From Acidimicrobiales bacterium (lineage in GTDB: Bacteria > Actinomycetota > Acidimicrobiia > Acidimicrobiales > MedAcidi-G1), in NCBI GenBank assembly GCA_014237715.1, contig JAAZZG010000005.1, forward strand, positions 94,391 to 158,390: a stretch of DNA of 64,000 nucleotides, in the 5' to 3' direction. The notes under the pieces were generated by a model. That model was given only the letters and a program-made list of their open reading frames with translations. It searched no databases and was not told the DNA's origin. This document shows positions 1 through 64,000 of the stretch, piece by piece. The position numbers were made by a program, and so were the translations under genes. Positions within the stretch are counted from its first letter, which is position 1. Each line of letters opens with the position of its first letter.

Positions 1-328
1 CGGTCTCGGGTCGGGGGATCAGTACCCGCTCGTCCACCATCAAGTCGAGCGTGCGAAACGGCCAACGCCCTAGAACGTATTGCAACGGCTCACCAGCCAG
101 ACGACGCTCCACCATGGCGTCGTGGTGGGCCATGCCCCGCACGGTGACCAACACCTCCATCTCCGCTGGGGACATCGCTCCCGAAGCGCCCAGGACACCG
201 AAAGCCTCCTCGACGATCCATCGGGACTCCCGAACAGCCGATCCGGCATCATGGCCCGCCGCGAGCAACCGGCCCTCGGTCTCGGCCAACACCTCACGCC
301 ACGAGATGGTTCCCTCGTCAGGCGGCAC
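1..328 (-). CDS. prmC: Peptide chain release factor N5-glutamine methyltransferase, N-terminal part
   Basis: This is the N-terminal third (about 109 codons) of PrmC/HemK, which methylates the Gln of the GGQ motif in release factors using SAM. The reading frame runs off the window edge, so the SAM-binding and NPPY catalytic parts lie outside. The visible part holds the helical N-terminal domain and ends with the family signature [13 protein letters not shown] followed by VLIPRPET. The GTG start chosen overlaps the end of prfA by 11 bases, so the two are probably translationally coupled; the enzyme's substrate is the product of the upstream gene. Confidence in the family is high and in the exact start moderate. 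Confidence 0.88.
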
Positions 329-1406
329 CAGCCGACCCGTCCTCGAGGCCGGCGGCCAGCTGTCGGGTGCGTTCGTCGGCCAACAGCCCGTCGGTCACAT
401 CGTCCAGTTCGCCAGCCAAGATCCGATCCAGCTTGTGGAGGGTCAGACCGATGCGGTGATCGGTGACCCGGTTCTCCTTGAAGTTGTACGTCCGGACCTT
501 CTCGGACCGACCGCCACCGCCGATCTGGCCCCGCCGAGCTTCGGACGCCTCCGACATCTGGCGCTCCTGCTCGATCTGGAGGAGCCGGGACCGAAGCACC
601 CGCAAGGCCTTGGTCTTGTTCTGGAGCTGGCTCTTCTCATCCTGCATCGACACGACCAGCCCCGTCGGCTTGTGGGTCAGCCGGACCGCCGAGTCGGTGG
701 TGTTGACCGACTGGCCGCCCGGGCCCGATGCCCGATACACGTCGACCTGCAGGTCGTTCTCGTCGAGCTCCACCTCGATCTCGTCGGCCTCCGGAAGCAC
801 GCTGACCGTGGCCGACGATGTGTGGATCCGCCCCTGGGATTCGGTCACCGGAACCCGCTGGACCCGGTGCACCCCGCCCTCGTACTTGAGACGGGTCCAG
901 GCATCGTCACCTTTGACCAGAACCATCACCTCGCTGAAGCCGCCCATGTCGGACTCGCGGGCCTCCAATAGCTCGATCTTCCAGCCGTGGATGGTGGCGA
1001 AGGCCAGGTACATCTCGTGGAGGTCACGGGCGAACAGGTTGGCCTCCTCACCGCCCTCAGCACCCCGGATCTCCAAGATGACCGGACGGCCGTCATTGGG
1101 ATCCCGAGGTAGCAGAAGGGTCCGAAGCTCGTCCTCCAAGCGGTCGATCTCGCGTTCAAGCTCGGAGATCTCGACCCTGAGTTGATCGCGGTCGTCTCCA
1201 TCGGCCATGTCGGCCAGCTCGCGAGCCGTCTCGAGGTCGCCGTGGGCGACCGCCAACGGACGGCCCACGGCCAGTACCTCGTCGAGTTCCTTGAAGCGCC
1301 GACCAGCGGCCTGCAGGCGGTCCGAATCGCTGATCACCTCAGGGTCGGCGAGCCGCGACTCCACCTCGGAGTACTCGGCTTCGAGGGCCTCGACCTGATC
1401 CAGCAT
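318..1406 (-). CDS. prfA: Peptide chain release factor 1
   Basis: RF1 recognises UAA and UAG and triggers peptidyl-tRNA hydrolysis. The 362-residue protein shows the GGQ loop ([14 protein letters not shown]) and the RF1-type stop-codon motif in the form PVT just before [13 protein letters not shown]; the PxT form separates it from RF2 (SPF). The frame stays open for 22 codons upstream, but the ATG used here gives the usual family length and lies 7 nt after a TAGCCT hexamer, consistent with a leaderless transcript of its own. The next gene, prmC, overlaps its end and encodes the methylase acting on this GGQ. Confidence 0.96.
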
Positions 1407-1413
1407 CAGGCCA

Positions 1414-1419
1414 AGGCTA
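1414..1419 (-). promoter_or_regulatory. Leaderless-type -10 box of prfA
   Basis: TAGCCT on the minus strand lies 7 nt before the prfA ATG. No Shine-Dalgarno sequence is visible, so transcription probably begins at or next to the start codon. Confidence 0.5.
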
Positions 1420-1459
1420 GCGAGGGGCCCCGAGCGGACCCCGGTGGCCGACCTGTTGG

Positions 1460-2509
1460 TCAGGCATCCCAACTACAGGCCACGCCTACCACCGTGGTCG
1501 GGACCCGGAGGCGGGCCATTACCCGCTCGACCGGAGTCATCACATCACGGGTTGGAAGGGCCACCACGACCCGATCGGGGACCTCGCGTAGCGCCAGTTC
1601 GGCGGCCGCCGAGACGAGGTGGGGGTCGACCCCCACCGAACAGATAACCAGGACCCGGCCTCCGTCGGCGTCGCTACCCACCGCCGGGGCGGGCGCGGGG
1701 TCACGGAGGTTCAGACGCTCAGCGGCCGGATCCACCGGCATCAGGTTGACGAGGTCTAGTAGCTCGGGGTGGGCACACAGGTCTCGCCGCATCCACCGTT
1801 CCCGAGCCAGGGTGGCCAACGGATGGGCACCGGCACCAGGTCGGCGCTGGGCTCGCACCAGGTCGGCCGCTGCAGCGAGGGCCTCGGCATCGGAACGTCC
1901 GGCACGCATCAGCACGCCGGCCTCCCGGTCAAACCGGCCCACACCCACCTCGATCATCGGGCGAGCACCGGAAAGGCCATCTGAACGGCCACCCTCAAGC
2001 TCACCGGTCATCGGGTCGATCCCGTCAACCGCTCGCACGACCTCCAGGCCCAGCACCTCGCCACGCCACGTGCCGTGTTCCAGGATCGGCTCCACCCCAA
2101 CGCCGCGGCAGAGATCGTCAAACTCGACCGCGAAGCCATCGGGCGACCTGTCCGTTGTTGGATTGGGTGCATCAGCCGGCGCCACCGTGACCAGCGACCG
2201 GCCGTCGACGTGACGTACCTCTGGCGTCGGTTCCAGTGCGGTCACCCAGCGGGCCGTCAGAGCGGCCTCGGAGACATTGTCGAAACAGACGGTCAGCGGC
2301 GTGGCATCGCCATGGCGGCCGGCTCGTAGCAGCCCCACGCCGAGCGCAGAGCCGGGCTCGTCCTCGGACGCCAGGGTCCAGAGCCGTGTGCCGTCGAAGA
2401 GGTGGTCGCCGTCGGGTTCCGGGACCGACGCCCCATCGGTCGCTTCAGCGACCAGGGCGCGCAGCTTGGCCCCACGAAGGGCGGTGCGACGCTCGGGATC
2501 GAGGGCCAC
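1460..2509 (-). CDS. Conserved-looking protein of unknown function between rpmE and prfA
   Basis: This 349-residue acidic protein with a GTG start matches no family I recognise. It has no signal peptide or membrane segment. The middle contains charged, alanine-rich stretches with an RERWMRRDLCAHPELLD segment, and the C-terminal 80 residues look like a small alpha/beta domain with a hydrophobic strand (GGRVLVICSVGVDP) followed by DRVVVALPTRDVM. It sits in a translation-factor locus, 68 bases after rpmE and 53 before prfA, so it is probably expressed with rpmE. Function is not inferred. The reading frame has strong G/C third-position bias, so it is a real gene. Confidence 0.8.
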   Translation of the reverse strand: MALDPERRTALRGAKLRALVAEATDGASVPEPDGDHLFDGTRLWTLASEDEPGSALGVGLLRAGRHGDATPLTVCFDNVSEAALTARWVTALEPTPEVRHVDGRSLVTVAPADAPNPTTDRSPDGFAVEFDDLCRGVGVEPILEHGTWRGEVLGLEVVRAVDGIDPMTGELEGGRSDGLSGARPMIEVGVGRFDREAGVLMRAGRSDAEALAAAADLVRAQRRPGAGAHPLATLARERWMRRDLCAHPELLDLVNLMPVDPAAERLNLRDPAPAPAVGSDADGGRVLVICSVGVDPHLVSAAAELALREVPDRVVVALPTRDVMTPVERVMARLRVPTTVVGVACSWDA

Positions 2510-2577
2510 GGGTATCCCGGTCAGGAGTGGGCCCGGTCCACTTCAGCCTGCTCGGCCGAAGCGAACCGTGTGGGGGC

Positions 2578-2832
2578 TCAGCCCTTGCGGCGCTGGCCGT
2601 ACCGGCGCTCGAAGCGCTCGACGCGGCCGGCGGTGTCCACGATCTTCATCGTGCCGGTGAAGAACGGGTGGCTGGCCGACGAGATCTCGACCTTGACCAG
2701 CGGGTACTCCACGCCGTCGTCCAGGGTGATCACGTCGTCGGTCTCAACCGTCGAACGGATCACGAAGTTGGTGCCCTCGGAAAGGTCCTGGAAGACCACG
2801 GGGCGATAGTTCGGGTGGATGTCCTGCTTCAT
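2578..2832 (-). CDS. rpmE2: 50S ribosomal protein L31, zinc-free type B
   Basis: This 84-residue L31 begins MKQDIHPNYRPVVFQD and carries the type B signature SSASHPFFTG and the ending RVERFERRYG. The cysteines that bind zinc in type A L31 are absent. In many bacteria the type B form is a second, zinc-starvation copy, whereas here it occupies the housekeeping place between rho and the release-factor genes. A CAGACT hexamer lies 9 nt before the ATG, and no Shine-Dalgarno is obvious. The ATG was chosen because the N-terminus is invariant in the family; the frame is open further upstream but that part is not L31. Confidence 0.95.
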   Translation of the reverse strand: MKQDIHPNYRPVVFQDLSEGTNFVIRSTVETDDVITLDDGVEYPLVKVEISSASHPFFTGTMKIVDTAGRVERFERRYGQRRKG

Positions 2833-2894
2833 AACTCGTCCAGTCTGCGGTGCGGTCGGGGGTTCGGCAACCCGCGTGACGGGTGGCCTTTGGG

Positions 2895-2922
2895 TATCCG
2901 GTTCGGGTGTCGGACCCGGATA
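2895..2922. terminator. Inverted repeat between rho and rpmE
   Basis: TATCCGG and CCGGATA are separated by 14 nt in the 95-base gap between the end of rho and the start of rpmE. There is no T run, so it may be a weak terminator or an RNA-stabilising hairpin. Confidence 0.3.
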
Positions 2923-2927
2923 GCCGT

Positions 2928-4685
2928 TCAGTCGCCCATGCTCGGTCCCTTGGCGATCTCTACCAGGAACTCCTCGTTGTTGTTGAAGGTCTTGAGTCGG
3001 TCGATGAGTAGTTCGAGACCGGCCGCCGCACCGCTGCCGTCGTTGGCCAGGCCGTTGAGCACCCGACGCAACTTCCACACCTGGTTCAGCTGCTGGCGTT
3101 CGAACAGGAGCTCTTCGTGCCGGGTCGACGAGGCGTCCACGTCAATGGCCGGATAGATCCGACGTTCGGCAATCCGACGATCCAGACGGAGCTCCATGTT
3201 TCCGGTGCCCTTGAACTCCTCGAAGATCACCTCGTCCATCTTGGAGCCCGTGTCGACCAGCGCCGTGGCCAGGACGGTCAGCGAACCGCCCTCCTCTAGG
3301 TTCCGAGCCGCACCGAAGAACCGCTTCGGCGGATAGAGCGCACCGCTGTCCACCCCACCGGACATGATCCGACCGGTAGCCGGGGCAGCCAGGTTGTAGG
3401 CCCTCGACAGTCGGGTGATCCCGTCCAGGACGATCACCACGTCGTCGCCGTACTCCACCATGCGCTTGGCCCGCTCGATGGTGACCTCGGCCAACTGGGT
3501 GTGCTCATCGCTGGGACGATCGAACGTGGATCCAACTACCTCGCCGCGCTGCAACCAGCGCTTCATATCGGTGACCTCCTCGGGACGCTCGTCGACCAGC
3601 AGGACGATGAGCTTCACCTCGGGATGGTTGGTCTCGATGGACCGCACGATCGACTTCATGATCGTGGTCTTGCCCGCCTTGGGGGGCGACACGATCATGC
3701 CGCGCTGGCCCTTGCCGATCGGCGAGAGCAGGTCGATGATGCGGGCCGTCATGTTGGTCGGGTCGCCGTCGACCTCCATGCGGAGCTTCTCGTCGGGGAA
3801 CAGAGGGGTGAGATCCTCGAACTTGGGTCGGCTCTTGGCCAGCTCGGGATCCCGCCCGTTGACTTTGTCGATACGCAACAGGGCCGGGTTCTTCTCGCTG
3901 CGGTTGGCCGGTCGGGATGCCCCGATCAGGTGGTCCCCCCGGCGCAGGCTGAACTGGCGGACCTGCTTGACCGAGATGTAGGCGTCGTTCTTGGACGGCT
4001 TGTAGCCGCCGGTCCGGAGGAAGCCGTAGCCCTCGTCACGGAGGTCGAGGTGACCCTCGATCTCGACGGGCTCACCGTCCCAGACCTCTTCGGGACCACT
4101 CGGCTGGTCACGCTCGCGGCCCCGACGGCGGCGGCGGCGGTTGCCGGGGTCGGCGGTGTCCCCTTGTCCGTCACGGTTCTGGCCACCCTGACGGTCACGG
4201 TTCTGGCCACCCTGCTGTCCACCCTGACGGCCGCCCTGACGGTCACGGTTCTGACCACCCTGACGGTCGCGATTCTGGCCACCCTGACCACGACCACCGT
4301 CACGACCCGACTTCTGGTCGCCGGAGCGGTCGGCATCGGCTTCCGTGCTGGTCTCTGCGTTGGCTTCTGCGCTGGCATCCGAGTTGGCGGACTGGTCACC
4401 ATCGGTGCCCGCTGTCTCCTCGGCCTCGGCAGCCACCTCCCACTCGGCCGGCGGCTCCTCCGCAAACTCCTCAGCAGGGGCCACAGGCTCGGCGGCAACG
4501 GTAGGAGGCCGTCCACCGTTGGAGGACGAACCATTGCCTCCGCCGGACAGATCCAGGATCAGGTCGACGATCTCAGCCTTGCGTGCACGCGAACCGGGCT
4601 TGCCGCCCAGCGCGGTGGCGATCGTCGTCAACTCGTCGCGGTCCTTGCTTTCCAGCGTTCCGCGTTCCAGTTGGGTGGAGTCCAT
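2928..4685 (-). CDS. rho: Transcription termination factor Rho with a long glycine/arginine-rich insertion
   Basis: Rho is the hexameric RNA-dependent ATPase that ends transcription. The 585-residue protein has an N-terminal Rho_N helix domain (about residues 1-45), then an acidic and Gly/Asn/Arg/Gln-rich stretch to about residue 200 of the kind seen in high-GC actinobacterial Rho, a cold-shock-type RNA-binding domain ([18 protein letters not shown], near residue 225), and the ATPase with Walker A PPKAGKTT near residue 335, [10 protein letters not shown], and the Q/R-loop region. The ATG chosen starts MDSTQLERG; the frame is open for 71 more codons upstream, but third positions there are only about 65% G/C, so that part is judged to be leader. 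Confidence 0.95.
4165..4290. repeat. Degenerate in-frame repeats inside rho
   Basis: Copies of a roughly 24-base unit encode GGQNRDRQ and shorter GGQ/GGRQ variants within the disordered RNA-binding insertion of Rho. The unit number probably varies between relatives. It is coding sequence and not a CRISPR array. Confidence 0.75.
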
Positions 4686-5039
4686 GCTCACAACACCTGT
4701 TTCTCGAGGGCCTATGGCCCTTCGGTTTTTCGAGGGCCAGAAGCCCTGCGGGTCTTTCGAGGGCCAGCGGCCCATCGGATGGATGCGAACCGGGTTCGGT
4801 TCCCATCGGAATCCACCGTCCACCACCGAAGATCGGGATGGAGGGTGTGTCGTGGACGGCATCTCCGGAATCTGTCCATCCCCCACGATTGGGTCCACGA
4901 AGTGGAGTCCATGAGGAGGAAACGAGGTTTCCGGAGAACACGTCGCCCGCCCGACGACCGTTCCACTCTACCGAATCGCCGCGAACGACAGCAACATGCC
5001 CCTGGTCGGAATCCCCGGATCCGTTACAGGGAAAGGAAA
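4686..5039 (-). other. Long 5' region of rho
   Basis: This 354-base stretch separates rho from the ApgM-like gene. It holds the tandem hairpins next to rho. Farther up on the minus strand a TTGCTG and TAGAGT pair, 18 nt apart, is a possible promoter at about 4960-4990, which would give a leader near 280 nt. Codon third positions are not G/C-biased, so I see no protein gene in it. Confidence 0.5.
4697..4775. repeat. Three tandem 26-27 nt hairpin repeats in the rho leader
   Basis: Reading the minus strand, three units each hold a short inverted repeat (GGGCC or GGGCT, three or so bases, then GGCCC) followed by CTCGA and an A-rich tail. The last unit ends about 12 nt before the rho ATG, so the array lies in the untranslated leader next to the start region. 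I infer a role in autoregulation of Rho, either by pausing, by a Rho-binding site, or by controlling ribosome access. Confidence 0.55.
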
Positions 5040-6188
5040 TCAGCCGGCCAGGAGCCTTCCCATCAGGGCATGTCCGGGAACCGGAGCCCGGTCGGCCACC
5101 CCGACCTCGGTGAACGTGCCACCCGGTCCGTCGACAGCCGAATCCACCAGCAGGTACGGCACGGGATCCGGGGTGTGGGTTCGGGTGGTCAACGGAGTGG
5201 CGTGGTCCGGGAGCATCAGTAGGCGCCACGGCCCCATGGCGTCCAACGCCGGAACCAGGTCGGCCAGGATCCGCCGGTCCCAGTGTTCGAGGGCCTCCAC
5301 CTTGGCGGCCACGTCACCAGCGTGACCGGCCTCGTCGGTGGCCTCCACGTGGATCACGAACAGGTCGAGGCCTGCTTCCAACTCGGCGAGGGCGATGTCC
5401 CTCTTTCCCTCGTAGTCGGTGTCGTACCACCCGGTGGCGCTGGGGATGTCGCAGATCTTCATGCCGGAGAGCACGCCGATCCCACGCACCAGGTCGACCG
5501 CGGTGACCAGCCCGGCCTCGACGCCGTGGGTCTCGCGGAACGAGGGCACCTGCGGCTGGAAGCCCTGGCCCCAGAGCCATGTCTGGTCGGCCTCCATGTC
5601 GAAATGCTCCATGACCTCCCGGGAGGCCTCCATGACCTCGATGAGCCGTCCGGCCGCCGGGCCGGTGGGCAACACGATGGGGTCACCGGAGAGATCGTGC
5701 GGGGGCGTGCAGTCGGCATCTATCCACTCCTTGGGAGCGATCATGGCGTTGCGGAACCCCACACCAGCCAGAAACTCGACCCCCTCGTAACGCGGTGCGA
5801 CCTCGTCCTGTAGGGCGGCCACTACTGCGGCACCCTCCTCGCTGGACGGGTTGGCGCCCGCGTAGTCGACCATCACGCCGTCGTGGACCACCACCAGATT
5901 GCACCGGAAGGCCGTCTGGTCGGGGCGCAGCGTACGACCCATGGCCGCCACCTCGATGGGGGCCCGACCGGTGTGGAACTGGACCGGATCGAATCCCATG
6001 ATCGACATGTTGCCGACGTCGCTACCCGGTGGCATCCCCTCGGGAATCACTGCGGCACGCCCCACAACGGCCCGGGCAGCCAGAGTGTCCAGCATCGGCA
6101 TGTGCGCGACCTCAAGCGGGGTACGCCCGTCGAGTTCGGGCACCGGCAGATCGGCGCAACCGTCGGGAACACAGACGACGTACTTCAT
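5040..6188 (-). CDS. ApgM-like alkaline-phosphatase-superfamily protein, probable homoserine kinase
   Basis: The 382-residue protein belongs to the cofactor-independent phosphoglycerate mutase family of archaeal type (ApgM). Visible metal and nucleophile motifs are the N-terminal VPDGCADLP, GSDVGNMSIMGFDP, HVEATDEAGHAGD and LPDHATPL followed by THTPDPVPYLL. A subgroup of this family found beside threonine genes in bacteria without the GHMP kinase ThrB has been proposed to be a homoserine kinase. Here it directly follows hom and thrC in the same orientation, and no thrB is in the window, so I favour homoserine kinase over glycolytic mutase. The assignment is inference. Confidence 0.75.
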   Translation of the reverse strand: MKYVVCVPDGCADLPVPELDGRTPLEVAHMPMLDTLAARAVVGRAAVIPEGMPPGSDVGNMSIMGFDPVQFHTGRAPIEVAAMGRTLRPDQTAFRCNLVVVHDGVMVDYAGANPSSEEGAAVVAALQDEVAPRYEGVEFLAGVGFRNAMIAPKEWIDADCTPPHDLSGDPIVLPTGPAAGRLIEVMEASREVMEHFDMEADQTWLWGQGFQPQVPSFRETHGVEAGLVTAVDLVRGIGVLSGMKICDIPSATGWYDTDYEGKRDIALAELEAGLDLFVIHVEATDEAGHAGDVAAKVEALEHWDRRILADLVPALDAMGPWRLLMLPDHATPLTTRTHTPDPVPYLLVDSAVDGPGGTFTEVGVADRAPVPGHALMGRLLAG

Positions 6189-6248
6189 GACGGGTACTTC
6201 ACGCTGCTCTCCATGGAGGGATCATTCCAGACCATCGGTTCAGACCGG

Positions 6249-7625
6249 TCACCGTCGATGCGACCGCACGAAGTCCTCGATGACCGCCACGTCGGCGGGC
6301 AGGGCGGTCAGGCGTTCGGGACGATCGTGGAGGTCGGCCAGATGATCGGGTAACTCCGGCCGGGAGCCGGTGGCCGCCTCAACCGCATCGGGGAACTTGG
6401 CTGGGTGAGCCGTGGCCAGGGCGACCATGGGGATCAACGGATCACGACGGCAGGCCCGGGCGGCCAGTACGCCGACCGCCGTGTGCGGGTCGAGCACCAG
6501 TCCCGAGCGAACAGCCTCATCGGCGATGCAGGCACGAACGGCGTCGTCATTGAAGCGGGCGCCGGCCCAACCGCTGGCCAGGGAGGCGTGCTGGACCGGA
6601 TCCAACCGGAAGGTACCGGTGGCCCGGAAGTCGTCCAGTTGGGCACCCACCGCGGCACCGTCACGGCCGTTGATCTCGAACAGCAGGCGCTCGAGGTTGG
6701 ACGACACCTGGATGTCCATGCTGGGCGACGTGGTGGGCACCACCTCGGTGATGTCCATCGTCCCCTCGGTGAAGAACCGGGTCAGGACGTCGTTGGTATT
6801 GCTGCCAACCACCAGTTGGGGCACGGTCAAACCGGACAGGCGGGCCACGTGCCCGGCGAAGACGTTGCCGAAATTCCCGGTGGGCACCGAGAAGGCCACC
6901 GGAGCTCGGCGGCCACCGAGGCGCTCGGCGGCCACCACGTAGTAGACGACCTGGGCCATGACCCGGGCCCAGTTGATGGAGTTGACCGCCGAGAGGCGAA
7001 CCTCGTCGCGGAAGGCCACGTCGGCGAACATGGCCTTGACCAGGTCCTGGCAATCGTCGAACGTGCCGTCCACGGCCACGTTGTGCACGTTGGCCGACTG
7101 CACGGTCGTCATCTGTCTGCGTTGGACGTCTGAAACCCGCCCCGCCGGGTGGAGAATCACGATGTCGACAGCGTCGCGGTCCCGGCAGGCCTCGATGGCC
7201 GCCGAACCGGTGTCGCCCGAGGTAGCGCCCACGATGGTCGCCCGTTCGCCGCGTCGGGAGAGTTCGTGGTCGAACAGGCGACCCACCAACTGCAGGGCCA
7301 CGTCCTTGAAGGCCAGCGTCGGCCCGTGGAACAACTCCATCAGGTGGATGCCGTCGGACAACTCAACCAGCGGCGTCACGTCCGGGACGTCGAAGGCCGC
7401 GTAGGCCTCGCTCACCATGGTGGCGAAGTCATCCTCGTGGATAGATCCGGCGACGAACGGCGCCATCACCTCGACCGCCGTCTCCACGTAGTCGCCCTGT
7501 CCTCCGTCGGCTAGTAGAGGCCAAGACTCGGGCACGTACAGCCCACCGTCGTCGGCCAGGCCGGCCAGCAGGGTGTCGCCGAAGCCCAGAACGGGGGCCG
7601 ATCCCCGGGTACTCACGTAACGCAT
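6249..7625 (-). CDS. thrC: Threonine synthase
   Basis: This PLP enzyme turns O-phosphohomoserine into threonine. The 458-residue sequence begins with the N-terminal threonine-synthase domain (STRG, DDGGLYVPESWP), has the PLP lysine in GPTLAFKDVALQL, and the phosphate-binding GATSGDTGSAA. It is the longer form of the family with an internal insertion. It lies 33 bases after hom and 60 before the ApgM-like gene, all one orientation, so hom, thrC and the presumed kinase form a complete homoserine-to-threonine branch. No promoter or strong ribosome site is visible right before its ATG. Confidence 0.95.
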   Translation of the reverse strand: MRYVSTRGSAPVLGFGDTLLAGLADDGGLYVPESWPLLADGGQGDYVETAVEVMAPFVAGSIHEDDFATMVSEAYAAFDVPDVTPLVELSDGIHLMELFHGPTLAFKDVALQLVGRLFDHELSRRGERATIVGATSGDTGSAAIEACRDRDAVDIVILHPAGRVSDVQRRQMTTVQSANVHNVAVDGTFDDCQDLVKAMFADVAFRDEVRLSAVNSINWARVMAQVVYYVVAAERLGGRRAPVAFSVPTGNFGNVFAGHVARLSGLTVPQLVVGSNTNDVLTRFFTEGTMDITEVVPTTSPSMDIQVSSNLERLLFEINGRDGAAVGAQLDDFRATGTFRLDPVQHASLASGWAGARFNDDAVRACIADEAVRSGLVLDPHTAVGVLAARACRRDPLIPMVALATAHPAKFPDAVEAATGSRPELPDHLADLHDRPERLTALPADVAVIEDFVRSHRR

Positions 7626-7658
7626 GATGTCGTCCGGTGGTCTGTGGGAGACGGCCGG

Positions 7659-8975
7659 TCAGCCGCCGATGACCCGCAGGACACTGCCCACGGCCCGGAC
7701 GGCGTCCAACGAACGAAGATCGGTCAACGTGGCCCGCAGATCGCGTTCACGCGCCCCGTGGGTGATGAACACCAGCCGGGCTTCGTCACCCAGGCCCTCC
7801 TGTTCCATGGAGCGGATCGACACGCCGTGTTCGCCGAACACGGCGGCCACCGCGGCCAGCACACCGGGGCGGTCGTCGACCTCGAGGTTGAGGTAGTAGG
7901 CAGACGTGACGTCGTCGATCGGGGCGATGCGCGCCCGTTCGAGGACGCCGATGCCTGGGGCGCTCCCCCGCCGCAGGTTGGCCGCCGCGTCGATCAGGTC
8001 GCCCAGCACGGCCGACGCGGTGGGTCGACCACCGGCCCCCCGGCCGTAGAGCATGAGGTCACCGGCTGCCCCGCCCTCGATGAACACGGCGTTGAAGCTG
8101 CCGTTCACCGAGGCCAGCGGATGGTCCAACGGAACGAGCGTGGGATGCACCCGCACGCCCACCTGTGGTTGGCCGTCGTCTCCCATCGTCTGCTCGGCCA
8201 CGGCCAACAGCTTGATGCAGTGCTTCAGGTTGGCGGCAAACTCGATGTCGGCCACCGAGACGTCCGAGATGCCCTCGTGGTAGACGTCGCCGGCCACCAC
8301 CCGGGCCCCGAAGGCAACGGTGGCCATGATGGCCGCCTTGGCCCCGGCGTCGTAGCCCTCGACATCTGCCGTCGGGTCACGCTCGGCGTACCCCAGGCTC
8401 TGGGCCTCAGCCAACGCGTCGGCGTAGCTGGCACCGTCATCGGTCATCCGCGACAGGATGAAGTTGGTCGTGCCGTTCACGATGCCCATGACCCGTTCGA
8501 TGGGCTCACCGGCCAACGACTCGCGCAGCGGTCGCATGATCGGGATGGCCCCGGCCACCGCCGCCTCGAACAACAGATCGACGCCGTTGTCGGCCGCCAG
8601 GGCGTACAACTCGGCGCCGTGATTAGCCAGGAGTTCCTTGTTGGCGGTCACCACCGGCTTGCCCGCGGACAGGGCGGCCATCACCAGTTCCCGGGCCGGC
8701 TCGATACCGCCCATGACCTCGACGACCACGTCGACCTCGGGATCGGCGACCACCGACGAGGCATCGGTGGTGAAGGCGCCGTCGTCAACCGGCACGTCCC
8801 GGTCGATGGCCGTGTTGCGGACGGCGATCCGCGTCACCTCGAGATCGAGGCCATGACGGCGAGCCACCTCGGCACGCCGTTCGGCCACCAGTGAGGTGAG
8901 GGCTGCGCCCACGTGGCCACAGCCGAGCACGCCGATGCGGACGTGGTCCCGGGAGCCCAAAGAAACATCGTTCAT
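7659..8975 (-). CDS. hom: Homoserine dehydrogenase
   Basis: The enzyme reduces aspartate semialdehyde to homoserine with NAD(P)H. The 438-residue protein has the Rossmann motif GVLGCGHVGAAL, the catalytic domain with ANKELLANHG and GIVNGTTNFIL, and a C-terminal ACT domain (LNLEVDDRPGVLAAVAAVF) that usually gives threonine feedback inhibition. The frame is open 42 codons upstream, but the ATG used lies 7 nt after TACCGT, supporting a leaderless start and a promoter inside the short gap after lysA. It begins the hom-thrC-kinase unit. Confidence 0.96.
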   Translation of the reverse strand: MNDVSLGSRDHVRIGVLGCGHVGAALTSLVAERRAEVARRHGLDLEVTRIAVRNTAIDRDVPVDDGAFTTDASSVVADPEVDVVVEVMGGIEPARELVMAALSAGKPVVTANKELLANHGAELYALAADNGVDLLFEAAVAGAIPIMRPLRESLAGEPIERVMGIVNGTTNFILSRMTDDGASYADALAEAQSLGYAERDPTADVEGYDAGAKAAIMATVAFGARVVAGDVYHEGISDVSVADIEFAANLKHCIKLLAVAEQTMGDDGQPQVGVRVHPTLVPLDHPLASVNGSFNAVFIEGGAAGDLMLYGRGAGGRPTASAVLGDLIDAAANLRRGSAPGIGVLERARIAPIDDVTSAYYLNLEVDDRPGVLAAVAAVFGEHGVSIRSMEQEGLGDEARLVFITHGARERDLRATLTDLRSLDAVRAVGSVLRVIGG

Positions 8976-8982
8976 GGCCACG

Positions 8983-8988
8983 ACGGTA
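8983..8988 (-). promoter_or_regulatory. Leaderless-type -10 box of hom
   Basis: TACCGT on the minus strand is 7 nt before the hom ATG, in the 31-base gap after lysA, so the threonine genes can be transcribed apart from argS-lysA. Confidence 0.5.
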
Positions 8989-9006
8989 CCGGGCGCAACG
9001 GGCCCG

Positions 9007-10320
9007 TCAGGACCCGGATTCGACCGTTTCATCCCCGGGCCCCGGGGCCGGGGCATCGCGGGCCACCAGATCGTCGAACGTCTCGCGCCGGACGACCTCA
9101 CGAGCTTCGCCGTCGGCGACGAAGACCACGGCGGGACGCAGGACGTGATTGTAGTTAGAGCCCATGGAGTGGCCGTAGGCGCCGGTGACCGGCGTGGCCA
9201 GCACGTCGCCCACCGTCAGATCCTCGGGCACCCAGCCCTCGCGCACCAGAAGGTCACCCGACTCGCAGTGCTTGCCCACCACCCGAACGGCCCGGGGGCG
9301 CTCGGCGGCGGCGGAGCGGGGCAACAGGGTCTCGTAGCCCGAGCCGTAGAGGACCGGGCGGGGGTTGTCGCTCATTCCGCCGTCCACGGCGACATAGGTG
9401 CGGATGCCCGGCAGGTCCTTGACGGTGCCCACCCGGTAGAGGGTGACCGCCGCAGCGGCCACGATGGCCCGCCCAGGCTCAGCCGAGACGTGGGCTGTCA
9501 CGCCTGCCGCGTCGCACACGGCACGGATGCCGGCGGCCCATTCGGTCAGCGTGGGTGCCGACTCTCCCTCCACGTAGGGCACACCGAGGCCGCCACCCAC
9601 CGAGAGCTCCGGCAGGCCGAACGGCGCGGCGAAGTCGGCCAGCACCTCGACGGCCCGGGCGAAAGCCCCGACCTCGAAGACCTGGCTGCCGATGTGGGCG
9701 TGCAGCCCGACCAGCTCGACCGATTCGGTCCTGACGGCCCGCTCCACGGCCGCCAGGGCCAGACCGCTGGACACGGTGAAGCCGAACTTGGAATCGTCCT
9801 GACCGGTGGTCACGAACTCGTGGGTGTGGGCCTCCACGCCGGGCGTGATGCGTAGCAGTACCCGGGGTCGGGCGCCGGTGGCGACCGCAAGAGCATCGAG
9901 GCGGTCCAGTTCGTCGAACGAGTCGACGACAATGCGACCCACCCCCTCCTCGACCGCCATGGCCAACTCACGGTCACTCTTGTTGTTGCCATGCATGACG
10001 AGACGTTCACCGGGCACCCCTGCGTGGCGGGCGACGAAGAGTTCGCCACCTGTGGCCACGTCGAGGTGCATGCCCTCCTCGTAGGCCAGGCGGGCCATGG
10101 CCCCACAAAGGAAAGCCTTGGAGGCGTAGGCCACGCCATCGCCGAATGCGACCACGGCCTCGCGACAGCGGGCCCGCAGGTGGTCCTCGTCGTAGACGAA
10201 CAGAGGCGTGCCGAACTGGTCGGCCAGATCCACGAGGTCGCAGCCACCGATGGACAGCCGGCCGTCATCGGCAACGTCCGCCGTGTCGGGCAGGAGATGG
10301 GCGGAGATGGGACCGGCCAT
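9007..10320 (-). CDS. lysA: Diaminopimelate decarboxylase
   Basis: The enzyme decarboxylates meso-diaminopimelate to lysine, the last step of the pathway. The 437-residue protein shows the PLP lysine in VAYASKAFLCGAM, the HGNNKSDREL and SVGGGLGVPY segments of the alanine-racemase-like barrel, and the active-site CESGD. The chosen ATG lies 2 bases after the argS stop codon, so argS and lysA are one coupled unit, an arrangement common in Actinobacteria. An in-frame start 13 codons farther up would overlap argS and is less likely. Confidence 0.95.
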   Translation of the reverse strand: MAGPISAHLLPDTADVADDGRLSIGGCDLVDLADQFGTPLFVYDEDHLRARCREAVVAFGDGVAYASKAFLCGAMARLAYEEGMHLDVATGGELFVARHAGVPGERLVMHGNNKSDRELAMAVEEGVGRIVVDSFDELDRLDALAVATGARPRVLLRITPGVEAHTHEFVTTGQDDSKFGFTVSSGLALAAVERAVRTESVELVGLHAHIGSQVFEVGAFARAVEVLADFAAPFGLPELSVGGGLGVPYVEGESAPTLTEWAAGIRAVCDAAGVTAHVSAEPGRAIVAAAAVTLYRVGTVKDLPGIRTYVAVDGGMSDNPRPVLYGSGYETLLPRSAAAERPRAVRVVGKHCESGDLLVREGWVPEDLTVGDVLATPVTGAYGHSMGSNYNHVLRPAVVFVADGEAREVVRRETFDDLVARDAPAPGPGDETVESGS

Positions 10321-10322
10321 GA

Positions 10323-11975
10323 TCAGACCCGTTCCCCAGCGCGCTCTTCGTCGCGCCACATCTCGGTGGGGGCACCCACGCCCAGCAGGTCGAGCGCCAC
10401 GGCCAGGCCGATCCGAGCGCCCTCGGCCAGCCAGAGACGGGCCACGGTAAGCGCCAGATCGATGCCATCACCAAGCACCCGACAGTCGTGGTAGAAGCCG
10501 TGGAATGATGACGACAGGTCACGCACCCAGGTAGTGACCTGGTGGGGCGCCCGCTCACGACGGGCCCGTGCCACCACGTCGGGAAGCTCATGGAGGGCGC
10601 GGAGCACCTCGAGTTCGCGGGGGTGGACCAGCAACGTCAGGTCGGCTTCATCCAGTGACCCGCGGTCGATACCCGCGCCGGTGGCCCGCTGCACGATCTG
10701 GTGGATCCGGGCGTGAGCGTACTGCACGTAAAAGACCGGGTTCTCGTTGACCTGGCTGGCCACCAGGTCCATATCGAAGGTCTGGCTCGAGTCGACAGAC
10801 AACAGGAGGTAGGTGAAGCGAGCCGCGTCGGCGCCCACCTCCTCGACCACCTCGGCCAACTCGACCATCTCACCGGTGCGCTTGGACAGGCGGACCTCAC
10901 GACCGTCGCGCTGCAGGTTGACAAGCTGCGTGATGGCGATCTCCAGCTCGGAGGGATCGTGACCAAGTAGCGCCATGGCAGCACGCATCCGTGCCACGTA
11001 ACCGTGGTGATCCGCACCAAACACGTTGACCAGGCGGTCGGCTCGACCGAACTTGTCCCGGTGGTATGCCACGTCCGGCATCAGGTAGGTGGGCTCTCCA
11101 TCACTCTTGATGAGCACCCGATCCTTGTCATCTCCATGGTCGGTGCTGCGCAGCCACACTGCTCCACCATCCTCGAACACCGCGCCGGCGGTCCGCAGGT
11201 CCGAAAGGGTGGCGTCGATGGCCCCCGAGGCGATCATCGAGCGTTCGCTGAACCACGAATCGAAATGAATGGACAGGGATTCGAGCACGTCCTGATGGGC
11301 GGCCAACGCCCGCGCATAACCCCACTCCATCGGGTCCGCGGCATCGCCGGATTCGGCATGCATCTCGGCCGCCCAGTCGATGATGTACTGCCCGTGGTAA
11401 CCGTCCTCGGGCACGTCATGGCCAGCCGCACGGGCCGCCAGCGAGGCGGCGAAGTTCTGCATCTGCAGCCCACGGTCGTTGATGTAGAACTCGCGCACCA
11501 CTTCGTACCCGCAGCGTTCGTAGAGGCGGGCCACCGAATCGCCGTAGCAAGCGCCCCGGCCATGGCCGGCGTGCAGGGGCCCGGTCGGGTTGGCACTCAC
11601 GAACTCGACAATCACCCGGGTGCCGTCACCCTCGTCGATCCGGGCCCAACCGTCGGTCCCGGCGGCGACCACATCGGCCAAGACGTCGTGCAGCCATGAA
11701 TCGGCAAGGCGGAAGTTGACAAAACCCGGGCCGGCCACCTCGACGCCCACCACGTGGGTCGGCAGCGAGGCCTCCAGGCGTTCCACCAGTTGGGTACCCA
11801 GCTCACGGGGGTTGCGGCCGACCGCCTTGGCTGAGGCGAGCGCCACGTTGGTCGACCACTCGCCATGGTCCGGATTGGCCGGACGCTCCAACTGGACGAC
11901 CCTCGGCACCGGGTCGACGCCCAGGTCGCCCAGCGCGGCGCGTACCGCATCGATGATGGTGTCGCGCACGTCCAT
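10323..11975 (-). CDS. argS: Arginyl-tRNA synthetase
   Basis: This class I synthetase charges tRNA-Arg. The 550-residue protein has the N-terminal Add-1 domain, the HIGH-type motif as HAGHGRGACYGD after SANPTGPL, the KMSK-like LSKRTGEMV, and the C-terminal DALR anticodon-binding domain (AHARIHQIVQRA and following). A purine-rich ribosome site (AGGACAG) lies before the ATG. It heads the argS-lysA unit and is divergent from the M24 gene across 98 bases. The window also encodes one of its substrates, tRNA-Arg(CCG). Confidence 0.96.
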   Translation of the reverse strand: MDVRDTIIDAVRAALGDLGVDPVPRVVQLERPANPDHGEWSTNVALASAKAVGRNPRELGTQLVERLEASLPTHVVGVEVAGPGFVNFRLADSWLHDVLADVVAAGTDGWARIDEGDGTRVIVEFVSANPTGPLHAGHGRGACYGDSVARLYERCGYEVVREFYINDRGLQMQNFAASLAARAAGHDVPEDGYHGQYIIDWAAEMHAESGDAADPMEWGYARALAAHQDVLESLSIHFDSWFSERSMIASGAIDATLSDLRTAGAVFEDGGAVWLRSTDHGDDKDRVLIKSDGEPTYLMPDVAYHRDKFGRADRLVNVFGADHHGYVARMRAAMALLGHDPSELEIAITQLVNLQRDGREVRLSKRTGEMVELAEVVEEVGADAARFTYLLLSVDSSQTFDMDLVASQVNENPVFYVQYAHARIHQIVQRATGAGIDRGSLDEADLTLLVHPRELEVLRALHELPDVVARARRERAPHQVTTWVRDLSSSFHGFYHDCRVLGDGIDLALTVARLWLAEGARIGLAVALDLLGVGAPTEMWRDEERAGERV

Positions 11976-12060
11976 GGGGTCTGTCCTGATCAGGATCGGG
12001 GCGGCCCCGGTCGGGGCAGTCTTCCGATGCTACCGGGGGCACCGGAGGCGGCCCGGCTCC

Positions 12061-12066
12061 TATTGT
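12061..12066 (+). promoter_or_regulatory. Leaderless-type -10 box of the M24 gene
   Basis: TATTGT, a near-consensus -10 hexamer, is followed by 7 nt and the ATG at 12074. It supports that ATG over the GTG three codons upstream, which lies inside the hexamer region. Confidence 0.6.
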
Positions 12067-12073
12067 GCGCGCC

Positions 12074-13279
12074 ATGATCAACCCGGCATCCGGCTCGCCG
12101 AGCATCGACCATGAGGCACTCATCCACTTCCGGCGGGACCGCCTCCGCTCCCAGATGGTCGAGCACGGCGTCGACGCCTGCCTGCTGTTTGACCCGGTCA
12201 ACGTTCGCTACGCCACAGGGGCCCGGAACATGCAGGTGTTCCACCAGAGGAACCCGTCGCGGTACCTGTTCCTGCCCGTCGAAGGTCCGGTAGTGCTGTT
12301 CGAATTCGCCGGAGCCCACCATCTGGCCACCGGCCTGTCGACCATCGACGAGATTCGGCCGGCCACCACGGCCAGCTACGTGGCCGCCGGCCCGGCCATC
12401 TCCGCCGTGGAACGCCGGTGGGCCGACGAGGTCGGAACGCTGCTACGCGAGGTGGTAGGAGACGGCGCCACCGTCGGCCTCGAACGGATCAACCACGGAG
12501 CATCCATCGCGTTGGCCGGCGCAGGCTTCCGAATCGTCGACGCACAGGCACCGGTCGAGCGGGCCCGGGCCATCAAGGGACCCGACGAGCTGATCTGCAT
12601 CCGCCAGAGCCTCCGGGCCACCGAACGCGCCGTGCACACCGTGCGCGATGCCATCCGGCCAGGGATCACCGAGAACGAACTGTGGGCCGAACTGCACCGG
12701 GTGGTCATTGCCGAGGGCGGCGACTACGTCGAGACCCGCCTGATGACCGCCGGAACCAACACCAACCCGTGGTTCCAGGAAGCCGGCGACTCCCCCATCC
12801 CGGCTAACGCACTGGTGGCGTTGGACACCGACGTGGTGGGGTGCCACGGCTACTACTCGGATTTCTCCCGCACGTTCCATGTCGGTCCCGATGCCCCGAC
12901 GGCTGAACAGAAGCGCCTGTACGGCCTGGCCCACGAGCAAGTCCACCACAACATGGGGATCATCGGCCCCGGGGTGTCGTTCCGGGAGTACGCAGAACGG
13001 GCATGGGACATCCCTGACGAGTTCGCCGCCCAGCGGTACTACCTGTCGTCGCACGGTGTCGGAATGACTGGCGAGTATCCCTACCTGTACCACCGCCACG
13101 ACTTCGCGGCCTCCGGCTACGACGGGATGATCGAGCCCGACATGACCATCTGCGTGGAGTCCTACATCGGTGCCGAGGGTGGTGCCGAGGGGGTCAAGCT
13201 CGAGGAACATCTCCTGATCACGGGGACCGGCATCGAACTGCTCAGCGACTTTCCGTTCGAGAACACGCTGCTCGGCTGA
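12074..13279 (+). CDS. DddP-like M24 metallohydrolase, catalytic Asp replaced by Gly
   Basis: The 401-residue protein has the creatinase-type N-domain (LLFDPVNVRYATGARNMQVF) and the pita-bread M24 domain. From memory it resembles the DMSP lyase DddP over its length, including TRLMTAGTNTNPWFQE and the ending FPFENTLLG. All metal ligands are present: Asp251, Asp253, Asp263, His327, Glu362 and Glu377. DddP has its catalytic Asp six residues after the His ligand; here that position is Gly333. I therefore call it an M24 protein of the DddP clade and not a proven DMSP lyase; a peptidase or another lyase activity is possible. It is a single gene, divergent from argS. Confidence 0.82.
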   Translation: MINPASGSPSIDHEALIHFRRDRLRSQMVEHGVDACLLFDPVNVRYATGARNMQVFHQRNPSRYLFLPVEGPVVLFEFAGAHHLATGLSTIDEIRPATTASYVAAGPAISAVERRWADEVGTLLREVVGDGATVGLERINHGASIALAGAGFRIVDAQAPVERARAIKGPDELICIRQSLRATERAVHTVRDAIRPGITENELWAELHRVVIAEGGDYVETRLMTAGTNTNPWFQEAGDSPIPANALVALDTDVVGCHGYYSDFSRTFHVGPDAPTAEQKRLYGLAHEQVHHNMGIIGPGVSFREYAERAWDIPDEFAAQRYYLSSHGVGMTGEYPYLYHRHDFAASGYDGMIEPDMTICVESYIGAEGGAEGVKLEEHLLITGTGIELLSDFPFENTLLG

Positions 13280-13336
13280 CCCGGGTCGTAGTGGACCGAG
13301 TCGCCGGGGACCGCCCGACCGTCGGCGGCGGCCCGG

Positions 13337-14242
13337 TCAGGTCTCGTCCGGCGTGGCGTGGAGCCGGGCATCGCGCCGAACCACGAAGACGAGGCTGACC
13401 ACGACCACCGTCATCCCCGCCACCTGGACGGGTGCCAGTCCCTGGTCCAACGCCAGCCACGCACCGAAGGCCGACAGCGCTGGAATGGCCAGGGTCAACA
13501 GGCCGGCGAGGCTCAGGCTCACGTGGAGATGCGCCCAGTTCATGAGGAAGTGGCCCGTCCCCGGCACGGCCAAGAGCAGGCACAGCCATGCCCACTGGGA
13601 GCCCGACGGCCATCCAGGCAACATCCGGCCAGCGTCAAACGCCGCCATGGGGAGGAGTACGACGGCGCCGATGGACATGGTGAGGGTCTGCAACGTGAAC
13701 GTGTCGATCCGGGCTCGGATGTCCTTGGCCAGGACAAAGTACGCCGAGAACAGGACCATGGCTCCCAGGGCCATCAGGTCGCCCCGTAGGTGAAGGCCGG
13801 CATCACCGCCCCCGCCGAACATCACCACGGCCACCCCGCCGATGGCCACCAAGGCCACACCGACCAGCCAAGCCCCAATGCGCTCACCGAACCGCCGGGA
13901 AGCCACGACCATTAGGACGATGGTCTGCAGCGAGCCGATAGTGGTGGCGTTGGCCACCGAGGTGTGGTGCAGGGAGGCGAAGAACACGCCCAATTCCAAG
14001 GCGAACACGACCGACACCGGAAAGGCCAGACGAACCTGGGACCACGTGATACGGCGGCCCGCGAGGTGGAGTCCGATCCCGTAGACCAGCGCACCGAGGG
14101 CCAGGCGCCAGAAGGCGATGGCCAGGCCCCCCATGTCGACCTGGGCCACGACCACGTTTCCCGAAGACCAGCAGAAGACCGCCCCGATCGCCGCCAAGCG
14201 ACCGACCGTAGAACGGTCGCCATTCGTGTGAGTGCCCTGCAT
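13337..14242 (-). CDS. EamA/DMT-family membrane transporter
   Basis: The 301-residue protein has about ten hydrophobic helices arranged as two EamA repeats, starting with AIGAVFCWSSGNVVVA and a second copy from about residue 155 (GDLMALGAMVLFSAYFVLA). This family exports or exchanges small metabolites, often amino acids or purines; the substrate cannot be read from sequence. The ATG lies 6 nt after TAGGGT. It converges on the M24 gene and diverges from phnD. The ending is arginine-rich and cytoplasmic. Confidence 0.88.
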   Translation of the reverse strand: MQGTHTNGDRSTVGRLAAIGAVFCWSSGNVVVAQVDMGGLAIAFWRLALGALVYGIGLHLAGRRITWSQVRLAFPVSVVFALELGVFFASLHHTSVANATTIGSLQTIVLMVVASRRFGERIGAWLVGVALVAIGGVAVVMFGGGGDAGLHLRGDLMALGAMVLFSAYFVLAKDIRARIDTFTLQTLTMSIGAVVLLPMAAFDAGRMLPGWPSGSQWAWLCLLLAVPGTGHFLMNWAHLHVSLSLAGLLTLAIPALSAFGAWLALDQGLAPVQVAGMTVVVVSLVFVVRRDARLHATPDET

Positions 14243-14248
14243 CGCCGC

Positions 14249-14254
14249 ACCCTA
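14249..14254 (-). promoter_or_regulatory. Leaderless-type -10 box of the EamA gene
   Basis: TAGGGT on the minus strand is 6 nt before the ATG of the transporter. Confidence 0.5.
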
Positions 14255-14289
14255 GGACGGGCACACGACGGCGTAGTTCCGGCACCAAA

Positions 14290-14316
14290 TTTCCGACACT
14301 CGGTTTCCGACACCCG
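14290..14316. promoter_or_regulatory. Tandem direct repeat upstream of phnD
   Basis: Two copies of TTTCCGACACnCG begin 14 bases apart. They lie about 30-57 bases upstream of a TACGGT hexamer (14347-14352) that could be the phnD -10 box, which is where an activator would bind. Because the operon encodes a phosphonate-type transporter, a phosphate-responsive OmpR-family regulator is the natural candidate, but the 14-base period differs from the 11-base units of the known actinobacterial PHO box. Confidence 0.45.
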
Positions 14317-14398
14317 TCGGCGTCCACATGGAGAGGCCGGATTGGCTACGGTCGCGCCTACGGCGGACCGCTGGGGACGCCACTCGACAGGAGGACCC

Positions 14399-15469
14399 AT
14401 GAAGATCCGATCTCTGCTCACCATTCTGCTGGCACTGGTGCTCGTCGCCTCGGCCTGCTCAGACGACGGAGAGTCCGCAGCCGCCGGCGACGGAACCTGG
14501 CCCGACAAGATCACGATGGGCTTCGTGCCGAGCTCGGAGCAGGAGTCGCTCCAAGACGACATCCGGCCCATCATGGACGTGCTGAGCGCGGACCTGGGGA
14601 TCGAGGTGGAGGGAGTTGTCACCACCGACTACACCGGCCTTGTCACTGCCCTGGGCACCGGGAAGGCCGACCTGGGCGCCTTCGGGCCCTTCGGCTACGT
14701 GCTGGCCCAGCAGCAGTTCGGCAACATGGAGGTGCTGATCCAAGCCATCCGCTACGGCTCTGCGACCTATCACGGCCAGTGGATGACCAACGATCCCTCG
14801 CTGTGCGACACAGCACCCGAGTCAGCCACTGCTCTCGAGAACACTGCTGATGGCGTGGCACAGGTCGGCGCACTGGATGCGGTGGCCCTTCAGGTCGGCG
14901 TGTACTTCGGCGACGCTGGCAAGGCCCTCGGCGAGACGGTGGACGACGGCGACATATCACCGGGCACCTCGTGCATGGCCGACCTTTCCAAGGTCAAGGG
15001 CAAGCGTGTGGCCTTTACGTCCGAGTCGTCGACCTCGGGCTACCTGTTCCCGGCGCTGCAGCTAATCGAGGCGGGCATCGACCCGGTGAACGACATCACA
15101 CCAATATTCACCGGAGGCCACGACGCCGCGGTGGTGGCCGTCTACAACGGCGATGCCGACATCGGCGTGTCCTACGACGACGCCCGCCGAACTCTCCGCA
15201 AGGAGAAGTTGGACGTGGGCGACAAGGTGATCGTGTTCAACATCACCTCGGAGGTACCCAACGACGTGATCGCCGCCAGCTCACTGCTGCCCGACTCGCT
15301 GCAGAAGGCCATCTACAACTCCATCGCTGCCTTCCTCGATACCGAAGAGGGCGAAGCAGCGTGGGACGAGGCCTACGGTTGGACGTCGATCCGCCCGGCC
15401 GTCGACTCGGACTTCGACGTGGTTCGCGCTGCCGCCGAGGCCCTGGGCATCACCGAACCCCTGGGCTGA
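14399..15469 (+). CDS. phnD: Phosphonate/phosphite-type ABC transporter substrate-binding lipoprotein
   Basis: The 356-residue protein has a lipoprotein signal peptide (LLALVLVASAC, Cys near residue 19) and the PhnD fold: ITMGFVPSSEQESL, DYTGLVTALGTGKADLGAFG, and the ligand-loop region KRVAFTSESSTSGYLFP. The Ser/Ser/Thr/Ser cluster is typical of oxyanion-binding members that take phosphonates, phosphite or phosphate. AGGAGG stands 5 nt before the ATG. It heads an operon with an ATPase, two permeases and a ROK kinase. No C-P lyase genes are present, so the ligand is uncertain. Confidence 0.92.
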   Translation: MKIRSLLTILLALVLVASACSDDGESAAAGDGTWPDKITMGFVPSSEQESLQDDIRPIMDVLSADLGIEVEGVVTTDYTGLVTALGTGKADLGAFGPFGYVLAQQQFGNMEVLIQAIRYGSATYHGQWMTNDPSLCDTAPESATALENTADGVAQVGALDAVALQVGVYFGDAGKALGETVDDGDISPGTSCMADLSKVKGKRVAFTSESSTSGYLFPALQLIEAGIDPVNDITPIFTGGHDAAVVAVYNGDADIGVSYDDARRTLRKEKLDVGDKVIVFNITSEVPNDVIAASSLLPDSLQKAIYNSIAAFLDTEEGEAAWDEAYGWTSIRPAVDSDFDVVRAAAEALGITEPLG

Positions 15470-15525
15470 CCCCTACCTATCCGAAACGCAGAAGCCTGAC
15501 GGCCACGACGGACGAACCTGACCGG

Positions 15526-16296
15526 GTGATTGAATTCCGAGACGTCTCGGTTACCTACCGAGGCGGGGTCAGGGCGTTACGCAACGTCGATCTCACGATC
15601 GACGACGGCGAGTTCGTCGTGGTTGTCGGCCTCTCCGGGGCCGGCAAGAGCACGCTGTTGCGGGCCATGAACGGCCTGATCCCTGCTACCGGAGGATCGA
15701 TCACGGTGGGTGGCACCGAGGTGGTGGGCGCCAGCAACGCTGAACTGCGCGACGTTCGGTCACGCATAGGAATGATCTTCCAGACGTTCAACCTGGTGCA
15801 CCGCACCTCAGTGATGAACAACGTCCTGATGGGTCGCCTGGCCGGTGTGCCGGCGTGGCGGTCCACCCTCGGGATGTGGCCGGCCACTGACCGCGAGGCC
15901 GCCATGGCCGCGCTCGAACGGGTGGGGATCGTGGAGAAGGCCTATGTCCGGGCCTCGAACCTGTCAGGTGGACAGCAGCAGCGGGTGGGCATCGCCCGGG
16001 CCCTGGCCCAGGAACCGTCGGTCATGCTGGCCGACGAACCAGTGGCCGCCCTCGACCCGGTGACCAGTCGTCAGGTGATGGGCGACCTCCAACGGATCAA
16101 CCTGGACCTCGGAATCACCACGCTGGTCAACCTCCACTTCCTGGACCTGGCCCGTGAGTTCGGGCGACGTCTGGTGGGCCTCCGGGAGGGAGAAGTGGTG
16201 TTCGACGGAGACATCGACGACGTCACCGATGAGACCTTCCGGGAGATCTACGGACGGGCCATCACCGTCGACGACCTGAAGACCGCCGACGGGTGA
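15526..16296 (+). CDS. phnC: Phosphonate-type ABC transporter ATP-binding protein
   Basis: The 256-residue ATPase shows Walker A GLSGAGKST, the Q-loop IFQTFNLV, signature LSGGQQQRV, Walker B VMLADEP, and the late H-loop in LVNLHFLDLA, as in PhnC. The GTG start giving MIEFRDVSVTY was chosen because it fits the family N-terminus; the frame remains open upstream. It starts 56 bases after phnD and its stop overlaps the start of the first permease (GTGA). Confidence 0.93.
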   Translation: MIEFRDVSVTYRGGVRALRNVDLTIDDGEFVVVVGLSGAGKSTLLRAMNGLIPATGGSITVGGTEVVGASNAELRDVRSRIGMIFQTFNLVHRTSVMNNVLMGRLAGVPAWRSTLGMWPATDREAAMAALERVGIVEKAYVRASNLSGGQQQRVGIARALAQEPSVMLADEPVAALDPVTSRQVMGDLQRINLDLGITTLVNLHFLDLAREFGRRLVGLREGEVVFDGDIDDVTDETFREIYGRAITVDDLKTADG

Positions 16297-17132
16297 ACCC
16301 GCCGCCTACCGCTGGATCGGCCGTCGGGCCGGTTGACGAACAGGCCACCGGTCAGATCCGACCGACCCGGCCCCGGGTACGACGTCGGACCTGGGTGGCG
16401 GCCGTCCTGGTCGTGGCCTACACCCTGGTGGCCGGTCGAACCGTCGGCTTCGACCTGTCCACGTTCTGGCAGGTCTGGTCCAACCCCCTGTGGGAGAAGT
16501 TCTGGCCCATCCCATGGGGCTGGGTCCTGGATCGTCACAACGTGCTCGACCCATTGGTCGAAACGTTCCAGATCGCCATCGTCTCGACGCTGATCGGTTG
16601 CGGTCTGGCCCTGCCGCTGGCCTTCGCCATGTCGCCACTGACCGCGCCCAACCGGGTAGTGCTCGTGGTGAGCCGTTCGATCATGAACGTGGTGCGGGCC
16701 GTGCCCGACCTGTTCTGGGCAAAACTGCTGGTCACCGCGGTGGGCATCGGTGCCTTCGCCGGCTCGTGGGCCCTGTCGGTCTTCTCCCTGGCCGTCATGG
16801 TCAAGTTGTTCAGCGAGACGGTCGACGGTGCCGACCCCCGCCCGCTGGAGGCCGCCCGGGCGGCCGGCGGGCGACACATGCCCGTGGTGCGGACCGGAGT
16901 CCTACCCACCGTTCTCCCTGAGTATGTGGCCTACGGGCTCTACGTGTTCGAGTTGAACATCCGGGCCTCGGTGGTCCTCGGTCTAGTCGGGGCCGGCGGC
17001 ATCGGTCGCGTGGTGGAGGCCCAACGCCAGTACTTCCGCTTCGACCGGGTGCTGGGCGTGCTCGTGCTGGTGTTTGTGGTGGTGTTCGTGATTGAACAGG
17101 TCAGCATGGCTGTCCGGAAGCGGTTGGTCTGA
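16293..17132 (+). CDS. phnE: Phosphonate-type ABC transporter permease, first copy
   Basis: The 279-residue protein has an Arg/Pro-rich cytoplasmic N-terminus, about six membrane helices, and the BPD permease EAA-like loop (ETVDGADPRPLEAARAAGG) that contacts PhnC. VVLGLVGAGGIGRVV is the usual PhnE ending motif. Start and phnC stop overlap as GTGA, indicating coupled translation. It probably pairs with the next permease as a heterodimer. Confidence 0.92.
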   Translation: MNPPPTAGSAVGPVDEQATGQIRPTRPRVRRRTWVAAVLVVAYTLVAGRTVGFDLSTFWQVWSNPLWEKFWPIPWGWVLDRHNVLDPLVETFQIAIVSTLIGCGLALPLAFAMSPLTAPNRVVLVVSRSIMNVVRAVPDLFWAKLLVTAVGIGAFAGSWALSVFSLAVMVKLFSETVDGADPRPLEAARAAGGRHMPVVRTGVLPTVLPEYVAYGLYVFELNIRASVVLGLVGAGGIGRVVEAQRQYFRFDRVLGVLVLVFVVVFVIEQVSMAVRKRLV

Positions 17133-17134
17133 CG

Positions 17135-18028
17135 GTGGTTGCAACCCCGACCACCGTGGAGGCCGCCGGGCGTCCGATCGCCCCCCGGCGGGCAGGCCGA
17201 CGATGGACGCTCGTGGTGGTGGTTGCCGTTGCCGTTGCGTGGTCGATCTCTGGCCTCGAGGTCACGATGGATCGCCTGCTGGGTGCGCCGGGTGACGCCT
17301 GGGACGTGTTCCGACGCATGGTTCCGCCGGCCTTCGGTGAGGCCGTCGACCGCGGGGTGCCCGGCAAGGTCCTCGAATCGGTGCACATCGCCTGGATCGG
17401 CACCCTGATCGGGGCGGTGCTCTCGCTGCCTCTGGCCTTCCTGGCGGCCGGCAACGTGGCGCCGGTCTGGATCCGGACTCCGGTCCGCCAGCTCTTTAAC
17501 GTCATCCGGGCCGTCCCCGAGTTGATTCTGGCCGTCATCCTCATCCCCATCACCGGCCTGGGTCCGTGGGCCGGTGCGCTGGCCATCGGCGTGCACTCGG
17601 TGGGAACGCTGGGCAAGTGGGCCACCGAGGCCATCGAGGGCGTGGATCCCGGGCCACTGGAAGCCGTGGCGGCCACCGGTGGGCGGTGGGTGTCAGGCAT
17701 GCGGTGGGGGGTGCTCCCCCAGGTACTTCCGGTGGTGACGTCGCAGTGGTTGTTCCGCTTCGAGATCAATGTCCGGGCTTCCGCGGTGTTGGGCATGATC
17801 GGTGCCGGCGGGGTGGGTTCGGAACTGGTGTCCCAACTGGTGTTTCGGAACTTCCCGGCGGTGGGCGCCGTGCTGGCCATGACCATCGTCGTGGTGCTGG
17901 CCATCGACACCGCCTCGGCCGCCGTCCGGCGACGGATCATCCGGGGAGCGGTCTCGGGGGTCGACGAGGGCGAGGCCGACCGCAACGCGGCGGTGTTGAC
18001 CGACCTGACCGGGATACGAACCCCTTGA
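17135..18028 (+). CDS. phnE: Phosphonate-type ABC transporter permease, second copy
   Basis: The 297-residue paralogue of the preceding gene starts with GTG two bases after it. It has the same helix pattern, the coupling loop (EAIEGVDPGPLEAVAATGG), and VLGMIGAGGVGSEL near the end. Two PhnE proteins side by side are common in phosphonate and phosphite importers. Its stop codon overlaps the TTG start of the ROK kinase, so the kinase is made together with the transporter. Confidence 0.92.
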   Translation: MVATPTTVEAAGRPIAPRRAGRRWTLVVVVAVAVAWSISGLEVTMDRLLGAPGDAWDVFRRMVPPAFGEAVDRGVPGKVLESVHIAWIGTLIGAVLSLPLAFLAAGNVAPVWIRTPVRQLFNVIRAVPELILAVILIPITGLGPWAGALAIGVHSVGTLGKWATEAIEGVDPGPLEAVAATGGRWVSGMRWGVLPQVLPVVTSQWLFRFEINVRASAVLGMIGAGGVGSELVSQLVFRNFPAVGAVLAMTIVVVLAIDTASAAVRRRIIRGAVSGVDEGEADRNAAVLTDLTGIRTP

Positions 18029-18954
18029 CCGCCGCTGGGCTGGCCACCATTGGGCTGGACGTTGGCGGCACCAAGGCCGCCGCGGTGCTCGTCGACCCAA
18101 TAACGGGCACGGTCCTGGATCGGGAACGGGCGTCCAGTGCCGGATCGGCCGAGAATCTCGTGACCACCCTGACCGATCTCGTCGAAACCCTCCGGGCGCG
18201 CTCGACCGGTCTTCACGTGGAGGTGGGCGCCGTGGGCCTGGGGATCGCTGGCCTGGTGGACCGTGACGGCATGGTCCGGTGGTCGCCCAACCTGCCGGCA
18301 GCCGTGGGCCATCCGGTGGCCGCCGATCTGGCGGGCGGTAGCGGGCTCCCGGTGGCCGCCACCAACGACGCCACGGCAGCCACCCTGGCCGAATCCCGCC
18401 TCGGTGCCGGCCGGGGCTGCGACGACGTCGCTCTGGTCACCCTGGGCACCGGTATCGGCGCCGGGTTCGTGGTCGACGGACGACTATTGCGGGGTGCCCA
18501 CGGGTTCGCCGGTGAGCCGGGCCACATGGTGGTCGATCCGGGCGGCCCCGAGCATCTGACCGGACAGCGGGGTCCATGGGAGGCCTTGGCGTCAGGCAAC
18601 GCCCTGAGTCGGATGGCCGCTGAGGCTGGCTTCGGCTCGGGGACCGCTGTGGTGGCCGCCATGGCCGCTGACGACTCCAGGGCGGCCGACGTGTTTGACC
18701 GGTGGTGCCGGGAGGTAGCACAGGGGCTGGCCAACCTGGTGGTCATGCTGGACAGTCGACGGATCGTGCTGGGCGGCGGTCTCGTCGAAGTCGGCGAGCC
18801 GTTGCGGCTCGGCGTGGCGTCGTGGTTGGAACGGTTGACCCCGGGTGCCGACTCGCGACCTGCCGTCGAGGTGGTCCTAGCCGAGCTGGGGTCCGACGCC
18901 GGTGCACTGGGTGCCGGCCTACTTGCCGGCGACCTGCTGTCGGACGACGACTGA
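18025..18954 (+). CDS. ROK-family sugar kinase without the zinc-binding cysteines
   Basis: The 309-residue protein has the ASKHA ATP motif IGLDVGGTKAAAVL, the catalytic Asp region (ATNDATAA), and LGTGIGAGFVVDGRLL. ROK kinases normally have a CxCGxxGCxE zinc motif after GH; here GHMVV is followed by EHLTGQRGPWE, so His, Thr and Pro replace the cysteines while the final Glu remains. A TTG start overlaps the phnE stop (TTGA). Glucose or N-acetyl sugars are typical substrates, but its coupling to a phosphonate-type transporter suggests another sugar-like or phospho compound; this is inference. Confidence 0.85.
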   Translation: MTAAGLATIGLDVGGTKAAAVLVDPITGTVLDRERASSAGSAENLVTTLTDLVETLRARSTGLHVEVGAVGLGIAGLVDRDGMVRWSPNLPAAVGHPVAADLAGGSGLPVAATNDATAATLAESRLGAGRGCDDVALVTLGTGIGAGFVVDGRLLRGAHGFAGEPGHMVVDPGGPEHLTGQRGPWEALASGNALSRMAAEAGFGSGTAVVAAMAADDSRAADVFDRWCREVAQGLANLVVMLDSRRIVLGGGLVEVGEPLRLGVASWLERLTPGADSRPAVEVVLAELGSDAGALGAGLLAGDLLSDDD

Positions 18955-18986
18955 CGCCGGCCCCGATATCTGGTGGACGCTCCCGA

Positions 18987-19718
18987 CTACAGGTGGGCGT
19001 CTAGCAGGGCGAGGGTGCGGGTCCAGGCGAGGGCGGCCGCGTCGGCGTCGTAGGTGCCGAACGGGTCCTCCTCGTTGGCGAACGGATGCCCTGTCCCCTC
19101 GTAGACGTGGAAGGTCACGTCCCGACCCATGGTCCGGAGGTCGTCACCCAGGGCCAGCACGTCTTCGATCGGGAAGAAGTCGTCGTGTTCGGCCATGTGG
19201 CCCTCGACCACCGCCGTCAACCCGGACCAGTCCATGTCGAATTGTTCTCGACCGAGTGGCGCCCCGTAGAACGGCGCCGCTGCAGCCACCCGGTCACCCT
19301 CGAGGGCGGCGATCAGCAGGGTGAGCATTCCGCCCATGCAGAAGCCGACCACCCCGACGGCGTCACCGTTGGTGGCGTCGTGGTCCAGCAGGTGGTCGAT
19401 GGCCGCCGACATGTCCCGAGCGGCCCGGTCCGGCGGTAGCGAGGTCATCAGCTCCCCGGCCTTGTCCATCTCCGTGTGCTCGGCGAACTCGCCGTGGTAG
19501 AGGTCGGGGGCGAGAGCCACGAAGCCCTCACCGGCCAGGCGATCACAGACCCCCCGGATCTGGGGCACCAGTCCCCACCATTCCTGGATCACGAGCACCC
19601 CGGGCCCCGAGCCCGACGCTGGAACGGCGAGGTAGCCCCCAGCCGTCGACCCGTTCGCCGCGAACTCCACCGGCTCGCCGGCACGCTCTGGGTCCCGGTC
19701 ACCCTGAGTATCGATCAT
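18987..19718 (-). CDS. Dienelactone hydrolase family protein
   Basis: The 243-residue alpha/beta hydrolase has the DLH triad: nucleophile Cys in GVVGFCMGGML, Asp in EHDDFFP, and His in GTGHPFANE, together with the N-terminal Glu of VLVIQEWWGL. Known members open dienelactones; many relatives have unknown ester substrates. The ATG follows nrtR by 5 bases with AAGGAG upstream, so it is probably co-transcribed with and controlled by that regulator, tying it to the adjacent NAD/ADP-ribose-like module. Confidence 0.88.
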   Translation of the reverse strand: MIDTQGDRDPERAGEPVEFAANGSTAGGYLAVPASGSGPGVLVIQEWWGLVPQIRGVCDRLAGEGFVALAPDLYHGEFAEHTEMDKAGELMTSLPPDRAARDMSAAIDHLLDHDATNGDAVGVVGFCMGGMLTLLIAALEGDRVAAAAPFYGAPLGREQFDMDWSGLTAVVEGHMAEHDDFFPIEDVLALGDDLRTMGRDVTFHVYEGTGHPFANEEDPFGTYDADAAALAWTRTLALLDAHL

Positions 19719-19723
19719 CGGTC

Positions 19724-20599
19724 CTACTCCTTCTCGCCCGCCTGCTCGTCCGGTTCCTGATTGTCGGATTCGACCAGCCACGACGGATAGTCATCGCTGG
19801 ATCGGCTTCGGGGGGGCGGCATTGCCCTCGACTCCGATCTCATGGCCAGGAACGGCTGCTCGAGCCTTGAGACTTCACCAGCCGAGAAGAGGGCCGCCGG
19901 CCGTCCTCTGGAGCCACTCGGGTCGGTGGTCCGCCCAAGGTCCCGCACGAAGTCCGGCTCGGACCGCACCTTTCGCTGGAAGTTGCCCTGATCGAACTCG
20001 GTCCCCCACACCGCCTCGTACACCCGCCGTAGTTGCCTGATGGTGAACTCGGGAGGACAGAAGCGGCTGGCCTCCGTCGAGTACTCCAACCTCGACCTGG
20101 CCCGGTCGACAGCATCCAAGACGATGGTCCGGTGGTCGAAGGCCAGCTTCCGCTCCTCCCGCTCGATCTCGACCACGGGAACGAGAGCGGCCTCAGCTGC
20201 ATCGCCCCCACCGGCCAGGTCCCCTACGTCGGCCTGGATCGTCCAGTAGGCGACGGTCACCACCCGCATCCTCGGATCCCGATCCGGCTCCCCGTAGGTC
20301 CGGAGTTGCTCGAGCTTGTCGGGCTTCAGGCCGAGCTTCGTCTCCTCGGCCAACTCCCGACGCGCAGCTTCTCTAGGAGCCTCATCTGGGCGGACAAACC
20401 CGCCGGGCAGCGCCCAGCGATCCCTGAATGGAGACTCGCCCCGCCGCACCAGGACCACCTGGAGCACGTCGTCGACGATGGTGAACACCACCACGTCGGC
20501 CGTGACCGCGAACGGAGGGTATGCGGAAGGGTCGTAATCGCTCAGTGACGAATCGCCTGAGCCATCGCCGTCCGTGATATTTATGTCAGGGGTTGACAT
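19724..20599 (-). CDS. nrtR: NrtR-type Nudix-winged-helix regulator
   Basis: The 291-residue protein has a Nudix domain (about residues 30-150) with a nearly complete Nudix box, GGFVRPDEAPREAARREL then AEETKL, in which the usual Gly is Lys, and a C-terminal winged helix (FTIRQLRRVYEAVWG, NFQRKV). This layout is that of NrtR, a repressor of NAD metabolism genes that senses ADP-ribose or NAD. A polar, acidic tail of about 70 residues follows. AGGAGA lies before the ATG. It is divergent from the vWA/ARPP-1 pair, and a palindrome covers its own start codon, so autoregulation is likely. Confidence 0.87.
   Translation of the reverse strand: MSTPDINITDGDGSGDSSLSDYDPSAYPPFAVTADVVVFTIVDDVLQVVLVRRGESPFRDRWALPGGFVRPDEAPREAARRELAEETKLGLKPDKLEQLRTYGEPDRDPRMRVVTVAYWTIQADVGDLAGGGDAAEAALVPVVEIEREERKLAFDHRTIVLDAVDRARSRLEYSTEASRFCPPEFTIRQLRRVYEAVWGTEFDQGNFQRKVRSEPDFVRDLGRTTDPSGSRGRPAALFSAGEVSRLEQPFLAMRSESRAMPPPRSRSSDDYPSWLVESDNQEPDEQAGEKE
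20583..20599. promoter_or_regulatory. Candidate NrtR operator
   Basis: A perfect palindrome with arms ATGTCA and TGACAT around a 5-base centre covers the nrtR start codon and the -35 box of the divergent promoter. Three further TGTCA or TGACA pentamers occur up to 20700. Confidence 0.5.
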
Positions 20600-20620
20600 T
20601 ATTAACTAGTCTCCTATATA
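20593..20620 (+). promoter_or_regulatory. Promoter of the vWA/ARPP-1 pair
   Basis: TTGACA and TATATA are 16 nt apart in an unusually A/T-rich patch. This is the strongest sigma70-like promoter I saw in the window. It gives a leader of roughly 130 nt and its -35 box lies inside the candidate operator. Confidence 0.6.
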
Positions 20621-20760
20621 GTGATCTTGACACAATATAGAACATCTACACACCCGACATCAACATGGACTGTCACAGGGGTTCGGTAAAACAGGTGTCA
20701 GGAACGGGAACCCAGATCGGGTCCCGGTCAGGAATAAGGAAGAAAGAGCAGGACACACAC

Positions 20761-21570
20761 ATGACGACGAATGAAACCTACATCGCACGGCTCCGCAAGT
20801 TGATCGCCGAGGCACCCGACGGCCTCGACGTCGGCTCGCTGGAGGTCGCCCTGGCATCGGCCGAGGCCGCCCTCGCCAGCTCGGACTCCACCGGTGACCG
20901 CACCAAGATCTGGTTCCTGCTGGACCGCTCCGGGTCCATGGGCCACCTGACCGGCGACGTGATCGGTGGGTTCAACGAATTCCTGAAGCAGCAGAAGGCC
21001 CAGCCGGGGAAGGCCCGGATGTCGGTCGTCCTGTTCGACGGCCAGAATCCCTACGAGGTGGTGGTAGACGGCCGCCGCATCACCGAGGTTCCGGCGTTGA
21101 CGCCCGCCGTCTACCGGGCCCGAAGCTCCACCCCCCTGTTTGACGCCCTGGGTACCCTCCTGGGGCAAGCCGACCAGAGGATCGCCCAGCGCGCCGAGAC
21201 CGGCCGGAAGGCAGAGGACCAGCTGGTCCTTATCTTCACCGACGGCCACGAGAACGCCTCGAGACGATTCGACCGGGCCCGGATCTTCGAGATGATCAAG
21301 GATCGTCAGGACGCCGGCAACTGGACCTTCGTGTTCATGGGCGCCAACCAGGACTCCTACGCGGCGGGCGGTGGCGTCGGTTTCGGCGACGGCAACATCC
21401 AGGACTTCGCCGCCACCTCGGCCAGCGTGCACGACTCGTTCTCGGAGTTCACACGTAGCACGGTTGCTTACCGGGGCAAGCCCAGGCGCCAGCGGATGCA
21501 CGACCGGCACGACTTCTTCGAGGGCCAGAAGCTCGCCGAACAGGCTCTCAGGGAGCAAGACCGGAACTGA
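20761..21570 (+). CDS. von Willebrand factor A domain protein
   Basis: The 269-residue protein has a short helical N-terminus (about 47 residues) and a vWA domain with the MIDAS motif DRSGSM at Asp55, the conserved Thr in RSSTPLFDAL, and the Asp of LIFTDGHENASRRF. No signal peptide is present, so it acts in the cytoplasm. vWA proteins of this kind often bind Mg2+ and a partner protein. It is divergent from nrtR and followed by the ARPP-1 gene, and I infer that the two act together. The ATG follows a purine-rich AAGGAAGAAAGAGCAGGA stretch. Confidence 0.85.
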   Translation: MTTNETYIARLRKLIAEAPDGLDVGSLEVALASAEAALASSDSTGDRTKIWFLLDRSGSMGHLTGDVIGGFNEFLKQQKAQPGKARMSVVLFDGQNPYEVVVDGRRITEVPALTPAVYRARSSTPLFDALGTLLGQADQRIAQRAETGRKAEDQLVLIFTDGHENASRRFDRARIFEMIKDRQDAGNWTFVFMGANQDSYAAGGGVGFGDGNIQDFAATSASVHDSFSEFTRSTVAYRGKPRRQRMHDRHDFFEGQKLAEQALREQDRN

Positions 21571-21590
21571 TCGGGCCTCCCCGAGGGCAG

Positions 21591-21618
21591 GCCGGTCGGG
21601 TCGACGGACCCGGCCGGC
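21591..21618 (+). terminator. Strong hairpin between the vWA and ARPP-1 genes
   Basis: A 12-pair stem (one G-U pair) with a GACG loop lies in the 115-base gap between the two genes. It lacks a T run. It may partly terminate, or stabilise the upstream mRNA, which would give different levels of the two proteins. Confidence 0.55.
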
Positions 21619-21685
21619 GGCCTTCCCCCCTCCCACACACCACTAGCCGCACGGCTGACCAGCACAACCGACAAGAGGAAACACC

Positions 21686-22585
21686 TTGACCATCACCCCG
21701 CTCGACTCCGCCCCCATCGGGCCGCCCATCACCCGTGGTGGCATCTCGATCTACCCCATCTACCTACCCGGCAACGCCCTGCCCCCCATCGGCACCGGAC
21801 GGGAATCCGGCCTGACCATCGACGAACTACCCGACGCCCAGGTCCCCCACCTGGTGGTCCACAACCCCACCGACCAACCCATCCTGATCGTCGAGGGCGA
21901 GCAGTTCGTGGGCGGACGCCAGAACCGCACCGCCAACGCCAGCGTGCTGGTGCCAGCCGGCGAAACGCGAGAGATCCCCGTCTCGTGCCTCGAGGTGGGC
22001 CGCTGGGGTCAACACCGGGCCTTCGAGCACGCCCCGACCTTCACCCCCCGCCGGGTGCGCCGTACCAAGCAGCGCGAGGTGGCCCGGAGCATGGTCGAGG
22101 CCGGCGTGCGGTCCGGTGACCAGCAGCAAGTCTGGCAAGCCATCCAGGTCGAAATGAACAGCATGGCTGCACCGTCGAGCACCGGAGCGATGGCAGATGC
22201 CGACCAGGTCTTCGCACGAGACGGACACCGCCAGGCCGCCGTAGACGAGTTGGTGACCCGTGGACCGCTCACCGGCCAGTGCGGCATCATCGTGGCCCAC
22301 GGCTGGCGGGCCATAGCTGCCGAGGTATTCGGCTCTCCTGAACTGCTGGCCGCCCACTGGGGCCCGTTGGTGCGTTCGCACCTGCTGGAGCACCCCACAG
22401 CCACCGGTCAACGGTCCGCCACCGGCGCCATGAAGCTGCTTCGGCGCTTCGCCGAAGCCAAGTCAGTGGACTCCCCCGGCCTCGGCCTGGGCACCGAACA
22501 CCACGTGAACGCCGAGCGGGTCACGGGGCAGGCCCTGACCCTGGACGGAGCGTTGGTTCACGCAGGGATCTTCCGGCGGGGCTGA
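21686..22585 (+). CDS. ARPP-1 domain protein (DUF6569)
   Basis: The 299-residue protein carries the ARPP-1 domain, named for association with ADP-ribosylglycohydrolase and rhodanese-phosphatase proteins in computational surveys of NAD-linked systems. Visible signatures are ILIVEGEQFVGGRQNRTAN, the SVLVPAGETREIPVSC strand pair, and EVGRWG. To my knowledge no biochemical activity has been shown. A TTG start has AGAGGAA 6 nt upstream. Its place beside an NrtR regulator and a vWA protein matches the predicted NAD/ADP-ribose theme. It has no signal peptide or membrane segment. Confidence 0.85.
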   Translation: MTITPLDSAPIGPPITRGGISIYPIYLPGNALPPIGTGRESGLTIDELPDAQVPHLVVHNPTDQPILIVEGEQFVGGRQNRTANASVLVPAGETREIPVSCLEVGRWGQHRAFEHAPTFTPRRVRRTKQREVARSMVEAGVRSGDQQQVWQAIQVEMNSMAAPSSTGAMADADQVFARDGHRQAAVDELVTRGPLTGQCGIIVAHGWRAIAAEVFGSPELLAAHWGPLVRSHLLEHPTATGQRSATGAMKLLRRFAEAKSVDSPGLGLGTEHHVNAERVTGQALTLDGALVHAGIFRRG

Positions 22586-22634
22586 TCCCATCAGGCCCGC
22601 CGATACCCGCCGGTGGGGCCATGGAGCGGTCCGG

Positions 22635-22640
22635 TAACCT
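22635..22640 (+). promoter_or_regulatory. -10 box of tRNA-Arg
   Basis: TAACCT stands 11 nt before the first base of the tRNA. Confidence 0.45.
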
Positions 22641-22651
22641 GACCCGTCCCA

Positions 22652-22726
22652 GCCCCTGTAGCTCAGCGGATAGAGCATCGGCTTCCGGAGCCGTGTGCAC
22701 AGGTTCGAGTCCTGTCAGGGGCGCCA
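22652..22726 (+). tRNA. tRNA-Arg(CCG)
   Basis: A 75-base cloverleaf folds with a perfect 7-pair acceptor stem (GCCCCTG with CAGGGGC), a 4-pair D stem, a 5-position anticodon stem with a T-T at its outer end, loop TTCCGGA with anticodon CCG, and T loop TTCGAGT. Discriminator G73 and the CCA end are encoded. It reads CGG codons. No integrase or repeated 3' end is nearby, so it is not a used attachment site here. Confidence 0.95.
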
Positions 22727-22769
22727 GACGCCACCAAGAGCCAGACACGGTGACGACCGGATTCACCCC

Positions 22770-23069
22770 ATGCCTGATGTAACACGCGACGAACTCGAGA
22801 CGACTTTTTCCGAGTTCGTCCGGCGAGCCGACAAGGCCGCCAATATCGGCGACTGGCACGTGGTCGACGAACGTCGAGGCACGGTGGTCGCCCGGTTCGG
22901 CAACCGGCTGCGAGACCCCGGCAACGGCAATATCCACGAACCCTGGAACCTGGCAGTGCTCACTTACGGGGGCGATGGCCGTTGGGCAGGCGAGCGAGAC
23001 GTCTACGACGTGGCCAACTTCGGCGCCGAGATCGTGGCCGGGGTGGCCGCACGCGACGCCTGTTCCTGA
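22770..23069 (+). CDS. Short NTF2/SnoaL-like protein, apparently lacking its middle
   Basis: The 99-residue product has the first helix of a SnoaL-like NTF2-fold protein (RDELETTFSEFVRRADKAA, ending GDW) joined directly to the last strands of the same fold (DWHVVDERRGTVVARFGNR and later NLAVLTYGGDGRW, DVYDVANFG). Family members are normally about 140-160 residues, so roughly 50 residues of the central sheet are missing, in frame, at a shared Asp-Trp. It lacks a TANNNT box and a ribosome site. It may be a remnant or a very small homologue. Confidence 0.6.
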   Translation: MPDVTRDELETTFSEFVRRADKAANIGDWHVVDERRGTVVARFGNRLRDPGNGNIHEPWNLAVLTYGGDGRWAGERDVYDVANFGAEIVAGVAARDACS

Positions 23070-23101
23070 GCCCAACACCCGAGCCCAGAAGGGACCGTGG
23101 C

Positions 23102-23107
23102 TAGGGT
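23102..23107 (+). promoter_or_regulatory. Leaderless-type -10 box of the F420 beta-subunit gene
   Basis: TAGGGT is followed by 8 nt and the ATG. Confidence 0.5.
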
Positions 23108-23115
23108 GACCGGCA

Positions 23116-24270
23116 ATGGCCGCACCCCGCAAGAAGTGGACCTTCCAGTGGAAGGAGCTCTACGACGAGGTCATCACCTCCGGCCTGTGCACGGGCTGCG
23201 CGGGCTGCGTGATCGCCTGTCCGCATGACGTCATCGGCTACGAGCACGCACCGGGGCAGTACAAGCCGTTCCACCTCGAGGGCGACCTAGGCCTCGACGA
23301 CTGCGGCCACGGCCAGAAGGGCTGTACGTCGTGTACCCGGGCCTGCCCACGTTTTCGCGACTGGGAGACCGAAGCCGACCAGCACCTGTTCGCCCGAGCC
23401 CGCAAGTCCGATGAGATGTCCGGCGTCTACAAGGACGTCCTGCTCACCCGGGCGAGTGACGCCGGCGTCCACCAGATGGGCCAGGACGGCGGCCTGGTGT
23501 CAGCCATCCTCATCTGGTGCCTAGACAACGGCATCATCGACGGCGCACTGACCAGCCACCTCGAACCCGAGGGTCCTGACGGATCCAGCAGTTGGAAGGC
23601 CATCCCCGCGGTGGCCACCGACCGTGCCTCGGTGCTGGCCGGGGCGGGCAGCCGCTACACCTACTCGGCCAACACCCTGGCCATGCCCGAAGCGCTGGAT
23701 CGTGGCCTTTCCTCACTGGCGCTGGTCGGCATGAGCTGCCAGACGTCCATCGGGCCGGTGATGTGGCACCGCAAGGTGGGCAAGGCCGGCAAGCCGATCA
23801 AGCTCAATATCGGACTGCTGTGCTCAAAGTCGTTCGACGACGCCATCTTCGAGGAGCTCTTCTGGGCCAAGTACCGCCTCCGCAAGGAGGAAATGGTCAA
23901 GATGAACATCAAGGGCGTCTTCCAGATCTGGATGCGCAACGGCGACTACCACGAGATCAACCTCAAGGAGTGTCACGCCTGGACCCGTGAGGGCTGCACT
24001 CATTGTCCGGACTTCGCCGCAGAGCACGCCGACATCTCTACCGGCGGCATCGGCGAGAACAACGACTGGACGCTGACCATCGTGCGAACCGAACTGGGTC
24101 GTCAGGTCATCATGGGGATGCTGGCCGACGGCGTCATCGAGGGCCGGCCGGGCGACAGCGACCCCGGGGCCATCGCCCTCATGCACAAGCTGGCGGCCAA
24201 GAGCCGGGACCGGTGGCCGGAGTGGGCCAATCCGACGGCCCGGGTCGGACTACCCGTCCGGGCAGTCTGA
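23116..24270 (+). CDS. Coenzyme F420 hydrogenase/dehydrogenase beta-subunit family protein
   Basis: The 384-residue protein has two [4Fe-4S] ferredoxin motifs near the N-terminus (CTGCAGCVIACP and CTSCTRACP) followed by the FrhB/FdhB domain with QDGGLVSAILIWCL and SRYTYSANTL, and a C-terminal domain with LNIGLLCSKSFD and GCTHCPDFAAEHADIS. Family members move electrons between F420, FAD and Fe-S clusters. No hydrogenase or dehydrogenase partner is adjacent, so it is a stand-alone oxidoreductase, perhaps F420-linked. A leaderless start is indicated. Confidence 0.88.
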   Translation: MAAPRKKWTFQWKELYDEVITSGLCTGCAGCVIACPHDVIGYEHAPGQYKPFHLEGDLGLDDCGHGQKGCTSCTRACPRFRDWETEADQHLFARARKSDEMSGVYKDVLLTRASDAGVHQMGQDGGLVSAILIWCLDNGIIDGALTSHLEPEGPDGSSSWKAIPAVATDRASVLAGAGSRYTYSANTLAMPEALDRGLSSLALVGMSCQTSIGPVMWHRKVGKAGKPIKLNIGLLCSKSFDDAIFEELFWAKYRLRKEEMVKMNIKGVFQIWMRNGDYHEINLKECHAWTREGCTHCPDFAAEHADISTGGIGENNDWTLTIVRTELGRQVIMGMLADGVIEGRPGDSDPGAIALMHKLAAKSRDRWPEWANPTARVGLPVRAV

Positions 24271-24293
24271 AACGAACCGGCTGAGCCAGAACG

Positions 24294-24316
24294 GGGCCCG
24301 ACGGATCAGCGGGCCC
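24294..24316. terminator. Bidirectional terminator-like hairpin
   Basis: GGGCCCG and CGGGCCC pair across a 9-base loop between two convergent genes. No T run is present, as is common at this GC content. Confidence 0.5.
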
Positions 24317-24326
24317 GGGGGTCAGG

Positions 24327-24686
24327 TCAGGCGCCGCAGTCGTCAGAGATGTCGACGAACCAGCCGAAGTGCTCAACCAGCATGTCCCGGGTCACGGTGT
24401 CCCGCTGGTCGTCGATGAAGGCGTCCAACTCACGGAACTTCTCGAAGGACACCTCGGACCGGATGCCGTCCAGCACGCAGCCACAGAATGCCTTGGCCTT
24501 GACTGAACCCAGGTCGTCGTTGGCCTCCACGCAGGCGGCCACGAACTCGCGCTCCACGAGACCCTCGCCGGATGCGTCGGCCTGATCCTCCCAGGACACC
24601 GGCTCACCGGAGGGCACGCACGCCGTGGCCACCAGGACGACGGCCACCAGGGGCAGGAGGAGACGGATTCGAGAGGAGCTCTTCAC
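24327..24686 (-). CDS. Small secreted lipoprotein of unknown function
   Basis: The 119-residue protein has a lipoprotein signal (KSSSRIRLLLPLVAVVLVA, lipobox ATAC). The mature part is acidic with cysteines in AACVEAND, AFCGCVLDG and DDCGA that could form two disulfides. The pattern resembles small actinobacterial lipoproteins with a conserved CxC, but I cannot name a family. The GTG start lies 7 nt after TAGCCT. It ends the minus-strand pair after the glycosylase gene, 10 bases away. Confidence 0.75.
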   Translation of the reverse strand: MKSSSRIRLLLPLVAVVLVATACVPSGEPVSWEDQADASGEGLVEREFVAACVEANDDLGSVKAKAFCGCVLDGIRSEVSFEKFRELDAFIDDQRDTVTRDMLVEHFGWFVDISDDCGA

Positions 24687-24693
24687 GGCCCAG

Positions 24694-24699
24694 AGGCTA
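24694..24699 (-). promoter_or_regulatory. Leaderless-type -10 box of the small lipoprotein gene
   Basis: TAGCCT on the minus strand is 7 nt before the GTG. It overlaps the end of the upstream glycosylase gene. Confidence 0.45.
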
Positions 24700-25422
24700 C
24701 CGGCGGTCGCCGGCTGACGACCCCGGCCGACCGGCCCCAGCCAACTCGATCGCCCGGACCAGCACGGCGTCGAACATGGGCTCGGTCAGCCGACCGGTGA
24801 ACGTGTTCTGCTGGCTCACGTGGTACGAGCACAAGATCGTGCGCCCATCGTCAAGCGGCACCTCCACCCCGTGCCCGAATGTCGGCCGGGGTCGCAGGTC
24901 AAACTCGGATGCCGCGGCCACGTACCCGATCTGCCCGAGGACTACCACGACCTTCACCGCCGCCAAGGCGGTCACCTCGCGCTCGAAGAACGGCCGACAC
25001 GCCGCCCTCTCGTCGGGAGTGGGCTTGTTGGCCGGCGGCGCGCACTTGACCGGCGCCGTGATGAACACGTCGGTCAACGCCAAACCATCGTCGATGCCCA
25101 CCGCTTCGGCCTGATTGGCCAAACCCACCCGATGTAGGGCAGCGAACAGGAAGTCCCCCGACCGGTCGCCGGTGAACACCCGGCCGGTCCGGTTAGCGCC
25201 GTGGGCCGCCGGTGCCAGACCCACGATCAGGATCCGGGCCTTCGGGTCCCCGAACCCGGGCACGCCACGACCCCAGTACTCCTGATCCCGGTAGGCGGCC
25301 CGCTTTTCGGCAGCCACCTGCTCGCGCCACAAGACCAGGCGGGGACAGGCTCGACAGGCCACCACCTCATCGTGGACGGCCCGGAGGGTCGACGCACCTC
25401 GGTCGGAAACAGGTCGGGTCAC
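24697..25422 (-). CDS. udgB: Family 5 uracil-DNA glycosylase (UdgB)
   Basis: The 241-residue enzyme removes uracil and related damaged bases from DNA. It shows the Fe-S cysteines (CRACP near the start, the later VKCAPP and ILCSYH), motif 1 as GLAPAAHGANRTGRVFTGD, and motif 2 as SYHVSQQNTFTGRLT; family 5 lacks the polar residue used by family 1, and here Ala fills that place. A GTG start was chosen because TACTCT lies 6 nt before it. It is divergent from the MSMEG_4193-type phosphatase across only 25 bases. Confidence 0.93.
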   Translation of the reverse strand: MTRPVSDRGASTLRAVHDEVVACRACPRLVLWREQVAAEKRAAYRDQEYWGRGVPGFGDPKARILIVGLAPAAHGANRTGRVFTGDRSGDFLFAALHRVGLANQAEAVGIDDGLALTDVFITAPVKCAPPANKPTPDERAACRPFFEREVTALAAVKVVVVLGQIGYVAAASEFDLRPRPTFGHGVEVPLDDGRTILCSYHVSQQNTFTGRLTEPMFDAVLVRAIELAGAGRPGSSAGDRR

Positions 25423-25447
25423 AGGGTCAGAGTAGGTTCGGCGACCG
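25423..25447. promoter_or_regulatory. Interlocked divergent leaderless promoters
   Basis: The 25 bases between udgB and the phosphatase gene hold TACTCT on the minus strand (6 nt from its GTG) and TAGGTT on the plus strand (9 nt from its ATG). The two hexamers share the TA at 25433-25434, so RNA polymerase cannot open both at once. Confidence 0.6.
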
Positions 25448-26083
25448 ATGCCCCCCACCCTCGTGCTCTACGTCCGACACGGACGCACCCCAACCACCGG
25501 CGCCCGCCTCCCCGGCCGCGCCCCCGGTCTACACCTGTCCGACGAAGGCCATGCCCAGGCCGAGGCCGTGGCGGCCGCCATCGCCGGGCGCGACGGAACC
25601 GGACAGCAGGTGGCCGCCGTGTACGCCTCGCCCATGGAACGAACCCGGGAGACCGCGGCACCCATCGCCCGGGCCCTCGGCCTACGGGTCCGCACGGCAC
25701 CGGGCCTCAACGAGTGCGACTTCGGCCGCTGGACCGGTCGACGCCTCAAGGACCTCATGAAGCTCAAGGCGTGGGCCACCGTCCAACGCCAACCGTCGGC
25801 CTTCCGTTTTCCGAGCGGCGAGTCGTTCGCCGAGATGCAGGCCCGTATCACCGGTCAGGTGGCCGACCTGGTGGCCCGCCATCCCGGCGAGACCATCGTC
25901 TGCGTCTCGCACGCCGATCCCATCAAGGCGGCCCTCGCCCAAGCCGTCGGTACCCCACTAGACCTCTTCCAGCGGCTGGTCGTAGGACCGTGCTCGGTCA
26001 GCGCCGTGCTGCACACCAAGGAGCGACCCGTCGTTTTAACCATCAACACCACCGGCGACCTGAAAGGCCTGACGCCATCATGA
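25448..26083 (+). CDS. Histidine phosphatase, MSMEG_4193 family
   Basis: The 211-residue protein has the RHG motif (LYVRHGRTPTTG), the second catalytic His in VSHADPIKAAL, and the GRWTGRRLKDL segment typical of the phosphomutase-like MSMEG_4193 group. In many Actinobacteria this gene is followed by DUF3090 and SCO1664-type genes, as here, and the trio is often near mycothiol ligase mshC; no mshC is in this window. Substrate unknown. The start follows TAGGTT by 9 nt. Confidence 0.88.
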   Translation: MPPTLVLYVRHGRTPTTGARLPGRAPGLHLSDEGHAQAEAVAAAIAGRDGTGQQVAAVYASPMERTRETAAPIARALGLRVRTAPGLNECDFGRWTGRRLKDLMKLKAWATVQRQPSAFRFPSGESFAEMQARITGQVADLVARHPGETIVCVSHADPIKAALAQAVGTPLDLFQRLVVGPCSVSAVLHTKERPVVLTINTTGDLKGLTPS

Positions 26084-26202
26084 GCGGCTCGGTCAGGAAC
26101 GCCTCTCGCGCTGCCCCCGGGCTCGATGTAGCCGAGTGCACCGACGCCCGGATCCCGGCCAGCACCTTCCAACTGCGCGCCGACGACCCCACCGACTCGT
26201 AG
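26080..26202 (+). CDS. Possible 40-residue protein between MSMEG_4193 and DUF3090 genes
   Basis: An ATG overlaps the stop of the phosphatase gene (ATGA) and opens 40 codons that end at a TAG. About 34 of 39 later codons end in G or C, as in real genes of this window. The product (beginning MSGSVRNASRAAP, ending RADDPTDS) has no recognisable domain. Its stop codon is the first three bases of the TAGGTT box of the next gene. It fills an otherwise empty 128-base gap. It may be a small coupled protein or chance. Confidence 0.4.
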   Translation: MSGSVRNASRAAPGLDVAECTDARIPASTFQLRADDPTDS

Positions 26203-26205
26203 GTT
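26200..26205 (+). promoter_or_regulatory. Leaderless-type -10 box of the DUF3090 gene
   Basis: TAGGTT is 6 nt before the GTG of the DUF3090 gene. Confidence 0.5.
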
Positions 26206-26211
26206 CGAACC

Positions 26212-26712
26212 GTGGGACGACCGGAGATCAACTGGGACGACACCGACGGGTTCACCGCCGGCGTCGTCGGGCCCCAGGGGCGTCGGGTGTTCTTCCTTCA
26301 GGCCCGACGTTCCGGTCAGGTCGTGTCGCTCAAGGTGGAAAAGCAGCAGGTGGCCGGTCTGGCCGAATTTCTCGACGGGCTGATGGGCGACCTCCCTCCG
26401 ACCGACGAGCGGACCCTCGAAGTGATAGATGCCAACGTCCGCTTCGAGGATCCCGGCGAGGCCGACTGGGTGGTGGGCAGTCTGGGCATCACCTACCAAC
26501 AGTCCACCGACCGTCTGGTACTGATCGCCGAAGAGTTGCTGCGCGACGAGGACGAACTCCCCGCTCAGGCCCGGTTCCCCATGCGTCGCGAGATGGTGGC
26601 CTGCTTCATCGACCGGGCCCGCCTGCTGGTCGCCGCCGGCCGACCCCCGTGCGACTGGTGCGGCGCCCCGCTGGAGCCCTCGGCCGCCGGCTGGTGCCCC
26701 TGTGTCAACTAA
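26212..26712 (+). CDS. DUF3090 family protein
   Basis: The 166-residue protein fits the actinobacterial DUF3090 family: an all-beta N-terminal part (RRVFFLQARRSGQVVSLKV), a helical middle (QQVAGLAEFLDGLM), FPMRREMVACFIDRARLLV, and a C-terminal cysteine cluster CDWCGAPLEPSAAGWCPC that could bind a metal. Function is unknown. It starts with GTG in a leaderless context and overlaps the next gene by 11 bases, which supports a shared function with the SCO1664-type protein. Confidence 0.88.
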   Translation: MGRPEINWDDTDGFTAGVVGPQGRRVFFLQARRSGQVVSLKVEKQQVAGLAEFLDGLMGDLPPTDERTLEVIDANVRFEDPGEADWVVGSLGITYQQSTDRLVLIAEELLRDEDELPAQARFPMRREMVACFIDRARLLVAAGRPPCDWCGAPLEPSAAGWCPCVN

Positions 26713-27520
26713 GTCGCCGGCTGAGAGTTCCGCCACCTCGCCAACCACCCCAGGTGCTCCCGATAATCCGGCAGACCCGGTCGACCCGTTCCGTCGGCGA
26801 GGCCCGCTCGACGACCAGATGGCCGTCGAAGTGCTGAGCAACGGCGGCATCGAGATCCTGGGACGGATGCCGTGGACGTCCAACGCCACCTTTCTGGTCG
26901 ACGTGACCCATCCGGCGACCGGTCCGGACCCTTTCCTGCAGGGCGTCTACAAGCCGGGGCGGGGCGAACAGCCGCTCCACGACTTCCCCCCAGGGCTCTA
27001 CCGGCGGGAGGCCGCGGCGTGGGAACTGACCGCCCAGTTGGGCTGGGGGCTCATCCCGCCCACCGTGGTTCGTGAGGGACCACATGGTGAAGGCTCAGTC
27101 CAGTTGTACGTGCCGTGCGACTACGAACAGCACTACTTCACCGTGCGCGATAACCCGGCCCATGCCGACGCCCTCATGCGACTCGCAGCCTGGGATCTGG
27201 TGGCCAACAACACCGACCGTAAGGGCGGCCACGTACTGGCTGGCGACGACGGGAAGTTGTGGGCCATCGACAACGCCCTGTGCTTCCACCACCAGTTCAA
27301 GGTCCGGACGGTGATCTGGGACTTCGCCGGACACGCCCTGGCCGACGACCTGGTGGCCGACCTTCGACGCCTTACAGAGGACGGGCTCTCGACGACACTG
27401 GCCGACCTCCTAGACCCGTTCGAACGCGACGCCGTGCTGACGCGGGCCGACGCGGTGGCCGCCGGCGGCGAGCTTCCCTCGGACCCAAGCGGACGCCGGG
27501 TTCCCTGGCCGCTGGTCTGA
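26702..27520 (+). CDS. SCO1664 family protein with a kinase-like fold
   Basis: The 272-residue protein matches the SCO1664 group, distantly like PI3/PI4 kinases and HipA. It has a Pro/Ser-rich N-tail, the ATP-lysine strand FLQGVYKPGRGEQPL, the catalytic-loop-like DLVANNTDRKGGHVL, and the metal-binding-like LWAIDNALCFH. The reaction is unknown. It overlaps DUF3090 and completes the conserved trio. The GTG start lies inside the DUF3090 coding region. Confidence 0.87.
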   Translation: MSTKSPAESSATSPTTPGAPDNPADPVDPFRRRGPLDDQMAVEVLSNGGIEILGRMPWTSNATFLVDVTHPATGPDPFLQGVYKPGRGEQPLHDFPPGLYRREAAAWELTAQLGWGLIPPTVVREGPHGEGSVQLYVPCDYEQHYFTVRDNPAHADALMRLAAWDLVANNTDRKGGHVLAGDDGKLWAIDNALCFHHQFKVRTVIWDFAGHALADDLVADLRRLTEDGLSTTLADLLDPFERDAVLTRADAVAAGGELPSDPSGRRVPWPLV

Positions 27521-27543
27521 CGGATCGCCCGTTACCCAACAAT

Positions 27544-28563
27544 ATGACCGACCTCGATCGACTGCTCCTCGAGGGCGACCTCGACGGCCTGCTCCGGCTC
27601 GTCGACGACGCCTGCGACGACGGCGACTGGGACACTCTCGAACAGATCGCCACCCGATCCCGCCCGGCCGTGGAGCGGGGCCATCAACTATGGCCGGCCG
27701 CCGACCATGCCGAACACCGGCTAGCGCTACAGGCCCCGGGGTCGTTCGCAGCAGCGGCCGTGGTCCGCGACGCCACCACCTTCGGGGTGGCACCCCTGGC
27801 TGAAGTAGCCGCGTCGTCACATACCTGGGCCGACCTGGAGCCCCATCTGGCCAACGCCGGGACACGCCGCGCCGTGGTGGCTCACGAGCGGGTGGCCCGC
27901 GGCGAGGACCTCCGTGGCCTCCAACTCGACGACGACCCGGTGGGGCTTCCGCTGCAGCTGGCCTGCTGGGAACCGGCCACCGACGGGCCGACCATTGGCC
28001 CCTACGGCGTCGACGACCCGGTGCCGCCTGCCGGGCTGCTCGCTCCGGTCGCCCAGGTTCCCAATCCCAAGGTCAACGAATCCATTGCGGGCGCCGAGGC
28101 CGACGCGGCCCGCACCGCCCTCCGGGACCTCGTCTCGACATGGACCGAACAGTCGCGGGGCACAGCGACGGCCGTCGCTGTGTGTGGGACCGGGCCACAG
28201 GCCGCGGCCAGTGCCGGGCGGTCCATCGACGCTGGCCACATCAGCATCCGAGCACTTGCCTCCGACGAGGCAATCGGGCTGCTGGCCTGGGCCGGCGCCT
28301 CAGGCGGTGCCCACGGGCGACGCAGAGGGGCGGCTCGGGGTCGATTCGAAGCTTGGTGGTGTGCCGCGGCCCTCGTCGGGCTGGACGGGCCCGGGGATGA
28401 TTGGCCACCAGATCCCGACACCCTCGGCAATGCGTTAGCCGACCTGAGATGGTGGCGTTGGGACAGCGCTCTGCGTCCTGCCGGTTGGTTCCTGGGGATC
28501 GCCGTCGACGACCCGTTAGACGGCCTGGCCTGGGCGCTCGCCGCGAGCGACCGCCCGTCCTGA
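27544..28563 (+). CDS. Protein of unknown function downstream of the SCO1664 gene
   Basis: The 339-residue acidic, Ala/Asp-rich protein starts MTDLDRLLLEGDLDGLL. It has no membrane segment or signal peptide. The first 60 residues look helical; the centre has a VNESIAGAEADAART segment and a possible beta-rich domain with the C-terminal GWFLGIAVDDPLDGLAWALA. I recognise no family. It lies 23 bases after the trio and is probably co-transcribed, which makes it a candidate fourth member. Confidence 0.72.
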   Translation: MTDLDRLLLEGDLDGLLRLVDDACDDGDWDTLEQIATRSRPAVERGHQLWPAADHAEHRLALQAPGSFAAAAVVRDATTFGVAPLAEVAASSHTWADLEPHLANAGTRRAVVAHERVARGEDLRGLQLDDDPVGLPLQLACWEPATDGPTIGPYGVDDPVPPAGLLAPVAQVPNPKVNESIAGAEADAARTALRDLVSTWTEQSRGTATAVAVCGTGPQAAASAGRSIDAGHISIRALASDEAIGLLAWAGASGGAHGRRRGAARGRFEAWWCAAALVGLDGPGDDWPPDPDTLGNALADLRWWRWDSALRPAGWFLGIAVDDPLDGLAWALAASDRPS

Positions 28564-28602
28564 GATCTGGGCCTGAGGTCTGAGCCCGAGAAACGGGCCT
28601 GG

Positions 28603-28640
28603 CCTGGGCTGGGCTGGGCTGGGCTGGGCCAGAGCCCAGC
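28603..28640. terminator. G-quadruplex tract plus hairpin between convergent genes
   Basis: Five GGG runs spaced by CT form a perfect G-quadruplex motif on the plus strand (28606-28628). Its last part also pairs with the following GCCCAGC to make a 7-pair hairpin with a CAGA loop (28623-28640). It ends two convergent transcription units. Confidence 0.6.
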
Positions 28641-28643
28641 GGT

Positions 28644-29612
28644 TCAGCCTCGGGCCTGCAGGGCCTCGATCAGCTTGGGCAGCACCTTGTGCACGTCGCC
28701 CACGATGCCGAGGTCGGCGACGCCGAAGATCGGCGCCTCCTCGTCCTTGTTGATGGCGATGATGTTCGCCGAGCCCTTCATGCCGACCAGGTGCTGCGTG
28801 GCTCCGGAGATTCCACACGCCACATAGACCGTCGGCTTCACGACCTTGCCAGTCTGACCGACCTGGTACGAATACGGGACCCACCCTGCGTCCACCACGG
28901 CACGTGATGCACCCGGGGCGCCCTTTACCAGCTTGGCCAGAGCCTCGATCATCTCGTACTTCTCGGCCTCGCCCAGCCCACGGCCACCGGAGACGACCAC
29001 GGCCGCCTCGTCCAGCTTCGGACCCGACGTCTCCTCGACAAAGCGCTCCTTGACGACGGCGGCACCGGTGCCACCGAGTTCTCCGACTGCGAGGTCCGAC
29101 ACCGCGGCGGGCGCGCCGCCGGACTCCTCAGCGACGAACGACTTAGGTCGCACGAGGAAGATGGCCAGTCCGGTGTCGGTGAAACCGGTCAGTACGTCGG
29201 TGGTCCCGCCGAACACGGGCTCGCTACCCACCAGACGGTCACCGTTGGCGATCAGGTCGACCACGTTGGTCAGCACCGGGCGGTCCACCTTGGCCGACAG
29301 GCGGCCGGCCACGTCACGGCCGTCGTAGGAGGTGGTGGCCAGTAGCACGTCGGGGCCATTCCCGGCCTCCAGCGCACCGGCGATGGCCGAGGCGACACGT
29401 GCACCCGGCAGCGCACCGTCGGCATCACCCACGGTGTGGACAGTGGTGGCGCCGTGCGCACCGAGCTGGCCGGCCACGGCCGAACCGTCGCCCGCCATGA
29501 CCACCTCGACGGAATCGGCCAGCGTGCGGGCTTTGGTCAGCAGTTCCAACGTCGATGCGGTGGCTCCGGCCTCCGTGGCCTCACCGAACACCCAGATCTT
29601 TGAGATTCCCAT
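28644..29612 (-). CDS. etfA: Electron transfer flavoprotein alpha subunit
   Basis: The 322-residue subunit carries the FAD domain: [38 protein letters not shown], and [19 protein letters not shown] with the following [10 protein letters not shown]. With EtfB it passes electrons from acyl-CoA dehydrogenases to the quinone pool. AGGAGG precedes the ATG and only 9 bases separate it from etfB. No ETF-quinone oxidoreductase is in the window. Confidence 0.97.
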
Positions 29613-29621
29613 GATCGCCTC

Positions 29622-30401
29622 CTACAGAACTTTGAGGTCATCCAGGAACGCCAGGATGCGTTCGTGGGCGTCGCCCTCGTCGACGATGACCTCGCCGGCC
29701 TCCCGGGCGGGAGCCTCGGTGATGGTCGTGATCTCCTGGCGGGCACCAGCCCAGCCCACGGTGGCCGGGTCGATGCCCAGGCCAGCCAGGTCGAGCTCGT
29801 CAACCGGCTTATTTTTGGCTGCCATGATCCCCTTGAACGAGGGGTAGCGGGGCTCAACAACACCGGCGGTCACCGAGACCACGGCGGGAAGCGGGCACTC
29901 AACCTGGTCGAAACCGGCCTCGGTCTGACGCTTCACAGTGGCCACACCGTCGGCGACCTCAATCTCCTTGCCAAAGGTGACCGACGGAAGGCCCATCAAC
30001 TCGGCGATCTGCACGGGCACGGTGCCTGTATAGCCGTCGCTGGACTCGGTGGCCGTCAGGATCAGGTCGGGCTCGCAGCGGGCGATCGCCGCAGCCAGCA
30101 CCTTGGCCGTCGAGAGGGCATCGGAACCCGCCAGGGCTTCGTCGCTGACCAACACGGCGCTCTCGGCGCCCATGGCCAGGGCGGTCCGCAGACCGCTCAC
30201 CTCATTGTTAGGGGCCATGGAGACGAGCCTCACCTCGCCACCGCCGGCGGCGTCCACCAACTGCAGGCCCATCTCGACGCCGTAGGAGTCCGACTCATCC
30301 AAGATGAGCTTGACGTCCCGCTTCAGGGTTCTGGTTTCAGGATCCAGCACACCCGGGTCTGCCGGATCGGGGATCTGCTTGACACATACGACGACGATCA
30401 T
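29622..30401 (-). CDS. etfB: Electron transfer flavoprotein beta subunit
   Basis: The 259-residue subunit starts MIVVVCVKQIPDPAD, has the AMP-binding region (LTATESSDGYTGTVPVQIAE), and the recognition-loop-like segment ending LPAVVSVTAGVVEPRYPS. It forms the FAD/AMP heterodimer with EtfA. The ATG has no ribosome site but CAGACT lies 7 nt before it, so a leaderless start is possible. Confidence 0.97.
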   Translation of the reverse strand: MIVVVCVKQIPDPADPGVLDPETRTLKRDVKLILDESDSYGVEMGLQLVDAAGGGEVRLVSMAPNNEVSGLRTALAMGAESAVLVSDEALAGSDALSTAKVLAAAIARCEPDLILTATESSDGYTGTVPVQIAELMGLPSVTFGKEIEVADGVATVKRQTEAGFDQVECPLPAVVSVTAGVVEPRYPSFKGIMAAKNKPVDELDLAGLGIDPATVGWAGARQEITTITEAPAREAGEVIVDEGDAHERILAFLDDLKVL

Positions 30402-30512
30402 GGGTCCGAGTCTGCCTTACGACGAAGGGAACGGGACCAACCGCGGCTGGGGATTTCGCGACGGTCGTCGGTCACCGGCGGGCCTGCCTCCGAGCGGGTC
30501 TCGGAGGCGCCG

Positions 30513-30518
30513 TAGGGT
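30513..30518 (+). promoter_or_regulatory. Leaderless-type -10 box of a small ORF
   Basis: TAGGGT stands 7 nt before a GTG that opens the 55-codon ORF. The arrangement equals that of verified-looking genes in the window. Confidence 0.35.
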
Positions 30519-30525
30519 CGTCGCC

Positions 30526-30693
30526 GTGAGCGACAACGAACCATCAGCAGCCAGCCCTCCCCGACCGCTCTCCAATCAGTCGAGGCGGGGTTTCCGCCAC
30601 GCCTCGACAGTAGACCCGGCAGTCCCTCCCTCGAGCCTCATCGATCTCGTTTTCCTGCCCCTCATGGGCGCCAGCGGCGAGACGGTCTCGTGA
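30526..30693 (+). CDS. Possible 55-residue protein upstream of the lipid kinase
   Basis: The ORF begins MSDNEPSAASPPRPLSN and ends with a hydrophobic stretch LIDLVFLPLMGASG. It follows a TAGGGT box by 7 nt, which is its main support. No domain is recognised. Codon third positions are less G/C-biased than in the large genes. It ends 67 bases before the kinase start, so it may be a short leader peptide, a remnant, or chance. Confidence 0.3.
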   Translation: MSDNEPSAASPPRPLSNQSRRGFRHASTVDPAVPPSSLIDLVFLPLMGASGETVS

Positions 30694-30760
30694 TGCGGTA
30701 CCCCATCACCCATCTTCTCGAGACTTGCCGCTTCCCGGCGAGCGGAGCCGGGTGCCGACC

Positions 30761-31756
30761 ATGAAGCTGCTGCTGATCGTCAACCCGTCAGCATCGTCGG
30801 TCACGGCTCGGACCCGGATCGTCATTCAGAAGGCGCTGTCAGCCGACCACCGCCTGGAGGTGGCCGCCACCACCCGTCGAGGCCACGCCACCCGCCTGGC
30901 CCAGAGTGCGGCCAACGACGGCATCGACGTGGTCGCCGTGCTGGGCGGTGATGGCACCCTCAACGAAGCAGCCAACGGGCTGGTCGGGACCGAGACCGCG
31001 CTGGCCGCGCTGCCCGGCGGTTCCACCAACGTGTTCGCCCGGACACTCGGCCTGCCCGACGATCCTGTGGAGGCAACCGGCGCGCTGCTGGATGCCATCG
31101 ATGCGGCGGCTATCCGTCGGGTCGGTCTGGGTTCGGTGAACGACCGCCACTTCCTGTTCCACGCCGGGATCGGGTTCGACGCCGCAGTGGTTGAACAGGT
31201 GGAACGCCGGGGAGGACTGCTCAAGCGGTTTGCCGGCCATCCGCTCTACATCGCCGCCGCCATCGATACTTGGATCCGCCACTACGACCACCGGCGGCCC
31301 GCCTTCCGGGTGACCTTCCCCACCGACGTCGACCCGGCGACCGGCCAATCGGCCGGCGGGGCATCTGATGGGGGCCCGGGGATCCCCGGCGTGTTCGCGG
31401 CCTGCCTCAATACCGACCCCTACACGTATCTGGGTACCCGGGGGCTCTCACTGGCACCGGCCGCCACCCTAGAGAGCCCCCTCTCGGTGGCCACCTTCCG
31501 GAACCTCTCAGCGGTCACGCTGGCCACCACCTTGGCCGCCGCCGTCGGCCTCCAATCGGCCAGGCGCCCCCGGTCGGGTGGTAGGGCCGGTCTTGAGGTG
31601 CGTGACGGCGTCGAGTTGGCCGAGGTGGTCGCGTCGCGTCCCCTGCCTTGGCAGGTGGACGGCGACCACGTCGGCGAGGCCGAGAGATTGGTGGTTCGCC
31701 ACCACCCGGACGTCATGGATCTGGTAGTTCCGCTGGCCTCGCCCGCATTTTCCTAG
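30761..31756 (+). CDS. Diacylglycerol/sphingosine-type lipid kinase family protein
   Basis: The 331-residue protein has the DAGK catalytic core: nucleotide loop VLGGDGTLNEAANGL, PGGSTNVFARTLGLP, and the C-terminal VDGDHVGEAE segment of the second domain. YegS/DgkB-like enzymes phosphorylate diacylglycerol or related lipids at the membrane. The ATG giving MKLLLIVNPSAS is chosen by family fit. It converges on a glycerophosphodiester phosphodiesterase gene; both concern phospholipid turnover. Confidence 0.9.
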   Translation: MKLLLIVNPSASSVTARTRIVIQKALSADHRLEVAATTRRGHATRLAQSAANDGIDVVAVLGGDGTLNEAANGLVGTETALAALPGGSTNVFARTLGLPDDPVEATGALLDAIDAAAIRRVGLGSVNDRHFLFHAGIGFDAAVVEQVERRGGLLKRFAGHPLYIAAAIDTWIRHYDHRRPAFRVTFPTDVDPATGQSAGGASDGGPGIPGVFAACLNTDPYTYLGTRGLSLAPAATLESPLSVATFRNLSAVTLATTLAAAVGLQSARRPRSGGRAGLEVRDGVELAEVVASRPLPWQVDGDHVGEAERLVVRHHPDVMDLVVPLASPAFS

Positions 31757-31795
31757 GACGACCGTATGAAGACGGGCTTGGGACAAGGGGTTCGG

Positions 31796-32530
31796 TCAGC
31801 CGTCGACCCAGGTGCCGTCTCGCCGACCGTCGATGACCGCCCGGGCCAACCCGGGGCGGTTGGTCACGATGCCGTCGACCCCCCAGTCGATCAGTTCGGC
31901 CATCCGTCCCGGATCGTCGACCGTCCACACCAGTACGGTCAAGCCACGATCTTGGGAGGCCGACACCAGATGCTCGTCGACCAGTTCGTCCCACGGATTC
32001 ACCGACCCGTGCCCGTGGGCTGCCGTGCGGTCCAGCATCAGGTCGGTCCCGTGACGCTCGGCCACGATCCACGCGGTGGGCAGTGACGGATCGGTGGCCC
32101 GGATCCGGTCCACCGCCGTGATGTCGAACGACGACACCAGCAATTGCTTGGGCGACCGATAGGCGACAGCCAGACCGGCCACCGCCTCGCACACCATGGC
32201 CGCTGCATCATGGTCCGGGTCGCCGGGAAGGTTCTTCACCTCGACGTTGACGCCCATCCCCTCGCAGGCCTCGAAGGCCTCGGCCAGGTTCGGGACGTGG
32301 TCCGGCGCATCGGCGGCCCGCACCTCGCGCACGAGGCGGCCGTCGGCGAAATGGGCGTCGTGGTGGACCATCAACACGTCGTCGGCCGAGAGCCGCACGT
32401 CGAGTTCGACCCAGTCGGCACCCTGTACCCGGGCCTCGACGAAGGCCTCCGCTGTGTTCTCGATCCGATCGTGTGACGCACCGCGGTGGGCCACCACCAG
32501 CGGTCGCCCATCGGGCCGTTCGGGTCTCAC
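31796..32530 (-). CDS. Glycerophosphodiester phosphodiesterase
   Basis: The 244-residue TIM-barrel enzyme hydrolyses glycerophosphodiesters to glycerol-3-phosphate and an alcohol. It has AHRGASHDRIENTAEAF, the second His/Glu-Asp set WVELDVRLSADDVLMVHHD, and the ending WGVDGIVTNRP. A GTG start is preferred because TAGGGT lies 8 nt before it; an in-frame GTG eight codons upstream is possible. No signal peptide is seen, so it acts in the cytoplasm. Confidence 0.9.
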   Translation of the reverse strand: MRPERPDGRPLVVAHRGASHDRIENTAEAFVEARVQGADWVELDVRLSADDVLMVHHDAHFADGRLVREVRAADAPDHVPNLAEAFEACEGMGVNVEVKNLPGDPDHDAAAMVCEAVAGLAVAYRSPKQLLVSSFDITAVDRIRATDPSLPTAWIVAERHGTDLMLDRTAAHGHGSVNPWDELVDEHLVSASQDRGLTVLVWTVDDPGRMAELIDWGVDGIVTNRPGLARAVIDGRRDGTWVDG

Positions 32531-32538
32531 GAGCAACG

Positions 32539-32544
32539 ACCCTA
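32539..32544 (-). promoter_or_regulatory. Leaderless-type -10 box of the phosphodiesterase gene
   Basis: TAGGGT on the minus strand stands 8 nt before the GTG used here and decides that start over the upstream one. Confidence 0.45.
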
Positions 32545-32572
32545 GGTCGCCCACTTCACCCTGGCGGCCCCA

Positions 32573-34102
32573 TCACACCGGATCCCGTGAATCCCCCCAC
32601 GGTCCGACAAGCCGGTTGGTCGGGACCCACACCTCGGCCACCGTGCCGCGGCCCCGCTCGACCGGCACCAGGCGTATATGCCCCCCCAACTCGCCTTCCA
32701 CGAAGGTCCGCACGATGGTCAGGCCTAGCCCGGAGGCATCGGCCACATCGAACCCCTCGGGGATTCCCACGCCGTCGTCGACCACCCGCACAATCAAGCC
32801 GTCAGCACGACGATCCAACTGGATGCGGACCCAGCCCGCCGCTGAATCTCCGTCGGTTCCGCCAGCCTCCGGATCGGCCAGTTGAGCGGTTGGGAAGGCG
32901 TGGTCGACGGCGTTCTGCAGCAACTCGGTGAGGACGACGGCCATGGTCGTGGCGACCTGGCCGGGCACCACACCGGCATCACCTTCGACGGTGATCGACA
33001 CGGGACGGAGCGGCGAGGACACGCTCTCTTCCACCACCCGAACCAGCGGTCGCACGATCTCGGCGAACCCGACTTCGTCGTCCGCACTCTGGGCCAGCGT
33101 CTCGTGCACTACCGAGATGGCGCCGATGCGTCGCACCGACTCCCCGAGGGCCTCCCGGGCCTCTTCGCCCTCCAGCCGCCGGGCCTGGAGGCGCAGCAGC
33201 GACGAGATGGTCTGCAGGTTGTTCTTCACCCGGTGGTGGATCTCGCGGATGGTGGCGTCCTTGGACACCAGCTGGCGGTCGCGACGTCGCAGCTCAGTCA
33301 CGTCACGCACCAGGACAATGGCCCCGGTCGGCGTGCCAGCATCCAGCAGGGGGAAGCAATGGCTGACCACCGCCACCTCGTCGGGCCGTTCCATCTCGTC
33401 GATCACCGCGGTGCGACGGGCGAATGCCGACCGCAGCATCGACGAACCCAGCCCGGTGTCGTCGAACCGGGCGCCGGTGACCCCCCGGGTCACTCCCATG
33501 CGATGCAAGGTGGAGACCGCGTTGGGTGAGGCGAACTCGATTCGACCGTCGGAGTCGACGAGGAGCAGACCGTCGCCCACCCGGGGCGTCCGATGTCGGA
33601 GCCGTTCCTCGTCCTGGTACGGAAACTCCCCCCGCTCGAGCATCCGGGCGAAGCGGTCGAACACCGTCAGGTAGGTGCGTTCCTGCTCGCTGCCCGGTCG
33701 GTCCTCGGGCCGCAGTCGTTCACGGGCAAGCACGGCAATGGTCTCGCCATTGCGGCGTACCGGCACGGCCGTGAGGTGCACCGTTCGCTCCGAACCAACC
33801 TCGACCGCGCCATCCACGGTGCACTCGGCCTCGAATGCCTTGACGATCAGAGGCCGGCGTCGGGGCTCGAACACCTGGCCGACGAGATCGGCCCGATACA
33901 GGGTGGTCCCGGTGGTGGGTCGAATGTGGCCCAACAGGACCAACGATCCGTCCGCTTGTCGCGAGTCCCGGGCATAGAGGACGAGGTCGGCGAACGACAG
34001 GTCGGCCAGGAGGCCCCACACGCTGACCAGATTCTGGAGATGGGCGATTCGGACCTCGTCGAGGTCCGAATGGGCCCGGGCCAACTCGGGGAGGGTCGCC
34101 AC
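32573..34102 (-). CDS. pdtaS: Cytosolic sensor histidine kinase PdtaS
   Basis: The 509-residue protein matches mycobacterial PdtaS throughout: an N-terminal GAF-like domain (VWGLLADLSFADLVLYAR), a PAS domain (GDGLLLVDSDGRIEFASPN), the HisKA_2 phosphoacceptor EIHHRVKNNLQTISSLLRL, and an HATPase with ELLQNAVDHAF and SGLGLTIVRTFVEGEL. There is no membrane segment. PdtaS phosphorylates PdtaR, an ANTAR RNA-binding antiterminator; pdtaR is not in this window. Start is GTG, with GGGAG upstream. In mycobacteria the ligand question includes c-di-GMP and copper/NO. Confidence 0.93.
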   Translation of the reverse strand: MATLPELARAHSDLDEVRIAHLQNLVSVWGLLADLSFADLVLYARDSRQADGSLVLLGHIRPTTGTTLYRADLVGQVFEPRRRPLIVKAFEAECTVDGAVEVGSERTVHLTAVPVRRNGETIAVLARERLRPEDRPGSEQERTYLTVFDRFARMLERGEFPYQDEERLRHRTPRVGDGLLLVDSDGRIEFASPNAVSTLHRMGVTRGVTGARFDDTGLGSSMLRSAFARRTAVIDEMERPDEVAVVSHCFPLLDAGTPTGAIVLVRDVTELRRRDRQLVSKDATIREIHHRVKNNLQTISSLLRLQARRLEGEEAREALGESVRRIGAISVVHETLAQSADDEVGFAEIVRPLVRVVEESVSSPLRPVSITVEGDAGVVPGQVATTMAVVLTELLQNAVDHAFPTAQLADPEAGGTDGDSAAGWVRIQLDRRADGLIVRVVDDGVGIPEGFDVADASGLGLTIVRTFVEGELGGHIRLVPVERGRGTVAEVWVPTNRLVGPWGDSRDPV

Positions 34103-34149
34103 CGGCCCGCTGCTCCCCGACCCCTACGTGTCGTCTCTCCGGCTGTCGT

Positions 34150-34380
34150 TCAGCCGAAGCCGACGGGGTTGTGCCCGCCGTCGGCACCGATGTCGACGTA
34201 GGCGATCCGCTCGGCAGGTACCCCCACCCGGCGGCCTCGCACGTCGGTTAACCACAGCACAGCACCGTCGCCACCCACCGCCGACTCGACGTCGGCCACC
34301 AGGGCGTCCACGTCGGTGTCATCGGCCAGTTCGACGGTGATCTCCTTAGGGGTGTTGGTGACCCCGATACGTACGTCCAC
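34150..34380 (-). CDS. DUF3107 family protein
   Basis: The 76-residue protein starts MDVRIGVTNTPKEITVEL and contains DGAVLWLTDVRGRRVGVPAERIAYVDIG, the DUF3107 signature (Rv3208A/TB9.4 in M. tuberculosis). Its function is unknown. The GTG has a GGGAGCGG ribosome site. It lies between mrp and pdtaS, and its 76 residues are full length for the family. Confidence 0.9.
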   Translation of the reverse strand: MDVRIGVTNTPKEITVELADDTDVDALVADVESAVGGDGAVLWLTDVRGRRVGVPAERIAYVDIGADGGHNPVGFG

Positions 34381-34411
34381 GTTCCGCTCCCGTTCCTTCG
34401 TTCCCTGACAG

Positions 34412-35551
34412 TCAGAGAACCTTGAGTTCCCTGTGTCGACGCTTCGTCGGCTTCATCTCCACGTCCAGCACCCGGGCCAGTTCCGCGAACACCGCGCCCA
34501 CTTCGGTCGAGGGGTCGACGGCCACCGGGTGCCCCCGGTCGGCACCCTCGCGCATGGCTGGCACCAGGGGTACCTGGCCGAGTAGCGGCACGCCGACCCG
34601 GTCAGCCAGCGCCTGTCCGCCTCCGGCACCGAATAGTTCGTAGCGGGTGCCGTCGTCGCCGGTGAACCACGACATGTTCTCGATGACCCCGTGGACCTTC
34701 AGGTTGACCTTGTCAGCCATGAAGGCTGCTCGCTGGGCCACCGTCTGGGCAACCGGCTGAGGGGTGGTCACCACGTACATCTCCGCAGTCGGTAGGAAAC
34801 CTGCCAATGAGATGGAGATGTCTCCGGTTCCCGGGGGGAGGTCGACCAGCAGGTAGTCGGGCTCATCCCAGTAGACGTCGGTCAGGAACTGCTCAAGCGC
34901 CTTGTGGAGCATCGGACCCCGCCAGATCACCGGCTGGTCCTCCTCGGCAAAGAATCCCATGGAGATACAACGCACCCCGTGACCCTCCGGCGGGATGAGC
35001 ATGTCGTCGATAACCGTCGGGGGCTGGTTGACACCCAGCATCCGGGGAATGGAGAACCCCCACACGTCAGCGTCCACGACGGCCACGTCGCGGCCCCGAC
35101 CTGCGAGGGCCACAGCCAGATTTGTCGTGACCGAGGACTTGCCCACGCCGCCCTTGCCCGAGGCGATGAGCAGCACCCGGGTCGACGAGTTGGCCTCGGC
35201 GAACGGCACGGCCCGTCCCTCGGAATGGCCGTAGGTCGAGTTCGTGCCGGCGGTCGCCGCCGGATCGCCGTGGAGTCGCTCACGCAGCTCGGCCAGCTCA
35301 GTCTCGGTCATGACGGTGAACTCGACCTCGGTGGCGTCCACGCCATCCAGCGCTGTGACCGCGTCACCGACCGACTGCTGAATCTCGGCCTTCATCGGAC
35401 ATCCGGGCACGGTCAGGGCTATCTGGACGGTGACCTGGGCGCCGGAGATGCCGATCTCACGAACCATGCCGAGATCGACGATGCTGCGGCGGAGTTCAGG
35501 GTCCTGAACGGGTCGGAGGGCATCAACCACCTGAGGTTCGGTGACCGGCAC
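34412..35551 (-). CDS. mrp: Mrp/ApbC-type iron-sulfur cluster carrier ATPase
   Basis: The 379-residue protein has an N-terminal MIP18/DUF59 domain (DPELRRSIVDLGMV, GCPMKAEI) and a ParA-like ATPase with deviant Walker A IASGKGGVGKSSVTTNLA, VDADVWGFSIPRML and DLPPGTGDISISL. The CxxC found near the end of many Nbp35/ApbC proteins is missing (WFTGDDGTRYELFG), as in mycobacterial Mrp. GTG start with AGGAG 4 nt before it. It is divergent from a SufR-like regulator, which fits a role in Fe-S cluster delivery. Confidence 0.94.
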   Translation of the reverse strand: MPVTEPQVVDALRPVQDPELRRSIVDLGMVREIGISGAQVTVQIALTVPGCPMKAEIQQSVGDAVTALDGVDATEVEFTVMTETELAELRERLHGDPAATAGTNSTYGHSEGRAVPFAEANSSTRVLLIASGKGGVGKSSVTTNLAVALAGRGRDVAVVDADVWGFSIPRMLGVNQPPTVIDDMLIPPEGHGVRCISMGFFAEEDQPVIWRGPMLHKALEQFLTDVYWDEPDYLLVDLPPGTGDISISLAGFLPTAEMYVVTTPQPVAQTVAQRAAFMADKVNLKVHGVIENMSWFTGDDGTRYELFGAGGGQALADRVGVPLLGQVPLVPAMREGADRGHPVAVDPSTEVGAVFAELARVLDVEMKPTKRRHRELKVL

Positions 35552-35653
35552 GGGGCTCCTGTTCGAGGATCTGTTGAGGGATCGAACGCTGTTCGAGCGG
35601 ACGGCCGACAGGTCCGAACGGCCGCTGGCGGCCGGCCGGGGTGCCGGGATCGG

Positions 35654-35659
35654 TAGAAT
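35654..35659 (+). promoter_or_regulatory. Leaderless-type -10 box of the SufR-like gene
   Basis: TAGAAT is 6 nt before the GTG. It lies in the 114-base gap shared with mrp, so one operator could control both. Confidence 0.55.
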
Positions 35660-35665
35660 AACCGG

Positions 35666-36394
35666 GTGGACGGGCCCCCCCTCACGGCTACCGAGTTCTC
35701 TTCGGCGGTCACGGCGATCACCGGAGCATTCGGTGACCCGACTCGACGGGACATCTACCTCCACGTCCGTGAACGTGTAGACGAGGACACGGGCGTCACC
35801 GCAGCGGATACCGCAGCGGTCTTCAACCTCCATCCCAACGTGGCCCGGCACCACCTAGACAAGTTGGCCGCCGGCGGCTATCTGGAAATCGCCGTGGAAC
35901 GCCCCGAGGGCGCATCGGCCGGCCGGCCCTCCAAGCACTACCGGGTGGCCGACGCCGGCTCCCCCCTTGAACTCCCGGTCCGTCAGGATGCCGTGCTGGT
36001 CAGCCTGCTGGGCCGCGCTCTGGCCCTCCTGCCCAGCGACCAGGCCGAGGAGATGGCCGAGGAGGTGGGCGCCGAGGTCGGTCGGAGCATGGCGGGCTCC
36101 CTCGGATCCGATGAGGCCCACCGGTCGTTGCGATCGGCCATGCAGGTGGTGGCCGAGGCCCTCACCGCCCACGGTTTCGCCGCTCGAGCCGAACGGTCGG
36201 GTGACGATCGTCTGCGGATCGTCTCCGAACACTGTCCGTTCGGTGGCGCACCAATCGACCATCCTGTGATCTGCGCGGTCGACCGGGGCCTGGTACGCGG
36301 AATGCTGGGGGCCCTGTACGGCGAGACGACTGCTGAGACGCGGTCGTCGCTGCCCATGGGTGATGCCGTGTGCGTCACCGACGTCCTGGCCTGA
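35666..36394 (+). CDS. SufR-like iron-sulfur transcription regulator
   Basis: The 242-residue protein has an N-terminal ArsR/DeoR-type helix-turn-helix (ADTAAVFNLHPNVARHHLDK) and a C-terminal cysteine set at Cys190, Cys203 and Cys236. The 13-residue spacing of the first two equals that recalled for mycobacterial SufR (Rv1460), and the third is about five residues farther away. SufR represses suf genes when its Fe-S cluster is intact. No suf operon is nearby; its neighbours are mrp and a broken cysteine desulfurase, so it probably tunes Fe-S supply. Confidence 0.82.
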   Translation: MDGPPLTATEFSSAVTAITGAFGDPTRRDIYLHVRERVDEDTGVTAADTAAVFNLHPNVARHHLDKLAAGGYLEIAVERPEGASAGRPSKHYRVADAGSPLELPVRQDAVLVSLLGRALALLPSDQAEEMAEEVGAEVGRSMAGSLGSDEAHRSLRSAMQVVAEALTAHGFAARAERSGDDRLRIVSEHCPFGGAPIDHPVICAVDRGLVRGMLGALYGETTAETRSSLPMGDAVCVTDVLA

Positions 36395-36429
36395 CCCGCA
36401 CCCTTCTTCAGGCCTCCGTGCGCACGCCC

Positions 36430-36807
36430 GTGACCCGCCACTATCGAGATCACGCGTCTACCTCGCCGGGCCGCCTGGAGGCCGTGAACCCCAAGAGCGC
36501 CACCCTGAGTGACGGCGTCGGCGATCTCGGTCGCATTCACCACGAAGGCATGGTGGCCCGTCAGACCGCTGAGGAGGCCCGGGAAGACCTGGCCGCCATG
36601 GTCGGAGCCCGGAGCCGGGAGGTCGTATCCACCTCGGACGCCGCCGAGGCCATGGGCGTCGACGCCTACCGGTCGTTACGCCTGTCGGTCGGCTGGTGTT
36701 CCACGCAGGCCAATGTGGAAGCGGCGACCGCGGCGTTGCCGGGCATCATGCGGGACCTCCGGGCACTCCGTCACGACCCTCACGACCGGCAACACGACAA
36801 GCCATGA
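36430..36807 (+). pseudogene. Cysteine desulfurase remnant with the centre deleted in frame
   Basis: The 125-residue product joins the N-terminus of a class V aminotransferase-type desulfurase (YRDHASTSPGRLEAV, RIHHEGMVARQTAEEAREDL, GARSREVVSTS) to its C-terminus (AEAMGVDAYRSLRLSVGW, ANVEAATAALPGIM). Normal enzymes have about 380-400 residues, so some 260 are missing, including the PLP lysine and active-site Cys. It cannot be active. Point changes (YRDHAS for YLDHAS, VVSTS for VVFTS) also suggest decay. The frame is nevertheless intact and its stop overlaps the next gene as ATGA. Start (GTG) is uncertain. Confidence 0.8.
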
Positions 36808-37283
36808 CCATCCTCCTCATCCGTCACGGTTCGGCCGGCGATCCCTACCAATGGTCGGGCGACGACGCCGACCGGCCGCTGGATGCCGCCGGCACCGACC
36901 AGGCCACCCGTCTAGCCGACCATGTAGACGGGCTGCTAGTCGGTCGGCCGCTGGCTGGGATCCGCAGTAGCCGGGCCGTCCGGTGCATCCAAACCGTCGG
37001 GCCTACCGCAGGCCGCCACGGCCTACTCCCGGAGACCGACCCTTCCCTCTTCGAGGGCGCGTCGTCCGCCATGACCAAACTCGTCCGGGAACACGCCGGA
37101 GCCGAGGACGCGGACCGACGGGTCGTGGTGCTGTGTAGCCACTCCGACGTCATCCCCGACGTGATCCGTGACGTGGTCTCCGACGGTGCCGGACTGAGCG
37201 GCGGAAGGGGCTGCGCGTACGCCTCGATCTGGGAACTGACGGTGGCCGACGGCGCCGTCGTTCACGCCCATTACCACGAGTAG
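36804..37283 (+). CDS. SixA-like histidine phosphatase
   Basis: The 159-residue protein begins MTILLIRHGSAGDP with the catalytic RHG, has IRSSRAVRCIQTVGP, and the second His in VVVLCSHSDVIPDVI. SixA-type enzymes remove phosphate from phosphohistidine or small substrates. Its ATG overlaps the stop of the desulfurase remnant (ATGA), so its translation may rely on that frame. It converges on ccmH. Confidence 0.87.
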   Translation: MTILLIRHGSAGDPYQWSGDDADRPLDAAGTDQATRLADHVDGLLVGRPLAGIRSSRAVRCIQTVGPTAGRHGLLPETDPSLFEGASSAMTKLVREHAGAEDADRRVVVLCSHSDVIPDVIRDVVSDGAGLSGGRGCAYASIWELTVADGAVVHAHYHE

Positions 37284-37327
37284 CGGACCGGCTGTCTCGG
37301 GTCGGCAAGAGGCGCCCGGGCTGGGAC

Positions 37328-38635
37328 TCAGCCGTCGAGCAGGCCCAACGAGATGAGGGAAGCCGTGAGATCGGCCGGGGGATCTTCCAGGGCGGCGAAG
37401 GCCCGGACGTCTGCAGCCACCTGATCGGTGCGGGCAGGCACCGACATGCCCACCACGGCCCGATAGGCCAACGCGTACGGGTCGGTCGGCCCGACGACCA
37501 CCGCCTCGTCGAGACCAGCCAGACCCCGTTCGACCAACTCGGGCACCCGGGTCGAGGCCAGCAACCATCCCCGCTCGGCCAGTAGGGCGGCCCGCTCCGG
37601 TTGGCGACCCGCACCCGCCCGCTCGGCGGCATCTAGACCCGAATCCAGGAGCTCAAGGGCGGCCAACAACTCGCCCTCGGAAGCCAACGCACCGGCGATC
37701 CGCTGGCGGAGCCGGCTGGCGGCCAGCAGGTCTCCCACTATGGGCGGTGCTTCTAGGTCGTCGAGCACCGTCAGGTCGACCGCGGCCCCGGCGTGGTCAC
37801 CCTCGGCGTGACGGGCCGACGCCCGGAACACCCGCACGTCAGCAAAGGTGCCATCGGAGGCCACGGCATCGTCCAGGTCAACCAGAGCGGCGACCCGGTC
37901 GCCGGTTCGCCAGCGAGACCAACCCCGGTAGGCCAGCGCCTCCACGTTGGACGGCTGGATCTCCAGGACCTGGGTGTAGAGCGCATCGGCCTCAGCCGGC
38001 GCGGCCACCCCCGCCTCGGCCAGCAGCGTGCGCGTCGACGACCTGATGTCGCCGGTGAGGGTATTGCCGGCCGTGCGGTCCCCCGCTGTGCGAGCCACCA
38101 GAACACCGGCCAGCACGGCGACCACCGCCACCCCGACCAGCGCCAAATTTCGATTCGACGTGTTGCCCGACGTTCCGGCACCGTCCGATCCCGCAGCGGA
38201 ACCCGCCTGAGCTCTGGGCCGGCCCGATGTCCAGCGGGCGACGGCCAGGCTCACACCGGTGAGGGCCGCCGCTGCGGCCAGCACAGGCAGCACCCAGACC
38301 AAGCCGGTCAAGCCCCGACCGGTCGGCGTGTAGTCGATGTCCTCGCCGAAGCGGTCCACCAGCATGGTCCGGACCTCGGCATCGGTTCGACCCTCATCGA
38401 CCATCGTCCGGATGGTCGACCGGATGGTCCGGGCAATGGGTACATCGGACTCACCCAGGGACTGACCCTGACAGACCGGACAGGCGAAGTCCCCGGCCAG
38501 GGCATGGACCCGATCGGCATTGGTACGCGGCGCCTGATCGGCTACCTCGGATACCACAAGGCTGCCCACCGCCACGACCAGCACCAGCAGCCAGATGGCC
38601 CGGCCCCAGCCGGTACGAGCAGGCCGACCGTTCAC
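37328..38635 (-). CDS. ccmH: Cytochrome c maturation protein CcmH fused to a TPR region
   Basis: The 435-residue protein has an N-terminal membrane helix, the CcmH redox motif at Cys52/Cys55 (DFACPVCQGQSLGESD), a second membrane helix near residue 105, a third near residue 150, and a C-terminal TPR-like region (EALAYRGWSRWRTGDRVAAL and repeats) equal to CcmI/CycH. CcmH reduces apocytochrome cysteines; CcmI holds the apocytochrome. Here both functions are on one chain. The start overlaps the ccmG stop (GTGA). It is the last gene of the ccm operon. Confidence 0.92.
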   Translation of the reverse strand: MNGRPARTGWGRAIWLLVLVVAVGSLVVSEVADQAPRTNADRVHALAGDFACPVCQGQSLGESDVPIARTIRSTIRTMVDEGRTDAEVRTMLVDRFGEDIDYTPTGRGLTGLVWVLPVLAAAAALTGVSLAVARWTSGRPRAQAGSAAGSDGAGTSGNTSNRNLALVGVAVVAVLAGVLVARTAGDRTAGNTLTGDIRSSTRTLLAEAGVAAPAEADALYTQVLEIQPSNVEALAYRGWSRWRTGDRVAALVDLDDAVASDGTFADVRVFRASARHAEGDHAGAAVDLTVLDDLEAPPIVGDLLAASRLRQRIAGALASEGELLAALELLDSGLDAAERAGAGRQPERAALLAERGWLLASTRVPELVERGLAGLDEAVVVGPTDPYALAYRAVVGMSVPARTDQVAADVRAFAALEDPPADLTASLISLGLLDG

Positions 38636-39195
38636 GACCCGGTCCGATCTCCGGCCACGACAGCCAGGCCTCGATCCAGAAGGCCTTCCAGGTCCTCGCG
38701 GACCACGCCACCGACCACCTTGGCGGCTACGTGACCCGACGGGGTCACGAGGTATGACTCGGGAACCGCCACCACGCCCCAGTCCACGGCGATCCGACCA
38801 GTGTCGGCGGGAAGGACCGGCCACCCGCCGCCGTGTTCGGCGAAGAAGCGGGAGATGGCCGACGGGCGATCGTCGAAGGCCACGCTGACCACCCGGACCT
38901 CAGGTACCGCCGGATCGGACCCGTCGTGGACCTCGGCGAAGGCCACCAACTGTGGGTGTTCCTCGATGCATGGGACGCAGGTGGTGGAGAAGAAGTTGAC
39001 CAGCACCCAACGACCCCGTTGGTCATCGATGTCCCAGAGGGCGCCGTCGAGCGTGATGCCCGCCACCGGCGGCGCCACGGCACCCACCAGGTGGGTGGTC
39101 ATCCGATCCCTCACGGCCTCACGGGTAGCGAACACCATGACAAGCACGGCCAGCACCAGGCCCACAACCAACGCGGTGCGACGTACCGGGTTCAT
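38632..39195 (-). CDS. ccmG: CcmG/DsbE thioredoxin-like protein
   Basis: The 187-residue protein has one N-terminal membrane helix and a thioredoxin fold facing outward with the active site FFSTTCVPCIEEHP and the cis-Pro region WGVVAVPESYLV. It keeps apocytochrome or CcmH thiols reduced during haem attachment. ATG overlaps the ccmF stop (ATGA), and its own stop overlaps the ccmH start. Confidence 0.94.
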   Translation of the reverse strand: MNPVRRTALVVGLVLAVLVMVFATREAVRDRMTTHLVGAVAPPVAGITLDGALWDIDDQRGRWVLVNFFSTTCVPCIEEHPQLVAFAEVHDGSDPAVPEVRVVSVAFDDRPSAISRFFAEHGGGWPVLPADTGRIAVDWGVVAVPESYLVTPSGHVAAKVVGGVVREDLEGLLDRGLAVVAGDRTGS

Positions 39196-41186
39196 GTGGA
39201 CTGCTCACTGATCTCTTCGGCAAGCAGGTCCCTGCGCCGGGCACGACCCGTCGGGCTGCCGGCACCGGGGACGGCGGCCAATGCAGTGCCGATGGCCATC
39301 ACCGCCCCTCCGATCCACAACCAGGCCACCAAAGGCTGCACGGTCACCCGGACCACCGTGCTGCCGGACCCGTCACCGGACGCGTCGCCGAGCCCCTCAT
39401 CGGGATCGGGTACCGCCAGCACCGCCAACTGCACGTCATCGCGGACCGTGGACCGGGTGGCCGGCGTGCCGATGGTCTGCCCCGCATACGGGAAGACGCT
39501 GATGGCCGGCTCGAACCGCTCGCCGTCGACCATCACGGCGACCCGGGTCTCGGTCTTCTCCGGCAGTTTCACGGTCGACAGGCCGTCGAAGACCAACTGG
39601 TGGCCGGCGAACGTGGCCCGGTCACCCACTGCGTTGAACCGGAACTCGGCCTGACGGACGAACGACGACGAGCAGGCAAAGGCCACGGCGACCACGGCCA
39701 CCCCAACGTGGACGACCATCCCGCCGCTGGACCGTCCCACCAGGCCGCGCAGGCCGCGGGCCCGGACGGCCAGTATCAGGTGCCGCATCGCCCCACCGGC
39801 AGCAAAGCCCCCCAGGCCCACGGCCAGGGTCGGGGCCCAACCGCGGCCTCCTAGGACAACCGCCAGGACCATGGCCGCCGCGCCGGCAATCGCCGGCCAA
39901 CGCAACCGGACCGACAGGACCTCTACGGTTCCCCGGCCCCACGGCAGGGCGGGCGCCACGGCCATAAGGAAAAGCAGGGCGAAGCCCACCGGCATGGTCA
40001 TCCGCTCGAAGTACGGGTTGCCCACGGCGATCCGATCGCCCTGGGCCGCTTCGACCAGCAGCGGGAACACGGTGCCCAGCAGCACCACGAAGGCGAACGC
40101 CCCGAACAACAGGTTGTTGCCCAGGAACGCCCCGGTGCGCGACAACGGCGACTCGATGGAGCCCGGCGCCCGGAGGGCGTCACCCCGCCAGGCAATGAGC
40201 CCCACCGTGGTGGCCACCACGAGGGCGAAGAAGCCCAACAGCAGCGGCCCGATGCCCGACTCGGTGAAGGCGTGGACCGACTCGAGCACGCCGGACCGGG
40301 TTATGAACGTGCCCAAGATGGTGAGGGCAAACGTGGCGCACAGCAGCGACAGGTTCCAAACCCGCAGCATCCCCCTCCGTTCCTGGACCATGACCGAGTG
40401 GAGGTAGGCGGTACCGGTCAACCACGGGAGGAACGAGGCGTTCTCCACCGGATCCCACGCCCAGTAGCCGCCCCAGCCCAGCACCTCATAGGACCACCAG
40501 GCACCGAGAATGATCCCCACGGTCAGGCATCCCCAAGCCGTCAAGGTCCAACGCCGGGCCTCGAGCAGCCACCCCTCGCCCATCCGGCCGGTGGCCAGGG
40601 CGGCCACCGCCAGGGCAAAGGGCACGGTGAACCCGACGTACCCGAGGTACAGCACCGGCGGATGGAAGGCCATCAGCACGTGGTTCTGGAGCAACGGGTT
40701 GGGACCTGGCCCGTCGTAGCCGGCCCACGGTTCGAACCGACCAAAGGGCTGGGCCGGGCCGGCCAGCAACAGGAAGAAGAAGGCGCAGACGGCGAACATC
40801 ACCAGCAGGGTCCAGCCGACCATCGGGTCGTCGAGGCGGTCCCGGAACCGGCGGACCACCAGTACCAGGTACCCCACGAGGATCAGGACCCACAACAGAA
40901 TCGAACCCTCGAGGGCCGACCACAGAGTGGCCACGTTGAACAGCGCCGGGGTGCGGTGGCTACCGTGCTCTGCCACGAAGGCCACGGTGAAGTCCCGGGT
41001 AATCAGCGCCCGTTCCATAACCACCACCTGGCCGACGGCTGCCACGGCCAGCAACACCGCCCAGGTCCGTGACCGACCGACCAGCGATGGCGTGCGGGTG
41101 GCCAGTCCGACTGCCACGGTGACTATCCCGGCGACCGAGGCAGCCAACCCGAGGGCTACAAAGAGCGTTCCGAGGGTGGCGTTCAC
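39192..41186 (-). CDS. ccmF: Cytochrome c haem lyase subunit CcmF
   Basis: The 664-residue membrane protein has about 14-15 helices and the WWD haem-handling segment GWGGYWAWDPVENASFLPWL, preceded by LGAWWSYEVL. It attaches haem from CcmE to apocytochrome c together with CcmH. The GTG start overlaps the ccmE stop by 4 bases; the open frame upstream lies inside ccmE and is not used. Confidence 0.95.
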   Translation of the reverse strand: MNATLGTLFVALGLAASVAGIVTVAVGLATRTPSLVGRSRTWAVLLAVAAVGQVVVMERALITRDFTVAFVAEHGSHRTPALFNVATLWSALEGSILLWVLILVGYLVLVVRRFRDRLDDPMVGWTLLVMFAVCAFFFLLLAGPAQPFGRFEPWAGYDGPGPNPLLQNHVLMAFHPPVLYLGYVGFTVPFALAVAALATGRMGEGWLLEARRWTLTAWGCLTVGIILGAWWSYEVLGWGGYWAWDPVENASFLPWLTGTAYLHSVMVQERRGMLRVWNLSLLCATFALTILGTFITRSGVLESVHAFTESGIGPLLLGFFALVVATTVGLIAWRGDALRAPGSIESPLSRTGAFLGNNLLFGAFAFVVLLGTVFPLLVEAAQGDRIAVGNPYFERMTMPVGFALLFLMAVAPALPWGRGTVEVLSVRLRWPAIAGAAAMVLAVVLGGRGWAPTLAVGLGGFAAGGAMRHLILAVRARGLRGLVGRSSGGMVVHVGVAVVAVAFACSSSFVRQAEFRFNAVGDRATFAGHQLVFDGLSTVKLPEKTETRVAVMVDGERFEPAISVFPYAGQTIGTPATRSTVRDDVQLAVLAVPDPDEGLGDASGDGSGSTVVRVTVQPLVAWLWIGGAVMAIGTALAAVPGAGSPTGRARRRDLLAEEISEQST

Positions 41187-41752
41187 CCGCCCGCCGAAGC
41201 GTTGTCGTCCGGGAGGCCACACGCCTTGAGCTCGGCACCCTCGCCCCGGTAATCGTTGTCGTGCTTGACCACCATGTGGTCGGTCCGGAGGTACCAACCG
41301 TCAGCGGCCGGCGCAACGAGGCCGGGAGGCACCGGACCACGAACCCACGAGCCCTGCAGGACCACCGGAACCCCGGGTTGGAACAGCTCGGCCGGGTCCC
41401 CGAGGTGCACTACGTCGGCTAGGACGTCACCGGCACACAGGGTGAAGACCACCGCCGACCCTCCGTCCACCTCAATCTCGAGGATCCCGGGCTGGGGCGT
41501 GCCAACCACCCGGAACCGGTCACCGTCGAGTTCGGAACGCAGCTCCACGGCCCGGTCCGCCTCGTAGAAGAAGAGCGACGCGTCACCCAGGGTCTGGAAG
41601 AGGACGGCCACCACGGCCGCCACGAGCACCACGAGCACCACGACCGCGCCGGGTCGTCGTTGGACCGAGCCCGATTCGGGACGGGCGGGTGCCGGTGTCA
41701 GATCGTCGATCAGGTCGCCTTCTGGCCCCATCTTGTCGCCGGGATCAGGCAT
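41183..41752 (-). CDS. ccmE: Haem chaperone CcmE
   Basis: The 189-residue protein has an N-terminal membrane helix (AVVVLVVLVAAVVAVLFQTL) and a beta-barrel that carries haem covalently on a His. The HxxxY motif appears as VVKHDNDY, so it is the His-type CcmE rather than the Cys-type found in some archaea and sulfate reducers. The ATG overlaps the end of ccmD by 8 bases. Confidence 0.93.
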   Translation of the reverse strand: MPDPGDKMGPEGDLIDDLTPAPARPESGSVQRRPGAVVVLVVLVAAVVAVLFQTLGDASLFFYEADRAVELRSELDGDRFRVVGTPQPGILEIEVDGGSAVVFTLCAGDVLADVVHLGDPAELFQPGVPVVLQGSWVRGPVPPGLVAPAADGWYLRTDHMVVKHDNDYRGEGAELKACGLPDDNASAGG

Positions 41753-41903
41753 CGCCGGACCCCTGGTCCTCCAACCAACGCCGGTGGGCGTCGGGCACCT
41801 GAGCGCTGAGATCCCGTCCGCGTCGGACGAGGCGTAGCGCGTAGACCGCCAGCGTGCCCAATGTGATGCCCCAGCCGGCAATCAGGTAGCCCACATGGGT
41901 CAT
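41745..41903 (-). CDS. ccmD: Small membrane protein CcmD
   Basis: This 52-residue gene begins MTHVGYLIAGWGITLGTL, with one membrane helix followed by a positively charged YALRLVRRGRDL segment, as expected for CcmD. CcmD helps release holo-CcmE from the CcmABC complex. It overlaps ccmC by 4 bases (ATGA) and ccmE by 8, so it is clearly part of the operon. Its short length makes it easy to miss. Confidence 0.88.
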   Translation of the reverse strand: MTHVGYLIAGWGITLGTLAVYALRLVRRGRDLSAQVPDAHRRWLEDQGSGDA

Positions 41904-42742
41904 AACGGTTCCCCGGGAGACCGGTCGCCGACCGCCCTACGAAGCTCGTCGTCGGGCGTCTCGCCACGACGCTCGACAATGGCGGCTGCCACCGAGTGGT
42001 CCAGGGCCGCCCGCTCCAGCCACCCCACCCGGAACCGATGCAGCAGCAACCAGGCTAGGACCATGCCCAGCACGAGGAAGCCCAGCATCAGGGTGAACAG
42101 GGTGAGGTCCTCGATCTTGAGGTCGCCGAGGGTGGACTGCTGGTGCAGGGTCCGGTTCTCCCACCATTCGACCGACCGGTTGACCAGCGGGATGTCCAGT
42201 ACGGCGACAAGCGCCACCACGGCGGCCCGACGGGAGACCGCCCGGGGGTCTCCGGTGGTGCGCCGCAGGGCCAAATACCCGGCGAACATCAGGAAGAGGA
42301 CGAGCGTGGTCATGAGCCTGACGTCGCCCCACTCCCACCAGGTGTTCCACACCGGTCGACCCCAGATGGAGCCGGTGACCAGCACCAATCCGCAGAACAC
42401 CGTTCCCACCTCGGCCGCCGCGTGGGCCGTGACGTCCCACCACGGGGTACGCCGGATCAGGACCCCGAGGCTGGCCACCGCACACAGCCCGTAGGCCAGA
42501 TAGGTCATGACGGCCAGAGGCACGTGCACGTAGAGCATCCGCACGGCATCGAACTGTCCGAACTCGGCACCCGTGGAAGGGTGGATCCGGACGTCGGGAT
42601 CGGTGAGGACGAAGGCCAGCACTCCGAGTGCAGCCAGGCCGACGAGGGTGAGCACACCCAGCAGACGCGAACCGCGCGACCCAGTGGTATCGCTTGCCGT
42701 GCCTTCCGGCAGGGGTACTGGGCTCATGGGTTCTTCGGCCAT
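41900..42742 (-). CDS. ccmC: Haem exporter/handler CcmC
   Basis: The 280-residue membrane protein has six core helices and the WWD-type segment TGSIWGRPVWNTWWEWGDVR, flanked by His residues. CcmC loads haem onto CcmE. It has an N-terminal cytoplasmic extension of about 25 residues. It starts 12 bases after ccmB and overlaps ccmD. Confidence 0.94.
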   Translation of the reverse strand: MAEEPMSPVPLPEGTASDTTGSRGSRLLGVLTLVGLAALGVLAFVLTDPDVRIHPSTGAEFGQFDAVRMLYVHVPLAVMTYLAYGLCAVASLGVLIRRTPWWDVTAHAAAEVGTVFCGLVLVTGSIWGRPVWNTWWEWGDVRLMTTLVLFLMFAGYLALRRTTGDPRAVSRRAAVVALVAVLDIPLVNRSVEWWENRTLHQQSTLGDLKIEDLTLFTLMLGFLVLGMVLAWLLLHRFRVGWLERAALDHSVAAAIVERRGETPDDELRRAVGDRSPGEPL

Positions 42743-42754
42743 TGGGTCTCCCGG

Positions 42755-43438
42755 TCAGTCCTCGACCAGTGCGCCGTGAGCCGACGCACCGACCACGGTG
42801 AGGACCAGGGCGGCCACAGCCAACAGACCGGTCCATGCCCAGCCGTCGACCGCCGCGACACCGAGGGCATCGTCGTACGCCCGGGTGGCCCCGATCAGCA
42901 CCGGCGCTAGCACCGGAAGCACGAGGATCGGCAGGAGGGTCTCCCGCGCCCTCAGCCCCGAGGCCAGCGCGCCGTAGAGGGTACCGGCGGCCGCCACGGC
43001 GACCCCGGCCACCACACCGGCCACCACAAGCAGGAACCATTCCTCCACGCTCACGCCGTAGAGCACCACGAGTCCGCCGACCAGCAACGCCTCGAGCGCG
43101 AGCAACTGGACGAATACAGCAGCCGTCCGTCCCAGGTATCGGGCTACCGGCGAAAGACCTGACATGCGAAGGGAGGTGCCCGTACCGTCGGCCGAATCCA
43201 ACGAGGCCGACCGCTGGATGGCCAGCAGGGCACTCAACAGCACGGTCACCCAGAAGAGTCCAGGGGCGAAGGTTCGAAGGGTCCGATGGTCGGCATCTAG
43301 AGCAAAGCCGAACAGCACCAGAACGAGCACCGCGAACGGCAGAACCTGGTCGATCACGACCCGTGACCGGGCCTCGATACGAAGGTCTCGTCCCGCGACT
43401 AGTCGGGCATCGCGCAGAACGGTCCGCAGCGTGCTCAC
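42755..43438 (-). CDS. ccmB: Haem ABC exporter permease CcmB
   Basis: The 227-residue protein has six membrane helices and the typical CcmB N-terminus (RDARLVAGRDLRIEARSR) and the loop LFWVTVLLSALLAIQRS. With CcmA and CcmC it drives release of haem-CcmE. GTG start overlaps the ccmA stop by 4 bases. Confidence 0.93.
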   Translation of the reverse strand: MSTLRTVLRDARLVAGRDLRIEARSRVVIDQVLPFAVLVLVLFGFALDADHRTLRTFAPGLFWVTVLLSALLAIQRSASLDSADGTGTSLRMSGLSPVARYLGRTAAVFVQLLALEALLVGGLVVLYGVSVEEWFLLVVAGVVAGVAVAAAGTLYGALASGLRARETLLPILVLPVLAPVLIGATRAYDDALGVAAVDGWAWTGLLAVAALVLTVVGASAHGALVED

Positions 43439-44118
43439 CGGATTCCCCCGCTGTCGGTCGCCGGCCCGTCGACCACCGCGCCCCCGGCCAGTGTCACTGT
43501 CCGAGGGGAGAGGGCCGCCACCCGGTCCAGTTCATGGGACGACACGACCACGGTGCCACCGGCCGCCACCGCATCACCGATCAACGCATCGACGAGATCC
43601 CGGCCCGCTTGGTCGAGGCCGGCGTGCGGCTCGTCCAACAGCCACAGTTCGGGCCGGCGGACCACCAGGGCGGCCAACGACGTCCGGCGACGCTGACCGG
43701 CCGACAGCGTGTGGACCGGCTGATCGAGCAGACGGTCGGGTACCTCGAGGCGGGACCGAGCCTCGTCGGTCCGACGATCGGCCTCGGCAGCCGACAGGCC
43801 GGCGGCCCGGGCCCAGAAGCGGAGGTTCTCCCCCACGGTGAGGTCGTCGTAAAGCCCGGTTGCGTGGCCTAGGAGCGCCACCCGGCGCCGAACCGACCGG
43901 CGGCCGACCACCTCGGTGAGATCGTGGTCGAGTACCCGCACCCCACCGGACTCGGGTCGCAACAGCCCGGCGCACAGGTGCAGCACCGTGGTCTTACCCG
44001 CGCCATTGGGTCCACGGAGGAGAACCGTCTCACCAGCGTGGATCGTCAGGTCCACGCCGGCCAGGGCGGGAAAGCGCCCCAGTAGCGCGACCGCGGCGCG
44101 CAACTCGACCACCGACAC
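43435..44118 (-). CDS. ccmA: Haem ABC exporter ATP-binding protein CcmA
   Basis: The 227-residue ATPase has Walker [19 protein letters not shown], signature TLSAGQRRRTSLAALV, Walker B LWLLDEPHAGLDQ, and H-loop VVSSHELD. It is the first gene of the eight-gene ccm operon. The GTG start lies 6 nt after TACCGT, so the whole operon appears to start as a leaderless mRNA. Confidence 0.94.
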   Translation of the reverse strand: MSVVELRAAVALLGRFPALAGVDLTIHAGETVLLRGPNGAGKTTVLHLCAGLLRPESGGVRVLDHDLTEVVGRRSVRRRVALLGHATGLYDDLTVGENLRFWARAAGLSAAEADRRTDEARSRLEVPDRLLDQPVHTLSAGQRRRTSLAALVVRRPELWLLDEPHAGLDQAGRDLVDALIGDAVAAGGTVVVSSHELDRVAALSPRTVTLAGGAVVDGPATDSGGIR

Positions 44119-44153
44119 CCCGTCACGGTACCGGCCGGTCGTACCCTGACCCC
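44119..44153. promoter_or_regulatory. Divergent leaderless promoters of ccmA and the Septum_form gene
   Basis: The 35-base gap holds TACCGT on the minus strand (44125-44130, 6 nt from the ccmA GTG) and TACCCT on the plus strand (44142-44147, 6 nt from the ATG). There is no room for two independent sets of upstream elements, so the -35 regions overlap the opposite unit. Confidence 0.6.
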
Positions 44154-44771
44154 ATGTCAGACGCCTTCCGACGCTGTTTCTCTGGTTGGTGGGCGACGGT
44201 GCTTCTGGGCCTGGTCCTGCTAGCCGCAGCCTGCGGGGGCGGTGACGACTCCACCCTGACCGGTTCGCGTGGTGGCGGTCCGGCCGGCGAAGCGGGCAAC
44301 GGGCGTACCGGAGCCACGTCCTCGATCGTGGAGGTTCGACCCACGCAGCCCGATGCCGAGATCCCCGACTGGGTGGGCGAGGTGGTCAACCTCCACGACC
44401 TGGAGGCCGGGACCTGCTTCAACAGTTACTCGTGGGTTCAGGACGACCGACAGATCGCCATCGACACCCGGGTGCCGTGCCCCGGTCCCCACCAGCACGA
44501 GATCTACCTGCGGACCGCCCATCCGGCCCGGGCCGGCGCACCGTGGCCGGGGGACCGGGAGATGGAGGCCTATGCCCGTGCCGAGTGCTACGCGGCCTTC
44601 GCTGGATTCGTGGGACTCATCTTCGAACTCTCGGAACTCGAGTTGGGCTACCTGACCCCGTCACGGACTGACTTCGAGCACGACCGGGCTGTCTTCCGCA
44701 ACATCCACTGCTTCGTCCACCGCTCCGACGGGACCGAGATGGTGGGTACGGCTGCGGGATCCCGCCTCTAG
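44154..44771 (+). CDS. Septum-formation-domain lipoprotein
   Basis: The 205-residue protein has a lipoprotein signal with lipobox LAAAC and a mature domain of the Septum_form type: VVNLHDLEAGTCFN, RVPCPGPHQHEIYL, and further cysteines in RAECYAAF and IHCFVHR. Actinobacterial members are linked to the cell envelope. It is divergent from ccmA. Its TAG stop and the stop of the convergent glycosidase gene share the four bases CTAG. Confidence 0.82.
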   Translation: MSDAFRRCFSGWWATVLLGLVLLAAACGGGDDSTLTGSRGGGPAGEAGNGRTGATSSIVEVRPTQPDAEIPDWVGEVVNLHDLEAGTCFNSYSWVQDDRQIAIDTRVPCPGPHQHEIYLRTAHPARAGAPWPGDREMEAYARAECYAAFAGFVGLIFELSELELGYLTPSRTDFEHDRAVFRNIHCFVHRSDGTEMVGTAAGSRL

Positions 44772-45985
44772 CGGAGATCCACTGGCTGGTCCCCTACCGC
44801 GCCTTCTCTCGGCCGACGGGCCAGCACCAGGGCCAGGCCGGTCCACGACTGGGGGATGGCTCCCAGGCCGGCGCCGGTGTCGGGGTTCCAGTACTCGGCC
44901 ATGCCCGAGGCCCATGCCCCTGCCACCGTCGTCCGAACCAGCACCTCAGCAGCCCCCGGCGAACGGGGAGCCACGGCCCGCACCATCAGGTAGGCCAGCT
45001 GCGGCCACACCGGTCCCCGCCAGTAGGCGTTGGGATCGAAGACGGACTCAGCCCGGTGCACGCCGGTCGGACCGGCCGGTCCGCCGTGGGCCATGGGATC
45101 CAGGAGCTGAGCTACCACCCGGTCGGTCCGCCGCTCATCGTTCTCGACCAGCAGTGGCAGCAGGGCGTCCAGCGTCCGGACCCGGCCCGATCCGTCGGCC
45201 GTGGGTCCGGCGTCCACCCAGGTGCCTAGGTCGTCGTCCCACCGTTCGGCTAGGGCATCGACCAGCTCGTCGGCGGCCGCCGCAAGGTCATGGTCGCCGG
45301 TCACCGTGACCAACTCCCGGGCGTTGAACGCCACCAGGGCATTGAAGCCCGCGGGCGCCACCGCGAACACCGGGTTGGCTACCGCCTCGCCGTCGGGACC
45401 GGTCTCAATGGTCGAGGCCAGCCGGTTCTTCACCGACCGCCACCGATCACGGTCGAAACCGTCGGGACAGTGGTCGTCCCAGCGGGGCGAGTCGTCGGCC
45501 CCCGTCTCCCACGGATGGCAGGCCCGGACGAGGCCCGAGGGGTCACGACGGCGACCCCGCAGCAGGAACCACAAGCCGGCGGTGGCCCGCTCGACCACCT
45601 CGCCGTCGACCGGTTCGCCAGCCCGCACCAGCTCGGCCACCGCATGGCCATACATGGGCGGCTGGGTGATCGACGAGTCGCCCGATCTCCCCCACAGGTC
45701 CTCGTGGAACCCGGGCTGGCGGACGTAGTGCATGTGGGGCACGAACCCCGACGGCGTCTGGGCGGCCAACGCCACCGCCAACTCGCGGCGGGCCCGGTCA
45801 CTGTCACCAAGGGCCAGCCACACCAGGACGTGGAAGCACGAATCCCATAACCACTGCCACGGGTAGACCGTCGAGTTGGGGGCTGCATACCCTTCCGACA
45901 CCCAGTGGTCGTCCAACATCGTGCGTACGACGGCCTCCATCGCACCGCTGTCCGGATCCGGGAGACCCATGGCTCGCTGCACCAT
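44768..45985 (-). CDS. GH63/MGH-like glycoside hydrolase
   Basis: The 405-residue protein is an (alpha/alpha)6-barrel enzyme resembling mannosylglycerate/glucosylglycerate hydrolases and GH63: YPWQWLWDSCFHVLVWLALG (start), TQPPMYGHAVAELV, an Asp/Glu-rich HPWETGADDSPRWDD, NAYWRGPVWPQLAYL, and the ending MAEYWNPDTGAGLG. AAAGGAG stands 4 nt before the ATG chosen; another ATG five codons on is possible. Its first 17 bases overlap the divergent glycosyltransferase gene. I infer that it degrades a compatible solute or small glycoside related to the partner enzyme's product. Confidence 0.82.
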   Translation of the reverse strand: MVQRAMGLPDPDSGAMEAVVRTMLDDHWVSEGYAAPNSTVYPWQWLWDSCFHVLVWLALGDSDRARRELAVALAAQTPSGFVPHMHYVRQPGFHEDLWGRSGDSSITQPPMYGHAVAELVRAGEPVDGEVVERATAGLWFLLRGRRRDPSGLVRACHPWETGADDSPRWDDHCPDGFDRDRWRSVKNRLASTIETGPDGEAVANPVFAVAPAGFNALVAFNARELVTVTGDHDLAAAADELVDALAERWDDDLGTWVDAGPTADGSGRVRTLDALLPLLVENDERRTDRVVAQLLDPMAHGGPAGPTGVHRAESVFDPNAYWRGPVWPQLAYLMVRAVAPRSPGAAEVLVRTTVAGAWASGMAEYWNPDTGAGLGAIPQSWTGLALVLARRPREGAVGDQPVDLR

Positions 45986-47081
45986 CGTCTCCTTTCGTTT
46001 CGGCCCCACCGACGGCGTTTCGGTGGTGGCTCGGATGTGGGCCGACGCCCTGAGCGGGATCGGCTTCGACGTGGACTGGTTGGCCGGCGGGGTCGAACCC
46101 GGCTGGGACGATCCCCGACCGGTCCGGATCGTAAACGGCCTCGGCATCGGTGACCCGGAACCCCCGGTCCTCGGCTCCCCCGATGCCGGTTCACTGGCCG
46201 ACGATGTGGGCGATGCCCTGGCCGGCGCCGATCTGGTGGTGGTGGAGAACCTCTGCACCATCCCGCTGAATCCGACGGCCGCCCGCGTGGTGGCAGGCGT
46301 ACTGCGAGGCCGGCCAGCCATCCTCCACCACCACGATCCACCGTGGCAGCGAGAGCGGTTCGCCCACATGACCGACCTCCCTCCTGACGATGCAGCCTGG
46401 CGCCACGTCACGATCAACGACCTCACCCGGAGGCAGATGGCCGACCGGGGGTTGACCGCGTGGACCATCCGCAACGGATTCGATCCTGACCCGCCGATCG
46501 GTGACCGGGACGGCACCCGCGGTCGCCTCGGCCTCCATCCCGACGACCTGCTGGTGGTGCATCCCGTCCGGGCCATTCCCCGCAAAGCGGTCGATCGGGC
46601 GATCGCCCTCACCGAGGCGCTCGGCGGGAGTCGGCCTTCCGGTGGTCGCCCGGCCACCTACTGGCTACCCGGGCCGGCCGAGGACGGCTACGGCCCCGAG
46701 TTAGCCGACCTGATGGCCGCTGCCCGGTGCCCGGTGATCCGCCACCCGGCTGCCTCACGGGCCGACCTGTACGCGGCGGCCGACGTGGTGGCCTTCCCCT
46801 CGACCTGGGAGGGCTTCGGCAACCCACCGGTGGAAGCCGCGCTGGCCCGCCGACCAGCCACAATCGGGACCTATCCGGTGGCTGACGAATTGCGGGCCCT
46901 CGGCTTTCGTTGGTTCGACGCTGCTGAGCCCGGCCCGCTCGTCGCGTGGCTGACCGCACCAGCTGACCAACAGGTCGAACTACTGGACCACAACCAGCGG
47001 GTGGCGGCCACCGAGTTGTCCACGGATCGCATGGCGGCCGAACTGGAAACGCTCATCACCGAGGCAGGCTGGATGCCGTGA
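45969..47081 (+). CDS. GT4-like glycosyltransferase
   Basis: The 370-residue protein begins MARCTIVSFRFGPTDGVSVVAR and has a GT-B fold: PAILHHHDPPWQRERF in the first domain, NGFDPDPP at the linker, LLVVHPVRAIPRKAVDRAI, and the donor-binding VVAFPSTWEGFGNPPVEAAL. The donor is likely a nucleotide-sugar; the acceptor is unknown. GGGAGA lies just before the ATG. Its 5' end overlaps the glycosidase gene in the opposite direction, so the promoters of each lie inside the other gene. It overlaps the next gene by 4 bases. Confidence 0.87.
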   Translation: MARCTIVSFRFGPTDGVSVVARMWADALSGIGFDVDWLAGGVEPGWDDPRPVRIVNGLGIGDPEPPVLGSPDAGSLADDVGDALAGADLVVVENLCTIPLNPTAARVVAGVLRGRPAILHHHDPPWQRERFAHMTDLPPDDAAWRHVTINDLTRRQMADRGLTAWTIRNGFDPDPPIGDRDGTRGRLGLHPDDLLVVHPVRAIPRKAVDRAIALTEALGGSRPSGGRPATYWLPGPAEDGYGPELADLMAAARCPVIRHPAASRADLYAAADVVAFPSTWEGFGNPPVEAALARRPATIGTYPVADELRALGFRWFDAAEPGPLVAWLTAPADQQVELLDHNQRVAATELSTDRMAAELETLITEAGWMP

Positions 47082-47356
47082 ACGATCCGATCCTCGTACG
47101 ACGGGCCCGGCTGGCCCGAGTGGCCAGTGTCGGTCAGCGGCTGGGCTACCTCGCCTACCTGGTGGCCATTGTCGTGTTCGCCGTGGGCCTGACTACCGGC
47201 TTCACCGACGCCTTCGCCACCACTCTGGTGGTGCTGCTGGTGGCCGGATCCTTCGTGCTGGCTCCGGCCATCGTGCTCCACTACGCCGTACGCGCCGCTG
47301 CCGAAGAGGAACGAGCCGCGGAGCGGGCTGGAGAACAGACCACTCCTAACCCCTAG
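47078..47356 (+). CDS. Small two-helix membrane protein
   Basis: The 92-residue protein has two hydrophobic segments (LGYLAYLVAIVVFAVGL and TTLVVLLVAGSFVLAPAIVL) and a charged C-tail. No family is recognised. GTG overlaps the glycosyltransferase stop (GTGA), suggesting they are made together and might associate at the membrane. Confidence 0.75.
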   Translation: MNDPILVRRARLARVASVGQRLGYLAYLVAIVVFAVGLTTGFTDAFATTLVVLLVAGSFVLAPAIVLHYAVRAAAEEERAAERAGEQTTPNP

Positions 47357-47408
47357 TCGGCAACCGGTGGCCGAAATCCGGGTCGGCCCGGAGGAGGAAT
47401 CCCCGTCC

Positions 47409-47430
47409 GGTTGGTCGCCGGGTACCGACC
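47409..47430. promoter_or_regulatory. Candidate TetR operator
   Basis: GGTTGGT and ACCGACC (six of seven positions pair) are separated by 8 bases, immediately upstream of the TACCGT box of the TetR gene. A dimeric repressor there would block its own promoter. Confidence 0.4.
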
Positions 47431-47436
47431 TGTGCC

Positions 47437-47442
47437 TACCGT
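47437..47442 (+). promoter_or_regulatory. Leaderless-type -10 box of the TetR gene
   Basis: TACCGT is 6 nt before the ATG of the regulator. Confidence 0.5.
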
Positions 47443-47448
47443 CACACA

Positions 47449-48123
47449 ATGGCGAACGAAACACTGGCCGCCGAGGTCCTGAAAAACACGGTCCCCGACG
47501 ACAAGGTCAGGGATGAGAAGGAGACAGCCCCCCGGGCTCGTCGACGTTCGACGGCGACCCGTATGCCCGCCGCCGAGCGGCGTCGCCAGATCCTCGACGT
47601 GGCCATCGAGACGTTCGCCCGATCTGGCTACCACGACACCTCGATGAACGCCATTGCCCGCGAGGCCGGCGTCACCAAGCCCGTCCTGTACCAGCACTTC
47701 GCCTCCAAGCACGAGTTGTTCGAGCTCCTGCTGGCCGAGACGGGCGACCACCTGATGCGGGCCATCGAAACCGCATCACACGAGGAGACGCCCCGCGAGC
47801 GGGTCGAAGCCGGCTTCCGGGCCTTCTTCCACTTCTTCGAGGATCAACCGTCGGCGTTCACCGTCCTCTACGGCTCGGGCCTGGCCACCGAACCCGAGTT
47901 TCGTCGCGTCGTCCGCCGGGTCCGCGACACGTTTGCCGAACACCTAACCGGTCTGGTGGGCAACCGGAACCACGACGAGGCCCTCGCCCTGGCGGCCGGC
48001 ATTAACGGCCTGTCCGAGGGGATGATCCGCCACTGGATGCACGAGGGGCGAACCCGTCCGGCCGACGAAATGGCTGCCCTGGCCGCCCGTCTGGCGTGGG
48101 GCGGCGTCGAGTCGCTGATCTGA
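47449..48123 (+). CDS. TetR-family transcription regulator
   Basis: The 224-residue protein has a 30-residue charged N-tail, then the TetR helix-turn-helix (RRQILDVAIETFARSGY, MNAIAREAGVTKPVLYQHFAS) and a helical ligand domain that resembles regulators of lipid or envelope genes (AFFHFFEDQPSAFTVLYGSG). The ligand is unknown. A near-palindrome upstream suggests autoregulation; no clear target operon adjoins it. Confidence 0.88.
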   Translation: MANETLAAEVLKNTVPDDKVRDEKETAPRARRRSTATRMPAAERRRQILDVAIETFARSGYHDTSMNAIAREAGVTKPVLYQHFASKHELFELLLAETGDHLMRAIETASHEETPRERVEAGFRAFFHFFEDQPSAFTVLYGSGLATEPEFRRVVRRVRDTFAEHLTGLVGNRNHDEALALAAGINGLSEGMIRHWMHEGRTRPADEMAALAARLAWGGVESLI

Positions 48124-48127
48124 TCCG

Positions 48128-48153
48128 TTCCTGAAAGTCCAGTGGTTCAGGAA
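48128..48153. terminator. Hairpin between convergent TetR and Nudix genes
   Basis: TTCCTGAA and TTCAGGAA form a perfect 8-pair stem with a 10-base loop. A second TCAGGAAC follows at 48162 and could form an alternative stem. Confidence 0.5.
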
Positions 48154-48210
48154 TCCGTCGCTCAGGAACCGGCCGCGCGAGAATCCGACGAATTTGCGCG
48201 GGACAACGGT

Positions 48211-48756
48211 TCAGTCCAGAGGAACCGGCGAGATGTCGATCGGTTCGTCCGGTAGGTCACCGGCCACGATCGGGCTGAGGTGTTCTCGCAACAGGGCCGG
48301 TAGCAGCGGTTCGTCGGACGCCAGCAGATCCTCGAGGGCCCACCATCGGGCGCCCATGAACGCCGCGGCCTCCAGCGCCTCGAGGTGTCGGGGCTGATAG
48401 TCGCCCCCGTCGCACCAGGCCACGTGAATCTTCTCGTGGCTGTCGAAGAAGTACCCGCCGAACGTGAACTGGACGTGCTGGGTCCAGATGACCGGACCCA
48501 TCTCCACGTTCTCGATGCCCGTCTCCTCGTAGAGCTCGCGGGCCGCAGCGGTAGCGCTGTCCTCACCCCGGTCGATGCCGCCACCGGGAATTTCCCACCA
48601 GGCCGGCTTGTAAGGGTCCAGCGGATCCTCGGCATTGACGAGGAAGATCTGACCCTCGCGGTCCAACAGGACGACCCGGGCCGCCGGCCTCTTCAGGAAC
48701 ACGACGGCGAGACCCCGTAGGAAGACACGGTCAGCGGCAGTCGGCGCATCGGCCAA
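48211..48756 (-). CDS. Nudix hydrolase
   Basis: The 181-residue protein has the full Nudix box, GGGIDRGEDSATAAAREL then YEETGIE, followed by WTQHVQFTFGGYFFD and EKIHVAWCDGG. Substrate is unknown; the WWEIPGGGI opening resembles enzymes acting on nucleoside diphosphate-type molecules. A TTG start inside the end of the Fur gene is assumed; a GTG 18 codons on is an alternative. Confidence 0.82.
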   Translation of the reverse strand: MADAPTAADRVFLRGLAVVFLKRPAARVVLLDREGQIFLVNAEDPLDPYKPAWWEIPGGGIDRGEDSATAAARELYEETGIENVEMGPVIWTQHVQFTFGGYFFDSHEKIHVAWCDGGDYQPRHLEALEAAAFMGARWWALEDLLASDEPLLPALLREHLSPIVAGDLPDEPIDISPVPLD

Positions 48757-49216
48757 CCATGTCGAAGCGGTGGGCATCCACCCGGAAGCCCCGTTCGGCC
48801 GCCACGGCGGCCAACTCGGCCACCCGCCGCTCGAACTCGTCGGGCACCTCAAAGTCGTCGATGCGGCCACAGCCGTCACACACCAGATGGTGGTGGTGAC
48901 CGGTGAGGGACTCGTGTAGCTCAAACCGTGCGTGGTCGTCGCCCGAATCGACCCGGCGGACCACCGCGGCGTCTACTAACTCTCCGAGGTTTCGATAGGC
49001 CGAGCTCTGGGCGAGGACCCTCCCCACATCGGGCTCACCGTCGAGGATCTCCGGCAGCGTGAGGGGGCGACCAGCGGCGGCCAGGACCTGGACCACCGCG
49101 TGACGCGACCGGCTGTACCGCATTCCTCCGGCCCGGAGTCGACGACCGATGACCACGTGCAGGTCGTCGACCACGTGGCGGTGATCATCAGTGGAGCCGG
49201 GCCTGGAATCTGACAC
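48731..49216 (-). CDS. Fur-family metal-dependent repressor
   Basis: The 161-residue protein has a winged helix (MRYSRSRHAVVQVLAAAG) and a dimer domain with metal motifs HHHHLVCDGCGRIDDF and a final CADC. Cysteine pairs in both places indicate a structural zinc. It could be Fur, Zur or PerR; the zinc-free L31 and cysteine-less ROK kinase in this window make Zur attractive but unproven. GTG start 7 nt after TAGGAT. Confidence 0.9.
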   Translation of the reverse strand: MSDSRPGSTDDHRHVVDDLHVVIGRRLRAGGMRYSRSRHAVVQVLAAAGRPLTLPEILDGEPDVGRVLAQSSAYRNLGELVDAAVVRRVDSGDDHARFELHESLTGHHHHLVCDGCGRIDDFEVPDEFERRVAELAAVAAERGFRVDAHRFDMVGRCADCR

Positions 49217-49223
49217 GTTGGCG

Positions 49224-49229
49224 ATCCTA
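49224..49229 (-). promoter_or_regulatory. Leaderless-type -10 box of the Fur-family gene
   Basis: TAGGAT on the minus strand is 7 nt before the GTG. Confidence 0.5.
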
Positions 49230-49301
49230 GGACCACCAACCCTTGCCGGGAATCAGTGGGAACGTGGGTACACAGCGGAAACGCCCCACCGGTGGAAGGT
49301 G

Positions 49302-49790
49302 TCAGGCGGGGTGCTTTCGCATGAGGGCGTTCCGACGGGCACGACACACCATCTCGTCCCTCGTGTTGTGGGCCCGATGCTCGAAGGTCACGATCCCGGC
49401 GTCGGGACGGGAGCGCGAGGCCCGGGCCGCTACCACCTCGGTCTCGAACCGGAGCGTGTCGCCGATCAGTACGGGCGCCGGGAAGATCGTCTCCTCGAAG
49501 CCCAGATTGGCCACCGTGGTGCCCAGCGTCGTGTCACCCACGCTCACCCCGACCACCAACCCCAGGGTCAGCAAGCTGTTCACCAGGCGTTCGCCGAACT
49601 CGGTGCCGGCCGCAAACTCGGCATCGAGGTGCAGGGGCTGCGGGTTGTGGGTCATGAGACAGAACTGGAGGTTGTCGGCCTCGGTGATGGTGCGGGTCAG
49701 GGCATGGCGCACCACGAGGCCCACCGGCAGTTCCTCGAACCAACGGCCCGAGGCACCATGCTCTACCTGTCGTTCATCGCCGTCGCCCAT
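49302..49790 (-). CDS. MaoC-like hydratase
   Basis: The 162-residue hot-dog protein has the hydratase-2 motif in the form [15 protein letters not shown] and the strand [16 protein letters not shown]. MaoC-like enzymes hydrate enoyl-CoA or related acyl-CoA compounds. CAGACT lies 7 nt before the ATG. It is divergent from the acetoacetyl-CoA synthetase gene, consistent with acyl-CoA metabolism, though the exact substrate is open. Confidence 0.87.
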
Positions 49791-49851
49791 CCCCCGCAGT
49801 CTGACCCGTCGGACAGTCGCCGGTTGCAGCGGCCTACACCGGGCGACTGGC

Positions 49852-49857
49852 TAGTTT
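49852..49857 (+). promoter_or_regulatory. Leaderless-type -10 box of the acetoacetyl-CoA synthetase gene
   Basis: TAGTTT stands 8 nt before the GTG and decides this start over farther upstream in-frame codons. Confidence 0.45.
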
Positions 49858-49865
49858 CAGCAGTC

Positions 49866-51824
49866 GTGAGCAGCCCCCTGTGGATCCCCGACGACGCCCG
49901 GGTGGCGGGGACCCAGGTCGACGGGTTCCGACGGTCCGTGGGGGTCGACGGCGGCTACCACGAACTCCACCGGTGGTCAGTCGACAATCCGGCCGATTTC
50001 TGGCAGGCCGCGTGGGGCCAGCTGGGCGTGGTCGGTGACCCCGGAACCACTGTGCTGGCTCATGACGGGTCCGGTCACCTCACCGGCACCCGCTTCTTCC
50101 CCGACGGACGCCTGAACTTCGCCGAAAACCTCCTGGGCGTCGCGGACAACCGTCCTGCACTGGTGTTCCGTGGCGAGGACCCCGAGGTGGCTGGCGCACG
50201 ACATACCCTGACCCGTCGGGACCTCCACCATCTGGTGTCACGCCTCCAGCAGGCCATGCTGGAACTCGGGGTAGAGCCCGGCGACCGGGTGGCTGCATGG
50301 ATGCCCAACGTGCCCGAGACCTGCGCCGTGATGCTGGCCGCCGCGTCCATCGGCGCAACCTTCTCGTCGACGTCGCCTGACTTCGGGGCCTCCGGGGTGA
50401 TCGACCGATTCGGGCAGATCCGGCCTGTGGTCCTCTTCGCCTCCGACGGCTATCGCTACGGCGGGCGCCGCCACAACGTCACCGGGCGCCTGGCCGAGGT
50501 AGCCGATGCCCTGCCTGCCCTGAAGCGCCTCGTCGTGGTTCCCGAAGATCCGCTGGCCGGCCCGGTCGGTCTGCTGCCCGACGGGGCCATCACGTTGGAC
50601 GAGTTCCTCGCGCCGCACCAGGCCGACGTGGTCCGGTACGTGGACCTCCCCTTTGACCACCCTCTGTACGTCCTGTACTCGTCGGGCACCACCGGACGCC
50701 CCAAATGCATCGTCCACCGGGCGGGCGGCATTCTCCTCAAGCACCTGGTCGAACATCGTCTGCAGTGCGACGTCCGGGCCGGCGACCGGGTCTTCTACTT
50801 CACGACGGCCGGTTGGATGATGTGGAACTGGTTGGTCTCCGGACTGGCCGCCGACGCCACCGTGGTCCTCTACGACGGCTCACCCTTCCAACCCGACGGC
50901 AGTCGCCTCTTCGACCTGGCCGACGAGTGCGACCTCACGTTCCTGGGGGTGTCGGCCAAGTTCATCGACTCGGTGGCCGCCGCCGGACTCCGTCCCGTCG
51001 AAACCCATGCACTGGACAACCTCCGGACGGTCTGCTCCACCGGCAGCCCCCTCAGCCACGAGGGATTCGCCCACGTGTACGCCGACTGGTCGCCCGAAGT
51101 GCATCTGGCGTCGATCTCCGGAGGCACAGACCTCTGCGGCTGCCTGGTGGCCGGACACCCCGCCGGGCCGGTCCACGCCGGGCAGATCCAGGGGCCGGTC
51201 CTAGGGATGGGCATGGACGTGGTGGACGAAGACGGCGCCACGACCGGTCCCGGGGTTCACGGCGAGCTGGTGTGTCGGACAGCGTTCCCGTCCATGCCAC
51301 TGGGCTTCTGGGACGACCCCGGCGACAAGCGGTACCGCGCCGCCTACTTCGACCGGTTCGAGGGGCTCTGGCACCAGGGCGACTTCGCCGAACGCACCCC
51401 CGAGGGCGGCTTCGTCATCCACGGGCGGTCCGACGCCACCCTCAACCCGGGCGGGGTACGGATCGGCACCGCGGAGATCTACCGACGGGTCGAGCATCTC
51501 AACGAGATCGTCGAGGCACTCGTCATCGGTCAGCCGTGGCAGGGCGACGTCCGGGTAGTCCTGTTCGTGGTGACCGCCGACGGCGTGGTACTTGACGACG
51601 ACCTCCGGGACCGGATCCGCACCGACGTGCGGATGGGCGCATCACCGCGCCACGTACCGGCGGTGATCCTCGAGGTGCCCGAGCTGCCCCGCACCCGATC
51701 GGGCAAGCTCGTGGAGCTGGCCGTGCGTGCCGTGGTGGAGGGCCGGCCGATCACCAACGTCGAGGCGCTGGCCAACCCCGAGACCCTCGACCACTTCCGG
51801 GACCTTCCGGAACTGGTGCCATGA
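49866..51824 (+). CDS. Acetoacetyl-CoA synthetase
   Basis: The 652-residue adenylate-forming enzyme activates acetoacetate to its CoA ester. It has the ACS N-terminal domain, the P-loop LYSSGTTGRPKCIVH in the acetoacetate form (SSGTTG with IVH), GWMMWNWLVSGLA, and the C-terminal hinge GRSDATLNPGGVRIG and catalytic Lys in RTRSGKLVELAVR. The frame is open for about 225 codons upstream through the MaoC gene; that part is antisense and unused. It points to use of ketone bodies or polyhydroxybutyrate products. Confidence 0.93.
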   Translation: MSSPLWIPDDARVAGTQVDGFRRSVGVDGGYHELHRWSVDNPADFWQAAWGQLGVVGDPGTTVLAHDGSGHLTGTRFFPDGRLNFAENLLGVADNRPALVFRGEDPEVAGARHTLTRRDLHHLVSRLQQAMLELGVEPGDRVAAWMPNVPETCAVMLAAASIGATFSSTSPDFGASGVIDRFGQIRPVVLFASDGYRYGGRRHNVTGRLAEVADALPALKRLVVVPEDPLAGPVGLLPDGAITLDEFLAPHQADVVRYVDLPFDHPLYVLYSSGTTGRPKCIVHRAGGILLKHLVEHRLQCDVRAGDRVFYFTTAGWMMWNWLVSGLAADATVVLYDGSPFQPDGSRLFDLADECDLTFLGVSAKFIDSVAAAGLRPVETHALDNLRTVCSTGSPLSHEGFAHVYADWSPEVHLASISGGTDLCGCLVAGHPAGPVHAGQIQGPVLGMGMDVVDEDGATTGPGVHGELVCRTAFPSMPLGFWDDPGDKRYRAAYFDRFEGLWHQGDFAERTPEGGFVIHGRSDATLNPGGVRIGTAEIYRRVEHLNEIVEALVIGQPWQGDVRVVLFVVTADGVVLDDDLRDRIRTDVRMGASPRHVPAVILEVPELPRTRSGKLVELAVRAVVEGRPITNVEALANPETLDHFRDLPELVP

Positions 51825-51866
51825 CCCGGGACCTCTGAGAGGGGTCGGTCACCAGCCGACTCCCTG

Positions 51867-51886
51867 CCGGCCGACCATTAGGCCGG
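51867..51886. terminator. Hairpin between convergent synthetase and phosphatase genes
   Basis: CCGGCC and GGCCGG pair across an 8-base loop in the 74-base gap. A G-U pair extends it. No T run. Confidence 0.4.
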
Positions 51887-51898
51887 TCACTAGCCCGG

Positions 51899-52519
51899 TC
51901 AAATGTCGCTGAGGGACACTCCAGCCACCTGTAGGTGACCCAGTTCGTTCATGGAACGCACCGACCGGTGCCCGGCCGATGACGCTGCCACCCGGGCCAC
52001 CGACGTGTAGTGGGCCTCATAGAACATCACCCGCCCGATGCCCAGCAGGTGGGACAGGTAGGCCGACACCACCCCGCCGTGACAACCCACGGCAACGGTC
52101 CGCCCCGGGTTGGCGGCGATGATCCGGTCCATTCCCTCGACCACCTGGGCCTGAAAGGCCTCGGGGTCGGGCAGGTCGTCGCCGGCCATCATCGCCTCCC
52201 AGCGGGGGTCACCGCTGGCCTTTAGGTGCTCAATGGGGATGTACTCCGGCTCACCCTGGTCGTACTCGTTGACCATCGGCTCGATGACCAACTCGAGACC
52301 CAGGCGGGCAGCCAATGGCGCCACCGTCTGCTGCGCCCGGGCCTTGGGACTGGCGTACACGGCGTCGATCCGCTGGGCGGTCGGCGGGTTCACGAACCAG
52401 TCGGCCAGCGCCTCGGCCTGTCGGCAGCCCAGCTCAGACAGCACCGGATCGGCCTCGGCCCCGGTGTCACGGTTGTCGACGGTGACCGGGAGGCCGTGGC
52501 GGATCAGTAGGAGCTCCAT
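51899..52519 (-). CDS. Histidine phosphatase family protein
   Basis: The 206-residue protein begins MELLLIRHGLPVTVDN with the RHG motif, has YASPKARAQQTVAPLA, and the second His as VAVGCHGGVVSAYLSHLLG. Broad-specificity phosphatase or mutase. The frame continues upstream through the whole opposite gene without a stop, but the family fit and a TACTGT box 9 nt before this ATG define the start. It is the third histidine phosphatase in the window. Confidence 0.88.
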   Translation of the reverse strand: MELLLIRHGLPVTVDNRDTGAEADPVLSELGCRQAEALADWFVNPPTAQRIDAVYASPKARAQQTVAPLAARLGLELVIEPMVNEYDQGEPEYIPIEHLKASGDPRWEAMMAGDDLPDPEAFQAQVVEGMDRIIAANPGRTVAVGCHGGVVSAYLSHLLGIGRVMFYEAHYTSVARVAASSAGHRSVRSMNELGHLQVAGVSLSDI

Positions 52520-52528
52520 GACCGGCGG

Positions 52529-52560
52529 ACAGTAGCGGCGCGACCGGCCCCCGCTACCTT
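52529..52560. promoter_or_regulatory. Divergent leaderless promoters of the phosphatase and LLM genes
   Basis: TACTGT on the minus strand (52529-52534) is 9 nt from the phosphatase ATG; TACCTT on the plus strand (52555-52560) is 7 nt from the oxidoreductase ATG. The gap is 48 bases. Confidence 0.5.
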
Positions 52561-52567
52561 CGGCGCC

Positions 52568-53605
52568 ATGAAGATCGACGGAGGACTCACCGGACTCACC
52601 ACGCCCGCCGACAAGAGCGGCATCGGCGCCATCGGAGAGGCGGCCCGCCGCCTGGAAGAGGCCGGCTACTCCGGAGCCTGGACAGCTGAAACCAGCCACG
52701 ACCCGTTTCTGCCCCACATGGTGGCCGCCGAACACACTGAGCGCATCGAGCTGGGCACGTCGATTGCCGTGGCGTTCGCCCGTAATCCGATGCTGCTGGC
52801 CAACCTGGGCCACGACCTGCAGCGTTACAGCGACGGTCGGTTCATCATGGGTCTGGGCACTCAGATCAAGCCCCACATCACCAAGCGCTTCTCGATGGAA
52901 TGGTCCAGGCCGGCCGCCCGCATGCGCGAGATGATCAGCGCCATGCGGGCCATCTGGTCCACCTGGAACGACGGCGAGAAGCTGGCCTTCCGTGGCGACT
53001 TCTACTCGCACACGCTGATGACCCCGTTCTTCGACCCCGGCCCCAACGAGTGCGGACCTCCCAAGGTGTTCATCGCCGCGGTCGGTCCGCTCATGTCCGA
53101 GGTAGCCGGCGAGGTATGCGACGGGCTTATCTGCCATGCCTTCAGCACTGAGCAGTACCTCCGGGAGATCACCATCCCGGCCATCGAGCGGGGCCTCGAG
53201 AAGTCGGGCCGCACCATGGACGACTTCGAAATCGTCGGACCGGGCTTTGTGGTGACCGGCAGCACCGAAGAGGCCATGGCAAAGGCGGCCACCGGGGTCC
53301 GTCAGCAGATCGCCTTCTACGGCTCCACGCCGGCCTACCGACCCGTCCTGGAGACCCACGGTTGGGGCGACCTCCAGGACGACCTGAACCGCATGTCCAA
53401 GCTGGGCCAGTGGCAGGAGATGGGCGAGCTCATCGACGACGAGGTGCTGGACGCCTTCGCGGTGGTCGGCGAACAGGGCGCGGTGGCCACCGGCTTCCGG
53501 GAACGTTACGGCGACTGCGTGGACCGGCTGAGTTTTTACACCCAGGGAGGCGAGGGTGGTCCGGAGTTCTGGGAACCGATCATCACCGACCTGTCTCGCG
53601 CCTGA
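52568..53605 (+). CDS. Luciferase-like F420-dependent oxidoreductase
   Basis: The 345-residue TIM-barrel protein belongs to the actinobacterial LLM group that uses F420: LEEAGYSGAWTAETSHDPF, IELGTSIAVAFARNPMLLA, GRFIMGLGTQIKPHI, and KVFIAAVGPLMSEVAGEVCDG. It resembles the MSMEG_2256-type subgroup. The substrate is unknown. With the F420 beta-subunit-family gene it indicates that the organism makes F420. Confidence 0.9.
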   Translation: MKIDGGLTGLTTPADKSGIGAIGEAARRLEEAGYSGAWTAETSHDPFLPHMVAAEHTERIELGTSIAVAFARNPMLLANLGHDLQRYSDGRFIMGLGTQIKPHITKRFSMEWSRPAARMREMISAMRAIWSTWNDGEKLAFRGDFYSHTLMTPFFDPGPNECGPPKVFIAAVGPLMSEVAGEVCDGLICHAFSTEQYLREITIPAIERGLEKSGRTMDDFEIVGPGFVVTGSTEEAMAKAATGVRQQIAFYGSTPAYRPVLETHGWGDLQDDLNRMSKLGQWQEMGELIDDEVLDAFAVVGEQGAVATGFRERYGDCVDRLSFYTQGGEGGPEFWEPIITDLSRA

Positions 53606-53660
53606 TCGGTACGCCGACCCGGTCCGGCCAATCACCACCGAGCACACGAGGCCTGACCGG

Positions 53661-53666
53661 TAGGTT
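53661..53666 (+). promoter_or_regulatory. Leaderless-type -10 box of fumarase
   Basis: TAGGTT is 6 nt before the first of three in-frame ATGs of the fumarase gene. Confidence 0.55.
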
Positions 53667-53672
53667 TAGGGC

Positions 53673-55340
53673 ATGGCCAAGTCTGAGGTACCCATGTCTG
53701 AGGTACCCATGGCTGTCGACCTGCTGCCCCTGACCGAGGATCCTTACGCCACCACGACCTACCGGCACCTGACCGCCGACGGCGTGTCAACCGTCGAAGG
53801 CCCCGCCGGCCGGACCTTTCTGGAGGTCGAGCCGAAGGCCATCCGGCTGCTGACGGCGACCGCCATGCGTGACATTGCCCACCTGCTTCGCCCCACCCAC
53901 CTGGCCCAGGTGGCTGCCATCCTCGACGACCCCGAGGCATCGCCCAACGACCGCTTCGTGGCCACCGAACTCCTCCAGAACGCCTGTATCGCTGCGGGCG
54001 GCGTGCTCCCTTCCTGTCAGGACACTGGCACCGCCATCGTGTCGGCCAAGAAGGGCGAACTGGTCCTCACCGGCGGCGACGACCGGGAGGCCATCTCGCT
54101 CGGCGTACAAGACACCTACCTCACGTCGAACCTGCGTTACTCACAGCTCGCTCCGGTGGACATGTTCACCGAACGCAACACCGGGACGAACCTGCCGGCA
54201 CAGATCGAGATCGAGGCCGTTCCCGGCAGCGCCTACAAGTTCCTCTTCATGGCCAAGGGTGGCGGCTCGGCCAACAAGAGCTTTCTCTTTCAGGAGACCA
54301 AGGCACTCCTCAACCCGGAGGGCCTGACCCGCTTCCTCGAGGAGAATCTCCGCAGCCTGGGAACATCTGCCTGTCCGCCGTACCACCTGGCAGTGGTCAT
54401 CGGCGGCACATCGGCCGAACACACGATGCGGACCGCCAAGTACGCCTCGGCCCACTACCTCGACCACCTCCCCACCGAGGGCAGCGAATCGGGCCACGGC
54501 TTTCGCGACCTCGACTGGGAGCAGCGGATCCTGGATATGACCCGCCAGTTCGGGATCGGCGCCCAATTCGGCGGCAAGTACTTCTGCCATGACGTCCGGG
54601 TGGTTCGGCTGCCGCGCCACGGCGCGTCCAACCCGGTAGGCATCGCCGTGTCCTGTTCGGCCGACCGTCAGGCCCTCGGAAAGATCACCGCCGACGGCCT
54701 GTTCCTCGAGCAACTGGAGGAGGACCCCGCCCGGTACCTCCCCGAGGTGACCGACGACGACCTGTCGACCGATGTCGTGCCCATCGACCTCGACCAGCCC
54801 ATGGACGCCATCCGGTCCGAGCTGTCGAAGCACCCGGTCAAGACCCGGCTGGCCCTTACCGGCACCCTCGTGGTGGCCCGCGACATCGCCCACGCCAAGA
54901 TCGCCGAACTGCTCGACGCCGGCCAGCCCATGCCGGACTACCTACGGGACCATCCCGTCTACTACGCCGGTCCGGCCAAGACCCCGGAGGGCTACGCGTC
55001 GGGCTCATTTGGCCCCACCACGGCCGGCCGCATGGACGGCTACGTGGATCGTTTCCAGGAGGCCGGCGGGAGCCTCGTCATGTTGGCCAAGGGCAACCGC
55101 TCCCGTCAGGTCACCGAGGCGTGTGCCCGACACGGGGGCTTCTACCTCGGGTCCATCGGCGGTCCTGCGGCCCGGCTGGCGCTGGACTCCATCCGCAAGG
55201 TCGAGGTGCTGGAGTACCCCGAACTGGGCATGGAGGCCGTGTGGCGCATAGATGTCGAAAACTTCCCGGCCTTCGTGGTGGTCGACGACAAGGGCGGCAA
55301 CTTCTTTGACGAGGTGTCGACCCCGGTCGCTCTTTCCTGA
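53673..55340 (+). CDS. fumA: Class I fumarate hydratase
   Basis: The 555-residue Fe-S enzyme interconverts fumarate and malate. The cluster cysteines are seen in [27 protein letters not shown] and [11 protein letters not shown], and the second (beta-like) domain has [26 protein letters not shown]. Three ATGs open the frame: the first has a leaderless -10 box, and the next two are made by a tandem 15-base duplication that carries its own GAGG. The remainder matches the family from MAVDLLPL, so the earliest residues are extra. Confidence 0.95.
53682..53711 (+). repeat. Tandem 15-base duplication of a ribosome site and start codon
   Basis: TCTGAGGTACCCATG occurs twice in a row. Each copy contains GAGG, a 5-base spacer and ATG, and in frame it encodes SEVPM. 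The duplication is a perfect repeat and therefore recent or selected. Confidence 0.9.
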
Positions 55341-55358
55341 AACTGGGTGGGGCGTCGC

Positions 55359-56252
55359 TCAGACGCAGTGGTTGACCATGTGGCCCACGCCCACGATGTG
55401 CGAGTCGATCCGCTGGCCCACACCGAGGCACCGCCCCTGAGCGTCGCCCACACCGGCCGGCGTACCCGTAAACACCAGGTCACCGGCCTCAAGCGTGCAC
55501 ACGGCCGACAGGTAGGCCACCAACTGCTTGACGCCCACGATCATGTGACTGGTCCTACCGTCCTGACGGATCTCGCCATCCACCGCGCAGGTCAACTGCA
55601 GGTCGTACTGCTCGTCTAGCAGATCCGATGAAACCACGGCCGGCCCGATGGGCCCGAAAGTGTCGTAGCTCTTGCCGAGACTGAACTGGGCGGGGGCCGA
55701 CGCGTTCTGTAAGGCCCGCTCGGAGATGTCCTGGCCGACGGTCACCCCGGCCAGGGCATCCCACACCTCGGACTCGTCGAGGTCCCGGCAGGTCCGACCG
55801 ATCACCACCACCAGCTCCACCTCGTAGTCGGTGCGGTCACCCACGATCCGGACATCGGCCGAAGGGCCGACCAGACACGACGGGAACTTGGTGAAGATCA
55901 CCGGTGCGGTGGATGGCGCCCGGCCCATCTCGTCGATATGGGCCAGATAGTTCATGCCAATGCCGAACACCTTCTGTGGTCGGGGTACCGGTGGGCCGAG
56001 ATCGTCCAGGCCGACCATCCCGTCGGGATCCCCCGCGGGGATACCCCGATCATCGGTCAGCGCATCGAGCGCATCGCTGGCCGACACAGCGGCCATCGGA
56101 TCGGCCAGACGGCCGTCGGTGAGCCGACCAAGGTCCCACCACCTCGCGGTAGCTCCATCCGTCGATCTCCCGCCGTCATCCGGCGGGTCCACCAGCCCAG
56201 CGTCCAGAAGGACGGCGCGTCCGTCGTTGAGTACGGCCAGTCGGAATGCCAT
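55359..56252 (-). CDS. FAH-family hydrolase/isomerase
   Basis: The 297-residue protein has an N-terminal small domain and the FAH barrel: VFGIGMNYLAHIDEMG, the metal acids in DYEVELVVVIGR, GQDISERALQNAS, GKSYDTFGPIGPAVV and FTGTPAGVG. Members cleave or isomerise oxo-acids such as fumarylpyruvate or oxaloacetate enol; several are oxaloacetate decarboxylases or tautomerases. It converges on fumarase with 18 bases between, so a link to C4 acids is plausible. GAGACT lies 6 nt before the ATG. Confidence 0.87.
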   Translation of the reverse strand: MAFRLAVLNDGRAVLLDAGLVDPPDDGGRSTDGATARWWDLGRLTDGRLADPMAAVSASDALDALTDDRGIPAGDPDGMVGLDDLGPPVPRPQKVFGIGMNYLAHIDEMGRAPSTAPVIFTKFPSCLVGPSADVRIVGDRTDYEVELVVVIGRTCRDLDESEVWDALAGVTVGQDISERALQNASAPAQFSLGKSYDTFGPIGPAVVSSDLLDEQYDLQLTCAVDGEIRQDGRTSHMIVGVKQLVAYLSAVCTLEAGDLVFTGTPAGVGDAQGRCLGVGQRIDSHIVGVGHMVNHCV

Positions 56253-56402
56253 GGCCAGAGTCTCGCCCCCCGCCGCGCAGATCCGTCGCCGAACCAGACC
56301 TGACAGGCAGGCTGCGACGCGCCATGATGGGCACGCGCACACCGTCGGTCCGCCACCCATAACGATGGGGCCGGTCCGACCCCGACAACCGGAGGTTCGA
56401 GC

Positions 56403-57170
56403 TTGACCAAGCCACATGCCGTCTGCGAGGTGGAGTTGCTCACGAAGGGACCTGTGCGGTCAGCCGACCGGACTCTGGCCTCGGACAAGATCCAGGCCAT
56501 GTGCGAAGTCGGACACGAACCGGTGCTTTCCGCGGTGGTCAAGCTGCACATACGGGACCATTCGATGGACTCGCTCGCGGCCATTGCCGAGGCCACGCTT
56601 GACCTCAACGGTGTACCGGTCCGGGCGCACTCCTCGGCCAACACCATGACCGAGGCCATCGACGAACTCGACGACCGTCTCACCCGTCGGCTCCGACGCC
56701 ATCGCAAGCGCCTGGAGGACCGCCGCCACGATTCCGAGCCGGACGCCAGTCGAGCCCACCCCGGCTACGCCGAGGTACCGGCCGACGACCGCGAGGTGGT
56801 CCGCCACAAGACTCTGGCCATGACATCTATGACCGCCGAGGAAGCCGTCGACGAGATGGACCTGCTGGACCACGGCTTCTACCTCTACGTTGACGCAGAC
56901 CACGACATCGACCGGGTCGTGTACCACAACGGTGACGGGCTCATCCACGTCGTCCCATCGGTGGACGGCGAGGAGCTTCCCGGCGATACCCGGCCCCCTA
57001 TCCACCCTGCCTCGCTCGTGCTGAACCACCTCCCGATGGAGGAGGCAGCCATGCTGCTCGACGAGGGAGACGAGCCGTTCGTGTTCTTCGCCGAACCTGA
57101 AACGAACCGTGGCCAGGTGCTCTACCGGCGCTTCGACGGCCACTACGGCCTCATCACCCCCGCCGTCTGA
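56403..57170 (+). CDS. hpf: Ribosome hibernation factor with two C-terminal domains
   Basis: The 255-residue protein has an S30AE/HPF N-terminal domain (about residues 1-100, ending RRLRRHRKRLED) and then two copies of the long-HPF C-terminal domain: VVRHKTLAMTSMTAEEAVDE with HNGDGLIHVVPS, and ASLVLNHLPMEEAAMLLDE with RRFDGHYGLI. Ordinary long HPF has one. Mycobacterial RafH has a comparable twin arrangement and makes hypoxia-type stored ribosomes. TTG start with GGAGG 7 nt upstream. Confidence 0.88.
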   Translation: MTKPHAVCEVELLTKGPVRSADRTLASDKIQAMCEVGHEPVLSAVVKLHIRDHSMDSLAAIAEATLDLNGVPVRAHSSANTMTEAIDELDDRLTRRLRRHRKRLEDRRHDSEPDASRAHPGYAEVPADDREVVRHKTLAMTSMTAEEAVDEMDLLDHGFYLYVDADHDIDRVVYHNGDGLIHVVPSVDGEELPGDTRPPIHPASLVLNHLPMEEAAMLLDEGDEPFVFFAEPETNRGQVLYRRFDGHYGLITPAV

Positions 57171-57201
57171 TCAGACCCGTCTGCCTCTTCCGGTCCCTCT
57201 G

Positions 57202-57882
57202 GTGACCCACAGGATCCGGGTCGTTGGCCTCTGTGGAGGCATCGGTGCCGGCAAGTCCACGGTGGCCACCCTGCTGGCCGAACGGGGCGCCACGGTAATC
57301 GACGTGGATGCCATCGGCCGCCAAGTCCTTGCCGACGATGACGTGCATGCCGCCGTGGTGGCCGAGTTCGGCAATGGCGTCCTGGACGCCGACGGTGCCG
57401 TCGACCGAAAGGCCCTGGCCATCGAGGTGTTCGCGTCTGAGGGTCGCCTCGCCGACCTCGAAGCCATCAGCCACCCGGCCATCAACCGGGAGTTGGACCG
57501 CCACCTCACCCAGTTGGCCGACCCGACGGAATCGGCTGGCACCCTGCTGGTGATCCTGGACATGGCGGTCCTAGTGGAGAGCGACCTCGGTCGTCTCCCC
57601 AACGGTCGGGGTTACCGCGAGGTGGTGGTCGTCGAGGCCGATCTCGAGATTCGCCTGGCCCGGCTGGTGGATCGCGGCATGACGGTCGAAGACGCTTCGG
57701 CCCGTATGGCCGCCCAGGCCGATGACGCGAAACGCCGGGCGGTGGCCGACCACGTGGTGGTCAACAACGGCGACGAGGTCGAACTAGCCGCCGAGGTCGA
57801 CCGGCTGTTTCAGCAGCTCACCAGTGACCCGGTTACCAGTGGAGCGCGCCCAGTACCCGATCGGTGTACTCCGGGCGACTGA
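57202..57882 (+). CDS. coaE: Dephospho-CoA kinase
   Basis: The 226-residue kinase adds the 3'-phosphate in the last step of CoA synthesis. It has the P-loop GLCGGIGAGKSTVATLLAE, IDVDAIGRQVL, ISHPAINRELDRHL, and the LID with RLVDRGMTVEDASARMAAQ. GTG start. The last 50 bases overlap the convergent cysQ gene; the polar tail encoded there (PVTSGARPVPDRCTPGD) is beyond the normal fold. Confidence 0.93.
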   Translation: MTHRIRVVGLCGGIGAGKSTVATLLAERGATVIDVDAIGRQVLADDDVHAAVVAEFGNGVLDADGAVDRKALAIEVFASEGRLADLEAISHPAINRELDRHLTQLADPTESAGTLLVILDMAVLVESDLGRLPNGRGYREVVVVEADLEIRLARLVDRGMTVEDASARMAAQADDAKRRAVADHVVVNNGDEVELAAEVDRLFQQLTSDPVTSGARPVPDRCTPGD

Positions 57883-58570
57883 CCACCAGCCCGGGCACTA
57901 CCGGACGGGGCTTGTTGAACACCAACTGCGAGCCGTCGATGCCCGACACGTCCAATCCGGCGGCCACGGCCACCCCAGCCGGCGCGCAGGCATCCCACTC
58001 GTAGAGCCCCGAGGGGTGGACGTAGACGTCGACCGCTCCGGACACCACGGCCATGGCCTTCACGCCGGCCGAGCCGCACGAACGGACCACCCCACCGATG
58101 GCCGCCGCCACCTCCTCGGCCTCACCCCACTGGGACCGGCTGGTGACGATGATAGGTCGGTCCCGATTCGACGTCCGGTCGACTACCGAGACCCCGGTGC
58201 CGTACAGGCCACCGCTGGGCGGCAACGACACGGCTGCTGCGGTCGGCACACCGTCCTCCACGAGGGCCACGTGCACCGCCCACTCCACACTGCCCGGGCG
58301 GGCGAAGTCACGGGTCCCATCCAGCGGATCGATGATCCACACGCGATCGGCACCGAGACGGGCTCCGTCATCGCTGCCCTCCTCGGACAGCACCGCATCG
58401 TCGGGCCGGAGCTCCGACAGACGAGCCATTAGGTGCTCGTGGGCACGGTGGTCGCCCTGGTCCTGGATCTGCGACGGGGTCCAACCGGCGGCCCGGCCCT
58501 CAGCCAGCACGCCGAGGAGCACGTCACCGGCCTCCTGGGCCAGAAGCCCGGCCAGTTCGTGATCCCCCAT
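57833..58570 (-). CDS. cysQ: 3'(2'),5'-bisphosphate nucleotidase of the CysQ type
   Basis: The 245-residue member of the inositol-monophosphatase family has the lithium-sensitive metal site: LSEEGSDDGARL, WIIDPLDGTRDFARPGSVEW, and YEWDACAPAGVAVAAGLDV. It removes the 3'-phosphate from PAP, a by-product of sulfation and of acyl-carrier-protein phosphopantetheinylation. ATG lies 9 nt after TAGGGT. Its 3' end overlaps coaE by 50 bases on the other strand. Confidence 0.9.
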   Translation of the reverse strand: MGDHELAGLLAQEAGDVLLGVLAEGRAAGWTPSQIQDQGDHRAHEHLMARLSELRPDDAVLSEEGSDDGARLGADRVWIIDPLDGTRDFARPGSVEWAVHVALVEDGVPTAAAVSLPPSGGLYGTGVSVVDRTSNRDRPIIVTSRSQWGEAEEVAAAIGGVVRSCGSAGVKAMAVVSGAVDVYVHPSGLYEWDACAPAGVAVAAGLDVSGIDGSQLVFNKPRPVVPGLVVSRPEYTDRVLGALHW

Positions 58571-58579
58571 CGTCGGGCG

Positions 58580-58585
58580 ACCCTA
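58580..58585 (-). promoter_or_regulatory. Leaderless-type -10 box of cysQ
   Basis: TAGGGT on the minus strand stands 9 nt before the ATG. Confidence 0.4.
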
Positions 58586-58651
58586 ACCCCAGCCGGTGGC
58601 TACCCTTCCCCCGGGGCTGATCGGCCCCAACTGCACACATCGGAGCACCCC

Positions 58652-59587
58652 ATGGCCCACGGCCGTATCACCGGTTGGGCAACCCATCTTCCCGAGCGCC
58701 GGCTCACCAACCACGATCTCGCTGAGATCGTGGACACCACCGACGAGTGGATCCGTGAACGCAGTGGTATCGGGGCCCGCCACGTCGACGGAAGGGTGAC
58801 CGAGATGTCGGCGGAGGCCGGGCGCGACGCACTGGCCATGGCCGGCGTGGATCCCGCCGACGTGGACCTCCTCCTGCTGGCAACCTGCAGTAGCGATCAG
58901 CAGTTTCCGGCAAGCGCCTCGGTCGTCCAGCACGAGCTGGGTATGTCCTGTGGAGCGATCGACCTGAACGCGGCCTGCTCGGGCTTCGTCTACGGCCTGG
59001 TCACCGCGATGCAGTTCGCCGAGGGCGGCATGGAAACCATCTTGCTCATCGGCAGCGATGCCCTCAGCGGCATCACCGACTGGACCGACCGGGGCACCTG
59101 CGTCCTGTTCGGCGATGGTGCCGGCGCCGTGGTTATCCAACGCTCCGCCGACGCACCGACGCTGCTGGGCTGGGACCTCATGTCGGACGGCTCGGCCGCG
59201 TCCATCCTTACTTGCGAGCATGGCGGGAAGATCTTCATGAACGGCAAGGAGGTCTTCCGTCGCGCCATCCTGGCCATCGAGGGAGCGGCCACCAGGGCCC
59301 TGGAACGGGCTGCCGTGTCCATCGACGACATCACCCTGGTGGTCCCCCACCAGGCCAACATCCGAATCATTGAGGCTGCCCTGAAGCGGCTCGACATTCC
59401 CATCGAGAAGGCCGCCATGGTGCTCGAACACACCGGCAACACGTCCGCCGCCTCGATCCCTCTGGCCTTCGTCGACGCTCTCGGCAAGGGTCGGGTCGAT
59501 CCCGGCGACCTGGTTCTGATGGTCGGATTCGGTGCCGGGATGTCCTCGGCAGCCGCTGTGGTCCGCTGGGACCCACCCGGCGCCTGA
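58652..59587 (+). CDS. fabH: Beta-ketoacyl-ACP synthase III
   Basis: The 311-residue condensing enzyme starts fatty-acid synthesis from acyl-CoA and malonyl-ACP. The triad is clear: Cys in DLNAACSGFVYG, His in VPHQANIRII, Asn in EHTGNTSAASIP, plus the glycine-rich end LMVGFGAGMSSAA. The Met after the triad region allows straight or branched primers; not resolved. The ATG matches the family N-terminus (GRITGWATHLPERR). No other fab genes adjoin it. Confidence 0.93.
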   Translation: MAHGRITGWATHLPERRLTNHDLAEIVDTTDEWIRERSGIGARHVDGRVTEMSAEAGRDALAMAGVDPADVDLLLLATCSSDQQFPASASVVQHELGMSCGAIDLNAACSGFVYGLVTAMQFAEGGMETILLIGSDALSGITDWTDRGTCVLFGDGAGAVVIQRSADAPTLLGWDLMSDGSAASILTCEHGGKIFMNGKEVFRRAILAIEGAATRALERAAVSIDDITLVVPHQANIRIIEAALKRLDIPIEKAAMVLEHTGNTSAASIPLAFVDALGKGRVDPGDLVLMVGFGAGMSSAAAVVRWDPPGA

Positions 59588-59614
59588 CCCGCCTCACGAC
59601 CCGGACCGTCCACC

Positions 59615-61603
59615 ATGCTCACCGCTACGGGGCTGTCGCGTGCCTTCGGCCCGCGCCTGCTGTTCCATGACGTTGCACTCCAGTTGGGTGCCGGCCGGCG
59701 GGTGGCCCTGGTAGGCGGCAACGGCACCGGCAAAACCACGCTGATAGAGACCATCGTCGGGCTTCAGGAACCCGACACAGGGGAGGTCCATCGACCACGG
59801 GACCTGCGGATCGGCTACCTCCCCCAGGAACTGCCGACCGAGACCGGGAGATCAGTGTTCGAGCAGGTGATGCTGGGTGCCGGACCGGTCACGGAACTGG
59901 CCACCCGAATCGAGGATCTCGGGGTACGGATCGGCGCCGCCTCGGGCGACGAACAGGCCCGCCTCCTGGACCAGTTCGGTGAGGCCCAGTCACGCTTCGA
60001 GCAGATCGGCGGCTACGCCGTGGAGGCCGACGCCCACCGAATCCTCTCGGGGCTCGGCTTCGACTCGGCCGACCACGACCGACCCATGGACGAGATGTCC
60101 GGTGGCTGGCGAATGCGCATCGCCCTGGCCCGCCTCCTGTTGTCGGCCCCTGACCTCCTGATCATGGATGAACCCACCAACCACCTCGACGTGGACAGCG
60201 TGGCGTGGCTGGAGCAGCACCTGGCCAACTGGTCAGGGGGCCTGTTGTTCGTCAGCCACGACCGGGACTTCATCGATGCGGTGGCCAATCGGATTCTGGA
60301 ACTGTCCGGCAATCGGATCACCGAGTACGTGGGCGGGTTCGCCGAGTTCGTGGTGGCCCGCGAAGAGCAGTTGGCCGCCCAGCGGGCCATCGCCGCCCAG
60401 CAGAACCGCCAGGTGGCCCAGACCGAGAAGTTCATCGAACGGTTCCGCTACAAGGCCAGCAAGGCCCGTCAGGTCCAGAGCCGGGTCAAGGCTCTGGAAA
60501 AGCTCGACCGGATGGTCGTTGACGAACCCGACGACCCGGCCAGCCGGTTCGGGTTCCCCAAGCCACGGCGGTCATCGCGTCTGGTCGCTGAACTCCACGA
60601 CGTCACGGCCGGCTACCCGGTCGCAGACGGGGCCAGCGTCCAATCGGGCAACGAGCCGGGCAACGAGCCGGGCAACGAGGTCATCCTACGGAACGTCACC
60701 TTCGACGTGGAGCGGGGTCGCAAGGTAGCCCTGGTCGGTCCGAACGGGGCCGGCAAGACCACCCTCGTCCGGCTCCTAACCGGCGACATGCCGCCGCTGG
60801 CCGGGCAGGTGACCCGGGGCACCAACGTCGACCTTTCCCACTTCGACCAACTCCAAGCGGAGATACTCGACGATCAGCGCACCGTGCTCGAGGAGTTCAA
60901 GACGGTTCCCGGTGTGGGGGTCGACGGTCGTAACCCACGGACGTACCTGGCCTCCTTCGGCTTCCGAGGCGACGCCGTCGACCGCCGTGTGGGCGACCTC
61001 TCGGGCGGAGAGCAGACCCGACTGGCACTGGCCAAGACGTTGGCCGTCCCGGTCAACCTCCTGGTACTAGACGAGCCCACCAACCACCTGGATCTGCCCA
61101 GTTGTGACGTCCTGGAGGACGCCCTACTGGCCTACCCGGGCACCGTCGTGCTCATCACCCACGACCGCCACCTGATCCGATCGGTCGCCGACTGCGCCGT
61201 TGAGGTCAGGGACGGCAGGGCAACCTGGCACGAGGGCGTCCCCGACCGGGTGCTCTACCCGGTGAAGGTGGACTCGATGCCTGCCCCGTCATCCCACGGT
61301 GCGACGGCCCGTCGCGGAAACGGAACCCCGGACGGAAACCGGAAGGGCGGTGGCCAATCTGCCGGGAAGGGCCGCCAGCGCGATCCACGACAGGGCCTCC
61401 AGCGGAAGTTGGGACGGGCCGAAAAGCAGTGGGAGGCCGCCGAGGCCGCCGTGGTGGAGGTCCAGGAGCGTCTGGCCGACCCCGACCTGTACCAGGACCC
61501 CGACGGTGCCGCCGCCGTGGTTGCCGAACACGAGGCGGCCAAGGACCGGGCCGCCGAGCTGATGGCCGAATGGGAACGCCTCAACCTACAGCTCGCTGAC
61601 TGA
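59615..61603 (+). CDS. ABC-F family ATPase
   Basis: The 662-residue protein has two ABC domains: Walker [15 protein letters not shown] and [15 protein letters not shown], signatures [15 protein letters not shown] and [15 protein letters not shown], and Walker [15 protein letters not shown] and [14 protein letters not shown]. Between them is the long helical linker ([20 protein letters not shown]). A coiled-coil C-terminal arm (residues about 590-660) is present, as in Uup-like proteins. Family members act on the ribosome. A short GNEP repeat interrupts the second ABC domain start. Confidence 0.9.
60646..60681 (+). repeat. Short 12-base repeat inside the ABC-F gene
   Basis: GGGCAACGAGCC is repeated about three times in tandem and encodes GNEP. 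It falls in the loop before the second ATPase domain and probably varies in number. Confidence 0.8.
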
Positions 61604-61654
61604 CCAGGGCCCGCTGACCAACGCCCCACTGGCCAACCAGGTCGCGACGCTCAC

Positions 61655-61660
61655 TACGGT
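61655..61660 (+). promoter_or_regulatory. Leaderless-type -10 box of surE
   Basis: TACGGT is 8 nt before the ATG of surE. Confidence 0.45.
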
Positions 61661-61668
61661 CGGGAACC

Positions 61669-62496
61669 ATGCGAATACTGGTCACCAACGACGACGGCAT
61701 TGACTCGGTGGGCCTCCACGAACTGGCCCGGGCTCTGGTCGACCTCGGCGAGGTCACAGTGGTGGCCCCCGATGCCGAGTACTCGGGAGCCGGCGCCTCG
61801 CTAGGGGCCATGCACCTGATCCGCCCCGAGGTCCATGACGCGACCATCGACGGCATCGACCGCTCCTGGTCGGTCAGCGGCCCGCCGGGGCTGTGCGTCA
61901 TCTACAGCCGCCTCGGTTTGTTCGGCGACCCATTTGACCTAGTGGTGGCTGGCATCAACCCAGGGATGAACGTCGGACGGTCCGTGTACCACTCGGGCAC
62001 CGTGGGCGCAGCTCTTACTGCACGCAACGGAGGCACTACAGGCATCGCCGTGAGCCAGGCCGTCACCGGTTGGGGCATCGAGGGTCAGGGGGCCGACGAG
62101 GTGCTGATCGATCAGCACTGGGCGACAGCAGCCACGGTGGCCCGCTCCGTGGTGGAGGCAATGGCCCAGAACCCGCCGACTACCGCCGAGGTGCTCAACG
62201 TGAACGTCCCCAATATCCCGTTGGGCGAACTGCAGGGCTGGCGCCACACGGTGACCGGATCGGCACCCCCTCGAAGTCTGACCACCGCCGACATGGTCCC
62301 CAAGGAGGGCCATGCCGGGAGCTATCGGGTGGAGATGCACTGGGGTGAAGCCGGCGAACTCCCCGTCGACACCGACGGTGGCGCAGTGATGGCCGGCCTG
62401 GTCAGCCTCAGCCGCCTGAACCGCCTGCACGATGAGCCGCCCCCGGCCGACGACCCGGCAGCTCGCGGCCTCGATGGGCTACTGGGTCGAGCATGA
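61669..62496 (+). CDS. surE: 5'/3'-nucleotidase SurE
   Basis: The 275-residue enzyme removes phosphate from nucleotides and short polyphosphates. It has the SurE signature MRILVTNDDGIDSVGL, APDAEYSGAGASL, the Ser/Asn ligand loop VVAGINPGMNVGRSVYHSGT, and the C-terminal dimer arm. Its stop overlaps the start of the next gene as ATGA, so the two are coupled. Confidence 0.93.
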   Translation: MRILVTNDDGIDSVGLHELARALVDLGEVTVVAPDAEYSGAGASLGAMHLIRPEVHDATIDGIDRSWSVSGPPGLCVIYSRLGLFGDPFDLVVAGINPGMNVGRSVYHSGTVGAALTARNGGTTGIAVSQAVTGWGIEGQGADEVLIDQHWATAATVARSVVEAMAQNPPTTAEVLNVNVPNIPLGELQGWRHTVTGSAPPRSLTTADMVPKEGHAGSYRVEMHWGEAGELPVDTDGGAVMAGLVSLSRLNRLHDEPPPADDPAARGLDGLLGRA

Positions 62497-63083
62497 CCGA
62501 ACCCGGATCGACCCCGGTCTGGTACGTGGCCTACGGGTCCAATCTGCTGGCCGCCCGGTTCGACGCCTACCTTCAGAGTTGCGGCGACGACACGCCGTGG
62601 GGACCCCATCGGGGTGCCACCGACCCCCGTCCGGCGACCGGTGACAGACGGGTCGTGGTCCCCCATCCGGTGTTCTTCGGCGGCCACTCCTCACGTTGGG
62701 ACGGCGGCTGCTGCTTTTGTCCAGACGAACCCACATCGGCCGACCGGCGCGACGTGGTGGGTCGGGCATGGCGCATCACGTGGGATCAGATGGCCGACGT
62801 GGTCGCCCAGGAGAACGGCCGGCCCACTGAAGACGCCTTCCTGCCCTCGGAACCGCCTGCATCTGGTGAGTCCGTCCGGGTGCTGGACGGGATCATCGAC
62901 CTGCTGATCGGCATGGATCGAATCGACGACGAGCCGGTCTGCACGCTGGGTTCCACGGCCCCTCCGCCCGCGGGACCGCCCAGCATGTCGTATCGGGCTG
63001 TGCTGGCCGCCGGCATGGCCGAGATGGGCCTCCAGCCCGAAGAGGCCGAACAGCACCTGCTGGATCTAGACCGCAGCCGCTGA
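62493..63083 (+). CDS. Gamma-glutamylcyclotransferase-fold protein
   Basis: The 196-residue protein has the YGSN motif of the GGCT/AIG2/BtrG fold (WYVAYGSNLLAARFDAYL), a long central loop with FFGGHSSRWDGGCCFCP, and VGRAWRITWDQMADVVAQE. The likely catalytic Glu is in the AQENGR region but is uncertain. Relatives cyclise gamma-glutamyl or gamma-aminoacyl groups; no substrate is known here. Coupled to surE. Confidence 0.8.
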   Translation: MTEPGSTPVWYVAYGSNLLAARFDAYLQSCGDDTPWGPHRGATDPRPATGDRRVVVPHPVFFGGHSSRWDGGCCFCPDEPTSADRRDVVGRAWRITWDQMADVVAQENGRPTEDAFLPSEPPASGESVRVLDGIIDLLIGMDRIDDEPVCTLGSTAPPPAGPPSMSYRAVLAAGMAEMGLQPEEAEQHLLDLDRSR

Positions 63084-63164
63084 GCACGCTGGCTGACCAG
63101 ACCCGCTGACGACACCGGCCGATCCGGATGGGAAGGCCGAAGCCCGCACCTGGCAGGCGCCTGT

Positions 63165-63947
63165 TCAGATGGTGATGAGGCCGCCGTTGGGCGAGATCCA
63201 CTGGCCGGTGATGAACGAGCTCTCCGACGAAGCCAGGAACAGCGCCGTGGCGGCGATCTCCTCGGCCGTTCCCTGCCGTCGCAGTGGTGTCATCATCACC
63301 ATCGGGGCCAGCATGGCCTCATCGACGTCGGCGGTCATCGGGGTGTCGATCACCCCGGGGGCAATGGCGTTGATGCGGATGCCCATGGCCCCCAGTTCCC
63401 TAGAGGCTGCCCGGGTGAACCCCAGGACCGCTCCCTTGGCCGAGGCGTAGTGCACCGGACCCCAACCAGCCAGACCGGCAATGCTCGACAACGTGATGAC
63501 CGACCCGCCCTCACCCATCAACTTGACGGCCTCGCGGGTACCAAGGAAGGTCCCCCCGGCGTGGATGGCCATCATCTTGGAGAACGCCTCGTAACCCATC
63601 AGCGACATCTGGGAGCCCTGTCCGGCCATCATCTCGTCGAAGCCGTCGCCGGGCAGGCGGCTCACTCCAGCGTTGTTGACCTGCACGTCGAGACAACCCC
63701 AGGTCCCGTGGATCTGAGCAAACATCGAGACCATGTCGCCCTCGTCGCACACGTCGCCCCCGAAGGCCTGGTGACCGTCACCGTCGAGCAACTTGACGGT
63801 CTCGTCGGCCGCCTCCTCGCGAAGGTCCTGGGCAGCAATGGTGGCGCCCTCCTCGGCGAACCTCAGGGCCATGGCCCGTCCTAGGCCCGAACCGGCACCG
63901 GTGATGCAGGCCACCTTCCCTGCCAGACGGCCCGTTTCCCGACTCAT
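63165..63947 (-). CDS. Short-chain dehydrogenase/reductase
   Basis: The 260-residue NAD(P)-dependent protein has the cofactor loop ITGAGSGLGRAMALRFA, VNNAGVSRLPG, Ser then YASAK in LSSIAGLAGWGPVHYASAK, and NAIAPGVIDTPM. Asp in AAQDLREE suggests NAD. The substrate is unknown. AGGAG lies 6 nt before the ATG, and a six-codon ORF with a stronger ribosome site overlaps the start (ATGA). Confidence 0.88.
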   Translation of the reverse strand: MSRETGRLAGKVACITGAGSGLGRAMALRFAEEGATIAAQDLREEAADETVKLLDGDGHQAFGGDVCDEGDMVSMFAQIHGTWGCLDVQVNNAGVSRLPGDGFDEMMAGQGSQMSLMGYEAFSKMMAIHAGGTFLGTREAVKLMGEGGSVITLSSIAGLAGWGPVHYASAKGAVLGFTRAASRELGAMGIRINAIAPGVIDTPMTADVDEAMLAPMVMMTPLRRQGTAEEIAATALFLASSESSFITGQWISPNGGLITI

Positions 63948-63964
63948 ACGTGCTCCTGATCCAT
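63944..63964 (-). CDS. Six-codon upstream ORF of the SDR gene
   Basis: ATG-GAT-CAG-GAG-CAC-GTA-TGA (MDQEHV) stands 6 nt after GGGGAGGA and ends within the SDR start codon region. It could couple ribosome entry at a strong site to the SDR start. It is short enough to be chance. Confidence 0.35.
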   Translation of the reverse strand: MDQEHV

Positions 63965-63985
63965 GTTGATTCCTCCCCGATCAGG
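63955..63985. promoter_or_regulatory. Inverted repeat around the ribosome site of the SDR leader
   Basis: CCTGATC and GATCAGG flank 17 bases that contain the GGGGAGGA ribosome site and the ATG of the six-codon ORF. It could be an operator or a hairpin that presents or hides the ribosome site. Confidence 0.4.
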
Positions 63986-64000
63986 CTGGCCACAAGGTGC

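Follow-up and report, generated by a model that had tools for sequence, protein, structure and literature searches.

The window, a stretch of 64,000 nucleotides from the draft genome (92.6% complete) of an Acidimicrobiales bacterium, contains a module of three genes, in which nrtR diverges from a vWA–ARPP gene pair. The NrtR-like repressor is encoded on the minus strand (19724-20599; Pfam NUDIX, 71.7 bits, and NrtR_WHD, 49.1 bits), and the plus strand carries the genes for the vWA protein (20761-21570; PF00092, 33.6 bits, cut-off 23.8) and the ARPP-1 (DUF6569) protein, referred to here as ARPP (21686-22585; PF20208, 214.2 bits, cut-off 27). The divergent control region shared by nrtR and vWA, a feature without strand, spans 20600-20760. 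All three open reading frames are intact. Two further features frame the module: a chromosomal flanking gene for a dienelactone hydrolase (DLH) family protein (minus strand, 18987-19718 from its ATG; PF01738, 167.7 bits) and, as the boundary on the side opposite to DLH, a tRNA-Arg(CCG) (plus strand, 22652-22726), found by ARAGORN at 9043-9117 of L014, the window's own locus, and converted to window coordinates. The original prediction of four reading frames, and of 5 bases separating nrtR from DLH, holds on both counts, and each frame carries the Pfam domain given above.

The repressor and its control region

The window NrtR consists of a Nudix domain fused to an NrtR winged helix, as indicated by both Pfam and PDB sequence matches, and represents the single NrtR_WHD match in its 2.33 Mb genome. 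The PDB matches are 2fml and 3gz5, both labelled MutT/nudix (3gz5 is an NrtR), and 5bs6, AraR. The NCBIfam equivalog for the ADPR-responsive NtrR (NF050029) scores the window NrtR at 109.1 bits, under the cut-off of 400. Among 9 proteins compared with the known defence families of PADLOC, NrtR alone matched, weakly (PDC-S07, 31.4 bits). A sigma-70-like site reading towards vWA–ARPP, TTGACA-18-TATAGT (11/12), lies at 20593-20622 and begins within the first nrtR codons; the interval 18900-22720 holds 2 promoter-like sites where shuffles average 0.4, and a scan of the same interval found no terminator-like site. By eye, TTGACA and TATAGT occur at identical spacing in G011 and similar relatives.

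NAD synthesis in Mycobacterium smegmatis is under the control of an NrtR whose binding to DNA is disrupted by ADP-ribose (eLife 2019, PMC6800001). The window repressor resembles this NrtR in combining a Nudix domain with the NrtR winged helix and in diverging from its presumed target genes, but the neighbors here are vWA–ARPP and not nadABC. The mycobacterial operator described in the same paper, GTTTTCGA-N7-TCGAAAAC, is likewise unlike the operator-like dyad of the relatives, GACAAKAAC-N11-GTTATWGTC. This dyad occurs with at most 3 mismatches in 15/26 intergenic regions, a support that is partly circular because the pattern was derived from the very sequences scored, several of them close kin. 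In the window it was not detected, its best occurrence there having 6 mismatches, which 24/200 shuffles equal. The divergent arrangement itself is conserved: NrtR lies on the strand opposite to ARPP in all 24 ARPP loci that have it nearby (7/12 among relatives, 15/38 in the class and 2/31 in the phylum).

The vWA protein carries a complete MIDAS, formed by D55-x-S57-x-S59, T124 and D161 in an alignment of 6. Its AlphaFold model has a pLDDT of 77.9 and finds vWA domains as its top Foldseek matches (E ~1e-6). The N-terminus is helical. The ARPP protein covers positions 4-296 of the 297 in the PF20208 profile, and the residues invariant among 15 aligned ARPPs are E72, Q79, N80, R81, N84, C101, E103 and R106-W107-G108. 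C101 and Q79, found in 15/15, are probably the absolutely conserved cysteine and glutamine with which the family was described in 2022 (PMC9503650). The predicted ARPP model has a pLDDT of 82.6 and a pTM of 0.86; its fold has no relative at E <=0.001 in the PDB or BFVD, its sequence matched no solved structure at a meaningful score, and no reported activity was found in the literature searched. The window protein corresponds over its full length, including the conserved Cys and Gln, to ARPP-1/DUF6569 of 2022, but differs in standing with NrtR and vWA without an ARG (ADP-ribosylglycohydrolase), and in that another family encodes it in one frame with vWA.

Linkage of the trio and absence of an ARG match

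NrtR and vWA both lie within 5 kb of ARPP in 7/12 loci of relatives and in 10/38 loci at class level. Two families of the class retain the trio, and in one of them vWA and ARPP are fused: both matches fall within one open frame at 9/38 class loci, which come from 8 genomes of a single other family, Pfam having been run on one of the 9. The gene neighborhoods uphold the linkage of NrtR, vWA and ARPP and not that of DLH, for which none of the 38 class-level ARPP loci has a match in the surrounding 5 kb.

Beyond these loci the association loosens. Neither NrtR nor vWA is near ARPP in 5/12 loci of relatives, and among the 31 phylum-level loci NrtR is near in 2, vWA in 1 and ARG in 3. The phylum search matched 41 genomes, from 31 of which 32 loci were taken (G750, G519, G711, G447 and G746 were left out, and the others were G038 or already covered); L187 fell under the ARPP threshold and was dropped from the neighborhood count, a weak match in G038, below the cut-off and with two stops, was likewise discarded, and the neighborhoods were scanned with nine profiles built in this analysis. 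As the partners are missing at 5 of the relatives' loci and at most phylum loci, ARPP may have a broader role.

In relatives, ARG and rhodanese/DSP-type phosphatase genes share the slot or the gene cluster, and a PD-(D/E)XK gene and phosphatases lie beside cassette genes. Within the window's own family, L015 has nrtR opposite an ARG–vWA fusion, an R-P–ARG fusion and ARPP, and L021 has nrtR opposite an ARG–vWA fusion, ARPP, a DSP phosphatase and an HDAC-type gene. Distant ARPPs occur in 3/72,556 plasmid records, and a plasmid carries consecutive genes for ARPP, a hypothetical protein, ARG and a RecB-like nuclease. The ARG and phosphatase genes in the relatives' slot or cluster place the conserved unit of nrtR, vWA and ARPP in an ADP-ribose setting.

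The window's draft genome has no match to PF03747 (ARG) among the 5 candidates scored, and none lies within 5 kb of ARPP; the R-P and DSP phosphatase profiles built in this analysis also match nothing in the 5 kb around the ARPP gene of L014. The trio stands without an ARG within 5 kb in 14 genomes, 9 of which, the window's included, are without a PF03747 match anywhere, with the proviso that an ARG gene may be missed in draft genomes; the other 5 encode ARG elsewhere. A Macro-domain gene is present elsewhere in the window's genome and in 6/6 other ARG-less trio genomes checked (G002 and G007 were left out), indicating that ARPP need not be the sole ADP-ribose enzyme of such genomes.

An exchangeable slot beside tRNA-Arg

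The cassette occupies a tRNA-Arg slot in which it is exchanged for an ARG-containing form or is absent. In the 14 same-genus genomes with a readable slot, 4 have NrtR opposite vWA–ARPP, 4 have NrtR with ARG genes in the opposite orientation and 6 have neither. One of the 4 with ARG is partial; in G010 the slot holds NrtR and an ARG readable in two frames, with no vWA. A tRNA scan of 23 loci in all (L100, the second DLH copy of G006, was left out) found tRNA-Arg(CCG) in 17/17 scanned loci holding DLH or FrhB. The ARG form and the vWA–ARPP form are interleaved in a tree of the flanks and separated in the NrtR tree. No convincing integration repeats were found at the slot edges in L014 and L088. 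The slot presents natural alternatives of one system among close relatives.

The same synteny excludes DLH from the module. In the 6 same-genus genomes whose slot has no module, DLH adjoins the same tRNA-Arg, it is retained without the module in outgroups as well, and in G004, G010 and G011 ARG lies between nrtR and DLH. The adjacency of DLH to nrtR–vWA–ARPP, seen in 4 same-genus genomes, comes only from the slot they share, and its distance from nrtR varies: the two co-directional genes are 5 bases apart in G002, as they are in the window, may overlap in G014 depending on the start codon, and are 142 bases apart in G012.

A proposed counter-modification branch without ARG

Systems of this kind have been predicted. 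Iyer, Burroughs, Anantharaman and Aravind (Viruses 14:1977, 2022; PMC9503650) proposed ARG-centered, Nudix-regulated ARG/vWA/ARPP systems directed against ADP-ribosylation, with ADP-ribosylglycohydrolase as the core and reversal of ADP-ribosylation itself as a prediction; a Nudix- or WYL-sensor repressor is present in >42% of them, and an R-P or other phosphatase is coupled in a little over 55%. The module shares with these systems a Nudix-sensor repressor, a vWA predicted to be a chaperone, ARPP and variable gene sets, and at the relatives' loci these are joined by genes for R-P phosphatase, ARG and nuclease-like proteins. The window differs in having no ARG match in its genome and no R-P or DSP phosphatase match within 5 kb. 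The vWA–ARPP fusion and the slot exchange are absent from section 3.8 of that paper, and the ARG-less form was not found in the literature searched. The ADP-ribose theme is already known as a published prediction (PMC9503650). Of the original prediction of an NAD- or ADP-ribose-linked pathway, the unit of nrtR, vWA and ARPP stands, the hydrolase falls away and the idea had already been published; its remark that it knew of no experimental description of the set agrees with the literature searched, among the matches listed.

The gene content, the divergence, the conservation, the fusion, the slot exchange and the lack of an ARG match are observed, and they are consistent with the unit being an ARG-less, ADP-ribose-induced branch of the predicted ARG-centered counter-modification systems, with ARPP carrying out the local chemistry, a reading to which we assign a probability of roughly 0.57. 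The roles of the three proteins would be as follows. NrtR would keep the divergent promoter off until the level of free ADP-ribose, or of a fragment related to it, increases; this ligand would bind the Nudix domain, NrtR would release the DNA, and vWA and ARPP would be made. The vWA protein might bind polypeptides, plausibly ADP-ribosylated or misfolded ones, via its metal site and hand them to ARPP, which would act on the ADP-ribose or ribose moiety through a cluster of invariant Cys, Glu, Gln, Asn and Arg residues. Where a genome has no ARG, catalysis by the cassette would fall to ARPP, perhaps aided by a Macro-domain protein encoded elsewhere. A bolder form of this proposal, advanced tentatively and judged unlikely as a whole, is that ARPP represents a novel class of enzyme that processes ADP-ribose or ribose adducts and is able to replace ARG. 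NrtR with vWA–ARPP, sometimes one polypeptide, would then be a self-sufficient minimal system swapping with the ARG form in one slot, and in the ARG–vWA fusions the ARG portion, its first metal motif lost, would be only an ADP-ribose reader.

A possible, if less probable, alternative is that the trio belongs to NAD-metabolism or sugar-damage housekeeping, with ARPP scavenging or repairing a ribose-containing metabolite such as free ADP-ribose or a glycation product, and with no protein adduct and no role in conflict. The NAD-related function of the M. smegmatis repressor (PMC6800001) is in keeping with this, as are the phylum-level ARPP loci, 29/31 of which are without NrtR and 30/31 without vWA. 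ARPP also has no direct link to phages: tblastn against 50,697 phage records found no ARPP, and neither did a search of IMG/VR that used two short peptide patterns and was of limited reach. It is, however, unusual for housekeeping genes to be present, absent or exchanged within a single slot among genomes of the same genus, and the PD-(D/E)XK and phosphatase genes alongside the relatives' cassettes recall the predicted conflict systems (PMC9503650).

That the module is a decayed remnant of an ARG-centered system, with its main enzyme lost and little function left, is improbable: ARG–vWA and R-P–ARG fusions at other loci, in the same slot, and the two-frame ARG of G010 would fit such decay, but the window's reading frames, MIDAS and invariant ARPP residues are all intact, and the trio persists in two families. 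Least probable is a four-gene pathway, as proposed earlier with the Cys-His-Asp hydrolase, in which ARPP would make or release an ester or lactone intermediate for DLH to cleave; the close co-directional spacing of nrtR and DLH speaks for it, and it is largely contradicted by the synteny of the slot and of the class-level loci.

ARPP occurs in genomes without an ARG match, stands beside an ADP-ribose-type repressor and is elsewhere fused to vWA, and this singles out a minimal pair of proteins open to expression and assay, which makes the 2022 prediction (PMC9503650) directly testable. It also suggests that some of the ARG-centered systems may have ARPP, and not ARG, as their essential catalyst.

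The hydrolase gene and the slot beside tRNA-Arg

All four open reading frames of the original prediction exist, on the strands given there, and Pfam assigns them to the dienelactone hydrolase family (DLH, PF01738), NUDIX with NrtR_WHD, VWA (PF00092) and ARPP-1 (PF20208), the last scoring 214.2 bits (cut-off 27). The five-base gap between nrtR and the hydrolase gene also holds, with the hydrolase start at 19718, and TTGACA-18-TATAGT at 20593-20622 begins within the first codons of nrtR and is directed at vWA–ARPP. The host is a 2.33-Mb draft genome, estimated to be 92.6% complete, with a single NrtR copy.

The 12 ARPP loci (12 genomes) and 20 loci around DLH or ADP-ribosylglycohydrolase (ARG) matches in relatives were compared, with reference proteins mapped on them. 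A common frame runs through the genus (gene names read from the sequences): one flank consists of PhnE1, PhnE2, ROK and DLH, the opposite one of FrhB plus a UDG-like gene. In the window, the conserved flank at about 14385-18954 comprises genes for a phosphonate-type ABC transporter and one gene of the ROK family (named by eye). ARAGORN found tRNA-Arg(CCG) in 17 of 23 loci, the same 17 that hold DLH or FrhB, and the module is flanked by this tRNA gene and DLH. The slot is readable in 14 of 17 same-genus genomes, the window's own (G000) included, and unreadable in G005, G008 and G016. It holds NrtR/vWA–ARPP in G000, G002, G012 and G014, NrtR and ARG genes in G004, G011, G015 (DLH off the contig) and, partially, G010, and the module is missing from it in G001, G003, G006, G007, G009 and G013. 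The tRNA–DLH distance is 193-595 bases in module-less slots versus 2919-3153 with vWA–ARPP. The widest module-less slot, that of G006, contains an ORF of its own of 130 codons, and this genome has an additional DLH copy elsewhere (L100). In G007, the tRNA–DLH–ROK portion is inverted inside the shared frame, and NrtR/vWA–ARPP is located on a different contig (L023). The partial slot of G010 has no vWA, and its ARG gene (L087 1612-2584) is split over two overlapping frames, reflecting decay or an assembly error.

The original prediction counted the hydrolase as a fourth module gene. It stays in the genus frame without the module and lies beyond ARG in G004, G010 and G011, and nrtR and DLH are 5 bases apart in G000 and G002 and 142 in G012, the distance in G014 depending on the start codon. 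Judged by this slot synteny and variable spacing, the hydrolase does not travel with nrtR; it is chromosomal background. The proposed NrtR/vWA/ARPP core with its ADP-ribose link is retained.

Exchange of two cassette forms

In the ARG loci the cassette is reversed relative to the flanks, with nrtR towards the tRNA. A tree inferred for 13 genomes from their concatenated flanks places G004 (ARG) and G012 (vWA–ARPP) as sisters with support of 1.0, and G011 (ARG) with the vWA–ARPP genomes G014, G000 and G002 (0.927). The NrtR tree instead joins the repressors of G000, G012 and G014 (0.904; 0.919 when G007 is added) and sets those of ARG slots and ARG loci (G004, G010, G011, G015, G021, G029) in a separate group (0.963). 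Parsimony by eye on the flank tree requires at least two changes between ARG and ARPP, and no convincing direct repeats were found at the slot edges in L014 and L088. In the outgroup G020, the tRNA-Arg slot (L104 3632-7283) is 3.65 kb long and has agmatinase-like and ATP-grasp-like genes (by eye), and the slot therefore accepts other genes too.

A 29-base dyad, GACAAKAAC-N11-GTTATWGTC, is found in 15 of 26 intergenic regions if up to 3 mismatches are allowed, with 0 of 200 shuffles as good, the pattern having been derived from the same regions on which it was scored. It overlaps the -35 and -10 elements of the promoter in front of vWA or ARG, and suggests that NrtR may repress through it in the relatives. 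The best match in G012 and in G014 has 5 mismatches (1/200 and 5/200 shuffles, respectively); that in the window has 6 and was equalled by 24 of 200 shuffles.

Conservation of the NrtR–vWA–ARPP core

Nine profiles derived from the compared loci were used to scan 5 kb around ARPP. The scan covered the 12 relatives' ARPP loci, 38 class-level loci in 34 genomes (some are gene fragments cut off by a contig end) and, from 31 genomes, 32 phylum-level loci, 31 of them with ARPP above threshold. Both flanks reach 2 kb or more in 26 of the 38 class loci, so partner counts are lower bounds. On this basis, NrtR is near ARPP in 7/12 relatives, 15/38 class and 2/31 phylum loci, on the opposite strand in 24/24, and vWA in 7/12, 16/38 and 1/31. 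NrtR and vWA occur together without ARG in 5/12 relatives' and 10/38 class loci. Neither is found in five of the relatives' loci (L018, L019, L020, L022 and L025, the last cut by a contig end), and phylum-level ARPP loci are mostly without either partner, which counts against a tight unit. In L019, L020, L022 and L025, from one genus of the window's family, genes of the glycolysis type, named by eye as pgk, tpiA and glpK, adjoin ARPP.

One open frame of 505-576 codons covers both the vWA and the ARPP match in 9/38 class loci, which come from 8 genomes within two genera and one family; in L133 the vWA start is in a different frame. In the L127 fusion, Pfam assigns residues 41-200 to VWA and 276-561 to ARPP-1. 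Such fusions are good evidence that vWA and ARPP would function jointly. A 5.2-kb contig from a record titled Vicinamibacterales (L113) carries vWA, ARPP and a PD-(D/E)XK-type gene consecutively, the last a homologue of L021 6553-7284; this set of genes under another phylum's title reflects transfer or misbinning.

The vWA protein of the window retains the MIDAS pattern (D55-x-S57-x-S59, T124 and D161), and its model resembles vWA domains. Fifteen aligned ARPPs share invariant E72, G76-G77, Q79-N80-R81, N84, C101, E103 and G105-R106-W107-G108. The ARPP model has a pLDDT of 82.6 and a pTM of 0.86, with residues 102-114, directly after C101, below 50. At an E-value limit of 0.001, Foldseek returned no match to its fold from either the PDB or BFVD, and the ARPP profile gave a single chance-level row against PDB sequences (E 0.34).

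The ADP-ribose context

Iyer et al. 2022 (PMC9503650) predicted ARG-centred systems that counter ADP-ribosylation, with repressors of the Nudix or WYL type, phosphatases, chaperones including vWA, nucleases and ARPP among their parts, described further two-gene ARPP contexts with HIRAN, WYL and PF01522, and proposed ribose as the ARPP target, possibly via cysteine. The ADP-ribose theme of the NrtR/vWA/ARPP set is therefore not new, but a prior published prediction. The ARG-less trio, the vWA–ARPP fusion and the slot exchange with the ARG form were not found in print, as far as the text of PMC9503650 goes, whose figures or supplements could include the fusion. A literature search, with most subscription journals outside it, showed no experimental paper on ARPP, DUF6569 or PF20208 among the papers listed.

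Two loci of the window's own family have ARG genes beside ARPP. In L015, nrtR diverges from an ARG–vWA fusion, a rhodanese/DSP-phosphatase–ARG fusion and ARPP; in L021, from an ARG–vWA fusion, ARPP, a DSP phosphatase, an HDAC-type gene and a PD-(D/E)XK gene. A conserved protein downstream of the ARG/ARPP genes (L015 1407-2471, L021 7344-8390) is PD-(D/E)XK nuclease-like by eye; Pfam gave no match for the L021 copy. Two plasmid loci (L191 and L192) also carry ARPP. On the Pimelobacter plasmid pA-N39, ARPP, a hypothetical gene, an ADP-ribosylglycohydrolase and a RecB-like nuclease are consecutive. A Granulicella plasmid encodes a DUF6569 protein, and genes for a VWA protein and a PP2C phosphatase follow a short distance, a few genes, further along. 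Genes of the histone-deacetylase fold are repeatedly found next to ARPP, ARG or a DSP phosphatase (L095, L096, L097, L102, L103; L021 5708-6595 by Pfam, L023 9-728, L120 9885-10769), and their products could act on acetylated ADP-ribose.

The TDDT motif is missing from the ARG part in 7/7 ARG–vWA fusions (L015 6740-7537, L086 5838-6650, L088, L089, L090, L021, L102) and present in 6/6 rhodanese/DSP-phosphatase–ARG proteins; the second motif, DTDT, is retained in the fusions. Both motifs are presumably metal-binding. Since TDDT is lost, the ARG domain fused to vWA is likely an ADP-ribose-binding pseudo-enzyme, binding rather than cleaving.

ARG matches are missing in 10 of 17 ARPP genomes checked together. 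Fourteen genomes, all multi-contig drafts, have the trio without ARG within 5 kb; no ARG match was found anywhere in nine of these (G000, where PF03747 was searched in the draft, G002, G007, G260, G337, G313, G228, G363 and G198), and ARG lies elsewhere in G012, G014, G192, G410 and G371. Macro domains are a further known type of ADP-ribose hydrolase. One is present elsewhere in the window's own genome, and in 9/11 further trio genomes checked, including 6/6 ARG-less ones (G002 and G007 lay outside this check). G012 and G014 carry ARG but lack Macro, and the two occur together in G192, G410 and G371. ARG and Macro thus look partly complementary in the checked trio genomes, with Macro in 7/7 ARG-less ones, the window's own included, and these Macro genes elsewhere in the genome make it somewhat less likely that ARPP is the sole ADP-ribose catalyst of any of these cells.
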